A DNA stretch of 64,000 nt from Aeropyrum camini SY1 = JCM 12091 (GTDB lineage: Archaea; Thermoproteota; Thermoprotei_A; Sulfolobales; Acidilobaceae): contig NC_022521.1 in NCBI RefSeq assembly GCF_000591035.1, positions 248,001-312,000 of the forward strand, written 5' to 3'. Positions 1 through 64,000 of the stretch are shown here, piece by piece. Within the stretch, counting starts at the first letter, position 1. The number at the start of each line of letters is the position of its first letter. A program made the translations under genes and the position numbers. Under the pieces are notes generated by a model, which saw nothing but the letters and a program-made list of their open reading frames with translations, searched no databases and was not told the DNA's origin.

Positions 1-63
1 CTTGTTTATGTCAGGCGGGACGTCGACCATCCCTCTTATCCTTATAACCGCATAAAGAGGCAT
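1..63 (-). CDS. rpmD: Ribosomal protein uL30 (L30), N-terminal part
   Basis: This is the first 21 codons of the last spc-operon gene visible here; the rest lies beyond the window edge. Translation begins MPLYAVIRIRG and continues through a VDVPPDINK stretch, which matches the start of archaeal uL30, a protein of the large subunit. It follows rpsE by about 40 bases on the same strand, the usual archaeal order S5-L30. The ATG has a GGTGGAG Shine-Dalgarno motif directly upstream. Identification rests on a short stretch plus synteny. Confidence 0.85.
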   Translation of the reverse strand, partial: MPLYAVIRIRGMVDVPPDINK

Positions 64-102
64 CTCCACCACCCCGCGCCAGAACGAACATGAACCCGCT
101 CT

Positions 103-759
103 TCACAGCCTCAGCCTAGCCTCGGCCCAGTCAGCAGGGGTTACGAAGCGGTAAGTGTTCCTGAGAGCCAGGTAGGTGGCCCTCGCGAAGTTGTAGCTAG
201 TCCTTGTCTCCCCCTTGGTGAACGTCCAGACGTCGCTTATGCCCGCCAGCCTGAGGACTACCTTCGCGACGTCGCCTGCCACAAGGCCGGTGCCTTTGGG
301 GGCGGGCTTTAGGATTACTTCGACGCTGCCGCTCTTCCCCCTAACCGTGAAGGGGACGCTATGGGCCTCTCCGCATGTGCACTCCCAGCTCCCGCAGCCC
401 CTTCGAACAGGTATTATGTTGAGCTTAGCGTTCCTGATGGCCTTTTCAATGGCGAACCTAAACTGCCTCGCCTTACCCTTGCCTAGACCGACATAGCCGT
501 CCTTGTTGCCAACTACAACGACAGCCCTGAACCTGGTTATCCTGCCAGCGTCCGTCATCTTCTGAACTATACTCACGTCTATAACCTCGTGGTCGAGGCC
601 TTGTAGGAGGTAGTCCACTACCTCCGTCTCCAATATCGGCAGGTTCCTGCGGAAGATCTCATCTATACTCTTTATCCTACCCTCCTTAACTAGCCTGCCG
701 ACCCTGGTCCTAGGCTGCCAAGCCTCCAGTTCCGCCTGGTCGGCCTGCCTCTGCGACAC
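103..759 (-). CDS. rpsE: Ribosomal protein uS5 (S5)
   Basis: Small-subunit protein uS5, which in the family contacts the decoding region and helps translational fidelity. The protein has 218 residues. It has the archaeal N-terminal extension ([16 protein letters not shown]), the double-stranded-RNA-binding-like S5 N domain around residues 60-125 with [12 protein letters not shown], and the C-terminal domain with [15 protein letters not shown]. The [17 protein letters not shown] segment is typical of archaeal/eukaryotic S5. It lies between L18 and L30 in the standard order, on the minus strand of one long operon. Confidence 0.97.
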
Positions 760-787
760 CTCGAACCCCCCACTCTAGGTTATAAGC

Positions 788-1432
788 TCAGGCTTTAACC
801 TCTACCTCCCCAGCCTCGGCGGCCGTCTTCTCTAGAACATGCTTATAGGTCTCTCCTATGGCTTTCCTCACCTCCTCGACATGGCTTGGCAGATCCTCTG
901 GGTTGAAGCCGCGGCTGAGGTATCTCGAGAACTGTCGCTGGTAGAGCTCGGCGTTCTCATCCTTCAGAGCGGCAGCCCACTGGGCTATATGCTCACACCT
1001 AACCCTATCCTCCCCGGGGAGTATCTCCTCGGAATGGGGTATCTCGACGCCAGCGTCCAGCGCCCCCTTGAGGGCTGCGAACACTCGCGACCCCTTCACA
1101 GGCTTGTGAAGACCGACATCCAGCACCGCCTCCCTGACACCTTTTTCAAGCGCCCTTAGACCAGCCAGGTATCCTGTGAGGTATGCCGCGCATGTGTTGT
1201 TCCCGTCTCCCTTCCAGCCAAACTTCTTGGCAAGCTCCCTGCTGTGGGCAGCAGCTATCACCCGGTCACCCTCTATCCTCGCCTCTAGGAATTGGACCCA
1301 AACATACTCGTTGGATATTCTCACAGCCATCCTGGGTTTTCCGGACTTGACAAGCCTGAACCTCCTGTAGTAGTTAGTCTTACCCTCCCTTCTTCTCCTA
1401 AGCGGCACCCTATACCTAGGCCCTCTGCCCAT
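788..1432 (-). CDS. rplR: Ribosomal protein uL18 (L18)
   Basis: Large-subunit protein that binds 5S rRNA together with uL5. The 214-residue product starts [20 protein letters not shown], the characteristic archaeal/eukaryotic L18/L5e start, and has the [14 protein letters not shown] and [22 protein letters not shown] motifs of the 5S-binding fold. It is longer than bacterial L18, as expected for Archaea. It lies 28 bases upstream of rpsE and 19 bases downstream of the L19e gene, so it is certainly cotranscribed with them. Confidence 0.97.
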
Positions 1433-1451
1433 CCACAGCCACCTCCCTGTG

Positions 1452-1919
1452 CTACCTTATCTTCTCCTCCGGAACTATGCCCCTGTCGGCCATGTACCTC
1501 TTCAGGCTGGCGAGGTCTCTGAAAGTGCCTCCCTTGGCCAGCATGTAGAGCCTCCTGTAAGTCTTCCTGTCTATTACCTGCTTGTCCCTAAGGTACCTGA
1601 GGTACCTCCTTATCTTCCTGATCCTGTGCATCCACCTCTCCTTCGGATCCAGCCTGGCGGTGGCTACGCCCTTTCTCCTTCCCATGCCCCTTCTCCTTCC
1701 CTTCCTCCTCTGCATATGCCTGACCCTGCTAGCGTGGCCTGCATTGCCCTTCTCAGGGATGACCCTTATGACGCCCCTCTTTATCAGAGCCCGAACATCC
1801 GCCTTGGTCACCGCCCCCTCAATCTCCTCCCTGAGCTCCGGATCGGGGTTTATCCAGATTCTCGACTCCCCTACTCCCAGAATCTCGGCTGCGAGCCTCC
1901 TTTGGAACCTATAATCCAT
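1452..1919 (-). CDS. rpl19e: Ribosomal protein eL19 (L19e)
   Basis: Large-subunit protein found only in Archaea and eukaryotes. The 155-residue sequence has the diagnostic N-terminal [17 protein letters not shown], then a very basic middle ([16 protein letters not shown]) and the [17 protein letters not shown] helix. Positively charged residues dominate the centre, consistent with a long RNA-penetrating helix. It lies between L32e and L18, the usual archaeal spc-operon position. Confidence 0.97.
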
Positions 1920-1939
1920 GACAGTTCACCCTCCCAAAC

Positions 1940-2377
1940 CTAGTTGGCGACACGGAGCCCCTTCTCGAGGGCTGCCCTCTTGATCTCCTGCTTTTTACGT
2001 AGGCCCACGCCGGAGGCAATATACACTATATGCCTCTCCGGGCTGAGGCCCTCCAGCTCTTTGACGGAAGAGACAACAACAGGCTCGAGCCCGCTCGGGT
2101 GTAGCCCCCTTATGCTCCTCGGGGTCCTATAGCCCACCTTCACTATAGGCGGGTAGCCCTTGAGCTGGAGCCTCATCTTGTTATCGTTACCCTTAGGCTT
2201 CCTCCAGTAATCCCTCCTCTCAAACTTCCAGAACCTCCAGCTAAGGTAACGCAGGAACCTGCGTCTGCTCTTCGATGCTATAATCCTCTTAAGTCTCTCC
2301 CTCGCCCTCTTCGCGGACAACACACTCCTCCTCGCGGCCAACGCACCATCAAGGCTCTGCGGCTCTCCACCGCTCAT
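1940..2377 (-). CDS. rpl32e: Ribosomal protein eL32 (L32e)
   Basis: Large-subunit protein of Archaea and eukaryotes, 145 residues. The core RRFLRYLSWRFWKFERRDYWRKP followed by GNDNKMRLQLKGYPP and VGYRTPRSIRGLHPSG is diagnostic of eL32. The GTG/ATG start overlaps the stop of the upstream L6 gene by one base, indicating translational coupling. The C-terminal part carries the conserved basic GLRKKQEIKRAALEKGLRVAN tail. Confidence 0.96.
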   Translation of the reverse strand: MSGGEPQSLDGALAARRSVLSAKRARERLKRIIASKSRRRFLRYLSWRFWKFERRDYWRKPKGNDNKMRLQLKGYPPIVKVGYRTPRSIRGLHPSGLEPVVVSSVKELEGLSPERHIVYIASGVGLRKKQEIKRAALEKGLRVAN

Positions 2378-2925
2378 CAGGCAAGCACCTCCTTCTCGTA
2401 AATGTAGATGCCGTCCATAAACTTCCTCCTATCCTTATCCTTAACCTTCGTCGCCAGCTCTATATTAGCCGCCGTCTGGGCCACCTTCTCCACGTCAATC
2501 CCCTCAACTATAACGTCGCTACCCTTAACCTCCACCTTCACTCCAGGCATTATCTTGGCTATCCTCAGCCCCTTCTCTCCCAGGAAGTTTGAAATTATGA
2601 ACTTGTCGCCATCCACCTTAACATTTATCGGGAAGTGGCTGTACATTATCTTAAGCTTGTAGCGGAAGCCGCCCTGCACACCCTTTATCATATTCCTTAT
2701 GTGCCCCGCTATAGCGCCTACGAGAGCCCTCTGCCTAGCCCTGGCGAAGAAGCTCTCGACAACGACAGCATTACCCTCCAGCCTTATGAGCACTCCCCTG
2801 GCATGGCTGAAGTCACGCTCGACCTCACCCTTCGGGCCTGATACCCTGACCCTCATACCCTCTACAGATACTGTTACGCCCTCAGGCACGTCAACTCTCT
2901 CCATAACATGCACGTCCTTAGCCAT
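2377..2925 (-). CDS. rplF: Ribosomal protein uL6 (L6)
   Basis: Large-subunit protein near the sarcin-ricin loop, 182 residues. It consists of two similar L6 domains. The N-terminal domain has the VDVPEGVTVSVEGMRVRVSGPKGEVERDF repeat unit, and the C-terminal one has PINVKVDGDKFIISNFLGEKGLR and VEVKGSDVIVEG. The length is normal for archaeal L6. It is separated from the upstream S8 gene by about 100 bases, the largest gap inside this ribosomal operon; no further gene is seen in that gap. Confidence 0.97.
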   Translation of the reverse strand: MAKDVHVMERVDVPEGVTVSVEGMRVRVSGPKGEVERDFSHARGVLIRLEGNAVVVESFFARARQRALVGAIAGHIRNMIKGVQGGFRYKLKIMYSHFPINVKVDGDKFIISNFLGEKGLRIAKIMPGVKVEVKGSDVIVEGIDVEKVAQTAANIELATKVKDKDRRKFMDGIYIYEKEVLA

Positions 2926-3026
2926 ACTCCTATACCCCCAACCCCTCTGTGGGTTGAGTAGCCACGAGCTAATATAGTGTGCGGAAGGAGGCGGCGCGTG
3001 AGTAACACAAGAAGAGGAGAGAGGGT

Positions 3027-3428
3027 TCAGTAGACGTAGGCTATCACTATTCCTCCTATCTTCCTCTTCAGAGCCTCTCTATGCGTCATGATGCCCTGGG
3101 GCGTCGATAGTATGAGGAGGCCCACGTCCCTGCTGGCGAGGTATTTCCTAAGGTGCTCAGGCATCTTTGCTAGCTCCCTGTAGCTAACTGGCGTCCTAGG
3201 CTTCACAACCCCTATATCGTTAATCCTCCCCAGCAGCTTGACCCTGAACTTGCCCCATCTGCCGTCGTCTATGTATTCGAACCCTGCTATATAGCCCTCC
3301 TTCTCCAGTATCCTGAGCACGTTGGCTATTAGCTTACTCGAAGGCATAATTATAGCCTCGCCTTTACCCCTCATCTCAGCGTTCTTTATAGCGGCCATAG
3401 CGTTGGCAAGGGTGTCAAGCATAACCAT
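3027..3428 (-). CDS. rpsH: Ribosomal protein uS8 (S8)
   Basis: Small-subunit protein that binds helix 21 of 16S rRNA and nucleates central-domain assembly. The 133 residues start with LDTLANAMAAIKNAEMRGK and end with STPQGIMTHREALKRKIGGIVIAYVY, both classic uS8 signatures; the latter includes the conserved STS/STPxGxM loop. A strong GGAGGTGG motif lies just upstream of the ATG. It follows the zinc-type S14 gene in the standard order. Confidence 0.97.
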   Translation of the reverse strand: MVMLDTLANAMAAIKNAEMRGKGEAIIMPSSKLIANVLRILEKEGYIAGFEYIDDGRWGKFRVKLLGRINDIGVVKPRTPVSYRELAKMPEHLRKYLASRDVGLLILSTPQGIMTHREALKRKIGGIVIAYVY

Positions 3429-3443
3429 GGCATTCCACCTCCA

Positions 3444-3608
3444 CTACCTGTTCTTTCTGAACCCCAGCGTTGGAGCTATCTCTCTGAAGCACTGGCGGCA
3501 TAGGTAGAGGCCGTATTTCTGTATAACCGCATCCCTGGTCCCACACCTCTGGCACCTCTGGGCCCCGCGCCCCATCCTCTTGGGCTTTGGAGGCCTTATC
3601 TTAGCCAC
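3444..3608 (-). CDS. rpsN: Ribosomal protein uS14 (S14), zinc-binding type
   Basis: A 54-residue small-subunit protein read directly from the minus strand. It begins at a GTG ([19 protein letters not shown]) and ends GFRKNR. Two Cys pairs, C19-x2-C22 and C37-x2-C40, form the zinc knuckle of the zinc-type (C+) S14 used by Archaea. It lies between L5 and S8, as expected, with 20 bases or fewer to each neighbour. Alternatives are unlikely because size, zinc motif and synteny agree. Confidence 0.95.
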
Positions 3609-3627
3609 AGCACTCCACCCCCAAAGC

Positions 3628-4212
3628 TTAGATGAAGGTGACGCCGAATAGCTGGTTGAGCAGCACCATAGTCTCCTCCCTCGTCACCCTGTGCCTCCTC
3701 GGTATATGGCCTCTCCTCTGACGCCTCCTCTCCACTATCCTATGGCCTGGCCTCTGCACTGTTATCGCTACGTCCATGCCTAGTATACCCACTCTAGGGT
3801 CGTACTTGACACCCGGTATTAGAATGTGCTCCTCAATCCCGAAGGAGACGTTCCCGTGCTCGTCTATACTACTAGCCTTTATCCTATGGCCTACAGCCTC
3901 CAACGCTCTCTTGAGGAAGTTTAACGCCTTCTCCCCTCGTAGAGTGACCATGACCGCAATGTTCTCGCCCTTCCTGACGCCGAACGCCCTAATAGTCCTT
4001 TTCGCCTTGCGGAAGACCGGCTTCTGGCCCGTCAGCTCCTCAAGGACCTCGGCCGCCCTCTGAAGCCTCTCCCCGCTTTGGCCAATGCTTATGTTAACAG
4101 TAACCTTCACAATCCTGGGTCTCCTCATAGGTCTGCTCTTCCACTCCTCGAGAATCTCGCTAACCCTCTCGGGAGGGATTGGCAGAGCCTGTGCCCTGGC
4201 ACTCACTTCCAC
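3628..4212 (-). CDS. rplE: Ribosomal protein uL5 (L5)
   Basis: Large-subunit protein that binds 5S rRNA and the P-site tRNA. The 194-residue product contains the uL5 landmarks [43 protein letters not shown] and the C-terminal [15 protein letters not shown]. There is an archaeal-type N-terminal extension of about 30 residues. A GTG start preceded by GGAGGGTG overlaps the 3' end of the S4e gene by 10 bases, implying coupled translation. Confidence 0.97.
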
Positions 4213-4964
4213 GCACCCTCCGGTAGCGATATTACGGGCTTGTCGAGGCCTATAACGAAGACGTAGTCCAGGGAGGTCTGGAAGAGGTTGCCGCTAGCAT
4301 CCTCTAGAGTGACCAGAGTCCTCTTTCTTCCCCACCCCTTCTGCACACTCTTAACCACGCCTACGCGGCCGACGTTGCGGCCTCCGACTATTATTGCTAT
4401 AGCTCCCTCACTGAATTTGACGTGGCTCTTTATATCCTGGCCGGGCACGGTTATAAGGAGGGTGTCCATAGTACTGTAGACATCCTCCTCCGGGTTCCTC
4501 GGATCCTTAACCCTCAACAGTATATTCCGGCCATCGTGAAGGTTGAGCTGTATATGGCCTCCCCTGACTGTCGTCTTATTCTCGATCCTAACGGGCTTCA
4601 GGCCAGCCTCCTCCCTAGGGATGGGGTGTAGCTTGAAGAACTTGACGGGGTATGGGAGCATCCTGAAAGCCTCTCCAGTGTCAACAACCTCTACAACGTC
4701 CATGAACCCGACGGGAAACTTGTAGTCCTTCCTAACTACACCGTCAACCCTGAAGTGGCCCTCTGAGATAAGCTTTCTCGCCTCCCTCGCAGTCTGGGCG
4801 TAGCCCAGGACGTTCCTAACAATCAGGAGCAGGGGCAGGCTCTTCTCGGCGGGGTGTGGGCCCGGCCTCGGTTTTACAACCCACTTATACTCCTTACGAA
4901 GTATAGGCCAGAACCTGGGCGCCGCTAGGGCTTTGAGCCTCCTCTGCCCACCCATCCTAGCCAT
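4203..4964 (-). CDS. rps4e: Ribosomal protein eS4 (S4e)
   Basis: Small-subunit protein of Archaea and eukaryotes. It has an N-terminal S4-like RNA-binding segment (YAQTAREARKLISEGHFRVDG), the central RPS4 domain and a C-terminal KOW motif (IIVGGRNVGRVGVVKSVQKGWG). I place the start at the ATG at 4964 (MARMGGQRRLK) because it aligns with the family and has GGGGTG about 10 bases upstream. An in-frame GTG four codons earlier (4976) is possible. It lies between L24 and L5, the normal order. Confidence 0.96.
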   Translation of the reverse strand: MARMGGQRRLKALAAPRFWPILRKEYKWVVKPRPGPHPAEKSLPLLLIVRNVLGYAQTAREARKLISEGHFRVDGVVRKDYKFPVGFMDVVEVVDTGEAFRMLPYPVKFFKLHPIPREEAGLKPVRIENKTTVRGGHIQLNLHDGRNILLRVKDPRNPEEDVYSTMDTLLITVPGQDIKSHVKFSEGAIAIIVGGRNVGRVGVVKSVQKGWGRKRTLVTLEDASGNLFQTSLDYVFVIGLDKPVISLPEGAWK

Positions 4965-5007
4965 TCTCCACAACACCCCAGCACTCTACTGCTCAGAATC
5001 CAGGCTA

Positions 5008-5415
5008 TTATTCTGAGGCCTCTCCTCCCCCTCTACCCTTCGCTCTCCTCTCGATTATCCTCTTCCTATACTCGTCGCTAAGGTCAAGCTCAATTATCAT
5101 AACGTTCGACGGGTGGATGGGCCTGAAGACTGGAGTGCCGTCAGCCTTAGTCACCGTCACGCCGTCTATGTAGATCCTCAGCCTCCTCAGATCGACCTTA
5201 ACAACCTTACCCTCGTGGCCCTTGAAATCGCCCCTCAATATCCTAACCTTATCCCCCTTTCTGACCGGGAGACTCCTAACACCGTACTTCTCCCTCAGCT
5301 CCGGGCTCAGCGTTGCGGAGACTAGCTTCTGCCTGGCGTGGAGGGGCGCCCTGTAGAGCGCCCTCCTCTGCTTCCTAGGTTGCCTGCTCTTGGTGAGCAC
5401 GGGCACGGCCAGCAC
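5008..5415 (-). CDS. rplX: Ribosomal protein uL24 (L24)
   Basis: Large-subunit assembly initiator, 135 residues. The start of the conserved region, [21 protein letters not shown], and the KOW motif [24 protein letters not shown] identify archaeal uL24. The later [14 protein letters not shown] segment also matches. The stop of L14 is only seven bases upstream of the start, so the two genes are tightly coupled. Confidence 0.97.
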
Positions 5416-5421
5416 CCCCGG

Positions 5422-5844
5422 CTATATTATCATTGTAGCTATCTTAGCCACCCTAGGCCACCTCTCAGCGGCCTCCCTTGCTATGGGACCTCTAACCTCG
5501 CTACCCCTCGGAGTCCCGTCCGGGTTGACTATCACAACCGCGTTGTCTTCGAATGAAACCCAGGTGCCGTCGGGCCTCCTGAAGGGCCTCCTCTGCCTTA
5601 CGACCACTGCGTATACAACCTGCCGTCTCATCTGGGGAGTCCCCTTCTTCACGCTCACAACAACCAGGTCGCCTACTCCGGCGGAAGGCAGCCTCCTAAG
5701 CCTCGTTTTCACCTGGGGCACGCTTATTATCATAACCTCCTTGGCCCCGCTGTTGTCGGCAACCGGCACGTAGCTCCCTACCTGGAGCCCGGGGTTTACC
5801 CCGTAGCGTGAGACTACTACCCCATACTTCTTCTTCTTAGCCAC
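5422..5844 (-). CDS. rplN: Ribosomal protein uL14 (L14)
   Basis: Large-subunit protein at the subunit interface, forming intersubunit bridges. The 140 residues include [46 protein letters not shown] and a C-terminal [23 protein letters not shown], all hallmark uL14 segments. The N terminus (MAKKKKYG) has a short archaeal extension. It lies between S17 and L24 in standard order. Confidence 0.97.
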
Positions 5845-5858
5845 TCCCTACGCACCCC

Positions 5859-6221
5859 CTACCTCCTCTTGACTCCGAGGACGGTGAACTTGACCGTCTT
5901 GGATATCGGCCTAGTCTCCCCAATAACAACTAAGTCTCCCTCCCTAACGCTTATACAGTCAGGCAGATGGGCGTGTATCTTCTTGCTCCTCCGCTCGTAC
6001 CTCTTATACTTCTTGTCGTAGTAGAGGTATTCGTGCTGCACTACTACCATCCTCCTAGCCCTAGCCTTAGCCACAACCCCCTCCAGGAGCACTCCCCTGA
6101 CCCTAAGAGCGCCATGCCAAGGGCAATTTGGGTCGCTACACACCCTCTCAGGGGGGCTAACGCCAGGTATCTTCAGGTTTTTAACCTGCTTGAACTTCGG
6201 CACCGCCGGGACACCCTCCAC
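5859..6221 (-). CDS. rpsQ: Ribosomal protein uS17 (S17)
   Basis: Small-subunit OB-fold protein, 120 residues. It carries the archaeal/eukaryotic N-terminal segment with CSDPNCPWHG and the core RMVVVQHEYLYYDKKYKRYERRSKKIHAHLP, then GDLVVIGETRPISKTVKFTVLG. The first ten or so residues (MEGVPAVPKF) read through the 3' end of the upstream RNase P protein gene, giving a 49-base overlap. A later in-frame start would shorten the overlap, but conserved sequence begins near residue 10. Confidence 0.96.
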   Translation of the reverse strand: MEGVPAVPKFKQVKNLKIPGVSPPERVCSDPNCPWHGALRVRGVLLEGVVAKARARRMVVVQHEYLYYDKKYKRYERRSKKIHAHLPDCISVREGDLVVIGETRPISKTVKFTVLGVKRR

Positions 6222-6499
6222 CTGTACTCCTTAACCCTCTCCAGGGGATTCCCGATTAACACTGTGCCAGATATCCTAATATACTCACCGCCCGGGGACT
6301 CCACCTCGAGCACCGCCAGATCCTTGAGAACAGTGACTATCCCCCGAGGGGTTAGTATCCTGAGGGACCTGCTCCCCTCAACTACGACCCTCCCCTCGAG
6401 ACCCTCGAGGGAGGGGTCGCTGTGGGAGAGTATCCTGACGCGCAGGCCGGTGAGGAGGGGTGGTGTTTTGGGGCGCCTAGGCCTTCTCTTCCCCTGCAC
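6173..6499 (-). CDS. rnp1: RNase P protein component 1 (Rpp29/Pop4)
   Basis: Protein subunit of archaeal RNase P, which removes 5' leaders from pre-tRNAs. The 108-residue sequence carries the Sm-like Rpp29 core: GLEGRVVVEGSRSLRILTPRGIVTVLKDLAVLEVE. In many Archaea this gene sits between L29 and S17, exactly as here. It overlaps L29 by 23 bases upstream and S17 by 49 bases downstream, so all three are translated from nested frames. This physically links tRNA maturation with ribosome synthesis. Confidence 0.92.
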   Translation of the reverse strand: MQGKRRPRRPKTPPLLTGLRVRILSHSDPSLEGLEGRVVVEGSRSLRILTPRGIVTVLKDLAVLEVESPGGEYIRISGTVLIGNPLERVKEYRWRVSRRCRSSSRLKT

Positions 6500-6695
6500 G
6501 CTTCTCCCTCAAAACAGTTAGTATACGGGCCACATTCCTCCTTGTCTCCCTCAGCTCGCCAGGGTTCTCCAGTAGACCCACCTTGGCCTTATACCTCAGC
6601 CCCATGAGCTTTATCCTCAGCTCCCTGAGAGTCTTCTCGAGCTCCTCAATGCTCATGCCCCTAAGCTCCTTAGTCTTTATCCTAAACTTGCCCAC
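6477..6695 (-). CDS. rpmC: Ribosomal protein uL29 (L29)
   Basis: Small helical large-subunit protein at the exit-tunnel mouth, 72 residues. The sequence KTKELRGMSIEELEKTLRELRIKLMGLR and the ETRRNVARILTVLREKR end are typical of the two-helix L29 hairpin. It lies 23 bases after S3 and overlaps the RNase P protein gene by 23 bases. Confidence 0.95.
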   Translation of the reverse strand: MGKFRIKTKELRGMSIEELEKTLRELRIKLMGLRYKAKVGLLENPGELRETRRNVARILTVLREKRAGEEKA

Positions 6696-6718
6696 TCCGA
6701 ATCACCCCCTTCCAGGCT

Positions 6719-7447
6719 CTATGCCTCCTCCTGCTCCTCGCCGGGCCTGGCTGGCTCCATATGCTCTGAAAGCCCTCTAGCCGTCTCCTCCTGCAGGCCG
6801 AGGGCCTCAATCTCGGAGCGTATACTCTCTATAACCTCCTTAACCTCCTCCTCACTCTTTATCCTCACGTAGTCCCCTGGCTTGCCAGGCTTCACTATTA
6901 TCACGTCAACGCCTATAACGCCCTTCGGCAGGCGTGCGTAGGCGGAGGCTCTGTCGACGAGTTCGTCAACCTTGTGACCGCTCTTGTAGACCTTGCCCGC
7001 CTTAAACTTCTCGAACCTCGCCCTCTCGCTGGTTAGCTTACCGCTTATGGTTATCTCGACGCCGAGGGCGCCGTTCGACATTATCCTGTTGAGGGCTGCG
7101 AAGGCGACCCTCCTGAAGTGTATACCCCTCTCTATGGATCTAGCTATCCTGAAAGCCTGGACCCTGGCGTCCAGCATGGGGTTTTCGGGCTGCTCGACCC
7201 TGATCCTCGGGTTGGGCAGGCCGAAGACCGTCTGGAACACCTCCTGGAGCCTCCTGATGGTCGCCCCCCGCCTCCCTATTATCAGGGCTGGCCTCTCCGC
7301 CCATATCGTGATGTTCGTCCCCAGGCTCGTCTGGACAACCTTTACTCTGCTGTAGCCCGCCTCGTAGAAGTTCTGCGCCAGCCACTCGTCTATCTTAGTC
7401 CTGAGGAGGCCCTGGTTTAGGAAGTGCCTAACAACCTTTGTCGGCAC
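6719..7447 (-). CDS. rpsC: Ribosomal protein uS3 (S3)
   Basis: Small-subunit protein at the mRNA entry channel, 242 residues. An N-terminal KH type-2 domain contains PALIIGRRGATIRRLQEVFQ, and the C-terminal S3 domain contains RMSNGALGVEITISGKLTSERARFEKF-type sequence and PKGVIGVDVIIVKPG. An acidic, Glu-rich tail of about 40 residues follows, common in Archaea. The start is a GTG with GGAGGTG upstream; the gene begins four bases after the L22 stop. Confidence 0.97.
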   Translation of the reverse strand: MPTKVVRHFLNQGLLRTKIDEWLAQNFYEAGYSRVKVVQTSLGTNITIWAERPALIIGRRGATIRRLQEVFQTVFGLPNPRIRVEQPENPMLDARVQAFRIARSIERGIHFRRVAFAALNRIMSNGALGVEITISGKLTSERARFEKFKAGKVYKSGHKVDELVDRASAYARLPKGVIGVDVIIVKPGKPGDYVRIKSEEEVKEVIESIRSEIEALGLQEETARGLSEHMEPARPGEEQEEA

Positions 7448-7451
7448 CGCT

Positions 7452-7922
7452 TTACACCTCCCTAACCACGATCTCTATATGGCTGTGAACCCTGTTCCGG
7501 GGAGTCGCCCTCCCCCAGGCGCGGGGCATCCATCTCTTGAGGGTTATCCCCTTGTGAGCCGCTACATGTATGATCTTGAGCCTCTCGATATCGAGGTTCT
7601 TGTTGGCGGCGTTAGCCTCGACGTTGTCCAGCAGCTTCAGCATGTACCTGGCGGCCTTCACGGGGTACCGGCCCACGGGCCAGCCCCACTTGTCCGCCAT
7701 CCCCCTCCTGTGAGCCTGCTTGCCGTGGGCCCTCCTGAAGGGCACAGCCTCCCTCTTCTCGACAACAGCCTTTAGGTAGCGCCTCGCCTCACCCAGCGTC
7801 ATGCCTCTTATCGCCCCCGCGACCTCTGCCATAACCTTAGGGTGAACCGGCACGTTCCTCAAAACAGCCTTCGCAACTTCAGACTCGTCCCTCAGCTTAA
7901 CGCTGTAGCCCCACCTAGGCAC
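7452..7922 (-). CDS. rplV: Ribosomal protein uL22 (L22)
   Basis: Large-subunit protein lining the nascent-peptide tunnel, 156 residues. It has the archaeal start PRWGYSVKLRDESEVAKAVLRNVPVHPK, the KPRRxxHGKQAHRRG-like region VPFRRAHGKQAHRRGMADKWGWPVGRYPVKAARYML and the tunnel-loop segment ITLKRWMPRAWGRATPRNRVHSHIEIVV. It lies between S19 and S3, standard order. Confidence 0.97.
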   Translation of the reverse strand: MPRWGYSVKLRDESEVAKAVLRNVPVHPKVMAEVAGAIRGMTLGEARRYLKAVVEKREAVPFRRAHGKQAHRRGMADKWGWPVGRYPVKAARYMLKLLDNVEANAANKNLDIERLKIIHVAAHKGITLKRWMPRAWGRATPRNRVHSHIEIVVREV

Positions 7923-7947
7923 GGCTCATAGCACCCCCGCTTCACCG

Positions 7948-8382
7948 CTACTTGCTGGCCACGTGTAGGCTGCTCCTCGTGGCCTTCAGACCCGGCTCTC
8001 CGTGCTGGACTATCCTCGTTGTCGGGCTGAACTCTCCCAGGTAGTGGCCTATCATCTCCGGCACTATCTTAACTGGTATGAACTCCTTGCCGTTGTACAC
8101 CGCTATGGTTAGGCCCACCATCTCCGGCAGTATGATCATGTCTCTTACATGGGTCCTTATAACCGGGGGCCTCTTAAGACGGCCCTCCTCAATCCTCCTC
8201 CTAATCTTCCTAACCTTCAGCAGCAGCTTCTGCTGTGCTGGTGTTAAGCCCCTCAGCAGGCTGCGCCTCTGCCTAGCCGGGAAGAGGCGAGCCAGCTCCT
8301 CAATATCCATCTTCAACAGCTCCTCAAGCGTCCTCCCCCTGTACCTGAACTTCCTCCACTCTGGCCGCATCTCAAACGCCAA
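7948..8382 (-). CDS. rpsS: Ribosomal protein uS19 (S19)
   Basis: Small-subunit head protein of about 144 residues. The conserved region runs from [23 protein letters not shown] to the C-terminal signature [22 protein letters not shown] choose the TTG at 8382: it has a GGGGGG motif six bases upstream and lies about 15 bases inside the start predicted from a TATA-like element at 8417-8428. An in-frame GTG at 8439 would add 19 residues that do not look conserved. It is the first ribosomal gene of the visible operon; L2, L23, L4 and L3 are not upstream here. Confidence 0.95.
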
Positions 8383-8416
8383 TACACTACCCCCCGAAGG
8401 GCTAACTAGACTCCAC

Positions 8417-8460
8417 CCTATTAAACCCCACTCTACCACCGCGCCCTATAATCCTAAAAT
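8417..8460 (-). promoter_or_regulatory. Probable promoter of the ribosomal operon
   Basis: On the minus strand two AT-rich archaeal TATA-like elements stand out in GC-rich surroundings: GGTTTAATAG (8417-8428) and TATTTTAGG (8452-8460). The first would place transcription start close to the TTG of S19 at 8382. The next gene upstream (VWA protein) ends at 8488 on the same strand, so read-through is also possible. Confidence 0.4.
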
Positions 8461-8487
8461 ACCTAGGCTAGGGGGCGCGGGCGGCCT

Positions 8488-10467
8488 TCAGGGGCGTCTT
8501 AGGATGTGTCTGAGGACCCCGAGTGCGGCCTGGCGCGGCGTCCATGCGGTCACCACCCTCGCCCCCGCCTCCCTCACCGCCTCCACATCCTCAGGCCTCG
8601 CGCTGGGCGGGGTTATGAAGGCGACCCTGTAGCCAGACCTGTGTAGGTTCTTGACGACATGCGGTATTGGCTGGCTATCGACTGTCTGCTGCAGGTCGCT
8701 GACTGCCACAACCTTCTTTACACCCGGCTGTGCAGCCTTTTCCAGGGCCGTGGATATGTCTGTGTAGCCCCTGAACTCTACGGAGAGGAGGGACCTGGCA
8801 ACCTCCCTCCTGCTTAGGGGGCCCTCGAGGACTGTGGAGGTGTGGCTGAAGAAGACTAGCCTTGAAATGTTTGAGAGAAAGAGGCTGGCGACTGCTATAG
8901 CCCAGGAGGAGTAGTCTATCATGGAGGAGCTCACGTCGAGGGCGAGGCTCAGCCTACCCGCCCTCAGCCTCTCCCTATAAACTATCGTGGGCCTTCCGCC
9001 CCTGATACTCTGGTATATGCTCCTCCTCACATCAACCCTCGGGCTCCTCCTCGGGGACAGGACAGTCTTCGGGAGAAGCCTTAGACCGTGTCTAACCGAA
9101 TACTTGTAGAGAAGCTTCTCCATGCTCCGCACAAGCACCTCCCTCTCATCCGCGCTGGCCCTCGAGTACAGGCTCCTGAGGACCTTAACCGCGGCGGGAA
9201 GGGCGAGCCTGGAGAGTATCGAGTACACCCTCTCCGGGTCGCCCGGCCTGGACGACTCCAGCTCCAGGATTGCTATAGCCGTCTCGGCCATGCCGAAAAC
9301 CGTGGCCCTGCTCAGCCCCCCTATAGAGGCGGACTCCCCTAGTCTAGAGGCCCTGCTTATCGCCTCCAGAGCCATACTGTAGCCTAGCTCCCTCCACCCC
9401 TCACCCCCTCCCTCCATATATCTAAGCGCGCTCCTAAGGCTGGCTGCGGCTCTGGAGGCAGCGTCCAGCAGCTCGCCCTTCCACCCGTCTAGGCTATGGC
9501 TTTTCACAGCCCACAAAGCCTCGGGCGGTACCTTCGAGACGAGGTCCTCAGCCTCCCCTGGGCGCGCGTCCCTAAGCCTCTTCGCCAGTATCTCCCCTCC
9601 ACGCTCGCTACCAGCTATGCCCACAGCCCTGGCTACCGTGTTGGCGTCAGCCTCTGGAGCGGAGGAGAGGGAGGGGTCTGTGGCTATCATGAGGGAGAGG
9701 GTCTCCCTGTCGAGCGTCCCCGCCCTCCTCATGATCCTGTAGGCGTCCCGCACCCTAGTCAGAGAGCCGGTCCTAGCCCTCCTAGCAAGCTCTAGCCCCA
9801 CATCCTTCAAGAGCCTAGCGTTACCCTTCCTCATAGATGCCCAACCCAGCTCGACGAGCCCCTTCTCGTCTAGCTCGGTGAGCCTTGGCGAGAGCCCCGC
9901 CTCGGCCTCCATCAGCCGCCTCTCCTTCCCGCCCCTCGAGGGCTTCGTGAGATAGGCCTCCCTGAGGCTCTCCATCCCCTGCCTTGCTAGAGTGTAGGCC
10001 AGGCTCCTCAGGCTCTGGGCGTCCGCAACCCTCTCCCTCCCTGGCCTCCCGTGTATGGCCCCCACGTTTTTCAGCATCATATAGGCAGCTACAGCCTCCC
10101 TCCCCCTCCTCGAAACCCCCTTCTTGGATACCCTCCACCCGGGCTTAGCCCCCATAGCCTGGAGGCTAGCCATTATCTCGCTCTCCAGCCTCTCCACCCT
10201 CTCCCTGAACCTGCTGCTGGATGAAGCCCTCCTCAGCTCCTCCACAACGGCTTCCGATAGCCTTTTGGACTTTACCACAGCCTCCACTACCATGGCCAGC
10301 TCGTCCTCGCCCAGGAAATCCCTGCCCTCGAGGTCGGCGTAGCTCCTCGCAAGTGTTATAATGTCGACTAGCTCCGAGGTGCCGATGCTGTGGCCCTGGC
10401 GCCTGAGGACCTCGGCGGCAGCCGGGAGTCCAGAAGCTATATCCTCTAGCCTGAGGCCCCTAGACAT
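8488..10467 (-). CDS. Large protein with C-terminal von Willebrand factor A domain
   Basis: A 659-residue protein whose last ~170 residues form a VWA domain with an intact MIDAS metal site: DVSSS near residue 515, the Thr in GYTDIS, and Asp in AVSDLQQ. The N-terminal two thirds are helical and charged, with no recognised enzyme motif. Its start overlaps the stop of the MoxR-type AAA ATPase gene by eight bases. MoxR/VWA pairs are known to act together as chaperone-like systems that activate or assemble partner complexes; the substrate here is unknown. It resembles the CoxE/VWA-containing group. The family assignment of the VWA is firm; the role is inferred. Confidence 0.8.
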   Translation of the reverse strand: MSRGLRLEDIASGLPAAAEVLRRQGHSIGTSELVDIITLARSYADLEGRDFLGEDELAMVVEAVVKSKRLSEAVVEELRRASSSSRFRERVERLESEIMASLQAMGAKPGWRVSKKGVSRRGREAVAAYMMLKNVGAIHGRPGRERVADAQSLRSLAYTLARQGMESLREAYLTKPSRGGKERRLMEAEAGLSPRLTELDEKGLVELGWASMRKGNARLLKDVGLELARRARTGSLTRVRDAYRIMRRAGTLDRETLSLMIATDPSLSSAPEADANTVARAVGIAGSERGGEILAKRLRDARPGEAEDLVSKVPPEALWAVKSHSLDGWKGELLDAASRAAASLRSALRYMEGGGEGWRELGYSMALEAISRASRLGESASIGGLSRATVFGMAETAIAILELESSRPGDPERVYSILSRLALPAAVKVLRSLYSRASADEREVLVRSMEKLLYKYSVRHGLRLLPKTVLSPRRSPRVDVRRSIYQSIRGGRPTIVYRERLRAGRLSLALDVSSSMIDYSSWAIAVASLFLSNISRLVFFSHTSTVLEGPLSRREVARSLLSVEFRGYTDISTALEKAAQPGVKKVVAVSDLQQTVDSQPIPHVVKNLHRSGYRVAFITPPSARPEDVEAVREAGARVVTAWTPRQAALGVLRHILRRP

Positions 10468-11410
10468 TCAGGGCCTCACCCAGGACCTCCCTCACCACTT
10501 CCTCGTCGTCGACGCGCTTGACGAGAACAGCCTCGGCCGCCTCTGCAAGGTCCTCGAGGCTCACCCTCTCCCTACCCTTTAGAGACGCTATGCTCTGGGC
10601 CATCCTGGCCCAGGCTACCGACTCGGAGGTGCCTGGCTTATGGCTTATGTTGGATGTCCTGAGCCTCTCCACAACCCTCATTATAACCTCCATGACCTCC
10701 GCCCCCAGGAGGGGCCTCTCCTCCGTCCTCAGCCTAACTATCCTCTCTTCAACATGCCTGGGCGGGTAGTCGAACTTAACCCTTACAACCCTGCGTAGGA
10801 AAGCGTCGCTGAGCTCGTTCTGCGCTATGTCCTCCGGGTTGCTCGTCATTATGAGCTGGAAGCCGGTGCCCCTAGCCCTGAACACCCTCCTAATCTCGGG
10901 GACGACTATCCTCCTCTTATCAATAATGTCGAGGAGCATGTTCTGGAACTCCTCGCTGCTCCTCCTCACCTCGTCAACTAGGACGCCGGTGTCTAGTATG
11001 AGGGCCGCTAAAAGGGGGCGGGGGACGAAGCTCTCCTCGTTGAACCCATGCTTCATAGCCATCTGCGGGTGGAAGTCCCCTATAACCTTGTACTCGTCAT
11101 AGCCTTCGCTGCAGGGGAGTATGAAAGGCTTCCTCCCAGCCCACAGCTCCAGCAGCGCCTCACCTATCTCCGTCTTACCGGTGCCGGGGGGCCCCTCGAA
11201 GAGTACTGGCCTCCCGTTTAGGAAGGCGGCGTAAACCAGGGTGACAACCCTCTTGTCAACCACCAGCCTATACCTGCCCTCCAACAGCTTTACAGCAGCC
11301 TCAGGACTCCTAACCCTGCCTACACTGCTCTCAACAAGGGAGCCGTAGGCATCCCAAACCCTAGCCTCTATAGCGTCTTGAGCCGCCATAGACCCCGACA
11401 TGACTCTCAA
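10460..11410 (-). CDS. MoxR-family AAA+ ATPase
   Basis: A 316-residue AAA+ ATPase. Walker A is GPPGTGKTEIGEAL (about residues 77-90), Walker B is the VLVDEVRRSSEEFQ region, sensor 1 is MTSNPED and the arginine-finger segment is DAFLRRVVRVKF. This arrangement (Walker B followed by a helix, then NPxD) is typical of MoxR-type ATPases. It is encoded directly upstream of and overlapping the VWA protein, the usual MoxR-VWA partnership. The ATPase presumably remodels a client presented by the VWA partner. No metal-chelatase or denitrification gene is adjacent, so the target cannot be assigned. Confidence 0.85.
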   Translation of the reverse strand: MRVMSGSMAAQDAIEARVWDAYGSLVESSVGRVRSPEAAVKLLEGRYRLVVDKRVVTLVYAAFLNGRPVLFEGPPGTGKTEIGEALLELWAGRKPFILPCSEGYDEYKVIGDFHPQMAMKHGFNEESFVPRPLLAALILDTGVLVDEVRRSSEEFQNMLLDIIDKRRIVVPEIRRVFRARGTGFQLIMTSNPEDIAQNELSDAFLRRVVRVKFDYPPRHVEERIVRLRTEERPLLGAEVMEVIMRVVERLRTSNISHKPGTSESVAWARMAQSIASLKGRERVSLEDLAEAAEAVLVKRVDDEEVVREVLGEALNV

Positions 11411-11494
11411 ACCTTCCTAGGGTGGCCAGCCCTCCCAGGAGGATACCCCCAGGGCTCCACAGGGTATATAGAGTGGGGCGGCGGCTTAGAACTA

Positions 11495-12193
11495 TTATGC
11501 CCTCCCCCCTTTATAGACGCTCTCAAGCCCTGCTACCCAGGAGCCCGGTTCGAACAGAGAGTCTCTAGCATACTCCGGCAGCATCTCGTCCAGCCGGTAA
11601 CACTCCTCCCTGTAGGGGCATATACCACACTTCCTGGGGCTCCTGTTGGGGTAGGGTAGCACGCCCTCCGTCGCGAGCCTCATATCCTCCATGGCCCTCA
11701 TAGCGGTGTACACCAGGTCCTCCCCCACGCTATACTCCCCCGAGCCGCCCCGGAGATAGACTATCCTAACTCGGGCGGCCCTCGCGCCGTTCCTCCTCGC
11801 CAACGCTATGGCGTAGGCAACCGCCTGGAGAAGGTCCGAGAGCCAAACCCCCTTCCTGGGACCCCTGCCGCTCTTCCTCTCCACAACAACAACCTCTCCA
11901 TCCTCCATCCTCCACGAGTCGGGCCTCCCGGCTATGAGGTAGCCACCTACAGCCTCCTCAACAGGCTCCTCAGCCTTACCCCCCCTAATACTGTCCAGCA
12001 GGGCTGCGACAGCGTGGTAAACGGTTCCCGCCAACATCCTGAGCCTGGCTAAAAGCCCCCTTTCAGCCGGCATGTGGGTTTCGAAGAAGTAGAGGCGGGG
12101 GCAGTAGATGAAGGTTCTTAGCCTGCTGGGGGCTATCCTGAAGCGGCCGCCCTCCTCAGCCCTATCACCACCCTGTCCCCGTCTAGCTCCCAC
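11495..12193 (-). CDS. Cas4/RecB-like PD-(D/E)XK nuclease with Fe-S cluster motif
   Basis: A 232-residue protein that looks like a solitary Cas4/Dna2-type exonuclease. Visible are the first cluster Cys in [10 protein letters not shown], a His-containing helix (TVYHAV), the Asp of RPDSW, the VVVERKSG motif (E-x-K), the QAVAYA helix (motif III) and a C-terminal [10 protein letters not shown] cluster. These are the four-Cys Fe-S arrangement and catalytic core of the family. No other cas genes flank it. Its GTG start lies 61 bases inside the end of ileS, so it is cotranscribed with isoleucyl-tRNA synthetase. A role in DNA repair or replication is more likely than spacer acquisition, but that is inference. 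Confidence 0.75.
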
Positions 12194-15100
12194 TCTCTAA
12201 GCACCTCTACCCCGCTGGGCGGCGTCCCCAGCTCCAGCCTCACAGCCCTCGTCTCCCTCTTAATGTAATCCTTTAAAGCGTTTACAGCCTCCTCCACATC
12301 CCCACTCCCCTCTATCCACACCTCCACATAGTCCTCCACGTTATAGCCCGCCTCCTTCCTCATTGCCTGTATCCTCCTCACAATATCCCTGGCCACACCC
12401 TCGAGCACCTCCTCCCTCGTCAGCCGTGTGTCCACAGCAACAAGGCCTAGGGGGGTGTCTCTCACCTTCAGCCACTCTGGGTACTCAGCCTTTAGGCTTA
12501 CATCCTCCAGCGTGAGCCTGATCCTCAGCCCCTCGTACTCAGCCTCGTAAACGCCCTTCTCCGCGAGCAGCCTTCCTATCTCGCCGCCCCTCTCCTCTAT
12601 GAGCCTGAGGACCTTAGGCATCTCCCTCTTAAACCTCGGCCCCAGCCTGCCGTAGTCTGGCTCTACCCTGTAGATCCTGGTGGCCTCCAGGGCGGAGGCC
12701 GGGGCGAACTCTATCTCCTTAGCGTTAGCCATGAGCCTTATCAGCCCCTCGAGCCTCCGCAGAGACCTCTCCGCCTCCTGGGAGGAGGCTGCTATTATAA
12801 CCCTCCTGACGGGCCTCCTCAGCTTCAGCCCTGCCTCGTTCCTCGCGGAGAGTATGGCCTCTATAACCATCCTCGCCTTCTCCATATCCTCCTCGAGGGC
12901 GGAGTCGACTAGGTGATCCTCGGGCTCAGGCATGTCCAGCATGTGTATAGACTCCTCAGGCCTCTCCTCGGCCTCCCTGAACACCTTGATGTAAAGGTAT
13001 TCGGCGGTGTAGGGTATGAAGGGGGCGGCCATGAGGAGCCACTCCCAGAGGACCTTGTAGAGGGTCGCGTAGGCAGCCCTCTTCGAGGGGGTGTCAACCT
13101 CCTCCCAGACCCTCCGCCTTATTATCCGGAGGTACCAGTGGCTCACGTCCTCTATTATGAAGCTCCTGAGCGCCCTCGCTGCATCGTGTATCCTGAGGTC
13201 CTCCATAGCCTCCATGTACCGCCTCTTGAGGCTGGCTAGCCTCGAGAGTATCCACCTGTCCTCCACCTCCAGGCTGTCCTCGATGTCGCCCAGGCCAACG
13301 CTCTTCGGGTCGAACCTGTCCAGCCCCATGTAGGTGCTTGCAAACGCGTAGACGTTCCATATGACTGTGAAGTCCCTCCTCATCAGGTCAAGCCCTTTCC
13401 AGCTGAACCTCAGGTCCTCCCACACCGTGTTCTGCAGCACCCAGAACCTCACGACGTCCCGGGGCACCTTGGATATCAGCTCTTCGAAGTCGACGTAGTT
13501 GCCCAGGCTCTTGTGCATCTCCTTGCCCTGCTCGTCTAGGGCGAACCCGTGGACGAGGACCCTCCTGTAGGGCGCCTCCCCGAACCCTATTACCCCGCTC
13601 CTCAGGAGGCTGAAGAACCACCCCCTTATCTGGTCGTGCCCCTCTACTATAAAGTCGACGGGCTTCAGCCTCTCCCACGTCTCCCTGTACTTCGGGTAGC
13701 CTAGGCTGGCGTAGAAAGCTATCCCGCTGTCGAACCAAACGTCTAGAACGTCAGGCACCCTCCTCATGGTGCCGCCGCACCGGGGGCACTTCAGCTCCAC
13801 CCTGTCGACCCAGGGCCTGTGGAGGTTCTCGGGTTTCTCGCCCCCCATCGACATAAGCTCCTCCACGCTCCCGACAACGTGCTCGTAGCCGCAGGAGCCG
13901 CAGCGCCATACGGGGAGTGGTATACCCCAGTACCTCTGCCTGCTTATAACCCAGTCCCTCAGCTCCTTCAGCATGTTCATGAACCTTGTCTTAGCCCACC
14001 CGGGCTGCCACTCGACCTTCTCCGCCTCCCTCATAAGCTGGTCCTTGAGCCTTGTTACGGCGACGAACCACTGGGTGGTCGCCCTCAGGAGTAGCGGGGT
14101 TTTGCACCTCCAGCATACAGGGTACCTGTGCACTATCGTGGCCTCGTGGAATAGAGCACCCCTCTCCCTGAGGTCCTCCACTATAGCCCTATTCGCCTCC
14201 CCCCTGAAGTAGAGCCCCCTATACTTGCCCGCAGCCTCTGTCATGAACCCCCTCTCGTCCACGAGGGACACCACAGGGGCCCCTATCCTCTTGGCCACCT
14301 CATAGTCTACAGTCCCATGGCCCGGTGCCGAGTGGACTAGGCCTGAGCCCTCGTGGGGGGTAACAGCCTCCGGGGCCATGACGACCTTGTGCCACTTGGA
14401 TAGTTCCCTCTGGGCGTCCACCACATCCTCCAGGGGGTGCCTATACCTTAGGCCCTCTAGCTGGCTGCCCTTGAGGACCTGGAGGACCTCGTACCCGCTG
14501 ACCCCCGCCTCCCGCATTACATGCTCCAGCCTGGGCTTCGCTAGTATCAGCGTTTCACCCCCCACCCTCACCCTCACATACTCCATCTCCGGGTGAGCCA
14601 TTACGAAGGCGTTTGCCGGAAGCGTCCAGGGTGTGGTGGTCCACACCAGGAGGTACTCGCCCTCCCGCCCCTCTACAGGGAACTTGACATATATTGAGGG
14701 GTCCTCCAGCTCCCTATACTCGGAGACCTCGTAGTCCGCCAGCGTGGTCTCGCAGCGGGGGCACCAGTGGAGGACCCTGTAGCCCTTGTAGAGCAGCCCC
14801 TTCTCCCAGGCCTTCTTCACAAGCCACCAGCCCGATTCTATGTAGTCGTCCCTGTAAGTCACGTACGGGTTATCCCAGTCCATGAAGACTCCTATCTCTT
14901 TGAACTGCCTTGTCATGGCCTCCATGTTCTCGTCGACGAACCTCTTACACGCGGCTATGAAATTCTCGACGCCAACCCTTTCCTCTATCTCCCTCTTAAC
15001 CCTCACACCGAGACTCTGCTCTATCTTAACCTCTATCGGCAGGCCGTGGGTGTCGTAGCCGGGCTTGTCCCACACATTATGGCCAGTCATCCTGTAGAAC

Positions 15101-15327
15101 CTTAGAACGACGTCCTTTACAACCTTGTTCCACGCCGTCCCTATGTGTATGGATTTCGCCGACGCGTATGGGGGGCCGTCGAGGAAGTAGAACTTCTTGG
15201 AGGCCCTGGAAGACTTCTCCTTAACCTTACGGTATATGTTATTCCCCTCCCAGTAGGACTTGACAAACGACTCTAGGGCGAATTGGTCGTACCTCTCACC
15301 CTCAAGAACCCTCGGCACACTACCCAC
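12133..15327 (-). CDS. ileS: Isoleucyl-tRNA synthetase
   Basis: Class I aminoacyl-tRNA synthetase charging tRNA-Ile, 1064 residues. The HIGH motif is HIGTAWNK (about residue 61), preceded by [11 protein letters not shown]. The KMSKS-equivalent is KEMHKSLGN. The [19 protein letters not shown] segment, the editing (CP1) domain with [13 protein letters not shown], and [19 protein letters not shown] are typical of IleRS. The C-terminal third is the anticodon-binding region. Start is a GTG; a TATA-like element lies at 15362-15372. The 3' end overlaps the Cas4-like gene. Confidence 0.97.
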
Positions 15328-15361
15328 AGCCGGGCACCCCCAAAGACAATTCTCCCTAACC

Positions 15362-15372
15362 GTTTAATAAAA
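15362..15372 (-). promoter_or_regulatory. TATA-like element upstream of ileS
   Basis: Minus-strand TTTTTATTAAACG, AT-rich against a GC-rich background, centred about 40 bases upstream of the ileS GTG. It lies in the 84-base gap after the small unknown gene, so ileS may have its own promoter in addition to read-through. Confidence 0.45.
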
Positions 15373-15411
15373 ACTGGGCGCAGAGGCGCTGAGGACCTCC
15401 TTGGCCCCCTC

Positions 15412-15669
15412 CTACCTGGTGGTGTCGATCCACTCCACCTTAACGCCGAAGACGCTGTCTCCATGCGACTTAACGGCCTCCTCAATCTCGGCCTCCCGGC
15501 CTGGCTCTCCCAGGAGGACCTCGACGAACCTGAACTCCCTGACCACGGTGGAGCGGTGGTCTCTAACCTCAACCCCAAACCTGCTCCTAAGCTCCTCCAC
15601 AATTCTACTGTGTACATCGTCGTTATAGGTGCTGTAGTAGACTCTGTAGAGCCTTATGCCCGCCGTCAA
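15412..15669 (-). CDS. Conserved-looking small protein of unknown function
   Basis: About 85 residues, mixed alpha/beta, with RLYRVYYSTYNDDVHSRIVE near the N terminus and VREFRFVEVLLGE in the middle. I do not recognise the family. I place the start at the TTG at 15669, which has AGGGGA about eight bases upstream. An earlier in-frame GTG at 15696 lies only about 14 bases from the TATA-like TTTTAAAC at 15706-15713, too close for a start within the transcript. It precedes ileS on the same strand. Confidence 0.6.
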   Translation of the reverse strand: MTAGIRLYRVYYSTYNDDVHSRIVEELRSRFGVEVRDHRSTVVREFRFVEVLLGEPGREAEIEEAVKSHGDSVFGVKVEWIDTTR

Positions 15670-15705
15670 CAGGTGGTCCCCTGCAGAGACCTTCACTAGC
15701 GGAGC

Positions 15706-15780
15706 GTTTAAAACCTTAGAAGGTAAACCGGCGGGTTGTAGGTATGCTACGTTAAATTATAGGCCCACCGTTTAAACTTA
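15706..15780. promoter_or_regulatory. Divergent promoter region
   Basis: The gap between the minus-strand small protein and the plus-strand AbrB gene contains three AT-rich elements in otherwise GC-rich DNA. TTTTAAAC (15706-15713) serves the minus strand. GTTAAATTATAGG (15751-15763) and CCGTTTAAACTTA (15768-15780) are in position for the plus strand. The palindromic TTTAAA cores could work in both directions. Confidence 0.5.
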
Positions 15781-15831
15781 ATAGAATCACCGGCACCCTC
15801 TTAGATCAGGCCTACGGGGGTGTGCTTGTAG

Positions 15832-16260
15832 GTGAAGAGGCTCTCCGCGCTGGTGAAGGTTGACTCTAAGGGCAGGGTTACTATACCTCAATCAATAAGA
15901 AGCGCTCTGGGCATCGAGCCGGGTATGGTAGTCCTCCTGATCGGGGACGTGGATAAGAGGGAGCTTATAGCCACGCCCATAACAAGCAGTAGCGAGTCCA
16001 TCTACGTCATAGACGCCACGCTTAAGGACAGGCCGGGCGCGCTGGCGGCTGTGACAGAGATCCTAGCACGCCATAGGATAGACATAGTGGCCAGCAAGTG
16101 CGCCAGCATAGTTAGGGGGGAGGAGGGCGGCTGCACTATTATAGCGGACTTCAGCAGGGCCGATGTAGATCCAGAGGATTTGAAGAAGGAGCTGGAGAGG
16201 CTTGACGTCGTGTTCCACGTTATAATGCGCAGGCTTGAGGCGGGGCTCGAGTGGATATAG
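15832..16260 (+). CDS. AbrB/SpoVT-type DNA-binding protein with ACT domain
   Basis: A 142-residue putative regulator. Residues 8-50 form an AbrB (MazE-like) DNA-binding fold, with VDSKGRVTIPQSIRSALGIEPGM as the signature. Residues ~57-135 look like an ACT ligand-binding domain: IDATLKDRPGALAAVTEILARHRIDIVAS. The ACT domain suggests control by a small ligand, probably an amino acid. Start is a GTG with GGGGGTG about a dozen bases upstream. It is the first gene of a short plus-strand series. Target genes are unknown; autoregulation at the adjacent promoter is possible. Confidence 0.85.
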   Translation: MKRLSALVKVDSKGRVTIPQSIRSALGIEPGMVVLLIGDVDKRELIATPITSSSESIYVIDATLKDRPGALAAVTEILARHRIDIVASKCASIVRGEEGGCTIIADFSRADVDPEDLKKELERLDVVFHVIMRRLEAGLEWI

Positions 16261-16372
16261 AGTGGAGGTGGGAGCACGCTCCAGCGGTTAACGCATATCA
16301 ACCACAGCCACGGCTGGTCCGGGCATGAGGTTGGGAGGCTCCTTGCTAGGAGGGTGACTGAAGTCGACGGCT

Positions 16373-17074
16373 GTGAGGCTTGCAAGGGGGGTGTGGATAC
16401 TCCTCTGGCCAGGCTTGACGGGCTTGCCCGACTCCCTGGTACTCCTCGCTAGCATTGGCAGGTGCCACATCCTATACGACACAGGCTCCGGAGAGCCCGG
16501 GAGCATTGTGGCTCTAGCCTCGAACCTAGCCTCGGCCGGGGTCAAGCCGTGGGACATAGTCACCGCCATAGTCTCCCACGCCCACGTCCCGAGCAGCGGG
16601 GGGGCTAGGTGGCTCCACGACAACCACAAGGTCACCATAGCTGCTAGGCGCCCCGACTCCAGGTGGGTTGAGGAGGGCGACCCTGTGAAGACGGCGGCCG
16701 TCGAATACGGGGTGCCCCCGAAGCCTGTGCCCGTCGGCCTTGAGCTGTCCAGGGAAGGAAGGCTGCCGGGGGGGTGTGAGGCCGTTGAGGTCCTCTTTAC
16801 CCCCGGACATACACCAGGGAGCGTCAGCATACAGATAGAAACCCGGGAGGCCACGGTCCTGGCGGTGTCAGACGCCCTGGGCCGACTTAGGAGAGAGTGG
16901 GCCAGCAGCGAGAGGGATTGGATTGAGAGTCTTGAGAAGATAAGCAGCAGGGACCCAGACTATTTGTGCACTAGCGTCACATGTATGGATAGAAAGGCTG
17001 CTAGGGCTTTCCTGGAGGAGACCCGTGAGAAAGGCCCGTTTTGGGATGTGGAGGGAAGGGCCACCTACGGATAA
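16373..17074 (+). CDS. Metallo-beta-lactamase-fold protein, degenerate metal site
   Basis: A 233-residue MBL-fold protein. The fold is shown by ILYDTGSGEPG, a SHAHVPSSGG loop, FTPGHTPGSVSI and a late VSDALG. In active enzymes the first metal motif is HxHxDH. Here the second His is kept (HAH), but the Asp and third His are replaced (VPSS), while the later GHTPGS and Asp remain. It may therefore bind one metal or none. It resembles archaeal/eukaryotic MBLAC1-like proteins more than true hydrolases, but I am not certain. It lies 112 bases downstream of the AbrB-ACT gene. Confidence 0.75.
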   Translation: MRLARGVWILLWPGLTGLPDSLVLLASIGRCHILYDTGSGEPGSIVALASNLASAGVKPWDIVTAIVSHAHVPSSGGARWLHDNHKVTIAARRPDSRWVEEGDPVKTAAVEYGVPPKPVPVGLELSREGRLPGGCEAVEVLFTPGHTPGSVSIQIETREATVLAVSDALGRLRREWASSERDWIESLEKISSRDPDYLCTSVTCMDRKAARAFLEETREKGPFWDVEGRATYG

Positions 17075-17141
17075 GCCTTACGACGCTGCCTATAGCCAAT
17101 ACCAGGCTATATTAGCCCCTTAGACACCGCGTTTAACCTGG

Positions 17142-17633
17142 ATGCGAGGTGCGGAGGGTTTGGGCTTGGAAGAGGGCTATGACGACGTGCTTGTTAGGGA
17201 CATAATGAGTTCCCCGCCGATAACCGTGCTGCCTATGGCTAGCGTGAAGGAGGCGGCCAGGATCATGCTGGAGAACGGGGTGGGCAGCCTGATAGTGGTG
17301 AACGAGAGGAACACGCTCCTAGGTATATTGACTAAGACCGACGTAATACGTGAGGTCGTGGCGAAGGGCCTGGACCCTGAGGCTGTCAGGGTCGGCGACA
17401 TCATGACGCGGAACCCATACTACGTGTACACCGACGACTCTGTAGAGCGGGCTGCATCGCTTATGGGCGAGCACAACATAGGCCACCTCCCAGTGCTAGA
17501 CCCTGAGACCGAGAAGCCTGTTGGAATAATAACGAAGACCGACATAGTAAAACTGGCGCCCAACTACATAAACGTAATATACAGTCTAAAACAGGAGATA
17601 GACAGGAGGGAGAGGCTCAAGAGGATGAAATAG
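17142..17633 (+). CDS. CBS-domain pair protein
   Basis: A 163-residue protein made of two CBS repeats. The first is VRDIMSSPPITVLPMASVKEAARIM with GVGSLIVVNERNTLLGILTKTDVIREV. The second is VGDIMTRNPYYVYTDDSVERAASLM with IGHLPVLDPETEKPVGIITKTDIVK. Such Bateman modules sense adenosine nucleotides. No fused effector domain is present, so it probably acts on a partner. The ATG at 17142 is used here; a TTG at 17166 with CGGAGGG upstream is a credible alternative start. TATA-like CTATATTAG lies near 17107. Confidence 0.88.
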   Translation: MRGAEGLGLEEGYDDVLVRDIMSSPPITVLPMASVKEAARIMLENGVGSLIVVNERNTLLGILTKTDVIREVVAKGLDPEAVRVGDIMTRNPYYVYTDDSVERAASLMGEHNIGHLPVLDPETEKPVGIITKTDIVKLAPNYINVIYSLKQEIDRRERLKRMK

Positions 17634-17730
17634 CTCAGGCCGCCCCACCCCCTAGCATAGGGGTAGCTGCCGCACCCGAGCCCTGTGCAGGGGGTTCAGG
17701 TCTCCTAGGCCGCCTCTAGCCTGGTTAACG

Positions 17731-17742
17731 CTCTATAAATCC
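17731..17742 (+). promoter_or_regulatory. TATA-like element before the membrane protein gene
   Basis: GCTCTATAAATCC is the only AT-rich run in this GC-rich 142-base gap. It lies about 40 bases before the ATG at 17776 and is followed by an AGGAGGCCGG stretch that can act as Shine-Dalgarno. Confidence 0.5.
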
Positions 17743-17775
17743 TGGCCCCATTCCTAGGAGGCCGGAGTATGGGGT

Positions 17776-18885
17776 ATGAGGCTGGCTTTCGGGCTTCTCA
17801 TGGCGTCCCTAACTGCAGCGCTGGCGGTAGCCGAGTCCAGTGCGGTCGGAGCGCTAGGCTACCTGCTCCCCATCGAAGAGCACCGTGTGGTAGCTAAGGC
17901 TGTGCTCTCGGCTGTCGCCATGGTCGGCTCCTTCTGGGGTCTTGTAGTCGCCAGCACCAGGTTTAGGAGCCCGGGGGGGAGGAGGCTGGTTCTCGCCGCT
18001 GTTGGGATAGCTACACCCGCCTCCCTCTTGGGGTTGGAGGGGCTTCTGGGCGGGTGGCTCTCCAGCCTGGCCAGCGTAATGGCCGTGTCCATAGCCCTGG
18101 GTATGACGAGCTTCGCCCTCTCCTCATCAATATACAGCCAAGTGGACTATGTGGAGTGGAGGAGAACTCTCGCCGAGTATTACATAGTAAGTAGCGTCGG
18201 CTCCTCGCTGCTAATATTCTTATCTCTCGCGTCAGACATCCCCCTGATAGTGGCGGTGTCTATAGCGGTATTCGCATTCCTCTCCGCCCAAAACGTGATA
18301 GACATGCCCCTCTCCTTCGCATCGCTTAAAGTCGTGGACAACTTCTCCAACGCAGTGTTCTCGGCTCTCCACGGGAGGGTTGAGAGGCTCAGGCTTGACG
18401 AGGTCCTCAGGCTTTCGTCCGCCGCCGGAGTGTTGGCTGCACTGAAGATACCTGTGATACAGGAGGCAGCATACTATCTAGGCGAGGCAACTCCCCTGGT
18501 ATATAGCATAGGCTACGCGCTGGGTGTTACAATGGCCTCGACGACTGCGTCAACGCTCCCTGCGTCCGCAGCGGCTTTGGTGTCGACGGCCCTAGCGTTA
18601 TACGTGGGCGACAGCCTTCCTTGGCTAGCCCTCTTCCTAGTAGGGCTAGGCTACGGCTGGGCTGTGTTCACCCTTGTTATGTACGTTCTAGACAGGGAGC
18701 CGAAGAAGGTGAGGATAGCCACGGTGTCAGTGTTAGCGTGGAGCGTCGCAGCCTCCCTGGCTGTATTCGCATTGACCTCCGCCGCAGGAACCAGCCCCTA
18801 CATACCAGCCCTCGCCATACTTATCCTCGGCCTACTCCTCTCAGCCGCGGCTAGGGTTAAACAAGCCAGGGTTAGATGGGAGTAG
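17776..18885 (+). CDS. Polytopic membrane protein, MFS-like
   Basis: A 369-residue integral membrane protein with roughly ten to twelve hydrophobic segments, beginning directly at the N terminus (LAFGLLMASLTAALAVAE). A cytosolic-looking polar stretch around residues 185-215 (SLKVVDNFSNAVFSALHGRVERLRLDEV) divides two hydrophobic halves, as in major-facilitator transporters. I see no specific transporter signature and cannot name a substrate. It has its own TATA-like element and is not obviously in an operon. Confidence 0.65.
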   Translation: MRLAFGLLMASLTAALAVAESSAVGALGYLLPIEEHRVVAKAVLSAVAMVGSFWGLVVASTRFRSPGGRRLVLAAVGIATPASLLGLEGLLGGWLSSLASVMAVSIALGMTSFALSSSIYSQVDYVEWRRTLAEYYIVSSVGSSLLIFLSLASDIPLIVAVSIAVFAFLSAQNVIDMPLSFASLKVVDNFSNAVFSALHGRVERLRLDEVLRLSSAAGVLAALKIPVIQEAAYYLGEATPLVYSIGYALGVTMASTTASTLPASAAALVSTALALYVGDSLPWLALFLVGLGYGWAVFTLVMYVLDREPKKVRIATVSVLAWSVAASLAVFALTSAAGTSPYIPALAILILGLLLSAAARVKQARVRWE

Positions 18886-18899
18886 CCCAGGGTTGAGAC

Positions 18900-18907
18900 G
18901 TTTAAAT
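18900..18907 (+). promoter_or_regulatory. TATA-like element in the convergent intergenic region
   Basis: ACGTTTAAATGG just after the membrane protein gene. No protein-coding frame follows on the plus strand before the convergent terminator, so this element, if used, would drive a noncoding transcript starting near 18928. Confidence 0.4.
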
Positions 18908-18927
18908 GGGGTAGGCTGTAGCGCTAT

Positions 18928-19136
18928 TCGGGACTATTGAAGCAGGCTCCAAGCCCTCCCGGGGGCCTGGTCAAGATGGGGGCCCAGCGCCATTAGCCTT
19001 CACAGCCCCCATGACCCCGCACCCCAGTGAAAAGAGGTGGTGTGGGCGAGGAGGGAACCGATGGAAAAACGCACCACGATGAGACAGAAAGATACGGAGT
19101 GGCACGGTTAGAGGAAGCAGTGGGAAGCCCCTACCG
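18928..19136 (+). ncRNA. Candidate structured RNA of unknown class
   Basis: A 287-base intergenic region (18886-19172) has no convincing ORF but has a TATA-like element at 18900 and several strong stems. ATGGGGGC (18976-18983) pairs perfectly with 19005-19012. Segment 19037-19046 can pair either upstream with 19016-19023 or downstream with 19070-19077 (8 bp each, one G-U). The 3' edge is the hairpin at 19128-19167. I see none of the conserved RNase P, SRP or C/D box sequences. High GC raises the chance of fortuitous stems, so this is a hypothesis. Confidence 0.3.
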
Positions 19137-19167
19137 TTTAATATAATACAAGATGAAGCGGTAGGGG
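19128..19167. terminator. Bidirectional hairpin terminator between convergent genes
   Basis: A perfect 9-bp inverted repeat, CCCCTACCG (19128-19136) and CGGTAGGGG (19159-19167), encloses a 22-base AT-rich loop (TTTAATATAATACAAG...). It sits between the plus-strand transcripts and the stop codon of the minus-strand acyl-CoA dehydrogenase at 19173, where a two-way terminator is expected. Confidence 0.5.
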
Positions 19168-19172
19168 GAGGG

Positions 19173-20816
19173 CTACTGTAACGCTATTATCTCTCCGAGC
19201 CTCTCCTCCCCAGGGTTGTAAACGGGTTTCCTCTGGAGCAGACTCTTGTACACTATCTCAGCCACCGTGTGGTACCTCTCTTCACCTAGGACCGCGGCCA
19301 TGTTTTCCAGTATAACCGTGGAGGAGGCGTGCCCCAGGTCCTCGAGTATGTATTTCGCGTTGAACTCTGCCTGGCTGGGGCTCATGGAGGCCAGCCTCTT
19401 TATAGTCTCTTCAGCCGTAGCCACAGCCCTGGAGGCCAGCTCCTTATCGTAGGCCTCGCTGGCCAGCGCTCTGAGGTCCTCGAGCAGAGGCTTGTACGCA
19501 CCCTTCTTCCAGATGGCCTCCAGCATGTCTAGGGCCTGGATGTTGCTTGTCCCCTCCCATATCGGGGTTATTAGGGCCTCTCTGTGCCACCTCTCTACAG
19601 CGTACTCCCTGAGGAAGCCTATGCCGCCGAACAGCTCCATCGCCAGCATCGTAACCCTGGCTGCGGCCTGCGCTGTCATGTTCTTCGCGATGTGGGTCAT
19701 CAGCCTCGCGTAGTGGTAGGTGGCACTGTATGGAGGCCTGTCTCCCGTAGACCTCTCAAACAGGTCTACAGTCTTGTGTGTGAGGGCTAGAGACTCCTCT
19801 ATTAGGACCTCCATCTCCAGGAGATCCCTCCTAACAAGGGGGTGCTCTATTATCCTCTTCCCGAAAGCCCTCCTGTGGTTAGCATAGTTGTAGGCCTCCA
19901 GGTAGGCCTTCCTGGCTACGCCCACGGCCCCGGCCGAATTTGCTATGCGAGATATCATGAGGTCCTCCAGGGTGTAGTATATCCCCTTCTCAGCCTCCCC
20001 CAGCAGATAAGCCTCCGAGTCCTGAAGCTCAACTTCCCCTGTGGGCACAGCGATGGTGCCGCTCTTATCCTTAAGCCTTCTCACGCTAAAGTTGAGCCCC
20101 CCGCCCCTCCTAAGCCGTGGTACTGCGAAGAGGGAGAGCCCTTTAGCACCGGCTGGAGCCCCCTCGGTCCTCGCGGTCACGAGTGCGATATCGGCGAGCC
20201 CAGCGCCGCTGGCGAAGTACTTGTAGCCCGTGAGCAGCCAGACGCCGTCGCCCCCGCGCCTAGCAATGGTGGCGTTAGCACCGAGATCGCTACCCCCCTG
20301 TATCTCGGTGAACCATGTGGCACCCAGCATGGGAGGCCTCTCAAGCCCCGCAAGCCTCCTGTAGTAGCCCCTCACGCTGTCCCCCCCGTACTTCCAGAGG
20401 GCATAGGCCGTCTGCATTGTGATTGTGAGTATGCAAGCGACACCAGGGTCCCCCACAAGGTTTATACTGGCGAAATGCTCGTGCCAGCTACCACCAATGT
20501 AGGGGGGCTTGTTGACCCCGAACTCATATAGTAGCCTATCGACGGCCTGCCGCAGGGAAGGGTCGAGGAGCACGGTGTCGCTCCTCTCCCCCCTCACAGA
20601 CCACATGACATGGACAGGCCAGCTCATCCTGTCTACCCTGTAAGCAAGCTCATAAAGCTCCCTGCCCACAAACTCGCCAAGACCAGCAAGCTCCGGCTCT
20701 CTAGACATGAAGTATTTTAGTGTGTCCCTCAAAGGCTTATCAACAAGGTAGTGGTTCAAACCGTACGCCATAGAAACCTCTCCAAACGCAGAGTCGAGAG
20801 GCAAACTACCCGTCAC
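19173..20816 (-). CDS. Acyl-CoA dehydrogenase, AidB-like
   Basis: A 547-residue FAD-dependent acyl-CoA dehydrogenase. The segment GATWFTEIQGGSDLGANATIA matches the flavin-binding signature as found in the AidB-like subgroup (extra N-terminal domain, TExQGGSD). The C-terminal half has HRRAFGKRIIEHPLVRRDLLEME and the end-of-domain ELFGGIGFLREYAVERWHREALITPIWEGTSNIQALD. The family oxidises acyl-CoA to enoyl-CoA with transfer to ETF, though AidB itself acts in alkylation response. The nearby acyl-CoA synthetase (23285-24952) supports fatty- or branched-acid metabolism. Confidence 0.9.
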   Translation of the reverse strand: MTGSLPLDSAFGEVSMAYGLNHYLVDKPLRDTLKYFMSREPELAGLGEFVGRELYELAYRVDRMSWPVHVMWSVRGERSDTVLLDPSLRQAVDRLLYEFGVNKPPYIGGSWHEHFASINLVGDPGVACILTITMQTAYALWKYGGDSVRGYYRRLAGLERPPMLGATWFTEIQGGSDLGANATIARRGGDGVWLLTGYKYFASGAGLADIALVTARTEGAPAGAKGLSLFAVPRLRRGGGLNFSVRRLKDKSGTIAVPTGEVELQDSEAYLLGEAEKGIYYTLEDLMISRIANSAGAVGVARKAYLEAYNYANHRRAFGKRIIEHPLVRRDLLEMEVLIEESLALTHKTVDLFERSTGDRPPYSATYHYARLMTHIAKNMTAQAAARVTMLAMELFGGIGFLREYAVERWHREALITPIWEGTSNIQALDMLEAIWKKGAYKPLLEDLRALASEAYDKELASRAVATAEETIKRLASMSPSQAEFNAKYILEDLGHASSTVILENMAAVLGEERYHTVAEIVYKSLLQRKPVYNPGEERLGEIIALQ

Positions 20817-20895
20817 CAGATAAAAAGGTATTCTGGGGAGATAGATAACGGTGAGGAGCAGGCGAGTCCCCTAGGCCCTGGTGGAGGCCTCCTGC

Positions 20896-21378
20896 TTACC
20901 GTATCTCCCTGTACACCTCTATCTGGAACTCTTTGAAGCCCAGCTGGCTGTAGAACCTTTTTGCCACGTAGTTTGTCATTGGGTATAGAGCCGACATTAT
21001 CCCCGCCCCCCTCCTTCTAGCCTCCTCCGCCGCCCGCTCCGCGAGGAGCCGTCCTACGGCTCTCCTCCTGTACCGGGGCTTCACGTAGATGTCTGTGATC
21101 ACCGCTTTAAACCGCGGCTTGTAGAATCTCCTGTCAACAAGCTCCACCCTGATGAAGCCCACAATATTCTCTCCATGTTGAGCTACTATTATGAAGCTGT
21201 TATCGTCTGCAAGCGTCTCCCTGAAGTATTTCTCGGCCTCCGTCCTCAGATCGTCTATAGTCTTGAAGAGGGGGCTCAGCTCCTCGTTGAATATCTTCTG
21301 CCTGACAATCATGTCCACCACATCAGCTTCGTCACTCTCCACCGCGTGCCTCAGAACAACATCCCTACCGACCTCCAA
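20896..21378 (-). CDS. GNAT-family N-acetyltransferase (copy 2)
   Basis: A 160-residue GNAT protein. The acetyl-CoA binding motif A appears as TDIYVKPRYRRRAVGRLLAERAAEEARRRGA, and the motif B end is NYVAKRFYSQLGFKEF. The N-terminal part has LRHAVESDEADVVDMI. It ends in a basic YREIR. It is preceded by a homologous GNAT gene (six bases between them), so the pair looks like a tandem duplication. The substrate cannot be deduced. Confidence 0.88.
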   Translation of the reverse strand: MEVGRDVVLRHAVESDEADVVDMIVRQKIFNEELSPLFKTIDDLRTEAEKYFRETLADDNSFIIVAQHGENIVGFIRVELVDRRFYKPRFKAVITDIYVKPRYRRRAVGRLLAERAAEEARRRGAGIMSALYPMTNYVAKRFYSQLGFKEFQIEVYREIR

Positions 21379-21384
21379 ACCCCT

Positions 21385-21888
21385 TCACACCTCCCTTATC
21401 ATGGTGTGCATAAAGCTTCTGAACCCCAGCCTCTCGTAAAACCTGTGGGCTATGGCGTTCTGGGCGGGAAACTCCCCGGCTACAGCACGGGCGCCCAGCT
21501 TTCTGGCCTCCTCGGAGAACCTCTCTATAAGGAGCGTGCCTAGCCCGATCCTCCTGGCCTGGGGCTTCACGTAGATCTCCTTAACAACTGCTACCCTACC
21601 GTTTGCTAGAAGCGGCATCTCCCTTATATAGCCCCTTATGAATCCCACCACTTCCTCCCCCGCCTCTGCAACCAATACTATATCACCGTTACCTCCCGAC
21701 ACAATCTTCTCCGCCTCCTCCGCCGCAGCCTCCCTGGCGTCGTCCCTAAGGGTCCAGAGAGGGTCGAACTCCTCGTTTAACATGTAAAAACGGTATATAA
21801 GCTCGGCCAGCACCCCCTTGTCGCCCGGTCTAGGCGGTCTGACGTGGACGCCCCTCTCATACACACCTCCACACCCCCGCCACAACAA
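21385..21888 (-). CDS. GNAT-family N-acetyltransferase (copy 1)
   Basis: A 167-residue GNAT acetyltransferase related to its downstream neighbour; both share the order VRxxRPGDKGxL / FNEELxPLFxT-like region / VKEIYVKPQARRIGLGTLLIERFSEEARKLGA / IAHRFYERLGFRSF. It starts one base after the malic enzyme stop codon, so it belongs to that transcript. Divergence between the two copies outside the CoA motif suggests different substrates. Confidence 0.88.
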   Translation of the reverse strand: MLWRGCGGVYERGVHVRPPRPGDKGVLAELIYRFYMLNEEFDPLWTLRDDAREAAAEEAEKIVSGGNGDIVLVAEAGEEVVGFIRGYIREMPLLANGRVAVVKEIYVKPQARRIGLGTLLIERFSEEARKLGARAVAGEFPAQNAIAHRFYERLGFRSFMHTMIREV

Positions 21889-21889
21889 G

Positions 21890-23230
21890 TTATACGAGCC
21901 TCTCTATTAGGCCGGCCGAGAGCAGGGCTTCATACTTCCTCCTGGAAGACTCCACTATAGCCCTCGCGTTCTCAAGCTCCTGCCGGTAGGTTCGGGGTTT
22001 TCTGGCGACCTTCTCCCTGCTAGCGGCCCATGCGACGGCGGCCGCCACCCTATAGTGCACCTGCCAGTCTGTAATGGGGGGTAGTATCCTCTCCTCGTCT
22101 AGGCCCAGCTCCTCCTCCGTATACCTGGCTATCTCCTCCGCAGCGGCTATCGCCATGCCATCCGTTATAGCCCGGGACCGCGCGTCAAGAGCGCCCCTGA
22201 AAACTCCTGGGAATACCAGGGCGTTGTTGACCTGGTTTGGCAGGTCGCTCCTCCCCGTCGCTACAACCCTCGCGCCAGCCTCCCGGGCTTCCCACGGCCA
22301 TATCTCCGGGGTTGGGTTTGCAAGGGCAAACACTATGGGATCTCTCGACATCCCCCTTATCCACTCCTTCTTAACAACCCCTGGCCCCGGTCTGGATGCA
22401 GCGACGAGGGCGTCGGCCCCCTTGAGCGCCTCCTCAACACCGCTCCCCGGCCTCAGCCCCCCTCCCTCGGTCTCGAGGGCTATCTCGTACTTGTATCTGT
22501 TTGAGAAGAGCAGCCTGTCCATATCCTCCCTCTCCGGGTGTAGAACCCCCCTGCTGTCCACAACCACGATGTTCCTAGGATTGACTCCATAGGCTTTGAG
22601 GAAACGGTAGAGGGCTATGTTGGCGGCCCCCGCCCCCAGCAGCACTATCCTAGACTCCCTGAGGTTCTTGCCCACAATCTTAAACGCGTTTATGAGCCCC
22701 GCCAGGCTCGCAGCAGCAGTACCCTGCTGGTCGTCGTGCCATACAGGGATCTCCAGCTCCATCCTAAGGAAGTCTAGGAGGTAGAAGCACTTGGGACTCT
22801 CTATGTCCTCAAGGTTGACGCCGCCGAAGCTGGGCTCCAGATCCTTTACAAGACTCGCGAAAGCACCAGGCTCCCGGCGCCTATGGACTATCGGCACCGC
22901 GTCAACACCGCCGAACAGCTTGAATATCAGCGCCTTACCCTCCATCACTGGGTATGCTGCCTCAGGCTTCAGACTGCCCAGCCCCAGGACCCTCGTGGCG
23001 TCAGTCACTATAGCAACCATGTTCCACCTGCTCGTCAGCTCGAAGCTCTCGTCCGGATCCTTATTTATCCTGATGCTGGCCTCCGCCACCCCCGGAGTAT
23101 ACCATATGGCGAAGTCCCCCACGCTCGACACCGGGACTTTAGGCATAACCTCAATCTTGCCAGCGTACCTCCTATATACCTCTATAATCCTATCGCTATC
23201 TATGCTGCCGGAGCCGTCGTCGCCCGCCAT
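21890..23230 (-). CDS. Malic enzyme (oxaloacetate-decarboxylating malate dehydrogenase)
   Basis: A 446-residue malic enzyme that would convert malate to pyruvate and CO2 with NAD(P) reduction. Signatures are DFAIWYTPGVAEASIRI, the catalytic Lys region GSLKPEAAYPVMEGKALIFKLFGGVDAVPI, the metal/substrate segment FYLLDFLRMELEIPVWHDDQQGTAAASLAGL and the Rossmann motif IVLLGAGAANIALYRFL. The length fits the short archaeal/bacterial form without a phosphotransacetylase domain. A TATA-like CTTTTATA at about 23263-23270 lies close to the ATG, suggesting a very short leader. Confidence 0.94.
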   Translation of the reverse strand: MAGDDGSGSIDSDRIIEVYRRYAGKIEVMPKVPVSSVGDFAIWYTPGVAEASIRINKDPDESFELTSRWNMVAIVTDATRVLGLGSLKPEAAYPVMEGKALIFKLFGGVDAVPIVHRRREPGAFASLVKDLEPSFGGVNLEDIESPKCFYLLDFLRMELEIPVWHDDQQGTAAASLAGLINAFKIVGKNLRESRIVLLGAGAANIALYRFLKAYGVNPRNIVVVDSRGVLHPEREDMDRLLFSNRYKYEIALETEGGGLRPGSGVEEALKGADALVAASRPGPGVVKKEWIRGMSRDPIVFALANPTPEIWPWEAREAGARVVATGRSDLPNQVNNALVFPGVFRGALDARSRAITDGMAIAAAEEIARYTEEELGLDEERILPPITDWQVHYRVAAAVAWAASREKVARKPRTYRQELENARAIVESSRRKYEALLSAGLIERLV

Positions 23231-23261
23231 AACCAGGGATACCCTATGGGAGAATGTAGAT

Positions 23262-23272
23262 TGTAGAGTATA
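23262..23272 (-). promoter_or_regulatory. TATA-like element upstream of malic enzyme
   Basis: Minus-strand CCTCTTTTATACTC about 33 bases before the ATG at 23230. The 54-base gap to the preceding acyl-CoA synthetase gene contains nothing else. Spacing implies a leaderless or nearly leaderless mRNA. Confidence 0.5.
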
Positions 23273-23284
23273 AAAGAGGGGTGA

Positions 23285-24952
23285 TTACTGTTGGGCCTCC
23301 TGCTCTAGGATGTTTGCGAACCTCTCCCTCAGACTCCTCTTGTTTATCTTGCCCACGCTAGTCTTCGGCAGGTCGTCAACTAGAACAACCTTGTCTGGAA
23401 GCCACCACTTGGGTATCTCGCCTTTCTCCACGAAATTCCTGGCGAGCCACTCTCTAACCTCCTCTGTCGTCAGCTTCTCCTGCCACCCCGGCTTCGGCAC
23501 TATTATTGCTACCGGCCTCTCGCCCCACTTCGGATGCCTGGCGCCTATCACCGCCACCTGCGCCACCCCGGGGTGCTGGCTTATGAGGCTCTCGAGCCTG
23601 ACGCTGCTTATCCACTCGCCCCCGCTCTTTATAATATCCTTATCCCTGTCCACTATCTGGATGTAGCCCTCGGGCGTCCAGACGGCTATGTCTCCCGTGT
23701 GGAACCAGCCGCCCCTCCAAGCCTTCTCCGTCTTCTCCGGGTCCTTGTAGTACTCGGGCGTGACCCAGGGGGTCCTCACGACTATCTCCCCCATGGTCTT
23801 TCCGTCCTTCGGCACAGGCTCGAGGGTTTCAGGGTCGGCCACCATCAGCTCAACGAGGGGGACAGGCCAGCCTGTGGTGAGGGATAGCTCATCGGCCCTA
23901 TCAATGTACTTCTTAGGCACGCCCGCCAGCGTTAGTATGGGCGCCGTCTCCGTCATCCCGTAGCCCACCATAACCTCTATACCCCTCTTCCTGGCAGCGT
24001 CGGCCAGCCCCCTAGGTAGGGCTTGGCCTCCGTTGACGAAGAGGAGGCCTGAGAGATCGTACTTCTCGCTCTCTGGGTGTGAGAGGAGCATGTAGAGTAT
24101 AGTGGGCACGCCAGCCGTGATAGTCACCTTCTCGCTCACTATCAGGTCGAGGAGGACCTTGGGGTCGAGCCTGCCTGGGAACACCTGCTTCATACCGTTC
24201 AGCGTCGCCATGTAGGGTAGGCCCCAGGCGAGCACGTGGAACATGGGCACTATGTGGAGCAGTGTATCATCGCCTGTAACTCTCCTCCTACCCCGTGTTG
24301 CTAGGGCGAGAGCCCCGCTAAGGGCGTGGACCACTATCATCCTGTGGCTGTGGTAAACACCCTTCGGCAGCCCTGTCGTGCCGCTGGTGTAGCCCATGGC
24401 AGCTGGCCTGTTCTCGTCGAGCTCAGGCCAGTCGTAGCTGCCGCTGTACTCCTTTATGAGGTCTTCGTAGTTGTGCAGCCTCCTGCCCGCTATACTGTCG
24501 GGGTGGGACTCGGCGTCGACTATAATAACGTGCTCGACGCTCGGCGCGTGGGGGAGTATGGCCTCAGCTAGCTTGAGGAAGTCGCTGTGGACAATGAGAA
24601 CCCTGTCCTCAGCGTGGTTTATAATATAGGCTATCTCGTTGGGCGCTAGCCTCACGTTTAGCGGGTGCAAGACGGCCCCCATCATAGGGGCTGCGAAATA
24701 GGTCTCGTAGTGCCAGTGGGTGTTCCAGTCCATAGTGGCTACCCTGTCTAGCCCCGACACGCCGAGGGCTCTGAGAGCGTTGGCGAGGCTCTCAATCCTC
24801 TTTGCCGCGTTCCCGAAGGTATATCTCTCCACCCCTCTCGCCGTACGGTATACTATCTCCATGTCGCTCCACATGTACAGGGCGTACTGGTATATCTTGT
24901 GGAGGGTCAGACTGTATCCAGGCCTCCAGGGGGTCTTCTCAGGCAGGGCCAA
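23285..24952 (-). CDS. AMP-forming acyl-CoA synthetase
   Basis: A 555-residue member of the ANL adenylating superfamily, activating a carboxylic acid with ATP and CoA. The P-loop-like motif is YTSGTTGLPKGVYHSH, the A5 motif is VMVGYGMTETAPI, the hinge is GWFHTGDIAVWTPEGYIQIVDRDKDIIKSGGEWIS and the catalytic Lys is in PKTSVGKINKRSL. The GEWISS/DKDIIKSGG pattern is typical of medium/long-chain fatty-acyl-CoA synthetases. TTG start; no clear Shine-Dalgarno, but TATA-like runs at 24967-25005. Confidence 0.93.
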   Translation of the reverse strand: MALPEKTPWRPGYSLTLHKIYQYALYMWSDMEIVYRTARGVERYTFGNAAKRIESLANALRALGVSGLDRVATMDWNTHWHYETYFAAPMMGAVLHPLNVRLAPNEIAYIINHAEDRVLIVHSDFLKLAEAILPHAPSVEHVIIVDAESHPDSIAGRRLHNYEDLIKEYSGSYDWPELDENRPAAMGYTSGTTGLPKGVYHSHRMIVVHALSGALALATRGRRRVTGDDTLLHIVPMFHVLAWGLPYMATLNGMKQVFPGRLDPKVLLDLIVSEKVTITAGVPTILYMLLSHPESEKYDLSGLLFVNGGQALPRGLADAARKRGIEVMVGYGMTETAPILTLAGVPKKYIDRADELSLTTGWPVPLVELMVADPETLEPVPKDGKTMGEIVVRTPWVTPEYYKDPEKTEKAWRGGWFHTGDIAVWTPEGYIQIVDRDKDIIKSGGEWISSVRLESLISQHPGVAQVAVIGARHPKWGERPVAIIVPKPGWQEKLTTEEVREWLARNFVEKGEIPKWWLPDKVVLVDDLPKTSVGKINKRSLRERFANILEQEAQQ

Positions 24953-24966
24953 GGACTCTTACACCA

Positions 24967-25005
24967 GACTATAAACTATCCTGGGCTCTAATGGTTTTTA
25001 ATGTG
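24967..25005 (-). promoter_or_regulatory. TATA-like elements upstream of acyl-CoA synthetase
   Basis: Two minus-strand AT-rich runs, AGTTTATAGTC (24967-24977) and CATTAAAAACC (about 24993-25003), precede the TTG at 24952. The second is better spaced for a short leader. Confidence 0.4.
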
Positions 25006-25041
25006 GGAAAATAGTGTGGTATTAACTCTATGGCCGAGTAT

Positions 25042-25458
25042 TCAACATCCCATCCTCTCCAGCGCGCCAGCTAAAGCCTCGTAAGCGTCCTCCAGAGTCT
25101 CAAATACAGCTTTAACCCTAAGTATGGGGAACTGGGGGAGACTGTCGTCCAGCTGATATGATAGGGGGCGGCCCAGCATAGTCATGAGCCCTAGGAGGGC
25201 CCTCATACCCTCGAGAGACTCCCCCACTGTAGAGGGGTCGACGGGGAGGGGTATCGAGGCCTCCACTATCGGCCCCACGCCCGGCTCGTCCTTCACCTCG
25301 ACAACGCCCCCGGCGAGGTGTATCCTAGTCACATCACCCTCCGCCTCGAACTGGCAGCCCATCTCGCTCAGCCGCCTCTGGAAAGCCCCCGGCACCCCCC
25401 TTCCCGCATGGCCCGGTATACCCTCCTCGCCGAACCCCTCATGCAAAACCCACTTCAC
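25042..25458 (-). CDS. Hypothetical protein
   Basis: A 138-residue soluble protein that I do not recognise. It contains two similar-sized halves: a Gly-rich N-terminal segment with FEAEGDVTRIHLAGGVVEV, and a C-terminal amphipathic helix FETLEDAYEALAGALERMGC. Its start overlaps the stop of the UMP kinase gene by four bases, so the two are translationally coupled. Confidence 0.65.
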   Translation of the reverse strand: MKWVLHEGFGEEGIPGHAGRGVPGAFQRRLSEMGCQFEAEGDVTRIHLAGGVVEVKDEPGVGPIVEASIPLPVDPSTVGESLEGMRALLGLMTMLGRPLSYQLDDSLPQFPILRVKAVFETLEDAYEALAGALERMGC

Positions 25459-26135
25459 CCCCCTTCAACTATACTCCCTATCTCGCCCTTGAGGGCCCTC
25501 CATATGTTAGCCGGGTCTCTGCAGTCGAAAAACGCTATCCTCAAACCACTCCTCCTAGCCACTCCGAGGGCCACCTTGTCCCATAGAGTGTAGGAGCCAG
25601 CCTCCTGGGATGAGACGCGCTCTATAATAGACTCGAGCTGGCTGTAAGTCAGCCTCCTAAGCAGCCTAGCCCCCGGGCGGGAGGGCTCGTCACTGTATAC
25701 ACCCTCCACCCCGTTTAGACAGTTCAGCAGCATACTGGCGCCCAGCGCCTCCGCTACTACAGCGGCCACGGCGTTGGTGCTCTGGCCCGGCTGGAATCCC
25801 CCTGAAACAGGTATGAGACCCGACATGTGGGCCTCTATCACCTCCCTTAGGGATGCGAGGGGGTATGGGAAGGAGCGGGGGTAGAGGAGCTTGGATATAA
25901 GGGAGGCGTTTAGCCTTGAAGACTCTATTCCCATCTCGTCGAGAAGCGCCTCGCCAACGCCAGCACGCCTCAACACGTCTATATAGCTCCTAGCCAAGCC
26001 TCCTCCCCCCACGACAACAGCTACACTATACCCAGCCTCCCCTAGACCCCAGAGGACGTTTCTGAGGCGGGTGAGATACTCGAGCCTGGGCGGGTGCACC
26101 AAGCCCCCGCTAACCTTGACGACGACAGCCTCCAC
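25455..26135 (-). CDS. pyrH: Uridylate (UMP) kinase, archaeal type
   Basis: A 226-residue amino-acid-kinase-fold enzyme phosphorylating UMP to UDP. The N-terminal VVVKVSGGLVHPP and VAVVVGGGGLARSYIDVLRRAGV match the nucleotide-binding glycine loops. IPVSGGFQPGQSTNAVAAVVAEALGASMLLNCLNGVEGVYSDEP matches the archaeal UMP kinase signature (GQSTDAVAA-type; here N replaces the usual D). The start is a GTG. The enzyme feeds pyrimidine nucleotide synthesis. Confidence 0.88.
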   Translation of the reverse strand: MEAVVVKVSGGLVHPPRLEYLTRLRNVLWGLGEAGYSVAVVVGGGGLARSYIDVLRRAGVGEALLDEMGIESSRLNASLISKLLYPRSFPYPLASLREVIEAHMSGLIPVSGGFQPGQSTNAVAAVVAEALGASMLLNCLNGVEGVYSDEPSRPGARLLRRLTYSQLESIIERVSSQEAGSYTLWDKVALGVARRSGLRIAFFDCRDPANIWRALKGEIGSIVEGG

Positions 26136-26355
26136 CCCAGAGCACCCAAGGCGAGACTGTGGCGTGCCGGGGTGAATAACGGTAAACGCCCCCGGGTCCG
26201 CGGGAGGTCAGCTGTCCTGGCCTTCCCCACCGTGCACGCCGTCGGTGCTTTTAACCCTCATCACACCCGGCGAGGCGGGAGGTCTCACCCAGGTATTACA
26301 GACTGGCACCCGGGAATTACGGTTGGGTGTTAATAGTTATATCGGTGAGGCCCAG
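26136..26355. promoter_or_regulatory. Divergent intergenic region
   Basis: About 220 bases between pyrH (minus) and the small membrane protein (plus). TTAATAGTTATAT (26330-26342) is suitably placed for the plus-strand gene, giving a nearly leaderless message at 26356. A TTTTAA run at about 26249-26254 could be a second element. Otherwise I see nothing recognisable. Confidence 0.4.
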
Positions 26356-26604
26356 TTGGCGCTGGAGGACCTTGTCGCGGTGTACAGCCAGGCTAAGGAG
26401 CTGCTGTGGCAGGGGGGTTTCGATGTCAGCTACTACCTGGTCGTTTTCGGGATAGCGCTGCTCTCGGTCGTGGGCGCGTTCACCCTAGGCCTGGTGGGCT
26501 ACAGGCTTCTGAACGCCGCGGTTAACACCGACACAGCAGGCCTTCTAAAGATAACGTTCCTACTGGCGGCAGTTCTCCTAGTGGTGGGAGTGCTTCTGCC
26601 TTGA
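26356..26604 (+). CDS. Small membrane protein with two TM segments
   Basis: An 82-residue protein starting at a TTG preceded by GGTGAGG five bases upstream. After an amphipathic N terminus (ALEDLVAVYSQAKELLW) come two membrane segments, VSYYLVVFGIALLSVVGAFTLGLV and LLKITFLLAAVLLVVGVLLP. The family is not recognised. A longer frame from 26245 is possible but its extension looks non-coding and would precede the TATA element. It is convergent with the ATP synthase operon; an association with that complex is only a guess from location. Confidence 0.6.
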   Translation: MALEDLVAVYSQAKELLWQGGFDVSYYLVVFGIALLSVVGAFTLGLVGYRLLNAAVNTDTAGLLKITFLLAAVLLVVGVLLP

Positions 26605-26634
26605 GGAAGCCTGCGGGCCTTAGGCCGGGCTTAT

Positions 26635-27270
26635 CTACTGTGTTTTTACCTCCATCTTCCTCTTGATCATCTTGAGCCTGACGAAATCCTCCCTCATCCG
26701 GTCCTCTAGAACTAGCTTTATAAACTTGATAGCGTTCTGGTAGCTAGGTAGTATGACGTAGTCTAGAGCGTTTATCAGCCGCTGCGTATCCTTCAACTCC
26801 CGTATTAGACGCTGGAGCGTCTCCTCGTACTCCGCAAGCTTTAGAAGCTTGTCGAGTATGTTGCCCATGTCTAGGATAGACTGTACCAGCTTGGGGTCGG
26901 AGCCCGCGGGCAGGGGTAAGGGGGGCACCGTCTCCTCCTTCAGGCTGAAGACTGGGGTCTTCACCGCGAACAGCGTCCTAGTCGAGACAGCCACCTCGAG
27001 GCTGCCCTCCGCGGGGGCTGTGAATGCCCTAGCCCTCTCTATCCCCTCCGCGGCGACGCCTAGATAATAATTCTGGTATATCTTCTCAAGCTCGCTGTAA
27101 ACCTCCCTCTGATACCGCACATACTCTGCCGCCATGCTGGTTATATAGTGGAGGATTACCTCCCTCTTCTCCTCCATAACCCTCCTGATACGCCTCAGCA
27201 TAGCAAGCTCCCGCCGGAGCCTGATGAGGTTTATCTTCGTCGGCAGCACCTTCCTCGGGTCCACGGCCAA
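26635..27270 (-). CDS. atpD: A-type ATP synthase subunit D
   Basis: Central-stalk subunit of the archaeal A1Ao ATP synthase. The conserved N-terminal [21 protein letters not shown] and C-terminal [32 protein letters not shown] are diagnostic; the protein forms a long coiled coil. I use the TTG at 27270, nine bases after GGGGGTG; a frame-compatible ATG six codons earlier lies within the likely ribosome-binding site. It is the last gene of the F-E-A-B-D cluster. Confidence 0.95.
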
Positions 27271-27328
27271 CGCACAACACACCCCCATGCTGGGCTGGAG
27301 ATTAGCCTAGGGCGGGGTCAGGCCTCCC

Positions 27329-28720
27329 CTACCCGGCCTTGTATTTGGGGTGGTACTTCTTTATGGTCTCCTCCTTTATGTTGACTAGCTCCTCCTCAGG
27401 AAGCACCGAGAGTATCTCCCAGGCTATGTCAAGAGTCTCTTCTATACTCCTGTTCTCCCTCTCACCCTGTTTCAGGAACCTCTGTTCAAAGAGGTCTGCG
27501 AACTTGAGGTAGCGCCTGTCACGCTCGCTGAGGCTCTCCTCACCGACAACCGCCGCCAGGCTCCTGAGCTCCACGCCTCTGCTGTAGGAGGCGTAGAGCT
27601 GGTTGCTTACCTGGGCGTGGTCTTCCCTGGTCTTTCCGGGACCTATACCCTCCTTCATGAGCCTGGAGAGACTCATGAGCACGTTTATAGGCGGGTAGAT
27701 GCCCCTGTTGTGGAGCTCCCTGCTCAGCACTATCTGGCCCTCGGTTATATAGCCTGTGAGGTCTGGTATGGGGTGGGTTATGTCGTCGTTGGGCATAGTC
27801 AGTATGGGCATCTGGGTTATGCTCCCCTTTTTGCCCTTGACCCTGCCCGCCCTCTCGTATATGCTCGCCAGGTCGCTGTAGAGGTAGCCCGGATAACCCT
27901 GCCTCCCGGGGACCTCTTCCCTCGCCGCGCTTATCTCTCTCAGAGCCTCCGCGTAGTTGGTCATATCGGTTATTATGACTAGCACATGCATATCCCTCTC
28001 GTAGGCGAGGTACTCGGCCAGCGTCAGGGCGGCCCTTGGGGTTATCAGCCTGATCATAGCGGGCTCGTCAGCCAGGTTGACGAACATCGCCACCCTGCCC
28101 AGCGCACCCGTCTCTTCGAAGAACTTTTTGAAGAACAGGAAGTCATCGTACTTGATGCCAATGGCCGAGAAAACTACGGCGAACTCCTCCTCCTCACCCC
28201 TCACAGTAGCCTGCCTGGCAATCTGGGCCGCCAGCCTGTTGTGGGGGAGGCCGGCGCCACTGAATATCGGCAGCTTCTGCCCCCTAACCAGCGTGTTCAT
28301 ACCGTCTATAGCGCTTACACCCGTCTGGATGAAGTCCTCCGGGTAAGCCCTCTCAGCAGGGTTTAGGGGAGCGCCGTTGACGTCTCTCCTCTCCTCGGCA
28401 TCTATCTTCGGGCCACCGTCTATAGGCTCGCCCAGCCCGTTCATAATCCTGCCCAGCATATCCTCCGTGACAGGTATCTCGAGGGGCCTACCCATGAACC
28501 TGACCACAGTGCCCGTCGGGCTTATACCCGTAGTCCCCTCGAAAACCTGGACCACGGCGTAGCCCATACCAACCTCTAGAACCCTCCCCCTCCTCCTCTC
28601 TCCAGACGCCGTCTCAACCTCTACTATCTCGTCGTAGGCTACCCTAGACACGCCCTCAACAACCAGGAGGGGACCCTTAATCTCGGATATATTCCTATAC
28701 TCCCTCACACCGAGAGCCAC
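27329..28720 (-). CDS. atpB: A-type ATP synthase subunit B
   Basis: Non-catalytic nucleotide-binding subunit of the A1 headpiece, about 463 residues. It starts near [23 protein letters not shown] and contains the [21 protein letters not shown] segment. This replaces the catalytic P-loop and is typical of subunit [19 protein letters not shown]-like sequence appears near the C terminus. The GTG at 28720 sits seven bases after GGGGTGGG; an earlier GTG at 28735 would add five residues. Confidence 0.96.
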
Positions 28721-28766
28721 CGGAACCCACCCCACACGAAGGCCTAGGGAGACACCTGGAAAAGGG

Positions 28767-30560
28767 CTAGGTGGAGCCGAGCTGCTCCAGCGTCTTCAGC
28801 GCCCTATCCCTTATCTCGTCTATCTTCTCCAGCTGGTCGTTCGGTATCGTGAACTTCGCCTTAACAATGTCTATGTAGAGCCTGCCAAGGGCCTGGAGTA
28901 TCTGCTGCGTCGTGACGCCCCTCTCAATCAGCTCCAGGCTCTTCCTGTGTATATCCATTATCATCTTAAGCAGCCTGAACTGCTTCTGCGGCGTGGAGAA
29001 AGCGTCTATGGGGTCGAAGGCGTTCTGCTTTAGGAAACCGTCTTTAATAAGCCTAGCCGTCTCAAGAACCATCTTATCCTTCTCGTCCAGCCCCTCTGTA
29101 CCCACCAGCCTGACTATCTCCTGGAGCTCGCTCTCCCTCAGGAGTATATCCATAGCCTCGTCCCTATACTCCCTCCACCTCTTATCAACATTCTCGTGCC
29201 ACCACTGGGTGACGAGGTCGACGTAGGCGCTGTAGCTCATGAGCCAGTTGATTGCCGGGTAGTGCCTGCTGTATGCCAGCTTCGTGTCAAGAGCCCAGAA
29301 CACCCTTATGAACCTCGTTGTGTGGCTCGTCACTGGCTCGCTGAAGTCCCCGCCCGGCGGACTAACAGCGCCAACCACCGTCACGCTACCGTTCCTCTCG
29401 GGGGAGCCTAGAGCCTTGACCCTGCCCGCCCTCTCGTAGAACTCCGCCAGCCTCGAGGCGAGATAGCTCGGGTAGCCCTCCTCCGCTGGCATCTCCTCGA
29501 GACGGCCTGCTATCTCCCTCAGCGCCTCCGCCCACCTGCTTGTAGAGTCTGCTACAAGCAGGACGTCATAGCCCATGTCCCTATAGTACTCTGCTATCGT
29601 TATGCCCACGTAGATGCTGGCCTCCCTAGCGGCCACGGGCATGTTGCTCGTGTTTGCTATGAGCACCGTCCTATCCATGAGGGGCTTCCCGGTCCACGGG
29701 TCCTTATACTTGGGGAACCTCTCTAGGACCTCGGTCATCTCGTTGCCCCGCTCCCCACAGCCTATATATATGACAACCCTCGCCTCGCTCCACTGGGCAA
29801 GCGAGTGGAGGGTCACCGTCTTCCCCGTGCCGAACCCTCCGGGAACAGCGCCAGTACCGCCCTTCGCCATGGGGAAGAAGGTGTCTATAATCCTAACACC
29901 CGTTATCAGAGGGAGCTGGGGCTCTAGCTTCTCCTTGAAGGGCCTGGGTATACGGACGGGCCACCTTTGGTGCATCCTAATCTCAACATCTCTACCGTCC
30001 CTCTCGACCACCGCTATCGTGTCCTCAACACTATAGTCGCCCTCGCCCGCGAGCCACTTGAGCCTCCCTCTGATGCCTGGGGGCACCATGACTACGTGCT
30101 CTATCAGGCTAGTCTCCGGCACCCTACCAAGGGCGTCGCCCCCCTCGACCTTATCACCCTCCTTCAGCGGCTCCGGCTTGAAGTGGAACTTCTTATCCCT
30201 CGGGAGGGGAGGCGCCTGTACTCCCCTCTCGACGAACATCCTCCTCCTAGGATCTACCTCGGCCACCCTCTCGGCGATTATGGGTAGGGGCCTCTGGACA
30301 CCGTCGTATATAGTGCCAAGGAGTCCCGGGCCGAGTTCCACGCTCAGGGGGGCGCCGGTGCCGACGACAGGCTCCCCAGGCCTTAGGCCGCTGGTGGACT
30401 CGTAGACCTGTATGAAAGCCCTATCCCCCCTAATCCTCGTTATCTCACCTATAAGCCTGTCCTCGCCAACATAGACCATCTCATACATCTGAGCGCCGCT
30501 CATACCCTCCGCCACGACTAGGGGGCCGGATATCCTGACTATACTCCCCTTAACAGCCAA
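28767..30560 (-). CDS. atpA: A-type ATP synthase subunit A (catalytic)
   Basis: Catalytic subunit, about 597 residues. The P-loop is GGFGTGKTV in [26 protein letters not shown]. Other signatures are [20 protein letters not shown], the archaeal non-homologous insertion with [10 protein letters not shown], and [20 protein letters not shown] start at 30560 with GGGGGTG nine bases upstream. No intein interrupts the P-loop region, unlike in some Archaea. The gene lies between subunits E and B. Confidence 0.97.
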
Positions 30561-30598
30561 TACCCACACACCCCCAAGCTAGAAGCGTCAGGCCGGCT

Positions 30599-31201
30599 TT
30601 AAGTTTCGAATAGAGCCCTCTTCACTGACCTCCTTAGCCTAGGCTCCTCTGCAGCGATAATATTATTAACAGTATAGTCCAGCCTCGCGCCGTCCTCAAG
30701 CTCGACTATGACGCCTCCGTATATACCCTCGAGCGTCTCAACCACAGCTCCCCCCAGCCCCAGCCTCCCCAGGATTTCTTCCACAAGCTCCTTATCCTCC
30801 GGAGCACATAGCACCTTAGCTATAGAGCCTCCAGACTCCTTTCCAGCGCTCTCCAACACCCTCTCAACATACCGCCTGTAACTCTCCATACCAGCCTTCC
30901 TCCTCCTGAACTCGGCCAAAGCCTCTTGCATGAGCCTCGACACCAGCTCGTCCTTAACCCTCTCAGCCTCGGTTCTAACCTCAAGGTCGGCCTTAGACTT
31001 GAGCCCGTGTAGCCTCTCACGAGCCTCCTCAACCCTCGCCTCTAGCCTCTTCCTCGCGGCCGAAAGGGCAGACTTGTAAGCCTCCTCAACAAGCTTCAAA
31101 CCCGCCTCACGAGCCTCCTCTACCCTAGCCAAGGCATCCTCAAACGGCTTCTCGAGAACAGTCTCAGCAAACCTCCTAGGATCACCCTGAATCCTGGCCA
31201 A
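30599..31201 (-). CDS. atpE: A-type ATP synthase subunit E
   Basis: Peripheral-stalk subunit, 200 residues. The N-terminal half is a long charged coiled coil rich in Ala, Arg and Glu (RVEEAREAGLKLVEEAYKSAL, RLEARVEEARERLHGLKSKADLEVRTEAERVKDELVS). The C-terminal domain has EGIYGGVIVELEDGARLDYTVNN, characteristic of subunit E. It lies between subunits F and A. Confidence 0.92.
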   Translation of the reverse strand: MARIQGDPRRFAETVLEKPFEDALARVEEAREAGLKLVEEAYKSALSAARKRLEARVEEARERLHGLKSKADLEVRTEAERVKDELVSRLMQEALAEFRRRKAGMESYRRYVERVLESAGKESGGSIAKVLCAPEDKELVEEILGRLGLGGAVVETLEGIYGGVIVELEDGARLDYTVNNIIAAEEPRLRRSVKRALFET

Positions 31202-31215
31202 CCAGCGTGCACCCC

Positions 31216-31524
31216 CTATCCGAAGCCGAGGGCACGGGCTATTAGCTTCTTAACGTCTATGGGCTCCGCCTTCTCCCCCATAGACGGTATTACAAGTAGG
31301 GTTGCGCCGAGCCTGTCAGCCTCCCTCCGCAACAGCTCCTCATCCTCCACGAGGTGCTTAAGGACCAGGACGATCCTAGCCCCACCCTCAGCCACGCCCT
31401 TACGAAGAGCCCTGAGGACCTCATCCCCCCCGGCAACCTCCACCACACTAGCGCCCACACCCATAAACAGCGGGGCAGTCTCCCTATCGACTATAGCGAG
31501 AAGCTTACCACCCGCCTCAGCCAC
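31216..31524 (-). CDS. atpF: A-type ATP synthase subunit F
   Basis: Regulatory stalk subunit of 102 residues: VAEAGGKLLAIVDRETAPLFMGVGASVVEVAG begins a Rossmann-like fold, followed by ARIVLVLKHLVED and TLLVIPSM. I place the start at the GTG at 31524, because it has GGGTG seven bases upstream and gives the normal family length. A much longer open frame exists upstream but looks non-coding. It is the promoter-proximal gene of the visible ATP synthase cluster; subunits C, I and K are not in this window. Confidence 0.9.
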   Translation of the reverse strand: MAEAGGKLLAIVDRETAPLFMGVGASVVEVAGGDEVLRALRKGVAEGGARIVLVLKHLVEDEELLRREADRLGATLLVIPSMGEKAEPIDVKKLIARALGFG

Positions 31525-31590
31525 CGTCCAACACCCAAACCCTCTCCAGCACCAGCGCTGAAACCCATGGGACTTCTTTACCCCCAACAC

Positions 31591-31600
31591 TTTTATCCAC
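31591..31600 (-). promoter_or_regulatory. TATA-like element of the ATP synthase operon
   Basis: Minus-strand GTGGATAAAAGTG about 70 bases before the subunit F start. It is the clearest AT-rich element in the divergent gap 31525-31687, implying a leader of roughly 45 bases. Confidence 0.5.
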
Positions 31601-31687
31601 ACCCGGGAATAACCCGGGGGCGTGTACCCGCCATTCCCCAGTGTATAACTGCTCCACACCCCCTCCCTGGCCGGAGGGTGAGCGGGG

Positions 31688-32716
31688 GTGGCCACTGTTC
31701 TGGGGGGTATGGTGCCTAGGCCTCCCTGGAGATACAGGCTGCTGGCGGCTATACATGCACACAGGAACGCGGGCGACCCTGGGGCGGACCCTGTTGTGGA
31801 GAGGGCTATAGACGGTCTTGTGAAGGCGACTTCAAGGGCTGTCCTTGGGGTTGAGAAGCCCGGCTGGATAACCTCTGGGGCTAGTGAGGGCAACCTGCTA
31901 GCCCTCTACAGCCTGCGGGAGGAGGGGTATAGGAGGGTTTTAACGTTCGACACATCACACTACAGCATACACAAGTCTGCCAGGATGCTTTCGATGGATC
32001 TAGAACTTCTCCCGACAGAGAGCGGTAGGCCCAGTCTCGAACTCCTCGAGAAGAAGGCGACTCCAGAGACGGTAATCGTGGCCACCGTCGGCACCACCCA
32101 GGAAGGGCTGGTGGACCCTGTGGGGGAGATAGCTCGCATCGCTAGAAGCGCGGGCGCCGCTGTACACGTGGACGCCGCCTACGGCGGCTACATAGCTAGG
32201 TTCCTAACAGGCAAGGCCAGGTTCTCCCTCGACCCACCTATTCATACCCTAGTGGTCGACGCCCACAAGATACCCGAGGCACCCCCTCCTGCTGGTGTTA
32301 TATTAGCCTCCAACCAGCGGATACTAGACAACCTCTGGTTTGAGTCACCCTACATACCCAGCGGCAGGCAGTTCGGAGTCCTAGGCACCAGGCCGGGAGG
32401 CCCCATAGTGGCGGCGTGGAGGAGGGTTGAAAACCTCGAGAGAAACCCCGGCTTCCCCAGGCTCGCCAGCATCCTAATGAGGAGGCTCAGGAAGACACTG
32501 GAAGCCCTCGAAAGACTCGGCTACAAGACACCAGTAACTCCCGACCTGCCAGTTGCCTGCGCAACACACCCCAGGATGGGGGAGGTCCTCGAAAGACTTG
32601 AAGCCTTGGGAGTACGAGTCTACAGGTGCCCCCGGTACAACGGGGTGAGAATAGTAATGATGCCGAGCACAAGACCGAAAACCTACGTAAAGTATCTAGC
32701 CTTGGATAAAAGCTAG
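31688..32716 (+). CDS. mfnA: Group II PLP-dependent decarboxylase (MfnA-like)
   Basis: A 342-residue pyridoxal-phosphate enzyme. Landmarks are ITSGASEGNLLALYSLRE, TFDTSHYSIHKSARML, VATVGTTQEGLVDPV, VHVDAAYGGYIARF and the PLP Lys in LVVDAHKIPEAPPPAG. This is the aspartate/tyrosine decarboxylase (MfnA) group of Archaea, which makes beta-alanine for CoA or tyramine for methanofuran. Methanofuran is not expected here, so aspartate decarboxylation for CoA is the better guess. GTG start, or ATG at 31709 after GGGGGG. The segment from HVDAAYGG to DAHK keeps both the Asp and Lys, so it looks active. Confidence 0.85.
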   Translation: MATVLGGMVPRPPWRYRLLAAIHAHRNAGDPGADPVVERAIDGLVKATSRAVLGVEKPGWITSGASEGNLLALYSLREEGYRRVLTFDTSHYSIHKSARMLSMDLELLPTESGRPSLELLEKKATPETVIVATVGTTQEGLVDPVGEIARIARSAGAAVHVDAAYGGYIARFLTGKARFSLDPPIHTLVVDAHKIPEAPPPAGVILASNQRILDNLWFESPYIPSGRQFGVLGTRPGGPIVAAWRRVENLERNPGFPRLASILMRRLRKTLEALERLGYKTPVTPDLPVACATHPRMGEVLERLEALGVRVYRCPRYNGVRIVMMPSTRPKTYVKYLALDKS

Positions 32717-32778
32717 CCCGACTAACAAGTCGTGTTTCCCATCCTAACCCTGATTTTATTATAATAAATGGGAAAGGC

Positions 32779-32786
32779 TACTATTA
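32779..32786 (+). promoter_or_regulatory. TATA-like element before csx1
   Basis: The 88-base gap is AT-rich. ACTATTAAG (about 32779-32787) sits roughly 22 bases before the ATG at 32805, suggesting a leaderless message. A second run, TTTATTATAATAAATG (32755-32770), lies further upstream. Confidence 0.4.
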
Positions 32787-33062
32787 AGTGTGGGAGCTTA
32801 ATTTATGGCCTCCATATTGATAGCAGTTTGGGGTAACATGTTTCAATGGGGCCAGGCCGTATACAGAGTTTCATGCAGTTCTCAGGCTATTGACAATAAA
32901 GTACATGAGATAAAGAGCAGATCCTCCACTAGAGCTATATGGGACTGCATCAACCCGGATAAGGTCGTTATAATTGCTCCTGACTCAATAATAGCCGCCT
33001 CAGGAAAGGGTTGCACTCCGCAAGGTGTTATTAGCAACTATGTACAGCGGGCTAAAGTTTCC

Positions 33063-33069
33063 AAAAAAA
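33063..33069 (+). repeat. A7 homopolymer at the first csx1 frameshift
   Basis: Seven adenines follow TCC in the upstream csx1 frame. With six adenines the reading would pass directly into the frame carrying the DLTHG motif. Such runs are typical sites of replication or transcriptional slippage; a sequencing error is also possible at this one site. Confidence 0.8.
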
Positions 33070-33757
33070 TACAGCGAGTTTAAACAACTGTCAAGTAAAG
33101 TAGTAGAGTCGTGGCTTAGGGAGTGCGAGAACTTGGAACATGCTGACGTTGAGGTGGTACCCAACATAGGCTGGTACGGCGTTGACTATTGGCTACGTCT
33201 TAACATTCCCGCCACTGGCACGCCTTTCGACCAGGCAGGCTTCTTCATACTTTATTATATTCTCAAACACTTAGACAGCATAGAAGACGAAAGTATAGAT
33301 GTTCATTTAGACCTTACCCACGGTCTCAACTATTTGACAACACTCTTGAGAGACATAGGCCCATTCACTGCCACATGCCACGCCATGGCAAAAGGAGTTG
33401 ATATGACGCTTCATGTTTACAATAGCGAGCCCTATCCTTCGCCCAGACCTAACAACATCCCCAGGCTCGCCATATACAAGGTTGGCGAGCAGTCTATGAG
33501 CCTAAGAACGGCGTGGACAACTCTACTTAGTGCTATAGTGGACCTTGGTAGCCGAAAACTGGAGCTTATAAAACCCTCAGCTGGCAATAGACTTCCTAGC
33601 AGTTTGGAAGAAACCCTCGCATCCGCCAGGAAGCTCTACTCTAGAACTCTTGAGAGTGTGGGTATATACCTCTCATCAGCCCCTCTGGCGGCATACTACT
33701 ACAGCCGTAGCTTCGCTAAAGCTGGAGAAGAGCCCTACTTATCATCACTAGGATTAC

Positions 33758-33773
33758 TTAATATCTTAATATC
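33758..33773 (+). repeat. Perfect 8-bp tandem duplication TTAATATC at the second csx1 frameshift
   Basis: TTAATATC occurs twice back to back (33758-33765 and 33766-33773). The duplication changes frame and brings in the TAG at 33775-33777. Deleting one copy reads straight from GLLNI into IEDAIDNMVNVEG of the HEPN segment. An exact tandem copy at the exact breakpoint identifies the mutation. Confidence 0.9.
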
Positions 33774-34232
33774 ATAGAGGATGCTATAGACAACATGGTA
33801 AACGTGGAGGGTAGAGGGAGAGAACTCCTTGTAGAGTGGAGAAGTACATTGAAGCTACAGCCGGCCAAGGCGCTGATCGCCTCAGCAGCCATAGCCCAAC
33901 ACGTTGTAAACGCGGTAAAACAAGAAATCGATAATCAGGAAGGACTTGCGTTACAAAAACTAGAGGAGATAAACACCAGGCTATCCAGCCCTAACAAAAT
34001 GCTGGCCGACGAAGAGCTATCAAACATAAGGGACGGGTGTCTCAAGAAAAAGCCTAATGTAGTATGTCAACTACAAGTCTATAGAAAATGGCCCGATAAG
34101 GAATGCCGCGAGACAGGTATAAACAAGAGAAACTTCTACGCGCACGCCGGGCTAGAGAAGAACGTAACACAACTCGTAGAAAGAGACGGTACACTTTACC
34201 TAAGATATTGCCCTCAAGCCGAAAAAATATGA

Positions 34233-34400
34233 AAATATCTAAGAAAATAGCGGCTGACATACTTCATATTAAATTAAATAGACTAAAAATTAACAATTAA
34301 CGGAAAAATTATCTGGATGAAAAGGGGCTTGCGGCACACAGCATTAATATTTCTTCAACTTCCAGCCTAGACCGAATACAATCAAACAAAAGTTTGTTTA
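34233..34400. other. AT-rich intergenic stretch
   Basis: About 168 bases between csx1 and the tRNA-Thr gene, strikingly AT-rich for this genome. I see no ORF, CRISPR repeat or copy of a tRNA end. The only structure is the small hairpin next to the tRNA. Confidence 0.6.
34384..34399 (-). terminator. Terminator-like hairpin after tRNA-Thr
   Basis: AAACAAA and TTTGTTT (7-bp arms, 2-base spacer) form an AT-rich inverted repeat immediately 3' of the tRNA CCA end on the minus strand, with T-runs on the transcribed strand. Its position suggests termination of the tRNA transcript. Confidence 0.4.
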
Positions 34401-34495
34401 TGGAGCCGCCGGCGGGATTCGAACCCGCGACCACCGGCTTACAAGGCCGGCGCTTTAGGCCCCGCGCAGGGGTCTGCCTGCTGAGCTACGGCGGC
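34401..34495 (-). tRNA. tRNA-Thr(UGU) with an intron in the D arm
   Basis: Minus-strand tRNA with acceptor GCCGCCG/CGGCGGC, discriminator U and an encoded CCA (34401-34403). The anticodon stem-loop is CCGGC-CUUGUAA-GCCGG, anticodon UGU (Thr). The T arm is GCGGG-UUCGAAU-CCCGC. The sequence only folds normally if about 19 bases (beginning CCCCTGCG, with internal CCCC/GGGG pairing) are removed after GGCAGA, restoring the D arm GCUC...GAGC. That leaves 73 bases plus CCA. Exact splice sites are ambiguous by one base. A TTTAAA element lies at 34529-34534. Confidence 0.88.
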
Positions 34496-34528
34496 TCTCC
34501 CCTGGTTTTGTTTGCTTTATTCTTGGGG

Positions 34529-34534
34529 TTTAAA
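34529..34534 (-). promoter_or_regulatory. TATA-like element of tRNA-Thr
   Basis: CCTTTAAACCCC on the minus strand, 34-39 bases upstream of the mature tRNA 5' end, the usual distance for an archaeal tRNA promoter with a short leader. Confidence 0.5.
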
Positions 34535-34573
34535 GGGTTTGGGGCTTGTTGGGGGCCTGGGAGTGCTTGGGGT

Positions 34574-34701
34574 TGGTGCCGCCGCCGGGATTCGAACCCG
34601 GGACCTCCGGATCTCCCAGGCCCCCAGGCGACTTCGGCCTGGAGAGTGATTGTAGCCGGGCCGTATGAGTCCGGCGCTCTGCCAGGCTGAGCTACGGCGG
34701 C
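34574..34701 (-). tRNA. CAU tRNA (elongator Met or Ile2) with a 51-base intron at 37/38
   Basis: Minus-strand tRNA with acceptor GCCGCCG/CGGCGGC, discriminator A and an encoded CCA (34574-34576). D arm GCUC-AGCCUGGCA-GAGC; T arm CCGGG-UUCGAAU-CCCGG. The anticodon loop CUCAUA is interrupted after position 37 by about 51 bases; removal gives CCGGA-CUCAUAA-UCCGG with anticodon CAU. The mature tRNA is 74 bases plus CCA. The anticodon stem lacks the GGG/CCC of initiators and the acceptor does not begin A1-U72, so it is elongator Met or the Ile2 tRNA (modified C34). Sequence alone does not separate these. Confidence 0.88.
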
Positions 34702-34742
34702 GCCCTGTATATGGGTGTTTCTGTGGTGAGTGGTTATGTGTG

Positions 34743-34925
34743 TTAAGTCTGGTCTAGCTGTTTTAATATGGCTTCCCGTATGAACTCGCTCCTCGTTAGC
34801 CCCTTCCTCTCTGCGTGGCGGTCTATCTCCTCGAGGAGGTCTGCTTCTATCTTGAATGTTACTACCTTGATTCTCCTCTCTCTCCTCCTGGGGGCGTAGG
34901 TGACTATTATCTCCATGGCTGCCAT
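34743..34925 (-). CDS. Ribbon-helix-helix (CopG-like) DNA-binding protein
   Basis: A 60-residue protein with the RHH fold: a beta strand KVVTFKIEADLLEEIDRHAERKG and a second helix TRSEFIREAILKQLD. Such proteins bind DNA as dimers and include antitoxins and plasmid copy-control repressors. No toxin-like gene is adjacent, so it may be an orphan regulator. It lies between the tRNA pair and a membrane-anchored protein, close to the csx1 islet, in a region that looks accessory. It is probably autoregulated. Confidence 0.82.
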   Translation of the reverse strand: MAAMEIIVTYAPRRRERRIKVVTFKIEADLLEEIDRHAERKGLTRSEFIREAILKQLDQT

Positions 34926-35061
34926 CGAGTCTCCCCGTGTTTGCGTTTCTCTGTAGTCTGTTTTGTGATATGCTGTTGTGAAACATGGGTCTATAGGGAG
35001 GGGGGTCTGCGTTCATATCTCGTGGATGACCGCAAGTATTTTTACAGGCTTCCCGGGGGGT

Positions 35062-35847
35062 TTAGCCTGTTGTCTGTAGGAGTGTCAGGGTTACCTCTAT
35101 ACCCCCTTCCTCCTGACCAGGTATTGCTAGGTCATACCTTATTTTCGATGCGGCTATGAGGCCGTCTATTCTGGCCAGCTCCATGCTGAGGGGTGCCTGG
35201 GCCCAGGGGTTTTGGCTCAGTCCTGCGGCCTGGGGTAGTAATACCACCTGAAGCCCCCTTTTCGCACCCTCAGGGGTGTCCACCTTCTGGAAGCTAACGT
35301 TTACTCTAACGAGAGACGAGGCCTGGCCCTGAGCTATGAACTGGCCCCAGTCTACCCCTAGGGCCCCGCTTATATAGTAGTGTAGATAGAGGGGGGCTAT
35401 CCCGGGGAAGACGTCGACGCCTATGATCTCGCCCTGGCTCCCCTGGGTGAAGGAGAAGCCTGTCAGGAAGGCCTCCTCCCACCTGAGGACATCCAGGGGC
35501 GTCTCCTGGCCTGAGTCGGGGTCTACCATCGTCATCGAGGTGAGGGCGTTCTCGCCGTACTCATAGCTAATCTTGTACTGGAGCTCCCCCTCCTTATAAA
35601 GCTCCGCCACCCCGCTCCTGGAGCCCGGGCTGTTATCTACAACCACCCTGTAGACTTCACTCCCAACCCTGACCTCATACTCGAGCTTGTCAACCCGGTC
35701 AAGTATATCGCCGAGGCTCGGCGTGGAGGCTGCAAGGCTCTTCAACACGCCGTAGTGCATATAGTAGACGGCAGCTCCGCCCACCGCGGAGAGGAGGGCG
35801 AGGACTGCGAAAACCGTGAACAACGGCTTGAAAGCCACCAGCTTCAT
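35062..35847 (-). CDS. Membrane-anchored extracytoplasmic protein, unknown
   Basis: About 261 residues. The N terminus has one hydrophobic segment (LFTVFAVLALLSAVGGAAVYYM) after KLVAFK, so the protein is either secreted or anchored. The rest is polar, beta-rich and without cysteine. The family is not recognised. I use the ATG at 35847 with GGGTG about 11 bases upstream; a TTG seven codons earlier is possible. A palindromic TTTAAA at 35889-35894 can serve both this gene and the divergent zinc ribbon gene. Confidence 0.7.
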   Translation of the reverse strand: MKLVAFKPLFTVFAVLALLSAVGGAAVYYMHYGVLKSLAASTPSLGDILDRVDKLEYEVRVGSEVYRVVVDNSPGSRSGVAELYKEGELQYKISYEYGENALTSMTMVDPDSGQETPLDVLRWEEAFLTGFSFTQGSQGEIIGVDVFPGIAPLYLHYYISGALGVDWGQFIAQGQASSLVRVNVSFQKVDTPEGAKRGLQVVLLPQAAGLSQNPWAQAPLSMELARIDGLIAASKIRYDLAIPGQEEGGIEVTLTLLQTTG

Positions 35848-35886
35848 AACACTCGGACACCCATCCAACCCCTGGGACGCCCGGTG

Positions 35887-35897
35887 GATTTAAAGCC
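35887..35897. promoter_or_regulatory. Shared divergent TATA-like element
   Basis: GGATTTAAAGCC is nearly palindromic and is the only AT-rich run in the 84 bases between two divergent genes (starts at 35847 and 35932). It is well placed for both. Confidence 0.45.
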
Positions 35898-35931
35898 TGC
35901 TGGCCCCGTTCGGTAGTGTGGGTGTTAGAAA

Positions 35932-36198
35932 GTGACCCTAGGCCTTGACAGAGGCACCAACGCTATGGGGCATGAGGGGTGGACCCGAGTTAGGTGTAGG
36001 GTGTGCGGCACATACCTAGACATAACCGGGCAGCCGCCGGGGGGGAGGAGCATAACGCTAGTGTACGCCTGCCCAAGGTGCGCCAAAGACTATGGAGCCT
36101 ATTTCTGCAGGGCTGATGCCAGAAGCCTGAAGTATCGCTGCCCCTTCTGCGGCTCCGAGCTGGTTGTTATATCCCCTGTAACCACGACACAGGTCTAA
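35932..36198 (+). CDS. Small zinc-ribbon protein
   Basis: An 88-residue protein with three Cys pairs or partial pairs: CRVCG (residues ~22-26), CPRC, a single C in YFCRAD, and CPFCG. This suggests one or two zinc knuckles. Function is unknown; the size and Cys pattern suit a nucleic-acid- or protein-binding accessory factor. The start may instead be the ATG at codon 12 (MGHEGW). It is followed after 34 bases by another small unknown on the same strand. Confidence 0.7.
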   Translation: MTLGLDRGTNAMGHEGWTRVRCRVCGTYLDITGQPPGGRSITLVYACPRCAKDYGAYFCRADARSLKYRCPFCGSELVVISPVTTTQV

Positions 36199-36232
36199 AC
36201 TCACCCGCCAAGGCCCCACCCTCCGATCCAGG

Positions 36233-36583
36233 GTGTTTTATAGGTTGATTATTAGGGAGGAGTGGATAGAGCCTTATAGGAGGGTTGTTATTGTCGAGGA
36301 GGGTGGTAGGAGGTTCTACAGCATAGACTTCTACATGGAGTGGCGGGATGAGGCGCCGCGGGGTTTGGAGAGGGTGGCGGGCGTTGGCGGTAAGGAGGTT
36401 TGGAGGCTGCCACTGGATGAGGGGTGTGAGGCCCTCTTCCTCATAACCCCGGCCAGCCTGGAGGTTATAAGCCTCAGGCTCTCCACGAGCGTGGACCGAG
36501 ACCCCGCCTCTGGTGACGCGAGGGCAGCTGCTGAGCTGTGTGAAGAGGGTTTCAAGAGATGGCTAGGGTCTGCGCGCTCCTGA
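36233..36583 (+). CDS. Hypothetical protein
   Basis: 116 residues, unrecognised, mixed alpha/beta, starting FYRLIIREEWIEPYRRVVIVEEGGRRFYSIDF. Its 3' end overlaps the start of the Dph6-like gene by 25 bases, so the two are coupled. The start is a GTG in a Gly-rich context without a strong Shine-Dalgarno. Confidence 0.65.
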   Translation: MFYRLIIREEWIEPYRRVVIVEEGGRRFYSIDFYMEWRDEAPRGLERVAGVGGKEVWRLPLDEGCEALFLITPASLEVISLRLSTSVDRDPASGDARAAAELCEEGFKRWLGSARS

Positions 36584-37275
36584 GCGGTGGTAAGGACAGC
36601 AACTACGCCCTCTACCTCTCGATGATGAGAGGTGACGAGGTAGTCTGCATCCTCGCCGTGAAGCCCAGGAGAAGGGATAGCTGGATGTTCCACACTGCAG
36701 CCCTGGAGGCACCGAGGCTCCAGGCAGAGGCTATGGGCCTCTCCCACGTCTACAGGGAGGCGGAAGTTAGTGGTGTTAGGGAGAGGGAGGTGGAGGAGCT
36801 GAAGCCTGTTCTGGCCAGGCTGAAAGGTGAGGCGGAGTTCGACACCATCGTCCTCGGGGGGATAGCCAGCAGGTACCAGCTGGAGAGGGCCAAGGCCCTG
36901 GCCGGCCACGTGGGGGCCAGGGTCTACGCCCCCCTCTGGGGCGTAGACCCGGAGAATCACCTCCTAAACCTTGTCAGGGAGGGGTTCAAGTTCATAATAT
37001 CAAGGGCTGCTACCATGGGGCTGGGGCCGAGGCATGTGGGGAGGGTTTTCGACGAGGACCTAGCCAGGGAGGTTATAGCCCTCTCTAGGAAGTACGGCTT
37101 CAACCCGGCTTTTGAGGGGGGCGAGGCAGAGACTCTAGTGCTCTCCGCACCCCACTACAGGAGGGGTATATGTGTGAGGGGGAAGGTGGCGAGCCTGCCT
37201 GGAGAGGTTTACGAGCTGGTAGTGTATGACATGCGCCTATGCGGGGAGGCTAGGGTCGAGCTAGAGCCTCCCTAG
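36559..37275 (+). CDS. Dph6-like ATP-dependent ligase (diphthine-ammonia ligase family)
   Basis: A 238-residue PP-loop ATPase with SGGKDSNYALYL at residues 9-20. Family features are GGIASRYQLERAKALAGHVGARVYAPLWG and EGGEAETLVL near residue 195, typical of Dph6/MJ0570-type proteins. In eukaryotes Dph6 amidates diphthine on EF2 as the last diphthamide step. Dph2 is encoded further on (51374-52438), so the pathway is present in this genome. The 3' end overlaps the convergent TatD-like gene by 15 bases. Confidence 0.85.
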   Translation: MARVCALLSGGKDSNYALYLSMMRGDEVVCILAVKPRRRDSWMFHTAALEAPRLQAEAMGLSHVYREAEVSGVREREVEELKPVLARLKGEAEFDTIVLGGIASRYQLERAKALAGHVGARVYAPLWGVDPENHLLNLVREGFKFIISRAATMGLGPRHVGRVFDEDLAREVIALSRKYGFNPAFEGGEAETLVLSAPHYRRGICVRGKVASLPGEVYELVVYDMRLCGEARVELEPP

Positions 37276-38004
37276 GAGCCTCTCCGAGTTGAGGGCCACA
37301 GTCTCCATCACCAGCTGGGGGTTCTCGCCCCTAGCCTCAGCAACGATCTTGACAGTCTCCCTTACCATGAGAGGGTTGAGCCTGAGCCCCCTATAGTTGT
37401 AGGGGCCGTCGCTCTCCACAACCAGAGACTCGAGGGGTACCTCCCTAGCCAGCCTCAGACTCTTCTCCTGCACCCTTATGGCCGAGTTTATAGAGAACCA
37501 AACCCTACCCTCCGGGAGGGCTCGGGGCAGGGTTGCTGGCCCGGTGTACCAGTGGTACATGAACCTAGCCGTGCTGGTCCAGCCTATCCTGTGGGCAACT
37601 TGCTTCCACGCGTCGGGGGCGTGTATGTTAAGCATAACACCCATCTCCTCGGCTAGGCGAACGAACGCGTCGAAAACCTCGTTCTGCACCCTCCACGTAT
37701 ACTCGTCAACAAACCTCCTGTCAAGCCCCACCTCCCCCAGACAGGGGGCCCCATACCTGTAAGCCAGCCTCAGGACCTCCCAGGCCTCCCACACCCTACC
37801 CTCCCTAACGTTCCAGGGGTGGAAGCCCATGCAGGGGACAACCCTCCTCCCGAACGCGTGCCACAGGTCCAGCGTCCTCCACGCCGACTCGAGATCGTCA
37901 GAAACAGCAACAACCACAAGACTCTTATCAGCCTCGAGAATCTCCTCAACCTCCCCCAAGCTAAACTCGTGTAGGTGGACGTGCATATCGTAGACCCTCA
38001 ACAT
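37261..38004 (-). CDS. TatD-like metal-dependent hydrolase
   Basis: About 247 residues. The N-terminal YDMHVHLHEFS provides the HxH metal motif, ARGENPQLV follows near the end, and conserved MGFHPWNV, CLGEVGLDRRFVDEY and VVESDGPYNYRG match the TatD/amidohydrolase barrel (Glu, His, Asp ligands). TatD proteins have DNase or phosphodiesterase activity, but the archaeal substrate is unknown. The ATG at 38004 follows GGGGGAGG. It overlaps the Dph6-like gene tail to tail by 15 bases. Confidence 0.85.
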   Translation of the reverse strand: MLRVYDMHVHLHEFSLGEVEEILEADKSLVVVAVSDDLESAWRTLDLWHAFGRRVVPCMGFHPWNVREGRVWEAWEVLRLAYRYGAPCLGEVGLDRRFVDEYTWRVQNEVFDAFVRLAEEMGVMLNIHAPDAWKQVAHRIGWTSTARFMYHWYTGPATLPRALPEGRVWFSINSAIRVQEKSLRLAREVPLESLVVESDGPYNYRGLRLNPLMVRETVKIVAEARGENPQLVMETVALNSERLLGRL

Positions 38005-38063
38005 GCCTCCCCCGGGCATGAGTGTTAGGGTAGGACGGGTTTAACGGCTGGCTGGTACAGAGT

Positions 38064-38429
38064 GTGTGGGAATCTGTGTTGAGGGTGGCTGGAAGGGGGG
38101 CTATTCTCAGTCTAGCCCTTGTGGCCAGTCTGTCAGTCTACCTAAATATAGAGTCCTACCTGGCGGCAGGCGGTGTTACTCTACTCCCCCTGGCTATATC
38201 GGCCCTCTGGTTGGGGGGTGCCGTCGCTGTAGCGGGAGGGAGGGTGTGGGGGCTCTACCCTTTCATGCTGGGGAGCCTTGGCTTCATCCAGTGGAGGCTC
38301 CTGGCCGTTGTCCCCGGGGAGGAGGGTCTCTGGTGGGTGGCCGAGGTCTCAGTGGCAACTCTGCTGTGGTTCGTGGCCACCTTCGAGGTCCTCAGGCTCT
38401 GGCTGCGAGTGAGGCGTGGGCGCGTTTAA
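38064..38429 (+). CDS. Small integral membrane protein, unknown
   Basis: 121 residues with about three or four hydrophobic segments: AILSLALVASLSVYLNI, LLPLAISALWLGGAVAVAGG, LYPFMLGSLGFIQWRLLA, VSVATLLWFVATFEVLRL. It ends in a basic RVRRGRV tail. The family is not recognised. A GTTTAAC run near 38036 could be the TATA element. It is followed by a short crenarchaeal-looking protein and a glycosyltransferase on the same strand. Confidence 0.6.
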   Translation: MWESVLRVAGRGAILSLALVASLSVYLNIESYLAAGGVTLLPLAISALWLGGAVAVAGGRVWGLYPFMLGSLGFIQWRLLAVVPGEEGLWWVAEVSVATLLWFVATFEVLRLWLRVRRGRV

Positions 38430-38477
38430 TATAAAGCCTCGTCTCCGAACCCGATTCACCCTGGGGTGCTCGACGGC

Positions 38478-38684
38478 ATGGGCGGAAAGCACGGCAAGTA
38501 CGTGTACGTCAAGAGGGGAGACGGCTGGTATGTGAAGGTCAGGGTGTTCAAGAACAGGCCCCAGGATAGTCCTGAGAAGTACCTCGTTGTCGGGCCGAAG
38601 AGGAGGGAGGCGCCCATAACCTTCCAAGTCCTCGAGGAGGAGGACCTGCCGGAGGAGGCTAGGAGGGCCCTCTATCTTGTCTAA
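38478..38684 (+). CDS. Small conserved-type protein, unknown
   Basis: A 68-residue protein starting MGGKHGKYVYVKRGDGWYVKV, rich in basic and aromatic residues and predicted mostly beta. I use the ATG at 38478 (GGGGTG about ten bases upstream); the GTG at 38466 is an alternative. Its stop overlaps the glycosyltransferase start by eight bases, so the two are coupled. The function is unknown. Confidence 0.68.
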   Translation: MGGKHGKYVYVKRGDGWYVKVRVFKNRPQDSPEKYLVVGPKRREAPITFQVLEEEDLPEEARRALYLV

Positions 38685-39762
38685 AACCCCCTGTGGAGAA
38701 CCGGAAGTCTCCATTATAGTACCTACCCTCAACGAGAGGGACAACATACGCCCCCTCTACGAGGGGCTGAGGAGAAGCCTGGAGGGGGCTGGCCTCGATT
38801 GCTTCGAAATAGTTTTTGTCGACGACTCCTCCACAGACGGGACAATAGAGGAGGTGGAGCGCCTTTCACGCGCTGACCCTAGGGTTAGGCTTATAGTTAG
38901 GAGGGGAGAGAAGGGGCTCTCCAGGGCGGTGCTGGAAGGGCTTCGCAGAGCTAGGAGTAGGATTGCTGTTGTGATGGACGCGGACCTACAGCATCCCCCT
39001 GAGACGGTGCCCCTGCTTGTCGAGAAGGTTGCCGGGGGCGGAGCCGAAGTGGCTGTGGCCTCACGCTACGCTCCAGGCGGCGGGGTGGAGGGGTGGAGCG
39101 TGTTTCGCAGGATCATAAGCAGGGGCGCCGTGCTGCTGGCTTGGCTCCTCATACCCGAGTCCAGGAAGACGAGCGACCCTGTCTCCGGCTTCTTCGCGTT
39201 GAACCTCGGGAGAGTCAAGCCAGACATCGTCAGTGGCAGGGGCTTCAAGATACTCCTGGAGATAATATATACTAACCCCTACGCTAGAGTTGTTGACGTC
39301 CCCTTCACTTTCCGCGGTAGGCGTCGGGGCAGCAGCAAGCTCGGCCCCTCAACAATTCTCGACTACCTACTCCAGGTCCTCCAGCTCTCTAGCATGCCTC
39401 GCTTCATGGCCGTCGGCGCCCTAGGCTCCCTGGTCAACCTTGTCGTCTATACGCTGGCCTTCACAGCGACAGGGATACATTTGCTGAGTAGCCTGCTGGG
39501 TTTCGAGGCCGGGCTCATACACAACGCGCTGCTGCACGATAAGGTGACGTTCAGAAACAGGAGCCTCTGGAGAAGCCACAGCTTCCCGAGGAGGCTAGCC
39601 AAATACCACGCCACCAGCGCCGCCGGCATAGCTATTGGAGTCGCCGTATCCACGCTACTCTACAGCATCGCAGGCCTCCACCCCCTACTATCCCAGGCGC
39701 TCGGGATAGGGGCTGGTTTTATAGTGAACTTCACCCTAGCCTCAAGGTATATCTGGAAGTAG
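38677..39762 (+). CDS. Polyprenol-phosphate glycosyltransferase with GtrA-like membrane domain
   Basis: A 361-residue enzyme. Residues ~10-230 form a GT2 fold: SIIVPTLNERDNIRPLYEGL, FVDDSSTDGTIEEVE, VVMDADLQHPPETVP (the DxD motif) and VASRYAPGG. The C-terminal ~130 residues have four hydrophobic segments of GtrA type. This architecture fits dolichol-phosphate mannosyltransferases (as in Pyrococcus), which supply sugar donors for N-glycosylation. TTG start with AGGAGGG eight bases upstream. Confidence 0.9.
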   Translation: MSKTPCGEPEVSIIVPTLNERDNIRPLYEGLRRSLEGAGLDCFEIVFVDDSSTDGTIEEVERLSRADPRVRLIVRRGEKGLSRAVLEGLRRARSRIAVVMDADLQHPPETVPLLVEKVAGGGAEVAVASRYAPGGGVEGWSVFRRIISRGAVLLAWLLIPESRKTSDPVSGFFALNLGRVKPDIVSGRGFKILLEIIYTNPYARVVDVPFTFRGRRRGSSKLGPSTILDYLLQVLQLSSMPRFMAVGALGSLVNLVVYTLAFTATGIHLLSSLLGFEAGLIHNALLHDKVTFRNRSLWRSHSFPRRLAKYHATSAAGIAIGVAVSTLLYSIAGLHPLLSQALGIGAGFIVNFTLASRYIWK

Positions 39763-39772
39763 GTGTCGAGCC

Positions 39773-40471
39773 GTGGCTGGGAGCAGGCTCAGGATACTCG
39801 AGGAGGAGGTCAGAAGGTGCACCAGGTGCCCCCTCCACGCTACCAGGACTCACGCAGTCCCTGGCGAGGGTCCTGAGGAAGCTGGTGTCATGGTGGTGGG
39901 CGAGGCCCCGGGGAGGATGGAGGACAAGCTCGGCCGCCCTTTCGTCGGCCCTGCTGGGAAGCTTCTGGACAGCCTGCTGGAGCTTGCTGGCCTCTCTAGG
40001 AGCGAGGTTTATATCACGAATGTGGTCAAGTGTAGGCCCCCAGGCAACAGGGACCCTAGAGAGGAGGAAATTGAAGCCTGCCTCCCGTATCTTGTAGAGC
40101 AGATCAGCCTAATCAGGCCGAAGCTTGTGATAGCTGTTGGAAGGCACGCTGGCAGGACTATATTCAGGCTGGCCAGCTTGAGGTGGCCTGGCCTGGCCAA
40201 GGCCCGGGGGAGGGCCTGGAGGGGGAGAATCGGGGGTGTGGAGGTGTCTATAGCTGTGACCTACCACCCTGCAGCTGCCCTCTACAATCCTGGTTTAAGG
40301 GGTGAGCTTGAGAAAGACTTCTCAGATGTAATAAGGAGGATTGTGGGCGAGGCCCTATCCAGGGGCGGCGGGAGGGGGAGAATCGGGGGTGGGCTTGACA
40401 GGTGGCTCTCACCAGATCCTGGAGGACCTGGCGAAGGAGCGGGCGGTGATGTAGACTCCCAGGGTGAATAG
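39773..40471 (+). CDS. Uracil-DNA glycosylase, family 4
   Basis: A 232-residue Fe-S DNA repair enzyme that removes uracil from DNA. Motif 1 is VVGEAPGRMEDKLGRPFVGPAGKLLD, motif 2 is VTYHPAAALYN. The cluster cysteines are RCTRC (residues ~16-19), VKC and EAC, all expected for family 4. The glycine-rich tail after residue ~195 is unusual and overlaps the convergent Lon-like gene by 63 bases; a 21-base direct repeat occurs in this end (40218-40238 and 40371-40391). Confidence 0.93.
   Translation: MAGSRLRILEEEVRRCTRCPLHATRTHAVPGEGPEEAGVMVVGEAPGRMEDKLGRPFVGPAGKLLDSLLELAGLSRSEVYITNVVKCRPPGNRDPREEEIEACLPYLVEQISLIRPKLVIAVGRHAGRTIFRLASLRWPGLAKARGRAWRGRIGGVEVSIAVTYHPAAALYNPGLRGELEKDFSDVIRRIVGEALSRGGGRGRIGGGLDRWLSPDPGGPGEGAGGDVDSQGE
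40218..40391 (+). repeat. 21-base direct repeat within the uracil-DNA glycosylase gene
   Basis: GGAGGGGGAGAATCGGGGGTG occurs at 40218-40238 and again at 40371-40391, exactly 153 bases (51 codons) apart and in the same frame, both encoding GRIGG. The second copy is in the C-terminal tail, suggesting the tail arose partly by duplication. Confidence 0.75.
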
Positions 40472-42274
40472 GAGGCTCGCAGCGGCAAGAGACAGGGCTA
40501 CGAGGGCGCCCGCCTCGATACGCGAAGCCGCGGCCTCTTGGCCTCCAGATGTCTCCTGGACTGCTGCTTCTAGCTGCGACTCCATAGCCTCGGCAGCTAT
40601 GCTCCAGAGTATAGCCGAGGCTGTGGCCTCCTCCATCATAGATATAGCGAGCTGGGGATCATCCCTTGCCAGTATCTCAGCGTACTGTATGTAGGCCTCG
40701 GTCAGGCCGCTCTGGAAGCCCAGGGATGAGGCCCGGGCTAGGAGCACGGAGATTATAGCCTCCATCTCGCTGCGGTATAGATCCAGGTCCTCGGGTGGGG
40801 GCGGCTCCTCGGGGGCGGCTGAGATAACCTGGAGTGTCATGCTCACGGCGTCCCTGAGGAATCCTATGGCCGCCACATAGTTGCCCTCCCCCTCGTACGC
40901 CTTCGCCTCCGAGACTAGCTTCGACAGCGCTGCCAGGTAGGGTGCGAACCTGGCCTCCGGTAGGTTGTAAGCTTTTATCATGTATTCTACGAGGCTCCTG
41001 CCGTAGTCGGCCGACGTGTAGCCATACCCCCTGAAAAACTGGTATACAACCCTGAGGTCCTCCCTGCTGATCTCCCTGCCAACATCCCTAACAGCTTCAG
41101 CAGTCCTAAGCCAGCCCTCCACGCTCTCCAGCCTAGCCTTTATATAGCCCAGCTGAGAGGCGGTGCTCGAGGGTTCTTCAGGCGTCGCTGTCTTGAGCGA
41201 TTCTATCGACGCCTCCGCGTCAGCTAGGCGTGTGTATGCCACCGCGAGCATCTCTATGTAGAGCATGCTGCCCTCCTTCTCCATACCGTCTAGCCTAGCC
41301 TTGAGAGCCGCCAGCTCGGCCTCCAGCTCTCCAATCGCATCGCCAGGGTTCAGGCCCTCCTGGATCTCGGCAAGGTAGCTGAGGGTGTAGGCCCGGGTTA
41401 GCGCTGTGAAGGCGAGGCTGGCTGCGGCGTAGGGCGACGACTCCTCCGCCTCGACACTCCTCTCTATGAGCCCCCTGATGGTCTCGCTCTCCCTGGAGAA
41501 GTCGCCCTCCGGGACGCGTCCCCGGGCATCCTCAAGAGCCTTCAGGGCGTTGCTCCTCATAGACTCGGCTATGCTGAGCATAGACTCGTTGAAAGCACTG
41601 GGCAGGTCGCCCCGGTAGCTGACAGCAGGCCGGGGCCAGCCCATGAGGCTTAGGGCGTCGAGCACGCCGGCGACTGCAACATAGCTGCAGCCCTGCGGTG
41701 CATCACCCTTATTGGAAAGCGGTACGACCAGAGTGTAGCCATCCCTGTTGGCTGCGGCACACTTTGCTGGAATGCCCCCAACCTTTGCTGCAAGCCCGCC
41801 AGGGGTTATAGCCCCCGTCACCACGTAGCCATAGCTTCTGTGGATAGATGTCTCGTTGTAGCCAGCGGCCGCCATCACAGCGGCTATGGCTGTTGCAAGA
41901 CTTCCGCTAGGCCCCGCCACAGGGCCCTGGCTTCTTATCTCTATCGATACCTCCACGCTCCTCCAGGACACTCCAGCGAGGAGTAGTGCGTTTAGGACGG
42001 CCATCTTCATGCTCAGCTCGGTGGTGGCGTCAACCTCGCCACCAGCGACCACCCTGAAACCGCCTCCCGGAGATGCCCTAAGCTCCAGCGTAGCCTCGAT
42101 AAGCCTCCCCTGAGTGTCATTCTCGCCTTCAACCGCGGGTAGCATGTAATGGATAGTTCTAACGCCGTCCGAGGCTACAGCCGCCGGTGCGGCGGTGGAA
42201 GCCAGTAGAAGGGAGAGCACTAGCCATGCCCAGGCCAGCACGGCCGCCCTAGATAATGCTGCGACCCTCAGCAT
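40409..42274 (-). CDS. Secreted Lon-type (S16) serine protease without AAA+ domain
   Basis: A 621-residue protein with a signal-peptide-like N terminus (LAWAWLVLSLLLASTAAPAAV) and a C-terminal membrane anchor (AGALVALSLAAASLLFTLGVYITA). Between residues ~40 and 205 is the Lon proteolytic fold: the catalytic Ser in GPSGSLATAIAA and Lys in GGLAAKVGGIPAKC. The long remainder is helical. It lacks the ATPase of cytosolic Lon, resembling archaeal extracytoplasmic S16 proteases. It would act outside or at the membrane. ATG after GGGGTG. Confidence 0.88.
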   Translation of the reverse strand: MLRVAALSRAAVLAWAWLVLSLLLASTAAPAAVASDGVRTIHYMLPAVEGENDTQGRLIEATLELRASPGGGFRVVAGGEVDATTELSMKMAVLNALLLAGVSWRSVEVSIEIRSQGPVAGPSGSLATAIAAVMAAAGYNETSIHRSYGYVVTGAITPGGLAAKVGGIPAKCAAANRDGYTLVVPLSNKGDAPQGCSYVAVAGVLDALSLMGWPRPAVSYRGDLPSAFNESMLSIAESMRSNALKALEDARGRVPEGDFSRESETIRGLIERSVEAEESSPYAAASLAFTALTRAYTLSYLAEIQEGLNPGDAIGELEAELAALKARLDGMEKEGSMLYIEMLAVAYTRLADAEASIESLKTATPEEPSSTASQLGYIKARLESVEGWLRTAEAVRDVGREISREDLRVVYQFFRGYGYTSADYGRSLVEYMIKAYNLPEARFAPYLAALSKLVSEAKAYEGEGNYVAAIGFLRDAVSMTLQVISAAPEEPPPPEDLDLYRSEMEAIISVLLARASSLGFQSGLTEAYIQYAEILARDDPQLAISMMEEATASAILWSIAAEAMESQLEAAVQETSGGQEAAASRIEAGALVALSLAAASLLFTLGVYITARSFARSSRIW

Positions 42275-42426
42275 AGCACACCCCAGCGTATCTCAAAGCC
42301 TCCAAGCACACTGCCGATATAGCCAGCAGAGCTGGTCTATATCCTACAGTTAGTTATGGGACTGGCCTCGGATTAATAATATTACCTAGGGGCTCACAAA
42401 CCCTTATAGTTGAGGTGAGGAGCAGA

Positions 42427-42957
42427 GTGGCCCGTAAGAGAAGGGAGTCGAAGAAGGAGGGCGAGGGCGGCGAGAAGAGCAAGGACCTGAAGATAATAAG
42501 CGTTGAGGTGGTGACCCGGGATAAGGTTGTTAAGAACCCGAGGCAGATGGCGCTCCTCTACCTTATAGACAGGCTCGGACCCATACACGAGAGGACGCTG
42601 CAGATAGTGGCCTATGAGCTCCAGCAGAGGGGAGCGCAGCTCGGCTACGATTTCAAGATCGTCGCGGGCGTCCCATACAGCCCCGAGTTTAAGAACGACC
42701 TCATAGCGCTAGCCTACGTAGGCTTCGTGGAGGTCAACCCCAGGAGGAACAGGAGGCTTCAGACAACCAACGACGGTAAAGAGGCTCTGGAGAAGCACGG
42801 TGCACCAAAGGGTGTTATCGAAGTACTCGAGAAGCACTATGAGGAGCTTAGGAACATAGCATCGCTGGAGGACTGGAAGGTCGACGAGCACCTAAAGACC
42901 ATAAAGCAGCTGAGAGGAGCCAGGAGGAGAGAGCCCTTCAGCGGGCTAGGATTCTAA
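42427..42957 (+). CDS. Probable winged-helix protein, unknown
   Basis: About 176 residues. A very basic/acidic N-terminal tail (RKRRESKKEGEGGEKSK) precedes a compact helical region with ALLYLIDRLGPIHERTLQIVAYELQQRG and GFVEVNPRRNRRLQTTNDGKEAL, which looks like a winged helix. I choose the GTG at 42427 because GAGGTGAGG lies eight bases upstream; an earlier GTG at 42415 overlaps that motif. It is followed by a strong hairpin and a RecA-fold ATPase gene. Confidence 0.7.
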   Translation: MARKRRESKKEGEGGEKSKDLKIISVEVVTRDKVVKNPRQMALLYLIDRLGPIHERTLQIVAYELQQRGAQLGYDFKIVAGVPYSPEFKNDLIALAYVGFVEVNPRRNRRLQTTNDGKEALEKHGAPKGVIEVLEKHYEELRNIASLEDWKVDEHLKTIKQLRGARRREPFSGLGF

Positions 42958-42961
42958 ACAG

Positions 42962-42993
42962 CCCCGGGGGGCAAACCCGGGGGGCCTTATTTT
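42962..42993 (+). terminator. Hairpin with T-rich tail
   Basis: CCCCGGG (42962-42968) pairs with CCCGGGG (42976-42982) across a GGGCAAA loop, followed by TTATTTT (42987-42993). It is positioned immediately after the winged-helix protein stop, as expected of an intrinsic-type terminator. The downstream gene then starts within 12 bases, so the stem might equally regulate it. Confidence 0.5.
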
Positions 42994-43004
42994 GGTGCGC
43001 CAGC

Positions 43005-43568
43005 GTGAATAGCGGCAGGGTTCCCTGGGTTTTGAGCAGCGTCGTTGAGCAAAGGCTTTCCCTCCTTCTCTACGGCCCGCCAGGTAGTGGCAAGAGCCTC
43101 ATAGCCCTCTACATGGGGTCTAAGGCTGTGGAGAAGGGCCTCAGCGTGTGCCACTTCTACACGCCACCGAACAAGCCTAGGGCTGTAGTGGAGGGGGTTA
43201 TCTACCGTGAGGTCCTGGATATAGCCGGGCTGGCGTCCAACCTGCTATCCGCATCCCTGGGCTTGTGCAGCTTTCTTATAGTAGATACTATTAACGAGCT
43301 ATACAGGCTCGAGCCATCCATGGAGTCGGCGTCCATGCTCGCTATGGCAGCCTCAGCCGTGCGTTCGTCCGGTGGTGTTGCAACTGGAGTTGCCTCAGCA
43401 AGGGATGGCGATGAGTCTACCCCGGGGTACAGCATACTCGAGCCGTACTTCCACTTCATAGGCAGGGTTTACAGGCTGGGGGGAGGGTTCGCCCTAGAGC
43501 TCCAAAAGCCCTACAGAAAAATATTCTACCTGAGACGCTCGGCTAGAGGGGGTGTTGAGTGGCTCTAG
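43005..43568 (+). CDS. RecA-fold ATPase (RadB/KaiC-like)
   Basis: A 187-residue single ATPase core. Walker A is LYGPPGSGKSLIALY (residues ~23-37), Walker B is LCSFLIVDTINELYRL. The short length, lack of an N-terminal domain and the C-terminal YRKIFYLRRSARGGVEW fit the small RecA-superfamily proteins of Archaea. A recombination or chromosome-related role is possible. It overlaps the start of the next gene by 10 bases. Confidence 0.8.
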   Translation: MNSGRVPWVLSSVVEQRLSLLLYGPPGSGKSLIALYMGSKAVEKGLSVCHFYTPPNKPRAVVEGVIYREVLDIAGLASNLLSASLGLCSFLIVDTINELYRLEPSMESASMLAMAASAVRSSGGVATGVASARDGDESTPGYSILEPYFHFIGRVYRLGGGFALELQKPYRKIFYLRRSARGGVEWL

Positions 43569-44083
43569 AGCTTGCCGTGGACATGGTGGTCGACAACATA
43601 GTGGAAGCACTTATACTCATGCTGCCAGCGATGATAGCCAACGCCACACCGGTAGTGGCCGGGGGCAGGATACCTATTGACATGGGCATTATACTCCCAG
43701 ACGGTAAGAGGCTCCTAGGGGATGGAAAAACGGTAGAGGGATTCCTAGCAGGATTCGCAGCGGGAAGCGCAGTGGGCCTAGCCAGCGCCCTCACTACCGG
43801 GAACACGCTACTGGCCCTCCACTCCCCCATCATAGCCATCGGCGCCCTCACCGGCGACATTGCTGGCTCCTTCGTGAAAAGGAGGCTCGGCATAGATAGG
43901 GGGGGGCCAGCCCCCCTGCTGGACCAGCTAGACTTCTACATCGGCGCCCTCACCGCCTCCATAGCCCTCGGCTACACATGGTCTCCTATAGTGGCTGTTG
44001 AGGCTGCTGTGGCCGTGCTGCTGCTACATATAGCCGCGAACGCCGCTGCATACCTCCTGGGGCTCAAGAAGGTGCCTTGGTAA
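43559..44083 (+). CDS. carS: CDP-archaeol synthase
   Basis: A 174-residue membrane enzyme that transfers CMP from CTP to unsaturated archaetidic acid in archaeal polar lipid synthesis. Family motifs are LILMLPAMIANATPVV, DGKRLLGDGKTVEGFLAG and GDIAGSFVKRRLGIDRG with LLDQLDFYIGA. About five hydrophobic segments are present. The start is GTG, overlapping the RecA-like gene. Confidence 0.92.
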   Translation: MALELAVDMVVDNIVEALILMLPAMIANATPVVAGGRIPIDMGIILPDGKRLLGDGKTVEGFLAGFAAGSAVGLASALTTGNTLLALHSPIIAIGALTGDIAGSFVKRRLGIDRGGPAPLLDQLDFYIGALTASIALGYTWSPIVAVEAAVAVLLLHIAANAAAYLLGLKKVPW

Positions 44084-44156
44084 CGCCCCCGAGGGAGACC
44101 CAGGCGGGGTAGAATCTAAAACCTATGTCCTAGTGTTCGGACGGCTAGCGGGTGCT

Positions 44157-44333
44157 CTAGGGGGGTATGAGGCCCAGCTTCTTCTGGAGCTCATACCTAT
44201 ACTTTATAAACCTATTGTCAGGCGAGAATCTCGGTGGATGGGGTACAGCTACAGGCCCTCCACAAACAGGGCAAGCGTCCCTACGTAGAGTATACCTACC
44301 GCACTTCCTACACTTCCTGAGTAGCCACTGCAA
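44157..44333 (-). CDS. nop10: Nop10 (H/ACA RNP component)
   Basis: A 58-residue protein of the H/ACA ribonucleoprotein for pseudouridylation, read on the minus strand. It starts at TTG (MQWLLRKCRKCGRYTLRR) and ends ELQKKLGLIPP. Cys pairs CRKC and CPVC form the zinc ribbon; PHPPRFSPDNRFIKYR is the Nop10 signature. It follows aIF2-alpha by 20 bases, the conserved archaeal arrangement. Confidence 0.93.
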   Translation of the reverse strand: MQWLLRKCRKCGRYTLRRDACPVCGGPVAVPHPPRFSPDNRFIKYRYELQKKLGLIPP

Positions 44334-44353
44334 CCCGCTTCCCCGCCAACCGC

Positions 44354-45187
44354 CTAGTCCTCCCTCTCGAAGGAGAACTCGACGCCCAGCTTAGAAGCCG
44401 TCTTCCTGGCGGCCTCCACCATCCTCTCCAGAGCCTTCTCGAGAGTCTTGTAGTTGTAACCCTGCAGCTCCACCCTGTACTTGGGGGCTCCTACAGCGTA
44501 TATCCTAGCAACAACCTTGGAGTCCTTGAAGCTCTCGATCTCCGACTTGGCCGCCTCGAGGACCTTCCTCACCCTCTCCACACCGTCCCCAGCCATGCTC
44601 CTGAGGGTGAGGTAGAAGGTTATCTTGACCGTCTTAACCCTCACATGGGTCTTCGCCGCCTCAAGCAGCGGTTCTATCCACTCCTCCGGAACACCAGCCT
44701 TCTCCAATGCCTCCCTACCCTGGAGGACCGCGGCCTCCAGACCCTTCATGGGGTCGCCATAAGTGTCCTCCAGCCTCCACAGGACCTCCCTGTAAGCCTC
44801 GTCAACGCTCTTCCCAAGCTTATCCGCAATAAGCTCGACAAGGGTCGCCGCCTTGAGGTACCTCTTGTAGAACATCATCTTCCTCTTCTTCTCACTATCC
44901 ATAACCCTCTTCAGGCTAACATCGACCTGACCCCTGTTCCTGTAAACCCTGATCACCTTGACTACAACCTTCTGGCGGGGCTTGAGGACGGCGTGTATGT
45001 TCCTCACAGCCCTGCTAGCTATCTCGCTCCAGGGCAGGAACGCCCTTACACCGCCGTACTCGTCTAGAATGAGGTAGGCCCCATAATCGTGGACCTCCTG
45101 AACAGTTCCGACCACAATCTCCCCAACGTCTGGGAGAGGCTTCCTGGGCTTTAGGAGCTTAACCTCAGCAGCACCGCCTTCGCTCAA
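44354..45187 (-). CDS. eif2a: Translation initiation factor aIF2 alpha
   Basis: A 277-residue subunit of the trimeric aIF2, which delivers initiator tRNA. The N-terminal S1 domain (residues ~18-85) has GEIVVGTVQEVHDYGAYLILDEYGGVRAFLPWSEIASR; a helical middle and a C-terminal ferredoxin-like domain follow (VKTVKITFYLTLRSMAGDGVERVRKVLE). TTG start after GGGGGTG. It sits between eS27 and Nop10. Confidence 0.96.
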   Translation of the reverse strand: MSEGGAAEVKLLKPRKPLPDVGEIVVGTVQEVHDYGAYLILDEYGGVRAFLPWSEIASRAVRNIHAVLKPRQKVVVKVIRVYRNRGQVDVSLKRVMDSEKKRKMMFYKRYLKAATLVELIADKLGKSVDEAYREVLWRLEDTYGDPMKGLEAAVLQGREALEKAGVPEEWIEPLLEAAKTHVRVKTVKITFYLTLRSMAGDGVERVRKVLEAAKSEIESFKDSKVVARIYAVGAPKYRVELQGYNYKTLEKALERMVEAARKTASKLGVEFSFERED

Positions 45188-45286
45188 GCCTGCCTAGCAC
45201 CCCCGGGAAGAGTATTCCGGGGGAGGAGTGATAAATAGGCGGGGGGGGCCAGGGCGCCTGAGGAGGGCTCCCGGAGGCTGGTGCGG

Positions 45287-45508
45287 CTAGCCGTATATCC
45301 TCTCTATCTTGCCTAGTATCTTAGCCTTACCGCCCGTCGGCTCCACGAGGACCTCGCCGCAGTTGAGGCAGCGGGCTCTGAAGGTGGAGTGGCTGAAGAC
45401 CACCTGCCTGTTGCCACACTTAGGACAGGTGACGAGGAGGAACCTGCTCCGAGGCCTGGGTATGAGAACCCTCCTCCTCTTTATAGGTAGGGGTGGTGCA
45501 AACGCCAT
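45287..45508 (-). CDS. rps27e: Ribosomal protein eS27 (S27e)
   Basis: A 73-residue zinc-ribbon protein of the small subunit: [43 protein letters not shown]. The two CPKC/CLNC pairs and the VFSHST segment are diagnostic. It follows eL42 by 13 bases and precedes aIF2-alpha, a conserved archaeal order. Confidence 0.97.
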
Positions 45509-45521
45509 CCCGTGACACCCC

Positions 45522-45809
45522 CTATCTGACTACATCAACGAGTTCGAGCCTCTTCAGCCTTATTCCCAGGAAAGGCCTCTTCCTCCCGCAGACTGTGCAT
45601 GTTATAACCAGGACCTGCTTCTTAGTCACCTTCGCGAACCTTTTCTGCTCCGGCCTCCTCTGGCTGCCGTAACCCTCCTGCTTCCTCCTGTACCTCCTCT
45701 CGCCCAGGGCCATGGCCCTTCTCTTGCCAGCCCTGTACTGGGCTACCCTGTGCTCGGTATGCGTGTTACACCTGGGGCAGTACGTCCTTATCCTCTTTGG
45801 GAACTTCAA
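45522..45809 (-). CDS. rpl44e: Ribosomal protein eL42 (L44e)
   Basis: A 95-residue large-subunit E-site protein. The N-terminal [19 protein letters not shown] and the later [21 protein letters not shown] form the zinc-binding fold. It contains the conserved [19 protein letters not shown] loop. It lies between the GINS gene and eS27. Confidence 0.97.
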
Positions 45810-45837
45810 TCCAGCTCCACACCCCTCTCTGGTAGTC

Positions 45838-46326
45838 TCAGGGGTTAGAGGGTTTTAAGCGTAGGGTTTTAGCGTTGCTCTCCACGAGGCTAGCCAGCCC
45901 AGCAACATATAGCCTAGCCGCCAGCCCGGGGCTAGCCGCTGTCACCTCCCCCTTGAGAAGCCTCACGCCACCCTCCATTATAGTAGCCTCAGACCTGACC
46001 AGAACCTCCTCGCCGTGGAGGGGGAGGAGGCCTGAGATGTAGGAGGCGTAGAACTCCACGAGGCTCCCGAGCACCTCTAGAACAGGCTTGTCAACACCCT
46101 TATAGCCGGAGTCGCCGTAGAGGTCCACCAGCCTCTTCAGCGCTATCCCGCGGGATAGCCTTAGGAGCCTCTCGAGGTAGGCGCTGCAGTAGTCCCTGCT
46201 GGCTGAGCAGTAGTTGGCCAGCGCCTCCCTCGCCTCCCGGAGGGACTCGCTGCCGAGAACCTCGTGGGAGCCGGAGACGGCCTTATAAGGGCCCCCGGCC
46301 GGAACCCGCTCTGACAACAATCTCAC
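45838..46326 (-). CDS. Probable GINS replication protein (Gins15/51 type)
   Basis: A 162-residue helical protein immediately after and overlapping priS by 44 bases. I do not see a strong signature, but in Sulfolobus the Gins15 gene is next to priS, and size and helix content fit: an N-terminal helical region with [43 protein letters not shown], then a small C-terminal beta-rich domain with [26 protein letters not shown] associates with MCM and primase at the fork. The assignment is mainly by synteny. Confidence 0.6.
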
Positions 46327-47344
46327 CCCCCACTATGGCACCATACCCCCTCAGTTGCAGCAGCACCGCTATATGGGCCGGCATGCTGTAGACTCTCCTG
46401 GGCTCCAGAGACACGGTGCTACCCATTATCCTCGCCTCCTCAAGCCTACCCTCAGACCTGAACTCGACCTCCCCCCTGAAGGGCGAGAGCCAGTCTCCGG
46501 GGTGGAAGCCCTCCAGCCCAAGTCTAGCTACGAAAAGGCCTGCCTTTCCGTTTAGGCTCCCCACTATCCTCGCAAGCCTCGAGATATCCTGAGTAACCTT
46601 CACGTCGATAGCAATCCTGACGTCATCTAGAATCTCCTCCGCGGCATCGACAATTTCAGAGGGGTCCAGCCCCCTCTCGATAGCGGCCCTGGCTATCCAC
46701 CCCCTCAGCCCGGGGTCATCGGGCGATGGGGGAGCCGGCTTTACGCCCCTCCTGCCGGGCCGCGGTATTACAAGCTCTAGCTTAAGGCCCTCCAGCGTGA
46801 AGTATCTCGCAACCTCCCTCCTCTCCCCCCTACCCAGGGCTCTGCACCACTCGCAGTCCGCAAGAACGTGGAAGCCCCTGTTTCCGGTGAAGTAGAGGGT
46901 GGAGGCTACCCCGAAATCCCTGTAGAGTATCTCCACCAGCCTTGAAGCCTGCCTGTAGCCTTTGTGGAGGCATTCGTCCCCTATACCCTCGCCACACCCC
47001 TCAAGGATGTCAACGTCTATGTCGAACATAAGCTCGCTGCCGAGCCACCCCTTCTCCTCCATACTCCTCGCTGTCGGGAGGCTGTACCTAGCTACAGAGT
47101 AGTAGGCGTTCTTCGGGGCCTCCCTGGCCATGTAGGAGAGGAGCTCCCCCACACTATCGAAGCCCAGGTGGCGGACGTAAGCGTCGCCCTCGAAAAGCTG
47201 GAAGGCGAACTCCCTGTAGGCTATATCCCTAGGCTCCTCCAGCGGAGGCTCGAGCGAGTAGTAGGCTCTGAACAGCCTCCTAGGCTCGACGCCCCCCCGG
47301 GCCTCTACCACGACCTCCCTCCTACTCGATCTTCGGGGATACAT
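46283..47344 (-). CDS. priS: DNA primase catalytic small subunit
   Basis: A 353-residue archaeal/eukaryotic-type primase subunit. The catalytic Asp motif is MFDIDVD (about residues 105-111), followed by STLYFTGNRGFHVLADCEWC (SGxRGxH-like) and KVTQDISRLARIVGSLNGKAGL, which contains the third catalytic region and the GSLNGK motif. It synthesises RNA primers with PriL. Overlaps PCNA by 23 bases and GINS by 44, so translation is coupled. Confidence 0.95.
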   Translation of the reverse strand: MYPRRSSRREVVVEARGGVEPRRLFRAYYSLEPPLEEPRDIAYREFAFQLFEGDAYVRHLGFDSVGELLSYMAREAPKNAYYSVARYSLPTARSMEEKGWLGSELMFDIDVDILEGCGEGIGDECLHKGYRQASRLVEILYRDFGVASTLYFTGNRGFHVLADCEWCRALGRGERREVARYFTLEGLKLELVIPRPGRRGVKPAPPSPDDPGLRGWIARAAIERGLDPSEIVDAAEEILDDVRIAIDVKVTQDISRLARIVGSLNGKAGLFVARLGLEGFHPGDWLSPFRGEVEFRSEGRLEEARIMGSTVSLEPRRVYSMPAHIAVLLQLRGYGAIVGGEIVVRAGSGRGPL

Positions 47345-48071
47345 AGAACGTCAGCCTACCCCCGCCAAGATACTCCATGTCAACCCTTACCGGAGCGTCC
47401 TCGGAAAAGCTCACCACCACGGCGTCGGCAGCCTGTGCAGCGCTCAGCATCTCGCTGAAATACTCTATGCTATAACTCGCCTTATCCTGGGACTCAGCCT
47501 CATAGTCAAGGAGCGAGCCGCGGGAGGGGGAGAGTTCTATCTCCACAGCAGCCATCTCACTCCTACCCACTAGGAGCAGTGCCTCCTCGAGAGACCTCAG
47601 CGTGAGGGTCTCGCTGTGAGGCTCTAAATCCCTTATCGCCTCCCTGAATGTCGAGCCGAGCATTCTAGCCCTGACTGTGAACGAGACCTTTGGCTCCGGG
47701 AGCTTCTCGTACGTCATGACGACTTGGGGTATCCTGAACGTCCTCTCACCCCTGCTCTTGAGCTTAACAGCCAGCCTGCTGCCCTCAACCTCGAGAACCA
47801 GCTCGTCCTCCTTCCTGGCCCTCCTCAGCACCTTGGAGAGTAGATCGAAGGACACGCCAAACTCTATGGAGTCGCCGCCTATCTCGTACTCGATGAAAGC
47901 CGTGCTAGGGTAGAAGAGGTCGACCATGGCGACGTGGCTTGTGTCTAGAGCCCTTAGGGAGAGGCCCTCGCTAGTCGCGACGAATACCCCCTCCTCAATA
48001 ATCTTCTCTATAGAAGCCACCATGTACCTCCACGTCCTGGCGTCGCTGAAGTAGAACCTAGCGTCGGCCAA
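47322..48071 (-). CDS. pcn: PCNA sliding clamp
   Basis: A 249-residue sliding clamp monomer with two clamp domains. The N-terminal domain has SIEKIIEEGVFVATSEGLSLRALDTSHVAMVDLFYPSTAFIEYE and the central loop GDSIEFGVSFDLLSKVLRRA; the second domain ends with RVDMEYLGGGRLTFYVSPKIE. Crenarchaea usually have three PCNA paralogues forming heterotrimers; which one this is cannot be told. It is transcribed with priS and gins. Confidence 0.95.
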   Translation of the reverse strand: MADARFYFSDARTWRYMVASIEKIIEEGVFVATSEGLSLRALDTSHVAMVDLFYPSTAFIEYEIGGDSIEFGVSFDLLSKVLRRARKEDELVLEVEGSRLAVKLKSRGERTFRIPQVVMTYEKLPEPKVSFTVRARMLGSTFREAIRDLEPHSETLTLRSLEEALLLVGRSEMAAVEIELSPSRGSLLDYEAESQDKASYSIEYFSEMLSAAQAADAVVVSFSEDAPVRVDMEYLGGGRLTFYVSPKIE

Positions 48072-48151
48072 ACAACCGCCACCCCATAGAGCTAAAGCTG
48101 GTGCCGCGGATTATAAGGGGGAGGACGTGAGGCAAACCCTATAAGCCGGCT

Positions 48152-48358
48152 TCAAGCTTCCACCCTCCCATAACCACCACGGCGCCCCCTCCGGCACTCT
48201 TCCCTCAGCGCCCGGGCGCTGTTATAGGCTCCCAGGGCTAGCTTGAGGGCCCCCTCTACCAGGGCTCTCGACGACACTGTCGGCGGGGTTCTGTCGAGGG
48301 CTTCAGCGAGGTCCTCGACAATCCTGTAGAGCGCCCTCTCCACTATCTCCTCGTGCAT
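48152..48358 (-). CDS. Small helical protein, unknown
   Basis: About 68 residues: HEEIVERALYRIVEDLAEALDR, then ALVEGALKLALGAYNSARALREECRRGRRGGYG. The ATG at 48358 lies just after the TFS stop at 48373; an upstream in-frame start at 48412 would overlap TFS by 40 bases. Two amphipathic helices and a basic tail are visible. The family is not recognised; a location between TFS and PCNA suggests an information-processing role. Confidence 0.5.
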   Translation of the reverse strand: MHEEIVERALYRIVEDLAEALDRTPPTVSSRALVEGALKLALGAYNSARALREECRRGRRGGYGRVEA

Positions 48359-48372
48359 ACATTTGGCTCCAT

Positions 48373-48735
48373 CTACGCGTACTCCCTCCAAGTATACCTG
48401 CACCTCTTGCACCGGTAGAACCTGGTCATGGGCTCGTCGGCGCTCCTAGTCTGCATCATCCAGAAGTACACCTCGTCGTGGCCGCACTTGGGGCAGCTCA
48501 CACTCCCCTTCAGAACCTGAGCCCCCATAGGAGTCTCGTCATCTATAACCACAATCTTATCCCTCGGCCCCTTCTCGACTGTCACCCGCATCCTATAAGC
48601 CTGCTGGTCCTCGCTCGAGCCTTCCTCGCTGTAGCCGCACGATTTGCACACTAGTAGATATCTAGCCCCCTCTCTCCTGGGATACATGATGGAGCCGCAT
48701 CTGGGACAGAATCTTATCCTCCCTGACAACCCCAC
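48373..48735 (-). CDS. tfs: Transcription factor S (TFS/RPB9-like)
   Basis: A 120-residue zinc protein that stimulates RNA cleavage in backtracked archaeal RNA polymerase. The N-terminal zinc ribbon is FCPRCGSIMYPRREGARYLLVCKSCGYSE; the C-terminal TFIIS-like ribbon is SCPKCGHDEVYFWMMQTRSADEPMTRFYRCKRCRYTWRE, with the catalytic Asp-Glu pair in RSADEP. Both Zn sites look intact. Confidence 0.95.
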   Translation of the reverse strand: MGLSGRIRFCPRCGSIMYPRREGARYLLVCKSCGYSEEGSSEDQQAYRMRVTVEKGPRDKIVVIDDETPMGAQVLKGSVSCPKCGHDEVYFWMMQTRSADEPMTRFYRCKRCRYTWREYA

Positions 48736-48773
48736 TTGGCACCCCCACTAGCTTGATCCCAGTATTATGGGCT

Positions 48774-49094
48774 CTAGCGGTGATAAAAGGGGCCTCCCGC
48801 CCCGCCGAGCCCCTCCAGGATCTCAAGCATCCCCGCAGCTATAGCGGCGGCAAGCCTGCTGTAGGCCTCCCAAGCCCCCTGCCCCCTGGAGGGGGGGCTT
48901 GGGAGGCCGCAGCTGCAGCTGCCGCAGCCGTATCTAAGCTCGCCCATATACCCCCTATCCCAGGCCCTCTGGCAGAGGCTGCTGCATCCGCTGAGGCTCG
49001 AGACGGCGCCGTCTACCCCACGCCCCCTTACTATGTAGGCGAAGCACGCTTCCCGGGCGCATGCTGAGGCGAGTACCCTCGCCTCAGGCTTCAA
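48774..49094 (-). CDS. Cys-rich protein, unknown, containing a long inverted repeat
   Basis: A 106-residue protein with Cys pairs CAREAC, CSSLC and CGSCSC, suggesting a metal or Fe-S site. Its TTG start overlaps the rpoL stop (TTGA), the kind of coupling expected of real genes. The central codons are a perfect 16-bp inverted repeat (48864-48908), so the DNA constrains the protein sequence there (GLPSPPSRGQGAWEAY). The C-terminal third is an amphipathic helix. The family is not recognised. Confidence 0.6.
   Translation of the reverse strand: MKPEARVLASACAREACFAYIVRGRGVDGAVSSLSGCSSLCQRAWDRGYMGELRYGCGSCSCGLPSPPSRGQGAWEAYSRLAAAIAAGMLEILEGLGGAGGPFYHR
48864..48908. repeat. Perfect 16-bp inverted repeat
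   Basis: GGCCTCCCAAGCCCCC (48864-48879) and its exact complement (48893-48908) flank a 13-base spacer. It lies inside the Cys-rich gene between rpoL and tfs. In RNA it would form a very stable hairpin that could slow polymerase or act as a processing site. Confidence 0.85.
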
Positions 49095-49399
49095 CCCCGG
49101 CCTCCTCCCGACTCGAGAGCCTCTAGATAGCGTTTCCTGAAGTCCTCTATAGTCTCAAGGAGGTATTCCGAGGCCTTTCGTAGAACCTCCTTTATATCCA
49201 CGTCGTCATCGTACTTAACGTAAACCTGTATTATATCCTCCATGGGGTGGACTGTCTCGTAGTAGGCGAGCTCGGGGTTCGACACCTTCTTTATAGCCTC
49301 TACCAGAAGTGTGCCGAGGGTATGGTCCTCTCCGTAAACCTGTATCACGTACGAGCCGCGGGACTCCCTGATAATCCTTACACGCTCCAAACGCAGCAC
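49091..49399 (-). CDS. rpoL: RNA polymerase subunit Rpo11 (L)
   Basis: A 102-residue archaeal RNA polymerase subunit homologous to eukaryotic Rpb11 and the bacterial alpha N-terminal domain. The fold is shown by GEDHTLGTLLVEAIKKVSNPELAYYETVHPMEDIIQVYVKYDDD, where DHTLGxLL and the HP motif are conserved. It dimerises with Rpo3. The start follows the upstream unknown gene by three bases. Confidence 0.95.
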   Translation of the reverse strand: MLRLERVRIIRESRGSYVIQVYGEDHTLGTLLVEAIKKVSNPELAYYETVHPMEDIIQVYVKYDDDVDIKEVLRKASEYLLETIEDFRKRYLEALESGGGRG

Positions 49400-49402
49400 C
49401 CC

Positions 49403-50044
49403 CTACCTCTCCTGGAGAGCCTTGAGAAGGTTTTTAAGAGACTCCCTCCAGCTCCCCCTGACCAGCAGCCTCCCCTTCTCATCCTCCTCCAGAAGCCCCG
49501 CCTCAACAGCCGCCCTAACCGCGTCGTCGAGGGTGGAGCCGGCGAGTATAGAGGCAGCCACCACCAGCTTCCTGCTAGACGTTGCCAGCGGCTGGGCGGC
49601 CACCTCCCTAAGCCTCTCACCCACCTCCCTTGCAACCTCCAGTACGAGACCCCATGGGGCGTCTGTCGCCAGCACCCCCTCACCACCCCTAGCCTCAGCA
49701 CGGTAACCCATGGCAGAGAGCACTGTGGAGAGGAGGTCGGGCGGCACCGCCAGGCCTGCTTCCCTCGACACCCTGCGGAGGCTATAGGCCACTAGACCCC
49801 CGCTACTCGCCCCCCGACGGTACTCCCTAAGCAGTGTCTTCAGCCTTACTATAGACTCCCTTATGCTAGACTCTCCGCCCACCATCTCTATGAGCAGCTT
49901 ATCCCCCTCCCTCCTCCACGACGAGTAGTCGACCTTTATCGCCCTGGAGAGCCGCTCCAGAAACCTCTCGTAATCGTCTATATCAAGCAGCCTCAGGTTG
50001 ACGGCCACAACCCTCCTGCGGCGGCCTCTCAACGGCAGCAACAC
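49403..50044 (-). CDS. Hypothetical protein (crenarchaeal-type, DUF2067-like)
   Basis: A 213-residue soluble protein between Csl4 and Rpo11. It is rich in charged helices: DIDDYERFLERLSRAIKVDYSSWRREGDKLLIEMVGGESS and RKLVVAASILAGSTLDDAVRAAVEAGLLEEDEKG, the latter resembling a small DNA/protein-binding helical domain. I think it matches a crenarchaeal family of unknown function, but I cannot name it confidently. Conservation of the exosome-polymerase context suggests an RNA-related role. Confidence 0.6.
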   Translation of the reverse strand: MLLPLRGRRRRVVAVNLRLLDIDDYERFLERLSRAIKVDYSSWRREGDKLLIEMVGGESSIRESIVRLKTLLREYRRGASSGGLVAYSLRRVSREAGLAVPPDLLSTVLSAMGYRAEARGGEGVLATDAPWGLVLEVAREVGERLREVAAQPLATSSRKLVVAASILAGSTLDDAVRAAVEAGLLEEDEKGRLLVRGSWRESLKNLLKALQER

Positions 50045-50073
50045 CCCGCCGATGCCCCTTGGGGTATGGCCCT

Positions 50074-50721
50074 TTACCTCCTGTATACAACAAGGTTTCT
50101 GACGAGCCTTATTCTCAGGAGCCTGCTCCTAGCGTGTATAGAAACCTTCCTCTTCTCGACGTTCCCGCATCTGGGGCATTTCATACTCCTTTCGCTCTGG
50201 AACTCCATGACGGCGCCGCAGCGGCTGCACATAGCGTATACCACGCCGTACTTCGGCTCAACAGTGCTGAGTGTGAAGGGGGGTGTGCGCGACACTATCT
50301 TGGCCAGTATCCAGTCGCTCACGCGGTAGTAGTCCTCAATATTCTTGATATACTCGTCCGCTATCTGCGATATGGGGATGGCTGCCGAGTAGGGGGATGG
50401 GAGCTCGTAGAGCCACGAGGGCTTGGGGGAGAGGCGTACGACGCCGTAGACCTCGGCCACCACCAGGTCCCCCCTGACGCCCGTCACCAGAGCCGCCACC
50501 TCTGAACCGAGGCCAGGGGTCTGGGGTTTCTTATGGGGTTTGACGTAGGCCACCCTCCTGGACATGTCAAGGTATGCGACCCCGGGGGCGGCGGCCCTTA
50601 TAAGGCCCCTCTCCCCGTCGACGTAGACCCCCTCGCCCGGCAGGAACTCCTCGATCGTCGCCAGCACATCGCCAGGCATAACCCTGCCCTTCTCAACCAA
50701 CCCTGCTGAAGAGTATGACAT
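50074..50721 (-). CDS. csl4: Exosome RNA-binding subunit Csl4
   Basis: A 215-residue cap subunit of the archaeal exosome. It has an N-terminal domain (VMPGDVLATIEEFLPGEGVYVDGERGLIRA), an S1 domain at ~65-150 (GSEVAALVTGVRGDLVVAEVYGV ... DWILAKIVSRTPP) and a C-terminal zinc ribbon CSRCGAVMEFQSERSMKCPRCGN. Csl4 recruits substrates to the degradation complex. Overlaps the upstream methyltransferase by 29 bases. Confidence 0.94.
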   Translation of the reverse strand: MSYSSAGLVEKGRVMPGDVLATIEEFLPGEGVYVDGERGLIRAAAPGVAYLDMSRRVAYVKPHKKPQTPGLGSEVAALVTGVRGDLVVAEVYGVVRLSPKPSWLYELPSPYSAAIPISQIADEYIKNIEDYYRVSDWILAKIVSRTPPFTLSTVEPKYGVVYAMCSRCGAVMEFQSERSMKCPRCGNVEKRKVSIHARSRLLRIRLVRNLVVYRR

Positions 50722-51352
50722 CCACGGACACCCTTCTAACCCTGCTTCTATGTCCAGGCATGCTGGCCGGTATGGGGAATTGCTCTTTTGAGATTAATAA
50801 AGTGGAGTAGCCGAGCCTCGCAGCCCTCAACCCGTGGTACCTAAGGTTTCCCGACTTCACTATGGCGTAGACGGCCTTCGGCTTCAGGAGGAGGGCGTGC
50901 TCGAGGACCTCCCAGTCTGCACCCCTCCTCCACACCCCGAACGGCGGGTTAGTGACTACGATGTCAACGCACCCCACGCACAGCGGGCCCCCGCGGCGGG
51001 ACACTCTGGAGGCGACGAAGAACAGCCTCCCCCCGAGTCCAAGCCTCTCCGCCGCCTCGAGACAGAGGCGGCCCAGCCTCTCGTCGGCCTCCACAGCGGC
51101 GACGGAGAAGGCGCCGTATAGTAGGAGGGCTAGGCCAAGCCTGCAGGTGCCAGCGGCGAGGTCCGCAGCCCTAGCACCTTCTAAGAGGCCCCGTAGAAGG
51201 GCATCTACAGCTATCCTAACCGCGATGTCAGCCGGCGTGGTATACTGCTCCAGCTCCCTGCGGGGGCTGGGGATGGGGGTTACTGCCGTCTCCAGGGCTA
51301 CCTTAGCCCTGCCAACGGGGGGATACCCGCCGGCCTCCGCCCCGGTGTTCAC
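50693..51352 (-). CDS. N6-adenine-type RNA/DNA methyltransferase (METTL5-like)
   Basis: A 219-residue class I methyltransferase with the NPPFG catalytic motif in VTNPPFGVWRRGADW (residues ~133-147), typical of adenine N6 methylation. The SAM-binding core is AADLAAGTCRLGLALLLYGA, and an earlier EQYTTPADIAVRIAVDAL is the usual N-terminal helix. METTL5-like proteins methylate adenosine in small-subunit rRNA, fitting a position next to exosome and ribosome genes. A later start than 51352 is possible. Confidence 0.82.
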   Translation of the reverse strand: MNTGAEAGGYPPVGRAKVALETAVTPIPSPRRELEQYTTPADIAVRIAVDALLRGLLEGARAADLAAGTCRLGLALLLYGAFSVAAVEADERLGRLCLEAAERLGLGGRLFFVASRVSRRGGPLCVGCVDIVVTNPPFGVWRRGADWEVLEHALLLKPKAVYAIVKSGNLRYHGLRAARLGYSTLLISKEQFPIPASMPGHRSRVRRVSVDVILFSRVG

Positions 51353-51373
51353 AGCCAGAGGCCCCCGGCGGGT

Positions 51374-52438
51374 CTACCATGGGAACCTGTATGGCTCTAG
51401 CCTGCCTTCAAGAGCCATAATTGCCTCTCCCGGAGTTAGAACGGGCTTCTCGTAGCTCCAGAAGTCGTCTGTCGGCAGCCGGGGGCAGCTGGTCACTGTG
51501 AAGGCTTCGAACCACGAGTTGTCTATGGCCACCAGCTGGCTTAGCGTGGTGACTTCAGAGGCGATCAACAGGTACTCTCCACCTGCAGACTCTATAGCCC
51601 GGGCCAGCTTCTCCACCAGCCATGGCCTGTACTGGCCGGTCTTCAGCCCCACTATCACGCCCCACCTGCGGGCGCCTATACTCTGGGACACCTTGTACAG
51701 CCTGCTTCTATACAGCTTCTCGCCCTGGAGGGTGAGGTCCTCGCTAGCCCCCCTGTAGGGGTCAACCTGCACCACCGGCTTGAGGGTTGCCAGGTAGAGG
51801 CCCAGAGGGTGGAACACGCCTCCCCCCACGTATATGAAGCCCTCGGCCCTCACGCTCCTAGCCAGCCTATAGTCGCAGCCAAGAACCTGGGCCTCGCCGA
51901 AGTAGGGCCTCAGCCCCGGGGGGACGGCCACCTCGAGGCCCTCGCCCCTGAGGACCTCTGCAGCCTTCCTGGCTATGTGCGTATGCTGTGCTGTAGTAGC
52001 TATGCCAACCCTCCTAACGCTGTATCGGCCCGCCAGTATCGAAGCGGCCTCTCTCAGCGCGTCGAGAGGCAGCTCGGCCTTGCTCAGCGCCCTCACGTAG
52101 ACGACCCTCCCCCGCGGCTCCAGAGCCTCGTGGGCAAGCTCAGCAGGGTATGGTGAGTGGCCTACGTGGACTATGAGGTCGGGTTTAACCGTAGTGTCGA
52201 GCTCCCCGTAGTGGAGGTCGCAGGCCCCGTAGGTGGGGTCGGCGTGGAGATACACGCTGGCGGCGCCCTCGAGCATCTCCTCCATACACTTCGCTATGTA
52301 AAGACCGTACTGCAGCATACCCTCAGGCAGCTGCAGTACAACCCTCCTAGCCCCCCGACGTCTAGCAGCCTCCACAGCAGAGTCTATGTCCACCATGTAT
52401 GGTATGTCTCTAAGCAGCGCGCAGAAGCCTTTAGACAA
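51374..52438 (-). CDS. dph2: Diphthamide synthase subunit Dph2
   Basis: A 354-residue radical-SAM-like (non-canonical) enzyme for the first diphthamide step on aEF2, forming the 3-amino-3-carboxypropyl group. Three Cys that bind the Fe-S cluster are visible: TYGACDLHYG, VLGCDYRLA and VTSCPRLPTDD. RVVLQLPEGMLQYGLYIAKCMEEML at the N terminus is a Dph1/2 hallmark. Start is a TTG/ATG at 52438 with GGAGG-type context. Confidence 0.94.
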   Translation of the reverse strand: MSKGFCALLRDIPYMVDIDSAVEAARRRGARRVVLQLPEGMLQYGLYIAKCMEEMLEGAASVYLHADPTYGACDLHYGELDTTVKPDLIVHVGHSPYPAELAHEALEPRGRVVYVRALSKAELPLDALREAASILAGRYSVRRVGIATTAQHTHIARKAAEVLRGEGLEVAVPPGLRPYFGEAQVLGCDYRLARSVRAEGFIYVGGGVFHPLGLYLATLKPVVQVDPYRGASEDLTLQGEKLYRSRLYKVSQSIGARRWGVIVGLKTGQYRPWLVEKLARAIESAGGEYLLIASEVTTLSQLVAIDNSWFEAFTVTSCPRLPTDDFWSYEKPVLTPGEAIMALEGRLEPYRFPW

Positions 52439-52523
52439 GACCCTCTACTCCCCTCAAGGAATAGTATGGGGTCTGAGGGTAAAGTTTGGAGGAGGGCTGG
52501 GTTCGCGTGGAGGCTGGGGTGTG

Positions 52524-53048
52524 TTAGGAGCCTTCTCCTCCACGCTTCCTAATCACTATTCTCGAGGGCAGCGGGAACTTGCTGGCGCCCCTCCTGAGAG
52601 CCTCCCTCACGCCATCCTCGTCGCCTTCCCTAGCCCAGACCTCGAGCACCACGGTGCCAGGGTAGACCCTTGCAGCCGTGCCCACAGGCTTGCCGAAAGC
52701 CTGTCTCATACCATCCTGGAGCCTGTCTGCCCCTGCGAAAGCCATCATCTTGTTCTCCCTTATCACGTGGTGGGGATACACTCTTATCCTGAAGTAGAAG
52801 TTCCTGTCGCCAATCGTTGTAGCCAGGTACTTGTTGACGGCTATCCTAGCGGCCTCGAGGGCGTTGTGCCTTATCTGGCCAGCCTCCAGCATAACCAGCT
52901 CGCCCTTAATCCCCCACTTCTCCATCATCTCCCTGTTACCCATCTCGAACCTTGTTATCTTCGGCGGTGGAACCCCGTGTATATACTCCCTCCTGGTGTA
53001 TGGGGGGCCGCTGAAGTGGGTGTAGCATCTAGCTGGCCTGAGGGGCAT
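52524..53048 (-). CDS. rpl10e: Ribosomal protein uL16 (L10e)
   Basis: A 174-residue large-subunit protein that fixes the tRNA acceptor arm region. The archaeal/eukaryotic hallmarks are [37 protein letters not shown] and [42 protein letters not shown]. It is the first gene of the minus-strand information cluster. The region before it is the divergent gap to moeA. Confidence 0.97.
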
Positions 53049-53141
53049 GTTGACACCCGCTTAACCCCCAATACATCTCAGGGCTGATAAGCGTTTAACC
53101 CCTCCACAGGCCAACGAGAAATCTCTATCGGGCCCTAAGTT

Positions 53142-54854
53142 ATGGAGGAGGGCGTGGACAGGAGGAAGATACTCACCCGTCTCTACACCATCGACGAGGC
53201 GTTAGCGAGGGCGGCTGAGAGGCTTGAGCCCATCCGCGGCGCCCTGCTGGAGAGGCGGGAGAAGCTCGGCCTGGCGGCCTCTCTCGGTCGTCCTCTGGCC
53301 GAGAGAGTGTTGGCGAGAGACTGCCACCCCCAGTACCCCAGGGTCAACCTAGACGGGTGTGCCGTGGATAGCAGCAGGGTCTCCCGGGGCAACGTGCTCA
53401 AGGTTGAGGGTAGGCTGAGGCCCGGCATGGAGCCTGTTGATCTCTCCGACCCAGTGGGAGGGTGTGTGTGGGTAGATACGGGAGCCCCACTACCCATCGG
53501 GGCCGACGCCGTTGTACCCCTAGAGGACCTCACCATGCCGGGCGAGGGTGTTGTGAGGCTTGAGGCCGAGCCGAAGAGGTGGCTAGGGGTTGCAGACCCC
53601 TGTAGCGACGTCCTGGAGGGTGGTGTGGTGCTGGATGAGGGGGAGGCTGTAACAGCCGAGGCCGTGGCGTCGCTTGCATCCGCCGGGGTCCACGAGGTAG
53701 AGGCTGGCTCAAGGCTTAGAGCGTGTGTGGCCAGCGTGGGTGACGAGCTGAAGAGCCTCGAGGAGTGTGGGAGAGGTGGTGGCGTGTGCGAGACTAACAG
53801 GATCCTGGCCCGCGCTAGGCTCGAGGCCGCCGGCGTCGAGGTTGTCGACCTCGGCATCCACCCCGACAGGCCCGATACCCTGGCTAAACTGGCGGAGGCC
53901 GCGAGAGCCTCGGGCTGCCATATACTCGTGACGAGCGGAGGCAGCAGCGTGGGACTCTCAGACTACGCCCTCGCCGGGCCGGAGGACGTGGTTGTCAGGG
54001 GCCTCTCCATAAGGCCGGGCAGGCCGACGACGCTCTCCATAGCCTCCGGCCTACCGGTCTTCAGCCTCCCCGGGAACCCCCGGAGCGCCGGGTCCTCTAT
54101 AGACCTCTTCCTCCTACCCACCCTAGCAGCCGCAGGCCTCCCCGTAACCCCTGTTCTGCCCAGGATGAAGGCCGTTCTGCTCGCGGGTGTAAAGCCTGGT
54201 AGGAGGCTCTCCTATATCCCGGTTGCAGCAGTATATTGCGGCGGCCGCCTCTTGGCTGTGCCCGTATCAAGAGAGAGCTACATGACCGTCTCGTGGGCAG
54301 CTGCAGACGGGTATGTTACCGTGGAGCCGGGGAAGTCTTTGGAGCCGGGTGAGGAGGCTACAGTCACGATAGTCAGGGGTGTTAAGACTAGGCTGTCCAT
54401 AGACTACACGGGAGGCCTTGCAGGGAGGGGGTACACGGTGACGCTAGCCAAGCCACCCCACGGTAGAGCTGTGGCGGAGGCTCTATCACAGTGTCCTAGG
54501 CTTGAGGCTGCTGTTACCGAGGAGGCGGCTGGAGAGATGGTGGAGGCCGGGTGGCCCCATGAGGCTCTGGAGCAGGTGGAGAGGAGCATAGTTGTCGCTG
54601 TCAACAACAGGTGTAGAAACAGCCTCATAGCAGCACCCAGGGTTCTGGAGGGTAGCGAGTGGCTCTCGAGAGCAGCAGCGAGTCTGGGGGCCGAGATACT
54701 CTACGTGGACAACGTCCAAGCCTCGGCCAGGCTAGCAGCCCTCGGCTACACATGTGGGGCAGCCACCCTAGAGGGTCTAGCACCGCCCAGCCTGGAGAGA
54801 GTGGTGGAGACAAAGGCTAGAATATACCTGGCCAGGGGTGGAGACGGGGCTTGA
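53142..54854 (+). CDS. moeA: MoeA-type molybdopterin molybdotransferase with C-terminal extension
   Basis: A 570-residue protein. Residues ~20-400 are MoeA: the N-terminal GRPLAERVLA, NLDGCAVDS, DTGAPLPIGADAVVPLED, VASVGDELKSLEE (conserved loop), ETNRILARARLEAAGVEVVDLG, LVTSGGSSVGLSDYAL and GLPVFSLPGNPRSA. MoeA inserts metal into adenylated molybdopterin. The last ~160 residues (RLSIDYTGGLAGRGYTVTLAK...) resemble a periplasmic-binding-like ligand domain found fused to MoeA in some Archaea. Whether this part binds tungstate/molybdate is not known. Confidence 0.88.
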   Translation: MEEGVDRRKILTRLYTIDEALARAAERLEPIRGALLERREKLGLAASLGRPLAERVLARDCHPQYPRVNLDGCAVDSSRVSRGNVLKVEGRLRPGMEPVDLSDPVGGCVWVDTGAPLPIGADAVVPLEDLTMPGEGVVRLEAEPKRWLGVADPCSDVLEGGVVLDEGEAVTAEAVASLASAGVHEVEAGSRLRACVASVGDELKSLEECGRGGGVCETNRILARARLEAAGVEVVDLGIHPDRPDTLAKLAEAARASGCHILVTSGGSSVGLSDYALAGPEDVVVRGLSIRPGRPTTLSIASGLPVFSLPGNPRSAGSSIDLFLLPTLAAAGLPVTPVLPRMKAVLLAGVKPGRRLSYIPVAAVYCGGRLLAVPVSRESYMTVSWAAADGYVTVEPGKSLEPGEEATVTIVRGVKTRLSIDYTGGLAGRGYTVTLAKPPHGRAVAEALSQCPRLEAAVTEEAAGEMVEAGWPHEALEQVERSIVVAVNNRCRNSLIAAPRVLEGSEWLSRAAASLGAEILYVDNVQASARLAALGYTCGAATLEGLAPPSLERVVETKARIYLARGGDGA

Positions 54855-54916
54855 GGATTAAAAACACAGTATTCCAGTGTATGGAGTTGTGTCCGGAGGC
54901 TTAGCGGCCTCCACCT

Positions 54917-55111
54917 TCACCCAGTCTCCGGGTAGTCGTCGGGCACCTTAGCCCTGAAGTACTTGCCAGTCTCTTGGCTCTTGAAGAGGCCTATCTTAAC
55001 GCCCCTCCTCCCCCTCGGCGATAGCTTCCACACTTTGATCGGCGTCAGCTCTACCTCCTTACCTGTGGTGGGGTCTCTAACCTTCACGGGTGGTAGTTGC
55101 TTCTGGCTCAT
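54917..55111 (-). CDS. cren7: Chromatin protein Cren7
   Basis: A 64-residue crenarchaeal chromatin protein that binds and bends double-stranded DNA and constrains negative supercoils. The core [20 protein letters not shown], then [30 protein letters not shown], is diagnostic of Cren7, an SH3-like fold. It has an unusually strong AAAGGAGGTGG Shine-Dalgarno just upstream of the ATG. A TATA-like element is at 55161-55171, predicting high expression. Confidence 0.95.
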
Positions 55112-55358
55112 ACCCTAGCCACCTCCTTTTCCAGTTCCACAATAAATTAGGTTGCGGAGGAAATATAAATGTTAACCGGGTTCATGTACTGTCAAGAAGA
55201 ACCTGCTTCTAAAAAGCTATTATGGAGCGACTGTGGATCCGGAGCCTCAGCCAGACCGAAGTTCGGCTGGATGAGGACCTGGAGGACGTGGATGGGGGGT
55301 CGAGGAGAGGCTGGAGAGCTGTATGGAGAGCGTAGATTTTTACGGTGCTTCGCATGGG
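55112..55358. other. Intergenic region with the Cren7 promoter
   Basis: About 247 bases. ATTTATATTTCC on the minus strand (55161-55171) is a strong TATA-like element for cren7, followed by a leader to the AAAGGAGGTGG site. The same AT-rich run could direct plus-strand transcription, but plus-strand frames here (near 55220-55340) are short, change frame, and match nothing I know. I do not call a gene. Confidence 0.5.
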
Positions 55359-55913
55359 CTAGCAGGTTATTGCCCTTGCTCTGGCGCAGTTCCTGAGGTC
55401 CCACTGCAGGGTTCGCAGGAGCTTACCTACCTTTCTTATAGCATACTTTATGAAATACGATTTCCCTATGCTGTCGTCAATGCTCCTGAGGTCGACCTCT
55501 ATCGTCATCCACCCCTCCCCGCTGGGCAGGCTAACCTCGGCCCTACCCGGCTCTATAGCCAGCTTAGCCTCCTCAGTGTTAATCTCCACCCTGCCCTCGG
55601 CGACGCGGATAGAGCCCGCGTTGCTCGAGTACTTCCACACCAGGGTTTCCACGCCCGTCTTGGCGGCCTCTATGGAGGCGCATCCCGTGGTGCAGTGCAG
55701 CAGCCCGCCCCTCTGCTTGCACGCCTGGTTTGCGGTGGCTATACACTCTGCCAGCCTAGCGGCGGAGACAGCGTCCTCCGCCAGTCTGGACAGCGACGAC
55801 ACCACGCCCAGGTACATGGAGGCCTTCAGCCCCGTCTTGGGGGCGGCGTCCAGCAGCTCCTCCAGCCTAGACACTACCGTGGACAAGGCTCTGCTAACCT
55901 CCCTAACCCCCAT
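55359..55913 (-). CDS. Hypothetical protein
   Basis: A 184-residue protein. The N-terminal half is helical and small-residue rich (SRLEELLDAAPKTG, SLSRLAEDAVSAARLAECIATANQACKQRG), with four Cys in CKQRGGLLHCTTGCAS around residue 70. The rest is beta-rich with SIRVAEGRVEINTEEAKLAIEPGRAEVSLPSGEG. The family is not recognised. It lies 28 bases downstream of sfsA on the same strand. Confidence 0.6.
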   Translation of the reverse strand: MGVREVSRALSTVVSRLEELLDAAPKTGLKASMYLGVVSSLSRLAEDAVSAARLAECIATANQACKQRGGLLHCTTGCASIEAAKTGVETLVWKYSSNAGSIRVAEGRVEINTEEAKLAIEPGRAEVSLPSGEGWMTIEVDLRSIDDSIGKSYFIKYAIRKVGKLLRTLQWDLRNCARARAITC

Positions 55914-55941
55914 GGGGTTTTATCATTTGGGATTCATATTG

Positions 55942-56658
55942 TTATCGCCCATCCCGGTGTGGGAGGCATGATACTGGAGCTACTCCTGCAGGCCTTATCC
56001 TCACTAGCCCGGGCTCCAGGTCGATCAAAACCCTTATGCCAAGCATGTTTACTAGCCCCTGTTTAAGGAGAGAGCAGGCAAGGCTGGCGAACCTTCTATC
56101 CACCCTGTAGTTGGGTGCGAAGGCCTCTATGTCGGGCCTGAGGGCTACGAAGGCCATAAGAGGCTTAACCCCCTCCCTAGCCAGCCTAGCTAGGACCTCT
56201 AGGTGCTTCACCGCCCTCGCGCTAGGGGCGTTGGGGAACAGACCCACCCCCCCTACGGACAGGTTGACTCCCTTCACCTCCACAGCCCAGAGCCCCCTTC
56301 CTGTGGCTATGAGGAAGTCTAGCCGGGAGCCGAGTACCTCCCTCTCAGCCTCCACCACCGCATCGCCCCCGAAAACCGTGGGCACCGCCTCGGCGAACAC
56401 CCTGTTGGGCACCCTAGAGTCTACGACCGCTACGACACCCTCCCCCGTCTTGAAAGCCTGAACCCTGCAGACCGTCTTACCCCCGAGCCTGCGCAGCCAC
56501 TCTATCAAAACCCCCCGCCCGCCGGGTGTGGCTAGGTGGTCTATCCTGCCCGTGTCCATGAGGTGGCATCGCACGACCCCGCGGCTACTCCTAACCTCCA
56601 CCACAAACCTGTTCACTCTCCGAAGGAACACGGCCTCCTCGTCGTAGCTAAGCTCCAC
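55942..56658 (-). CDS. sfsA: SfsA-family protein
   Basis: A 238-residue SfsA homologue. The nuclease-fold features are [41 protein letters not shown] at the N terminus (the OB-like part) and [45 protein letters not shown] (PD-(D/E)XK-like core with E-V-K). SfsA was named for a sugar-fermentation effect in E. coli and binds DNA, but its biochemical role is uncertain. The residues expected of the nuclease fold are present here. Confidence 0.9.
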
Positions 56659-56744
56659 AGCAGCTCAGCCCCGGTGTTTAGACGCTTCCAACTGGCCGTG
56701 GTAAAAGCCTCTAAACCTCACCGTCCAATATAGGTGTGTGTCCC

Positions 56745-58103
56745 GTGGAGCTTGAAGCGCCCTATATAGCCGTAGAGCCCCCAGGCCCCAAGGCCAGGGA
56801 GGTTCTCGAGCGTGACGAGAACGTTATAATGCAGTCCTTTAGCCGCTGGTACCCGCTGGTGATTAAACGCGGCCACGGAGCTATAGTTGAGGATGTGGAC
56901 GGCAACAGGTATATCGACTTTAACGCTGGCATAGCTGTGTTGAACGTAGGCCACAGGCACCCTCGTGTTGTCGAGGCTATCAAGAGCCAGCTGGACAAGT
57001 TCCTCCACTACAGCCTCACTGACTTCTACTATGAGGAGGCTGTGGCGGCGGCTGAGAGGCTGGCCCGGACGGTGCCCATCGGCGGGGGGGTTAAGACGTT
57101 CTTCACAAACAGCGGGGCCGAGAGCATAGAGGCCTCGATAAAGGTTGTTAGAGGGTTCTTCCAGGGGAGGAGGCCCTACATAGTGAGCTTCCTCGGCGGC
57201 TTCCACGGCAGGACCTACGGAGCCATGAGCGCCTCCGCCAGCAAGCCCATACACAGGGCCAGGTTCTACCCCCTGGTCCCCGGCTTCATACACGCCCCCT
57301 ACCCAGACCCCTACCGCTGCCCCTTCCCCGGCCTAGAGGGAGAGGCCTGTGGAGACGCGGCCATAGGGTATATAGAGGACTACGTGTTCTCGAAGCTGGT
57401 GGACCCGGGAGAGGTGGCGGCCTTCCTCTTCGAGCCCATCCAGGGGGAGGGCGGCTACGTGGTCCCGCCAGACAGCTTCTTCCCATCCCTCCAGAAACTA
57501 GCCAGGAAGCACGGCATACTGCTCGTCGCGGACGAGGTTCAAACAGGCTTCGCCAGGACTGGCAGGATGTTCGCAGTAGAGCATTGGGGGGTGGAGCCCG
57601 ACGTCATGGCCCTCGCCAAGGCAATGGGAGGCGGCCTACCGCTGGGGGCTGCCGTGGGGAGGAGCGAGGTGATGAGCCTGCCCCGTGGGAGCCACGCCAA
57701 CACCTTCGGAGGAAACCCTCTAGCCCTGGCTGCGTTCAACGCGGTGATGGACGTCATCGAGGAGGAGAGGCTTTGGGAGAGGTCTGAGAGGCTAGGGGCC
57801 AAGGCCCTGAGGCTTTTGGGCGAGGCCGCCGAGGAGCTGGGCATAGTGGGGCACGTGAGGGGTAAGGGGCTCATGATAGGGGTGGAGCTTGTCAAGGACG
57901 AGAACACGAGGGAGCCGCACAGGGAGGCTCTAGCATGGGTGCTGGAGAGGTCCTTCAAGAGGGGCCTCCTCGTTATAGGGGCCGGCGTTTCCGCCGTAAG
58001 GATAGCCCCGCCCCTCACTATAGAGGAGGAGCTCTTCGACCGGGGCCTGGAGATACTGGTCGAGGTCCTCAGGGAGGCTGACCGCCGCTTCTCCCAGGGC
58101 TAG
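56745..58103 (+). CDS. Class III PLP aminotransferase (GABA/acetylornithine type)
   Basis: About 452 residues. Landmarks are HGAIVEDVDGNRYIDFNAGIAVLNVGHRHPRVVEAI, TNSGAESIEASIKVVRGF, FLGGFHGRTYGAMSASASK, LLVADEVQTGFARTGRMFAVEHWGVEPDVMALAKAMGGGLPLGA with the PLP Lys in ALAKAMGGG. This is the omega-amino acid family: 4-aminobutyrate or acetylornithine aminotransferase. Substrate is unassigned; the closest archaeal group accepts several amines. I place the start at the GTG at 56745 with AGGTG eight bases upstream. Its 3' end overlaps a minus-strand HTH gene by 35 bases. Confidence 0.9.
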   Translation: MELEAPYIAVEPPGPKAREVLERDENVIMQSFSRWYPLVIKRGHGAIVEDVDGNRYIDFNAGIAVLNVGHRHPRVVEAIKSQLDKFLHYSLTDFYYEEAVAAAERLARTVPIGGGVKTFFTNSGAESIEASIKVVRGFFQGRRPYIVSFLGGFHGRTYGAMSASASKPIHRARFYPLVPGFIHAPYPDPYRCPFPGLEGEACGDAAIGYIEDYVFSKLVDPGEVAAFLFEPIQGEGGYVVPPDSFFPSLQKLARKHGILLVADEVQTGFARTGRMFAVEHWGVEPDVMALAKAMGGGLPLGAAVGRSEVMSLPRGSHANTFGGNPLALAAFNAVMDVIEEERLWERSERLGAKALRLLGEAAEELGIVGHVRGKGLMIGVELVKDENTREPHREALAWVLERSFKRGLLVIGAGVSAVRIAPPLTIEEELFDRGLEILVEVLREADRRFSQG

Positions 58104-58308
58104 AGCCAGCCGCCCTCAACACAACCTTACCCCTCCCATAGTCCGGCACCTTCACTACAAGACCCTTCCTCACCAGGCTCGCCACAGCCCTCCGCACAGC
58201 CCTCCTATCCCCCCTCCAGCCCAGCCTCTCAACAAGCTCCTCCATAGTCAGCCCCCCGCCCTCGCTGAGAACCTTCAGTATCCTAGCCTCAAGCTCCCCC
58301 TCCTCCAA
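58069..58308 (-). CDS. Small winged-helix protein
   Basis: A 79-residue protein. LEARILKVLSEGGGLTMEELVERLGWRGDRRAVRRAVASLVRKGLVVKVPDYGRGKVVLR is a compact winged-helix DNA-binding fold. It is convergent with the aminotransferase and overlaps it by 35 bases. The target is unknown; a link to aminotransferase regulation is only suggested by proximity. Confidence 0.7.
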   Translation of the reverse strand: MEEGELEARILKVLSEGGGLTMEELVERLGWRGDRRAVRRAVASLVRKGLVVKVPDYGRGKVVLRAAGSSPGRSGGQPP

Positions 58309-58338
58309 GGCCGAAGGACACCTCGCGCCTCCATAGCC

Positions 58339-58350
58339 ACATTTAAACCC
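58339..58350 (+). promoter_or_regulatory. TATA-like element before the small membrane protein
   Basis: CCACATTTAAACCC in the gap after the convergent HTH gene. It lies about 45 bases before the probable CTG start at 58390, consistent with a short leader ending in GGTGGTGG. Confidence 0.4.
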
Positions 58351-58389
58351 TGAGGATGCTGGGGCTAATGTGTTAGCGGGTGGTGGCTT

Positions 58390-58584
58390 CTGGCCGGGGA
58401 TAGGCTTAGGCTGGCTTACAAGATCCTCTCGGCCGCTGTCGTTCTCGTCGCCCTAGCTTCGGTGGCAGGGAGCATGTACGTCTACAGCCTAGGCTACGGC
58501 AGGAGATACCTCCTTATGGCGGCTCTCTGGGCCGCCGTGCTTGCCTGGGCTCTATCCGAGGCTTCGAGGGCTTTCAGGATGTAG
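58390..58584 (+). CDS. Possible small membrane protein with a CTG start
   Basis: A 64-residue open frame without ATG, GTG or TTG at its beginning. It opens after a TAA, and GGTGGTGG precedes CTG GCC by a few bases. The product LAGDRLRLAYKILSAAVVLV...LLMAALWAAVLAWALSEAS shows two hydrophobic segments separated by a polar YSLGYGRRY turn and a basic tail end. A TATA-like element lies upstream. The 3' end overlaps the convergent HTH gene by 33 bases. A later ATG (codon 29) would truncate the first segment. Confidence 0.4.
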   Translation: MAGDRLRLAYKILSAAVVLVALASVAGSMYVYSLGYGRRYLLMAALWAAVLAWALSEASRAFRM

Positions 58585-58791
58585 CACCCTGTAGGTCCTC
58601 TTGCTATACCTAGATACCACACCCTCCCTCTCAAGCCTCGCCAGTATCCTCCCCGCCGTCCTGTTGGTAACCCCGAGGAGCTCTCCCACCTCCCTAACAC
58701 TAACATATCTCCTCCCAGAACCCCTCAGTATGGCGGCGACTACGGCGAGCCTAACCTTGACCTTCATCTCACCGCCCGGCACGGCCGCCAC
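58552..58791 (-). CDS. Small winged-helix protein
   Basis: A 79-residue protein with RLAVVAAILRGSGRRYVSVREVGELLGVTNRTAGRILARLEREGVVSRYSKRTYRVL, a clear winged-helix fold. The start may be the internal ATG (MKVKVRLAVV) directly after GGTGAG. It lies in a run of small genes together with another winged helix at 58069. A transcription regulator role is likely but target is unknown. Confidence 0.72.
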   Translation of the reverse strand: MAAVPGGEMKVKVRLAVVAAILRGSGRRYVSVREVGELLGVTNRTAGRILARLEREGVVSRYSKRTYRVLHPESPRSLG

Positions 58792-58815
58792 CCGCTGTAA
58801 GCCTTCGAAAGCTTT

Positions 58816-59145
58816 TTGAGCCCGGGGGGCGGCGTAAGTGTGGGGGGATTGGTGAAGTTGGCCTCGAGGAGGGTTCTAAACAAGTATAAGATGCTGGTCG
58901 AGTCTCTGGGTCTCAAGCAGCTAGACGTCTACCGCGTGCTGCGCGAGGGTAAGCCTGTCGACGTGATAAGAGTGCAGGACCCCGCCTCCGGCAAGATAGC
59001 CCTGGTGGACCTAGGGGCAACGAGAGAGTCCCTCACCCTGGGGGAGTTCGCCGAGAAGCTCCTAGCCGCCCTAGGCGAGAGCGGGATAACTGTGAGCGAG
59101 AGGCTCCTCCTGAGGCTCAGGAGCAAGCTACAGCAGACGGGCTAA
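58816..59145 (+). CDS. Hypothetical protein
   Basis: Up to 109 residues; the conserved-looking part begins at a GTG near 58840 (GGLVKLASRRVLNKYKMLVES). It is helical and basic at the start, then has DVYRVLREGKPVDVIRVQDPASGKIALVDLGATRESLTLGEFAEKLL. The family is not recognised. It is the last plus-strand gene before an AT-poor gap to Hjc. Confidence 0.6.
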   Translation: MSPGGGVSVGGLVKLASRRVLNKYKMLVESLGLKQLDVYRVLREGKPVDVIRVQDPASGKIALVDLGATRESLTLGEFAEKLLAALGESGITVSERLLLRLRSKLQQTG

Positions 59146-59371
59146 AGTACACCCTGGGGCTCGGAGCTCCAGGACCCCCATGTGGCTATAGCTGCGTCTC
59201 CCCAGAGATCCTCTACGCCACGTCTTTCTAACCCGCACAGGGGTTTAGGGCTGCCGCGCGGCATACACTCTCTTTTCCTCTGTTGGAGGATGGCTAACCG
59301 TAATTAAGCCGTGTTGAACCACGAATTTCTAAATGGCGTCCCGGGGGTCTCCTGTCCGGCGGCTGGTCGTC
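59146..59371. other. Intergenic region before hjc
   Basis: About 226 bases. An AT-rich run TAATTAAGCC (near 59301) and AATTTCTAAATGG (59324-59334) are the only promoter-like elements; the second suits the ATG at 59372. No RNA gene or repeat is evident. Confidence 0.45.
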
Positions 59372-59797
59372 ATGCCAAGGAGGGGCGTGGGTTACGAGAG
59401 GGAGCTCGCTAAGATACTCTGGGATAGGGGCTGGGCTGTAGTAAGGGGGCCAGCCAGCGGCGGAGGCTCTCGTACCAGAGTCCAGCCAGACCTGGTCGCC
59501 GTGAGGGGCGGCATCGTCCTCGTGTTCGAGATTAAGAAGGCTAGGGAGGGGACCATCTATCTTGACCCCGGCCAGGTCCTGGGGCTTCTGGAGTGGGCTC
59601 GGAGGGCTGGGGGGGATGCCTGGATAGCCCTCAGGCTGACTGGGAAGGGCTGGAGATTCCACCGGGCGGATTCTCTAGAGCATACTAGGAGGGGGGGATT
59701 CAAGATCTCTAAGCCCGGTGGGGGACTTAAGCTGAGGGACCTCCTCAACCTCTACGGGGGGGAGGTTAGGAGGATTGACGAGTATATCGAGGGCTAG
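59372..59797 (+). CDS. hjc: Holliday junction resolvase Hjc
   Basis: About 141 residues, an archaeal resolvase that cleaves four-way junctions. GVGYERELAKILWDRGWAVVRGPASGGG, then VQPDLVAVRGGIVLVFEIKKA (D..E-x-K nuclease core) and later YLDPGQVLGLLEWARRAGGDAWIALRL are diagnostic. I use the ATG at 59372 because the core begins PRRGVGYERE; an upstream frame (59333) lies at the TATA-like element. Convergent with a PIN-ATPase gene, overlap 4 bases. Confidence 0.92.
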   Translation: MPRRGVGYERELAKILWDRGWAVVRGPASGGGSRTRVQPDLVAVRGGIVLVFEIKKAREGTIYLDPGQVLGLLEWARRAGGDAWIALRLTGKGWRFHRADSLEHTRRGGFKISKPGGGLKLRDLLNLYGGEVRRIDEYIEG

Positions 59798-61380
59798 AGC
59801 GGCATGAAGCGAATGTCGTAGCCGTGCTTCTCTGCAAGCTTCTTAGCCCTCTTCAGCCTCCTAGCCGTCACCCTTGAGGACCTGGGCGGTAGCCTGACTA
59901 TCAGAGTCTCATCCCTAACCTCAACCTCGGCGTCGGGGAGTAGCTTCCTTATAGCACCCAGTATAGCGGCCTCCCCCCTACCCCGCCTCTCCCTGACGGG
60001 GACTACCATAGTCTGCTCGCCGAACGTGTAGATCTCGTACTCTAGCTCCCCGGTGATGAAGTCCTTCACCTCAACCACAGGCCTCGACAGCTCCGCCTCC
60101 CTCAGGCCTGTGGGCAGCTTGACAGTTATGGAGAGCTCGTAAACCTTAGACACCTCGCCGGAGTCTATGAATATTACCGTGTCTATTATGCTGGGTATCA
60201 TCCCCAGCTCAACCCGCCTGAGGAACCTCTGCACAGCGTCTATCGGGGTGGTCGCGTGTACAACCCCTATCATGCCGATGCCCGCGAGCCTCAGGTCGAC
60301 ATAGAGCTGGAAGTCCTCGTCGCTCCTCAGCTCGTCGTAGACCGTGTAGTCAGGCCTCGAGAGCAGGAGGATATCGTGCAGCTCCCCAAGGTCGGCATAG
60401 TTCTTGGAGTACTGGGTGACGTTCGCGGGGAGCCTCATGTCCCGGGGAGACTCTATAGTCTTGACCACCTTACCCTGCTCCGCGTAGAACGTGGCCAGAG
60501 CCTGGGCGAACGTCGTCTTCCCCATGCCAGGAGCCCCCGCTATCAGTATGCCCTCAGCCCTCTCGAGAAGCCTATTATACAGCTTCTCCGGCAGACTGTA
60601 GTCCTCGAGCCTCAGCTTCGCCACCGGCTTGACGGCCGTTATCTCCCAGCCGTCGCTGAGGGGCGGCCTGGTTATGACTATCCTATAGTCCTTAAGCTGC
60701 ACTATAGTAGAGCCGCTCCTATCAATCTCTAAAAACCCCTCCTCCTCGAGCGCCGAGGCCTCTATAATCTCCCTGGCTATCTCCTCTATCTCAACCCTCG
60801 TCAAAGGCTTGTCCGAGAGGCTGACGAACATCCAGCTACCCGGCTTCCCAACCTTCGCCAGGGGGGGCACGCCCTCTTTGAGATGGACGCTCATAGTCCT
60901 CCCGTCGAAAAACTCCTCGATCCTAATCCTCCCGGTCCGGCTCCTGCCGGTGAAGAGAACGCTGACCCCCAGGGCTCTGGCAGCCCTAGCCTGGACCGGG
61001 TCGCTTGTGACAAGGGTGGCTCCAACCCTTAGAGCGTACCTTCTGAGGATCGACTTGAGCTCGCCCTCGTCCCTAGGCTGTACCCTAGAATCGTCCTCCA
61101 CAACAACAATCTCAACATCCCCAACCCGAGCCTCCATAAGCCTTGAGAGCTCGGCGAGGCCGGCGTAGCCCGCGCTCCTACCCTTCTTCGCCTCGCCGTA
61201 GAGGTAGTCCACTAGGGCTGAGTGCACCAGCACCCGGCCCCTGAGGCTCCCCGAGCTTATCATCCTGAGGGCACTGCCGTCTACAACACTGTCTAGATCC
61301 AACAGGTATACCCCACCGCCGCCAAGCTCGGACATGCTGCTATCCCCGCTCAAACACTCGGCGAGCCGAGGCCGCCCCAC
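59794..61380 (-). CDS. PIN domain-ATPase-KH protein (archaeal PilT family)
   Basis: A 528-residue protein of a conserved archaeal architecture. An N-terminal PIN nuclease domain (residues ~25-140: GVYLLDLDSVVDGSALRM, VVEDDSRVQ, ATLVTSDPVQARAARALGVSVLF) is followed by a PilT/VirB11-type ATPase with GAPGMGKTTFAQALATFY (Walker A) and SRPDYTVYDELRSDEDF (Walker B). A KH-like RNA-binding segment closes it (VEVRDETLIVRLPPRSSRVTARRLKRAKKLAEKHGYDIRF). Substrate is probably RNA. The start could be M16 at 61335. Confidence 0.85.
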   Translation of the reverse strand: MGRPRLAECLSGDSSMSELGGGGVYLLDLDSVVDGSALRMISSGSLRGRVLVHSALVDYLYGEAKKGRSAGYAGLAELSRLMEARVGDVEIVVVEDDSRVQPRDEGELKSILRRYALRVGATLVTSDPVQARAARALGVSVLFTGRSRTGRIRIEEFFDGRTMSVHLKEGVPPLAKVGKPGSWMFVSLSDKPLTRVEIEEIAREIIEASALEEEGFLEIDRSGSTIVQLKDYRIVITRPPLSDGWEITAVKPVAKLRLEDYSLPEKLYNRLLERAEGILIAGAPGMGKTTFAQALATFYAEQGKVVKTIESPRDMRLPANVTQYSKNYADLGELHDILLLSRPDYTVYDELRSDEDFQLYVDLRLAGIGMIGVVHATTPIDAVQRFLRRVELGMIPSIIDTVIFIDSGEVSKVYELSITVKLPTGLREAELSRPVVEVKDFITGELEYEIYTFGEQTMVVPVRERRGRGEAAILGAIRKLLPDAEVEVRDETLIVRLPPRSSRVTARRLKRAKKLAEKHGYDIRFMPL

Positions 61381-61408
61381 CTAGGGCCGCCCAAGCCCAC
61401 TATTCTAC

Positions 61409-62323
61409 ATGGGCCGGCGGGTAGGGATAACGCTTTCAACCCGCACGGCCTACAACCTGGTAGCTGGGTGTCCATGTGGAGTGGTTGACATACTGGTCAC
61501 AGCCTCCAAAATATACACTGGCAGGGAGGTCATCGGAGAGGGCTACATATACGTTAGAGATGGGGTCGTAGCCGCCCTGGGTGAGGGGGTGCCCCCGGAG
61601 GACCTCACATACCCCACCATAACGCTGGGGGGGAGAGGTAGGATAGCCGCTCCCGGCCTTGCCCTAGCAGCCGACACACCGGCCTACCTACTCAGATTCC
61701 TAAGGCCTGGGGTGGCGAGGAGGGTGGAGCTGTACAGGGCCCTGGGTCTAGACGCCGCCTTCACAAGCTCCCTCCCGGCCGTGTACGAGCTCCACATCCA
61801 CGGGGTTACCACGGTGTTCGTAGAATACACAGCACCAGACCTGCCAGCAAGGCTTGCCGAGGCTGTGGGGGGGAGGTTCGGCCTCCTCCTGCCCAGGTGC
61901 CCCGGGGTGGTAGAGCCTGAGGCGAGGCCCCCCAACATCGTTGGCGTCGTGAGCCGAGGCTGCAGTGGGGAGGATGGGATGCCAGACTGGGCTTTGGAGG
62001 GGCTGCCTGTCTATAGGCCCGCGGCCCTGGAGAAGCCCTGGAGCCTCTCCGAGGAGCTACGGAGGACGGCTGGAATTGGTGAGGGCGTCGTCAAGGAAGG
62101 TGTGGCCGCCGAGATAGCAGTGTTCAACGCCTCCCGCCCCCCGGGTATGCTGCTTGAGAAGTATGAACTGGATCTCGACGCTCTCTATAGGCTGGGGCTG
62201 CCTGTAGAGTCCCTCGTATCGGGCGGCGACATACTGGTTGACGGGGGCGAGCATCTATACATAGTGGATAAGCAGTTCGGCGACGCCTACAGCCTCGCCT
62301 CCAGGCTGGCTGGGATGCTGTGA
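61409..62323 (+). CDS. Amidohydrolase-like protein without recognisable catalytic metal site
   Basis: A 304-residue protein. The N-terminal VDILVTASKIYTGREVIGEGYIYVRDGVVAALGEG and later RIAAPGLALAADTPAYLL follow the amidohydrolase (composite domain) pattern, where family enzymes have HxH after 'PG'. Here it reads LALAADT, with no HxH. The C-terminal part keeps EGVAAEIAVFNASRPP, typical of the family end. So it is probably a non-catalytic relative. A GTG at 61481 (VVDIL) is a possible start. Confidence 0.65.
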   Translation: MGRRVGITLSTRTAYNLVAGCPCGVVDILVTASKIYTGREVIGEGYIYVRDGVVAALGEGVPPEDLTYPTITLGGRGRIAAPGLALAADTPAYLLRFLRPGVARRVELYRALGLDAAFTSSLPAVYELHIHGVTTVFVEYTAPDLPARLAEAVGGRFGLLLPRCPGVVEPEARPPNIVGVVSRGCSGEDGMPDWALEGLPVYRPAALEKPWSLSEELRRTAGIGEGVVKEGVAAEIAVFNASRPPGMLLEKYELDLDALYRLGLPVESLVSGGDILVDGGEHLYIVDKQFGDAYSLASRLAGML

Positions 62324-62381
62324 GGTCGCCGATCGAGGACCTCCACATACACCCCCGGGGGCTTCGGACCTCCTAGACCGC

Positions 62382-63572
62382 TCATCCCCTGAGCCCTAGT
62401 GTCTTGAGTATTGAGTGGAGGCTTTCACCCTTAAGATCGAAAACCCTGGGGGGTGGTATGAATACGTCTCGCGCCTTCTCGAACTCGCTTCTAAACCCTT
62501 GGGGCGAGGCCCTGGGGTTTGGAGGCTGGTCTACTCCGCAGACCTCGACCTGCCTGCTTGCTATGTCGTAGAGGCCTATCTCTCTGCTCTTCTCAACTAT
62601 CTCATCCTTATCCATGCCGGCCAGGGGTCTGAGGACGGGCAGGTCGAGGCCGCTGCTTATCAGCCTGAGGTTCCTAACTGTCTGGCTAGCCACCTGGCCC
62701 ACGCTCTCCCCCGTGACTAGGGCCTCGTAACCCTCCCTCGAGGCGAGGTCCTGAGCGTGGAGCATCATCAGCCTCCTCAGCACCAGCGTTCTGTAGCTCG
62801 GCTTCACGAGACCGTTTACCACCAGGGCGGCGCCCCGGAAGTTGACCACGTAGAGCCTAGGCCTGTAACCCCAGGCCCATTCCCCGGCTAGGGTCTTGGC
62901 ACCCTCCACGGCAACCTCAAGAGCCTCGGGGACGCCGAAGTCGTAGAATGCCAGGTGGACTGGCGAGCCCCTGCGCATTATCATCCACGCCGCCACCCCC
63001 GAGTCGAAGCCTCCGCTGTAGAGGGCTAGGCTCGGCTCCTCACTCCCCACGGGAAGCCCCCCGGGGCCGGGGTGTATGGTGTCGAAGAGGTAGGCCCTGC
63101 CCCCCCTCACCTCTACGTACGCCGTGTACTCTGGATTCTCAAGGTCAACACCGCGAGCACCACGCTCTAGGAGTAGCCTCCCCAGGAGCCTCTCAACATC
63201 CTTGCTCGTAAACCCCTCGACACCGCTCCTCCTGGCCCTTACCCTAAACACCCTACCCCTAACCCTGTCTCCAAAGAACTCGGCAGCCTTCTCTACAAGC
63301 TCCTCTAGACCCCGGTACGCCACCTCGACAGCCGGGCTCACACTCTTAACCCCAAACACCCTAGCTGAAGCCCTAACGGCGGTGGCTGCCGAGCTGGGGC
63401 TGGCTAGCCTCACAATAACCCTACCCTGGAGCCTCTCCACAAAAGCATCAACGCCAGCAGCGGCCAAGGACTCCTGGAGGGCCCTGAGCAGGAGCCTCTC
63501 CATCCTAGACCTAGTGTAGCCCCCCTTCACCGCAATCTCGCTATACCTAACAAGCACCACATTATACTCCAA
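62382..63572 (-). CDS. thiI: tRNA 4-thiouridine synthase ThiI (THUMP-PP-loop)
   Basis: About 396 residues. The N-terminal ferredoxin-like/THUMP region contains EYNVVLVRYSEIAVKGGYTRSRMERLL and FRVRARRSGVEGFTSKDVERLLG. The PP-loop ALYSGGFDSGVAAWMIMRRG (residues ~195-214) activates the target uridine with ATP. TTG start chosen at 63572, five bases after GGGGTG; a GTG at 63602 is earlier. No rhodanese domain, as usual in Archaea. It makes 4-thiouridine at tRNA position 8. Confidence 0.9.
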   Translation of the reverse strand: MEYNVVLVRYSEIAVKGGYTRSRMERLLLRALQESLAAAGVDAFVERLQGRVIVRLASPSSAATAVRASARVFGVKSVSPAVEVAYRGLEELVEKAAEFFGDRVRGRVFRVRARRSGVEGFTSKDVERLLGRLLLERGARGVDLENPEYTAYVEVRGGRAYLFDTIHPGPGGLPVGSEEPSLALYSGGFDSGVAAWMIMRRGSPVHLAFYDFGVPEALEVAVEGAKTLAGEWAWGYRPRLYVVNFRGAALVVNGLVKPSYRTLVLRRLMMLHAQDLASREGYEALVTGESVGQVASQTVRNLRLISSGLDLPVLRPLAGMDKDEIVEKSREIGLYDIASRQVEVCGVDQPPNPRASPQGFRSEFEKARDVFIPPPRVFDLKGESLHSILKTLGLRG

Positions 63573-63674
63573 AGAGCACACCCCAGGGGATACCCCGTCC
63601 ACTACAATAGTGTCTCCACCACCCGGGTTAATACTGCCGGGTGGGCGCTGGAGCGTGGGGGGGTGACGTAGGGG

Positions 63675-64000
63675 TTGGTTAGGGTTGTCTCCTTCAAATG
63701 GCTGGAGGGCTATGTGGTGGCTGAGGCTACGTCCGACGGTGTTAGGCTCAGGTTCTCCAACTTAATTCTGGAGTTCGGGCTCAGGGAGGTTGTTGTCGAG
63801 GGCGTGTTCGAGGGCTACCGCGAGTACACAACACCCCGGGGGGATAGGAAGACCGTCTATATAGACTTCGCCTTCCCCGCGCGAGGCGTCCCCGAGCCCC
63901 GGGGGGGTGTGTATGCTGGGAGGGCTGATGTCCCTCTGGGAAGCTATGGCCTCAGCTACACCTCCCTCGAGCCCTCCTCAGCCTACATAACAGTCTACCC
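63675..64000 (+). CDS. Unknown protein, N-terminal part
   Basis: A frame open to the window end, starting at TTG 63675 (MVRVVSFKWLEGYVVAEAT) with GGGGTGA about 12 bases upstream and an in-frame TAG just before. The visible 108 residues are beta-rich (RLRFSNLILEFGLREVVVEGVFEGYREYTTP ...). No family recognised. Confidence 0.6.
   Translation, partial: MVRVVSFKWLEGYVVAEATSDGVRLRFSNLILEFGLREVVVEGVFEGYREYTTPRGDRKTVYIDFAFPARGVPEPRGGVYAGRADVPLGSYGLSYTSLEPSSAYITVY

Follow-up and report, generated by a model that had tools for sequence, protein, structure and literature searches.

A 285-nt insertion between two convergent genes of Aeropyrum camini is probably a protein-free mini-IS607 element carrying a solo omegaRNA gene

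The analysed window is the whole 64,000-nt stretch G000:C1:248001-312000 of the Aeropyrum camini genome (single contig, 1,595,994 bp) and was compared with a second genome (G004; 1,669,696 bp). The spacer under study lies between two convergent genes. An initial annotation had described a gene-free region at 18928-19136, opening with a TATA-like element and closing with a bidirectional terminator. Indeed, no credible ORF could be identified between the stop codon at 18885 and the ORF at 19173-20816, and TTTAAAT is present ∼27 nt before 18928. The gene-free stretch is real, but its limits had to be moved: the true feature is an insertion covering 18886-19170. The features of the locus, in positions of the window, are the following; v1 and v2 denote the two types of right end in the family.

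17776-18885, plus strand: 369-aa ORF, no Pfam match
18886-19170, plus strand: whole insertion, 285 nt, from the comparison with G004; probable non-autonomous mini-IS607 with solo omegaRNA
18893-18914, plus strand: diverged left end TTGAGACGTTTAAATGGGGTAG, assigned by eye
18901-18907, plus strand: TATA-like box TTTAAAT, putative promoter, ∼27 nt upstream of the scaffold
18931-18956, plus strand: helix H1 of the putative omegaRNA scaffold, 7 of 9 pairs kept
18976-19012, plus strand: helix H2, 8 of 10 pairs kept
19016-19046, plus strand: helix H3, with covariation; its right arm is most of segment 19037-19046
19069-19107, plus strand: helix H4, 6 of 9 pairs kept; its left arm is 19070-19077
19106-19120, plus strand: v1-type right-end motif GGTTAGAGGAAGCAG; in the family, GGTTAGAGGAAGCGG followed by variable sequence
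19121-19170, plus strand: v2-type right end as in TnpB-coupled IS607, with hairpin 19128-19142/19153-19167
19171-19190, plus strand: putative guide, approximate start; host flank, antisense to the 3' end of the acyl-CoA dehydrogenase-like (ACD-like) gene
19173-20816, minus strand: 547-aa ORF, ACD-like, named from its own sequence

In the locus alignment the same gene pair is separated by ∼5 nt in G004 versus 285 nt here. Both flanking genes match up to about their stop codons, the ACD-like protein being 89% identical to its G004 counterpart, and 18886-19170 is left unmatched. By eye, a target duplication is absent at the insertion joint, where ...GG is present. A 13-nt direct repeat (18916-18928 and 19176-19188, 12 of 13 positions alike) was rejected as a target duplication because the first repeat lies inside the insertion; the resemblance between the start of the putative guide and the element leader is possibly due to chance.

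Rfam covariance models gave no match at the gathering score in the spacer and chance-level matches alone up to E 10, and three relatives of the window copy had no match up to E 0.1. With respect to Rfam the initial statement that no known RNA class is present was correct, but biologically the region is recognisable as the omegaRNA (reRNA) scaffold of an IS607-type TnpB element. The proposed terminator had to be given up: the hairpin is real, but by eye it lacks a T-run behind it on both strands, and the hairpin represents the IS607-type end of the element. The folding energy of the whole stretch did not differ from that of shuffled sequences (z 0.08; 101 of 200 shuffles at least as good). RNase P and C/D-box RNA had been considered on motif resemblance alone and were dropped when the multi-copy family emerged. 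The spacer was also discarded as a tRNA, as the one tRNA reported by ARAGORN falls elsewhere in the window. A second tRNA, probably with an intron, was identified by Rfam at 34577-34701 (minus strand, 125 nt) and was not reported by ARAGORN with bacterial settings. At 50149-50265 on the minus strand, an open frame of 239 aa, which has a G004 counterpart, gave a weak, sub-cut-off match to the TnpB zinc-ribbon model, and is probably an unrelated zinc ribbon.

BLASTN searches with the 287-nt spacer identified copies in the same genome at 86% and 75% identity and further ones in several genomes of the order, most of them in G044; a tally at E <= 10 (59 of 60 genomes) consisted mostly of chance matches and was disregarded. 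Compared to G004, a second solo copy in A. camini occupies 163 nt in place of 4, and a third adds ∼317 nt to a spacer that is poorly conserved. The solo copies share a left end CAGAAACATTAGATTATRG, a box identical or similar to TTTATATG (in v1 copies at a place comparable to TTTAAAT in the window) and the scaffold, followed by variable sequence. Allowing up to 2 mismatches, the CAGAAACATTAGATTATRG pattern was found 52 times in 32 of 214 genomes, some of these matches falling in ordinary genes, compared to 5 matches for the reversed control. A covariance model built from 14 solo copies (R1) matched at E <= 0.01 in 114 of the 214 genomes of the order, with up to 11 candidates scored per genome; since TnpB-coupled omegaRNAs are included, this does not count solo elements. 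In A. camini 12 R1 matches were obtained, and the weaker of these are doubtful. One of the 12 is coupled to an intact TnpB; the highest-scoring solo copy lies at G000:C1:506502-506693.

A. camini encodes one TnpB above the Pfam cut-off, a 437-aa protein with a Cas12f1-like_TNB domain:

G000:C1:614503-615798: intact IS607 TnpB; the left end of this element, at ∼613,815, is related to the solo left end

Adjoining this tnpB, and outside the window element, is the gene for a 198-aa serine recombinase TnpA with Resolvase and HTH_17 domains. From the RuvC region on, the TnpB aligns with ISDra2 TnpB, for which a structure is solved, although the similarity is weak (E 0.006). The solo scaffold has its homologue in the 3' end of tnpB, where R1, derived from solo copies, scores 109.6 bits. 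Similarity to TnpB at the match was found in 16 solo loci and starts there at residue 373-396 of 437; the window locus gave no TnpB match in the same comparison. The last tnpB codons ATGAAGCGGTAG are present at 19153-19164, inside the right-end hairpin, as in the intact copy. The right end of the window copy is clearly like that of the intact IS607. Its left end is, by eye, distantly like GGGGCAGAAACATTTAAATTATAG of the intact element and GGGGCAGAGACGTTTAAGTG of another copy in the genome; an intermediate form lies at G000:C1 ∼1190880 (L023/L164), and the solo relatives have an CAGAAACATTAG-type left end after GG. Recombination of IS607 elements takes place at matching dinucleotides, and their reRNA extends beyond the right end of the transposon (PMC10711439).

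The fold was studied on an alignment of 14 solo copies, 7 of which come from G044. It was taken from 17 aligned sequences (16 loci and the window copy), with L018, L021 and L111 left out as internally deleted or aberrant. The structure comprises four helices, H1-H4, with 35 pairs, and was drawn on the same alignment that was used for counting. Standard pairs made up 90.7% of 473 cells compared to 86.9% in shuffles, and 25 cells were changed on both sides compared to 10.5; none of 500 shuffles was as high in either count, both of which are inflated by the kinship of the copies. When the structure was slid along the alignment, 28-48% of cells were paired. In an arm-swap test, permutations were as good in 1 of 5000 cases for H2, 6 of 5000 for H3 and 170 of 5000 for H4; H1 showed no covariation (1782 of 5000). 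Homologous copies at other loci retain all four helices, and the compensatory base changes are clearest in H2 and H3. In the 13 copies other than the window copy, 38 G-U cells were counted versus 18 A-C cells (p 0.01, a guide value as the cells are non-independent), the pattern to be expected when the RNA of the plus strand, and not the DNA, is what matters. A conserved RNA fold in the family, the kind of secondary structure expected of an omegaRNA, is therefore supported by the alignment; of the 34 pairs scored in the window copy, 27 remain (24 Watson-Crick and 3 G-U).

The initial annotation had noted that segment 19037-19046 can pair with two partners and had offered either a conserved fold or a switch as explanation. 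Both stems can be drawn: 19037-19044 (GTGGTGTG) pairs with 19070-19077, and 19039-19046 (GGTGTGGG) pairs with 19016-19023, the latter being H3. These two mutually exclusive 8-bp stems are what speaks for a riboswitch-like RNA, but such an arrangement does not exceed chance, as 41 of 150 dinucleotide shuffles had as many 7-nt segments with two alternative partners and under a strict rule no 8-nt segment of the region was counted. The H3 stem is conserved and covaries across the alignment. The stem with 19070-19077, a segment that has its own partner within H4, is formed in 55.4% of cells compared to 57.2% in shuffles and lacks covariation; all 8 pairs are present in the window copy and L022, and 1 to 7 of 8 elsewhere. 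As this second stem does no better than shuffles, the two conserved alternative structures of a riboswitch are not found. In addition, the downstream gene is on the opposite strand and nothing in Rfam matches. The conserved fold is therefore retained, and a switching RNA is hardly credible.

To describe the right ends, the best-scoring R1 matches were fetched, and a locus was called solo when no TnpB similarity beyond the tail was present in the flank fetched with it, which measured up to 1.5 kb and was shorter near contig ends; L171, with a TnpB of another clade ∼840 nt upstream, was counted as not coupled. The v2 end, a hairpin followed by ...TAGGGACAAACGG, was found in 29 of 30 TnpB-coupled loci, the remaining one being truncated at a contig end, and the v1 end GGTTAGAGGAAGCGG in 0 of the 29 readable ones. 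By eye, 28 of 47 non-coupled R1 matches had the v1 end versus 0 of 11 coupled ones (which partly overlap the 30); 7 of the 47 had v2 and the rest were unclear. When a collection of 84,980 species was searched with a strict v1 pattern, 20 stretches were obtained. Three are bacterial, without scaffold, and judged by eye to be chance; the other 17 are archaeal (16 on Desulfurococcales MAG contigs and one on a Thermofilaceae MAG contig, several being the same records as among the 214 genomes). All 17 are solo, with at most a TnpB tail alongside. No v1 end was matched in a viral collection. G044, which is 99% complete, has 19 R1 matches, and its TnpB of the relevant clade is a broken fragment. Three R1 matches (L148, L151 and L154) are kept in G004, yet no TnpB exceeds the Pfam cut-off there. 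Because v1 was found only in copies without tnpB, these data suggest that the v1 elements may form an RNA-only mobile lineage that relies on TnpA and TnpB in trans.

Mini-elements of a second type, which combine the family left end with a different structured RNA ending in ...GGTGAACGG, were observed at L063, L064, L077, L079, L084, L086, L106, L114, L117 and L023, the last on the plus strand of A. camini at G000:C1 ∼1189986-1190722. In the longer relatives L085/L176, L177 and L023 the shared left end is formed by the 3' end of an ORF on the reverse strand, which by eye resembles TnpB; the L085 ORF, the one scanned, had no Pfam match.

The window copy is a mosaic of both types as judged by its sequence: the scaffold is v1 up to 19120, and a v2 right end follows in place of free flank. 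Such an arrangement would result if a v1 element had inserted into an older v2 copy or had recombined with it. A solo copy with the family left end and scaffold and a v2 right end was also seen at L107 (G213:C250), a second exchange of right ends between scaffolds. In the window copy the v1 core is changed from GCGG to GCAG, and its 5 A-C mismatches are the most among the 14 copies, so that it is probably decaying or inactive. Together with a fold no stabler than shuffles, these two defects speak for pure debris, i.e., a chance deletion remnant of tnpB in which the resemblance of the copies reflects former coding rather than RNA function. Against this, the solo copies start at about the same tnpB codon and have a common 3' variant that is absent from all TnpB-coupled loci, pairs are kept through double changes, and G-U is favoured over A-C on the RNA strand; debris is thus considered unlikely.

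The 17-nt core of the putative guide, GCTACTGTAACGCTATT, has one exact match in the genome, its own flank, and 3 mismatches to the empty site in G004. Its position antisense to the 3' end of the ACD-like gene raises the idea of a domesticated regulatory RNA, which would repress this gene with TnpB or a nuclease-dead relative, or modulate it as an antisense RNA. Two other copies in the genome are also close to neighbouring genes, but intergenic sites may simply be the least harmful ones. Moreover, the insertion is absent in G004, the copy is probably decaying, and no TnpB relative was seen beside it, which makes domestication very improbable.

The insertion itself, its homology to the IS607 omegaRNA and right end, copies at several loci, a covarying fold and one intact tnpA-tnpB pair in the genome point to a protein-free, non-autonomous mini-IS607. 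This reading, which we hold with good though not full confidence, describes an element of two ends and an omegaRNA gene that would be served by TnpA and TnpB in trans, the window copy probably being in decay. By analogy with known TnpB systems, a left-end promoter would start an RNA near 18929 that folds into H1-H4 and the right-end hairpin. TnpB from the intact IS607 would bind it in trans, with the bases just right of the element as guide, and the complex would cut chromosomes without the element at that site, after which recombination would restore the element. The IS607 serine recombinase would move the element in trans. Transcription, binding, cutting and mobilisation are all inferred; the v1 right end was never seen beside a TnpB, so that acceptance of v1 RNA by this TnpB is hypothetical.

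The components are of known kinds: IS607 elements, TnpB guide RNAs and transposase-free derivatives. With the IS607 TnpB omegaRNA/reRNA (PMC10711439; PMC11061315) the element shares a scaffold at an IS607-type right end, homology to the 3' end of tnpB and host DNA after the right end; in contrast, it has no tnpB, and its v1 3' end stands beside no TnpB examined. The palindrome-associated transposable elements (PATEs) of Haloquadratum are likewise short, transposase-free, archaeal, present in many copies, without target duplication and derived from a TnpB-bearing transposon family. However, they are IS605-derived and defined by near-terminal palindromes, and a retained guide RNA is not described in the accessible part of that report (PMC3119063), whereas the elements here are IS607-type. 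IStron variants without both ORFs (PMC4227781) are IS607-type, keep an RNA part and have a GG target, but they occur in bacteria and their retained RNA is a group I intron. The sotRNAs RF02656 and RF02657 are archaeal RNAs at tnpB 3' ends that were later recognised as omegaRNAs; unlike the element here, they are haloarchaeal, belong to IS200/IS605 and overlap an existing tnpB (PMC12558985), and neither matches in the window region. Among open-licence papers no description was found of IS607 elements reduced to a guide RNA, and the A. camini papers listed showed nothing about transcripts. Standalone omegaRNA loci are reportedly mentioned in early OMEGA papers.

More tentatively, and with slightly less than even confidence, the v1 elements may represent a long-lived RNA-only mini-IS607 lineage in the hyperthermophilic archaea of this order. 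Their sole product would be the v1 guide RNA, they would spread in many copies with a recombinase and TnpB borrowed from other elements, compensatory evolution would proceed without a linked tnpB, and every new insertion would yield a guide directed at its own empty site. If this is true, a guide RNA gene could by itself act as a selfish unit that spreads as a parasite of TnpB and its recombinase, and the guide of each copy would be written by its landing site. It could then be tested whether a single TnpB can act with many solo RNAs, whether solo copies protect themselves from loss, and how guide RNAs parted from their nucleases toward CRISPR-like trans-acting guides. Such a lineage would also account for a class of structured 'orphan' RNAs between the genes of these genomes that has no entry in Rfam.

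Follow-up and report, generated by a model that had tools for sequence, protein, structure and literature searches.

A probable young pseudogene of a stand-alone Csx1 CARF-HEPN ribonuclease in Aeropyrum camini

A single Csx1-type CARF-HEPN protein is spread over three consecutive reading frames at 32805-34232 (+) of the 64-kb stretch of the A. camini genome analysed here (the window; all coordinates are window positions unless a contig is named). As sequenced, the gene cannot yield a full-length RNase. The reading that best fits the evidence, with a probability of roughly 85%, is that csx1 is a young, ordinary pseudogene of a stand-alone Csx1, broken by two small indels in a genome with no detectable type III partner.

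Gene layout and the two frame breaks

The csx1 pseudogene consists of three overlapping or closely spaced pieces on the forward strand. ORF1 (32805..33083, frame 0, ending in TAA at 33081) encodes the N-terminal part of the CARF domain and matches positions 1-67 of the Pfam profile PF22230 (Csx1_CARF; E 3.1e-9) and positions 2-58 of TIGR01897; ORF2 (33025..33777, frame +1, ending in TAG at 33775) encodes the remainder of the CARF domain, including the DLTHG motif, and matches positions 56-163 of PF22230 (E 8.3e-14). The C-terminal piece, ORF3 (33795..34232, again frame 0), contains the HEPN domain with the motif RNFYAH and matches PF09455 (Csx1_HEPN; E 1.1e-10). Reading through both breaks gives a product of 472 aa, in which a single CARF match covers the entire PF22230 profile (positions 1-163, E 3.6e-25) and is followed by the HEPN match; DLTHG falls at residues 169-173, in agreement with the DxTHG motif of the Csx1 family, and Arg439 and His444 form the R-X4-6-H motif of the HEPN domain. 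The initial annotation had given the same coordinates, placed the two motifs in different frames and proposed a 472-residue repair, all of which is borne out by the ORFs, the Pfam matches and the read-through. A working effector would be encoded in a single open frame; here, stops at 33081 and 33775 accompany two frame changes. A putative TATA-like, AT-rich stretch, picked out by eye, precedes the first csx1 ATG (32754..32769, +).

The change from frame 0 to frame +1 probably occurred at a run of seven A residues (33063..33069, +), which is the sole A/T run of at least 7 in the window; the chance of a run of at least 7 inside the 46-bp zone is P about 0.011. Moving the junction anywhere between about 33000 and 33068 hardly alters the profile score, and in the alignment with the closest relative (33% identity) frame 0 is followed as far as about 33024 and frame +1 is picked up at about 33067. 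Homology thus narrows the first shift to roughly 45-70 bp and no finer, and because of the flat scores and the gap in this alignment between 33024 and 33067, assignment of the first lesion to the A7 run is likely, not proven. The second change, from frame +1 back to frame 0, coincides with an exact 8-bp tandem repeat (CTTAATAT, 2.1 copies; 33757..33773, +), located with Tandem Repeats Finder and an exact scan. This repeat is one of four exact tandems of 8-9 bp across the 64 kb; the chance of an 8-bp tandem inside the 60-bp zone is about 0.0007 in Markov sequences and about 0.006 when calculated from the window's own tandem density. Since the A7 run and the tandem are both improbable by chance at the break sites, a slippage-type origin of both breaks is credible. 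The initial annotation held that the two tracts account exactly for the two shifts; both are indeed present, but "exactly" is too strong for the A7 run.

A third frame break, at a run of six A residues beside the csx1 stop (34224..34229, +), is possible, not proven. The read-through product has only 7 residues after the conserved C-terminal Tyr, compared with 11-41 in full-length homologues and 15 in a C-terminal Csx1 piece from the same genus (G006; 119 aa, at a contig end), although the alignment with this piece does not reach into the alternative tail of csx1. Adopting the alternative tail raises the profile score by 5.6 bits, a gain that is not significant, being equalled by 24% of randomised tails.

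Conservation of the read-through product points to a recent loss. Compared with 36 full-length intact homologues, it matches 36 of 48 conserved columns, within the range of the homologues themselves (30 to 45); the residues retained include Gly10, Tyr20, Asp169, His172, Gly173, Asn175, Asn206, Ser207, Pro209, Arg439, His444, and Tyr465. The sole column of more than 90% conservation at which the product differs is a proline at position 12, where the intact paralogue of A. camini described below differs as well. None of the 472 read-through codons is an in-frame stop; a random substitution in this frame would introduce one with a probability of about 4.9%, so that the stop-free frame caps neutral substitutions at about 60 (4% of sites) at the 95% level. 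Because no in-frame stop is found and nearly all near-invariant residues are retained, the loss looks recent, meaning either that it is young or that the clock is slow. The earlier statement that the key motifs are intact, and the inactivation of a once complete Csx1, are well supported; the alignment with intact homologues also revealed no loss of conserved residues between the fragments, the observation named in the initial annotation as one that would count against the repair.

Genomic setting and the missing type III partner

The A. camini genome is a single contig of 1,595,994 bp, in which csx1 stands alone between a pyridoxal-dependent decarboxylase-like gene (31688..32716, +) and a gene for tRNA-Pro (GGG) (34401..34495, -; found by ARAGORN and Rfam). 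A second tRNA gene, probably intron-bearing, has an Rfam match at 34577-34701 (-) and is absent from the ARAGORN listing. The G+C content of the csx1 insert is 46%, compared with 59% for the window. The comparison genome (1,669,696 bp), which we take to be that of A. pernix K1, contains the decarboxylase-like gene (83% identity), and synteny, as judged by DNA match, resumes at tRNA-Pro; between these same two flanks csx1 was not found, here or elsewhere in that genome, and synteny is interrupted by about 11 kb of other DNA. The two window ORFs of at least 100 aa that have no A. pernix match are, in a non-overlapping set, exactly the csx1 pieces. The orthologous slot of A. pernix (L023:1892-9140) carries genes similar to those for two Hma defence-system proteins, the SNF2 helicase HmaA and the ATPase HmaC, separated by a 182-aa ORF; because A. 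pernix carries other, defence-like genes at the same site, the slot between the decarboxylase and tRNA-Pro genes is variable and of a defence type. Arrival of csx1 in A. camini and its loss from A. pernix are both compatible with this arrangement. An insertion of about 300 bp splits off the 3' end of the A. pernix decarboxylase gene (L023:1511-1896), at a place that corresponds to 32627-32716 of the window, where the gene is whole.

Csx1 has been described as being switched on by cA4, which the Cas10 cyclase makes (PMC11229360). The A. camini protein shares its domain order and length with the Csx1 of type III CRISPR systems (TIGR01897 cas_MJ1666; PF22230 plus PF09455), as well as the DxTHG and R-X4-H motifs and a conserved Asn-Ser-x-Pro; the closest solved structures by sequence are 4EOG and Csm6 entries including 6O6S. 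In the intact state, the CARF dimer would be expected to bind cyclic oligoadenylate from a type III Cas10, and this binding to switch on the HEPN RNase. Unlike a type III Csx1, however, the A. camini gene is broken twice and lies outside a type III locus, in a genome in which the signal source is undetectable. Profiles for Cas10 (PF22335) and RAMP (PF03787) had no match in the A. camini genome, although both were positive in control archaea, and a Cas10 query from the same genus likewise had no match there but detected Cas10 in three other family members; the genome thus appears to lack the Cas10-containing type III complex on which a working effector would depend. What it does contain are type I-A interference genes, in two separate locations, with Cas7 encoded at 320.6 and 732.6 kb.

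A second Csx1 of 482 aa is intact, encoded in a single open frame at G000:C1:742634-744082, where it adjoins cas1/cas4-like genes and an apparent CRISPR array and has no type III partner. The two copies belong to the same family, share the same motifs and both lack a type III partner; they differ in that they are only about 27% identical and that the paralogue is unbroken and placed beside cas1/cas4 and the apparent array. It is conceivable, though very unlikely, that archaea can retain Csx1 proteins in the absence of Cas10, the intact protein beside the type I-A genes answering a non-type-III signal while the copy in the window lost its role and decayed; if so, the contrast between broken and intact copies over Cas10-less genomes would mark rewired CARF effectors.

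Broken csx1 genes among relatives

Across 147 genomes of the order, csx1 tracks type III systems: 59 genomes have both, 16 type III only, 11 csx1 only and 61 neither (P 3.6e-15 for co-occurrence). Broken copies occur in 11 of the 70 csx1-bearing genomes, namely in 5 of 14 without detected Cas10 and 6 of 56 with it (Fisher P 0.036; P 0.006 among genomes at least 90% complete); if a genome qualifies as type III through either Cas10 or RAMP, the proportions become 4 of 11 without and 7 of 59 with (P 0.063 for all genomes, P 0.016 for the more complete ones), all of these values coming from small numbers of related genomes, with classes partly assigned by hand from match tables and several cuts tried. 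The excess of broken csx1 in genomes without detected Cas10 is accordingly suggestive, a lead rather than a result. Independent breakage of csx1 is frequent in the order. The other broken genes (G059, G071, G076, G085, G092, G105, G108, G109, G146, and G165) carry a frameshift, stop or truncation at different gene positions with no homopolymers of 6 or more, and, in contrast to the A. camini copy, several lie in genomes that possess Cas10. Within the G071 break, a 24-bp stretch is repeated.

The gene most similar to the broken csx1 (33% identity; G139:C103) lies beside genes for a CARF-like protein and for cas4-, cas2- and cas1-like proteins, and Cas10 was undetected in its genome, which is 75% complete. 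Searches with ORF2 of genome contigs and of a plasmid collection found no relatives, nor did a search of viral contigs, made with the intact paralogue and not with the broken gene. No literature on csx1 pseudogenes was found.

Origin and meaning of the breaks

Loss of the type III complex, or arrival of csx1 without one, would have ended selection on the gene, after which ordinary replication errors would accumulate, here a single-base slip, probably in the A7 run, and an 8-bp tandem duplication. Among spontaneous pyrEF inactivations in S. acidocaldarius, 95 of 108 were indels, and 84 of these were single-base (PMC2688765). Early decay would therefore be expected to yield a gene like this one, hit by two indels but with its motifs preserved, provided that Aeropyrum behaves like Sulfolobus, and with indels predominating in this way no switch would be needed to explain it. 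The initial annotation had proposed that csx1 was inactivated as a potentially toxic RNase. Toxicity as the cause is not supported; lost usefulness suffices, since Cas10 and type III RAMP are undetectable in the genome, and the intact second Csx1 is evidently tolerated. That paralogue also weighs against an explanation by lost need: it has stayed intact although the genome is Cas10-less, so lack of Cas10 need not lead to rapid decay.

The alternative raised by the initial annotation, phase-variable switching, would mean that a costly RNase is turned on and off within the population as the A7 run slips and the 8-bp unit is gained or lost. The coincidence of both breaks with slippage-prone tracts, which exceeds chance, and the intact motifs speak for it, and yet the proposal is very unlikely. 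A single slip leaves the other break in place, so that both tracts would have to change together; the tracts are short (7 units and 2 copies), and none of 39 homologues, the nearest only about 33% identical, conserves a slippery tract, their 6 runs of at least 7 and 3 exact tandems being scattered over 59 kb. The broken csx1 genes of other genomes lack such tracts and break elsewhere, and a switch would act on an RNase whose signal source is undetectable. A literature search for phase variation of csx1 found none. An error of sequencing or assembly, with csx1 intact in the organism, has a small probability. An A7 run is where some methods typically go wrong, but ORFs that stay in frame with A. 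pernix, at 70% identity or more, contain 19 of the window's 22 other homopolymers of 7-8. Errors do not usually take the form of an 8-bp tandem duplication, and both breaks hit the same gene, the one that lacks a type III partner. With these homopolymer-bearing ORFs in frame, and with 74 of the 76 non-overlapping window ORFs of at least 100 aa matched in A. pernix (median identity 88%), an error-prone assembly appears unlikely.

Two further proposals would preserve a function for the gene as it stands, and both are highly improbable. Runs of A can induce transcript slippage in other systems, and programmed frameshifting or slippage at the A7 run might in principle yield a full protein; the first shift is +1, however, whereas -1 is common at A-runs, the second would require a net change matching the 8-bp unit where there is no slippery run, and the relatives are open in one frame. 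The pieces might instead serve as separate small proteins, a CARF sensor fragment and a HEPN RNase fragment, since in-frame start codons are present in ORF2 and ORF3, and their motifs are complete. ORF2, however, lacks the N-terminal part that bears the conserved Gly10 and Tyr20, no ribosome-binding site is evident by eye before 33795, and no comparable split is retained in relatives, whose breaks differ.

Decay of a Csx1 that was no longer useful thus remains the preferred reading of the three frames. Because spontaneous inactivation in Sulfolobus is mainly due to indels, a "clean" two-indel lesion is by itself no sign of switching in thermophilic archaea. The pseudogene is of little import alone; it is a data point for the rule that CARF effectors seem to break more once Cas10 is gone.
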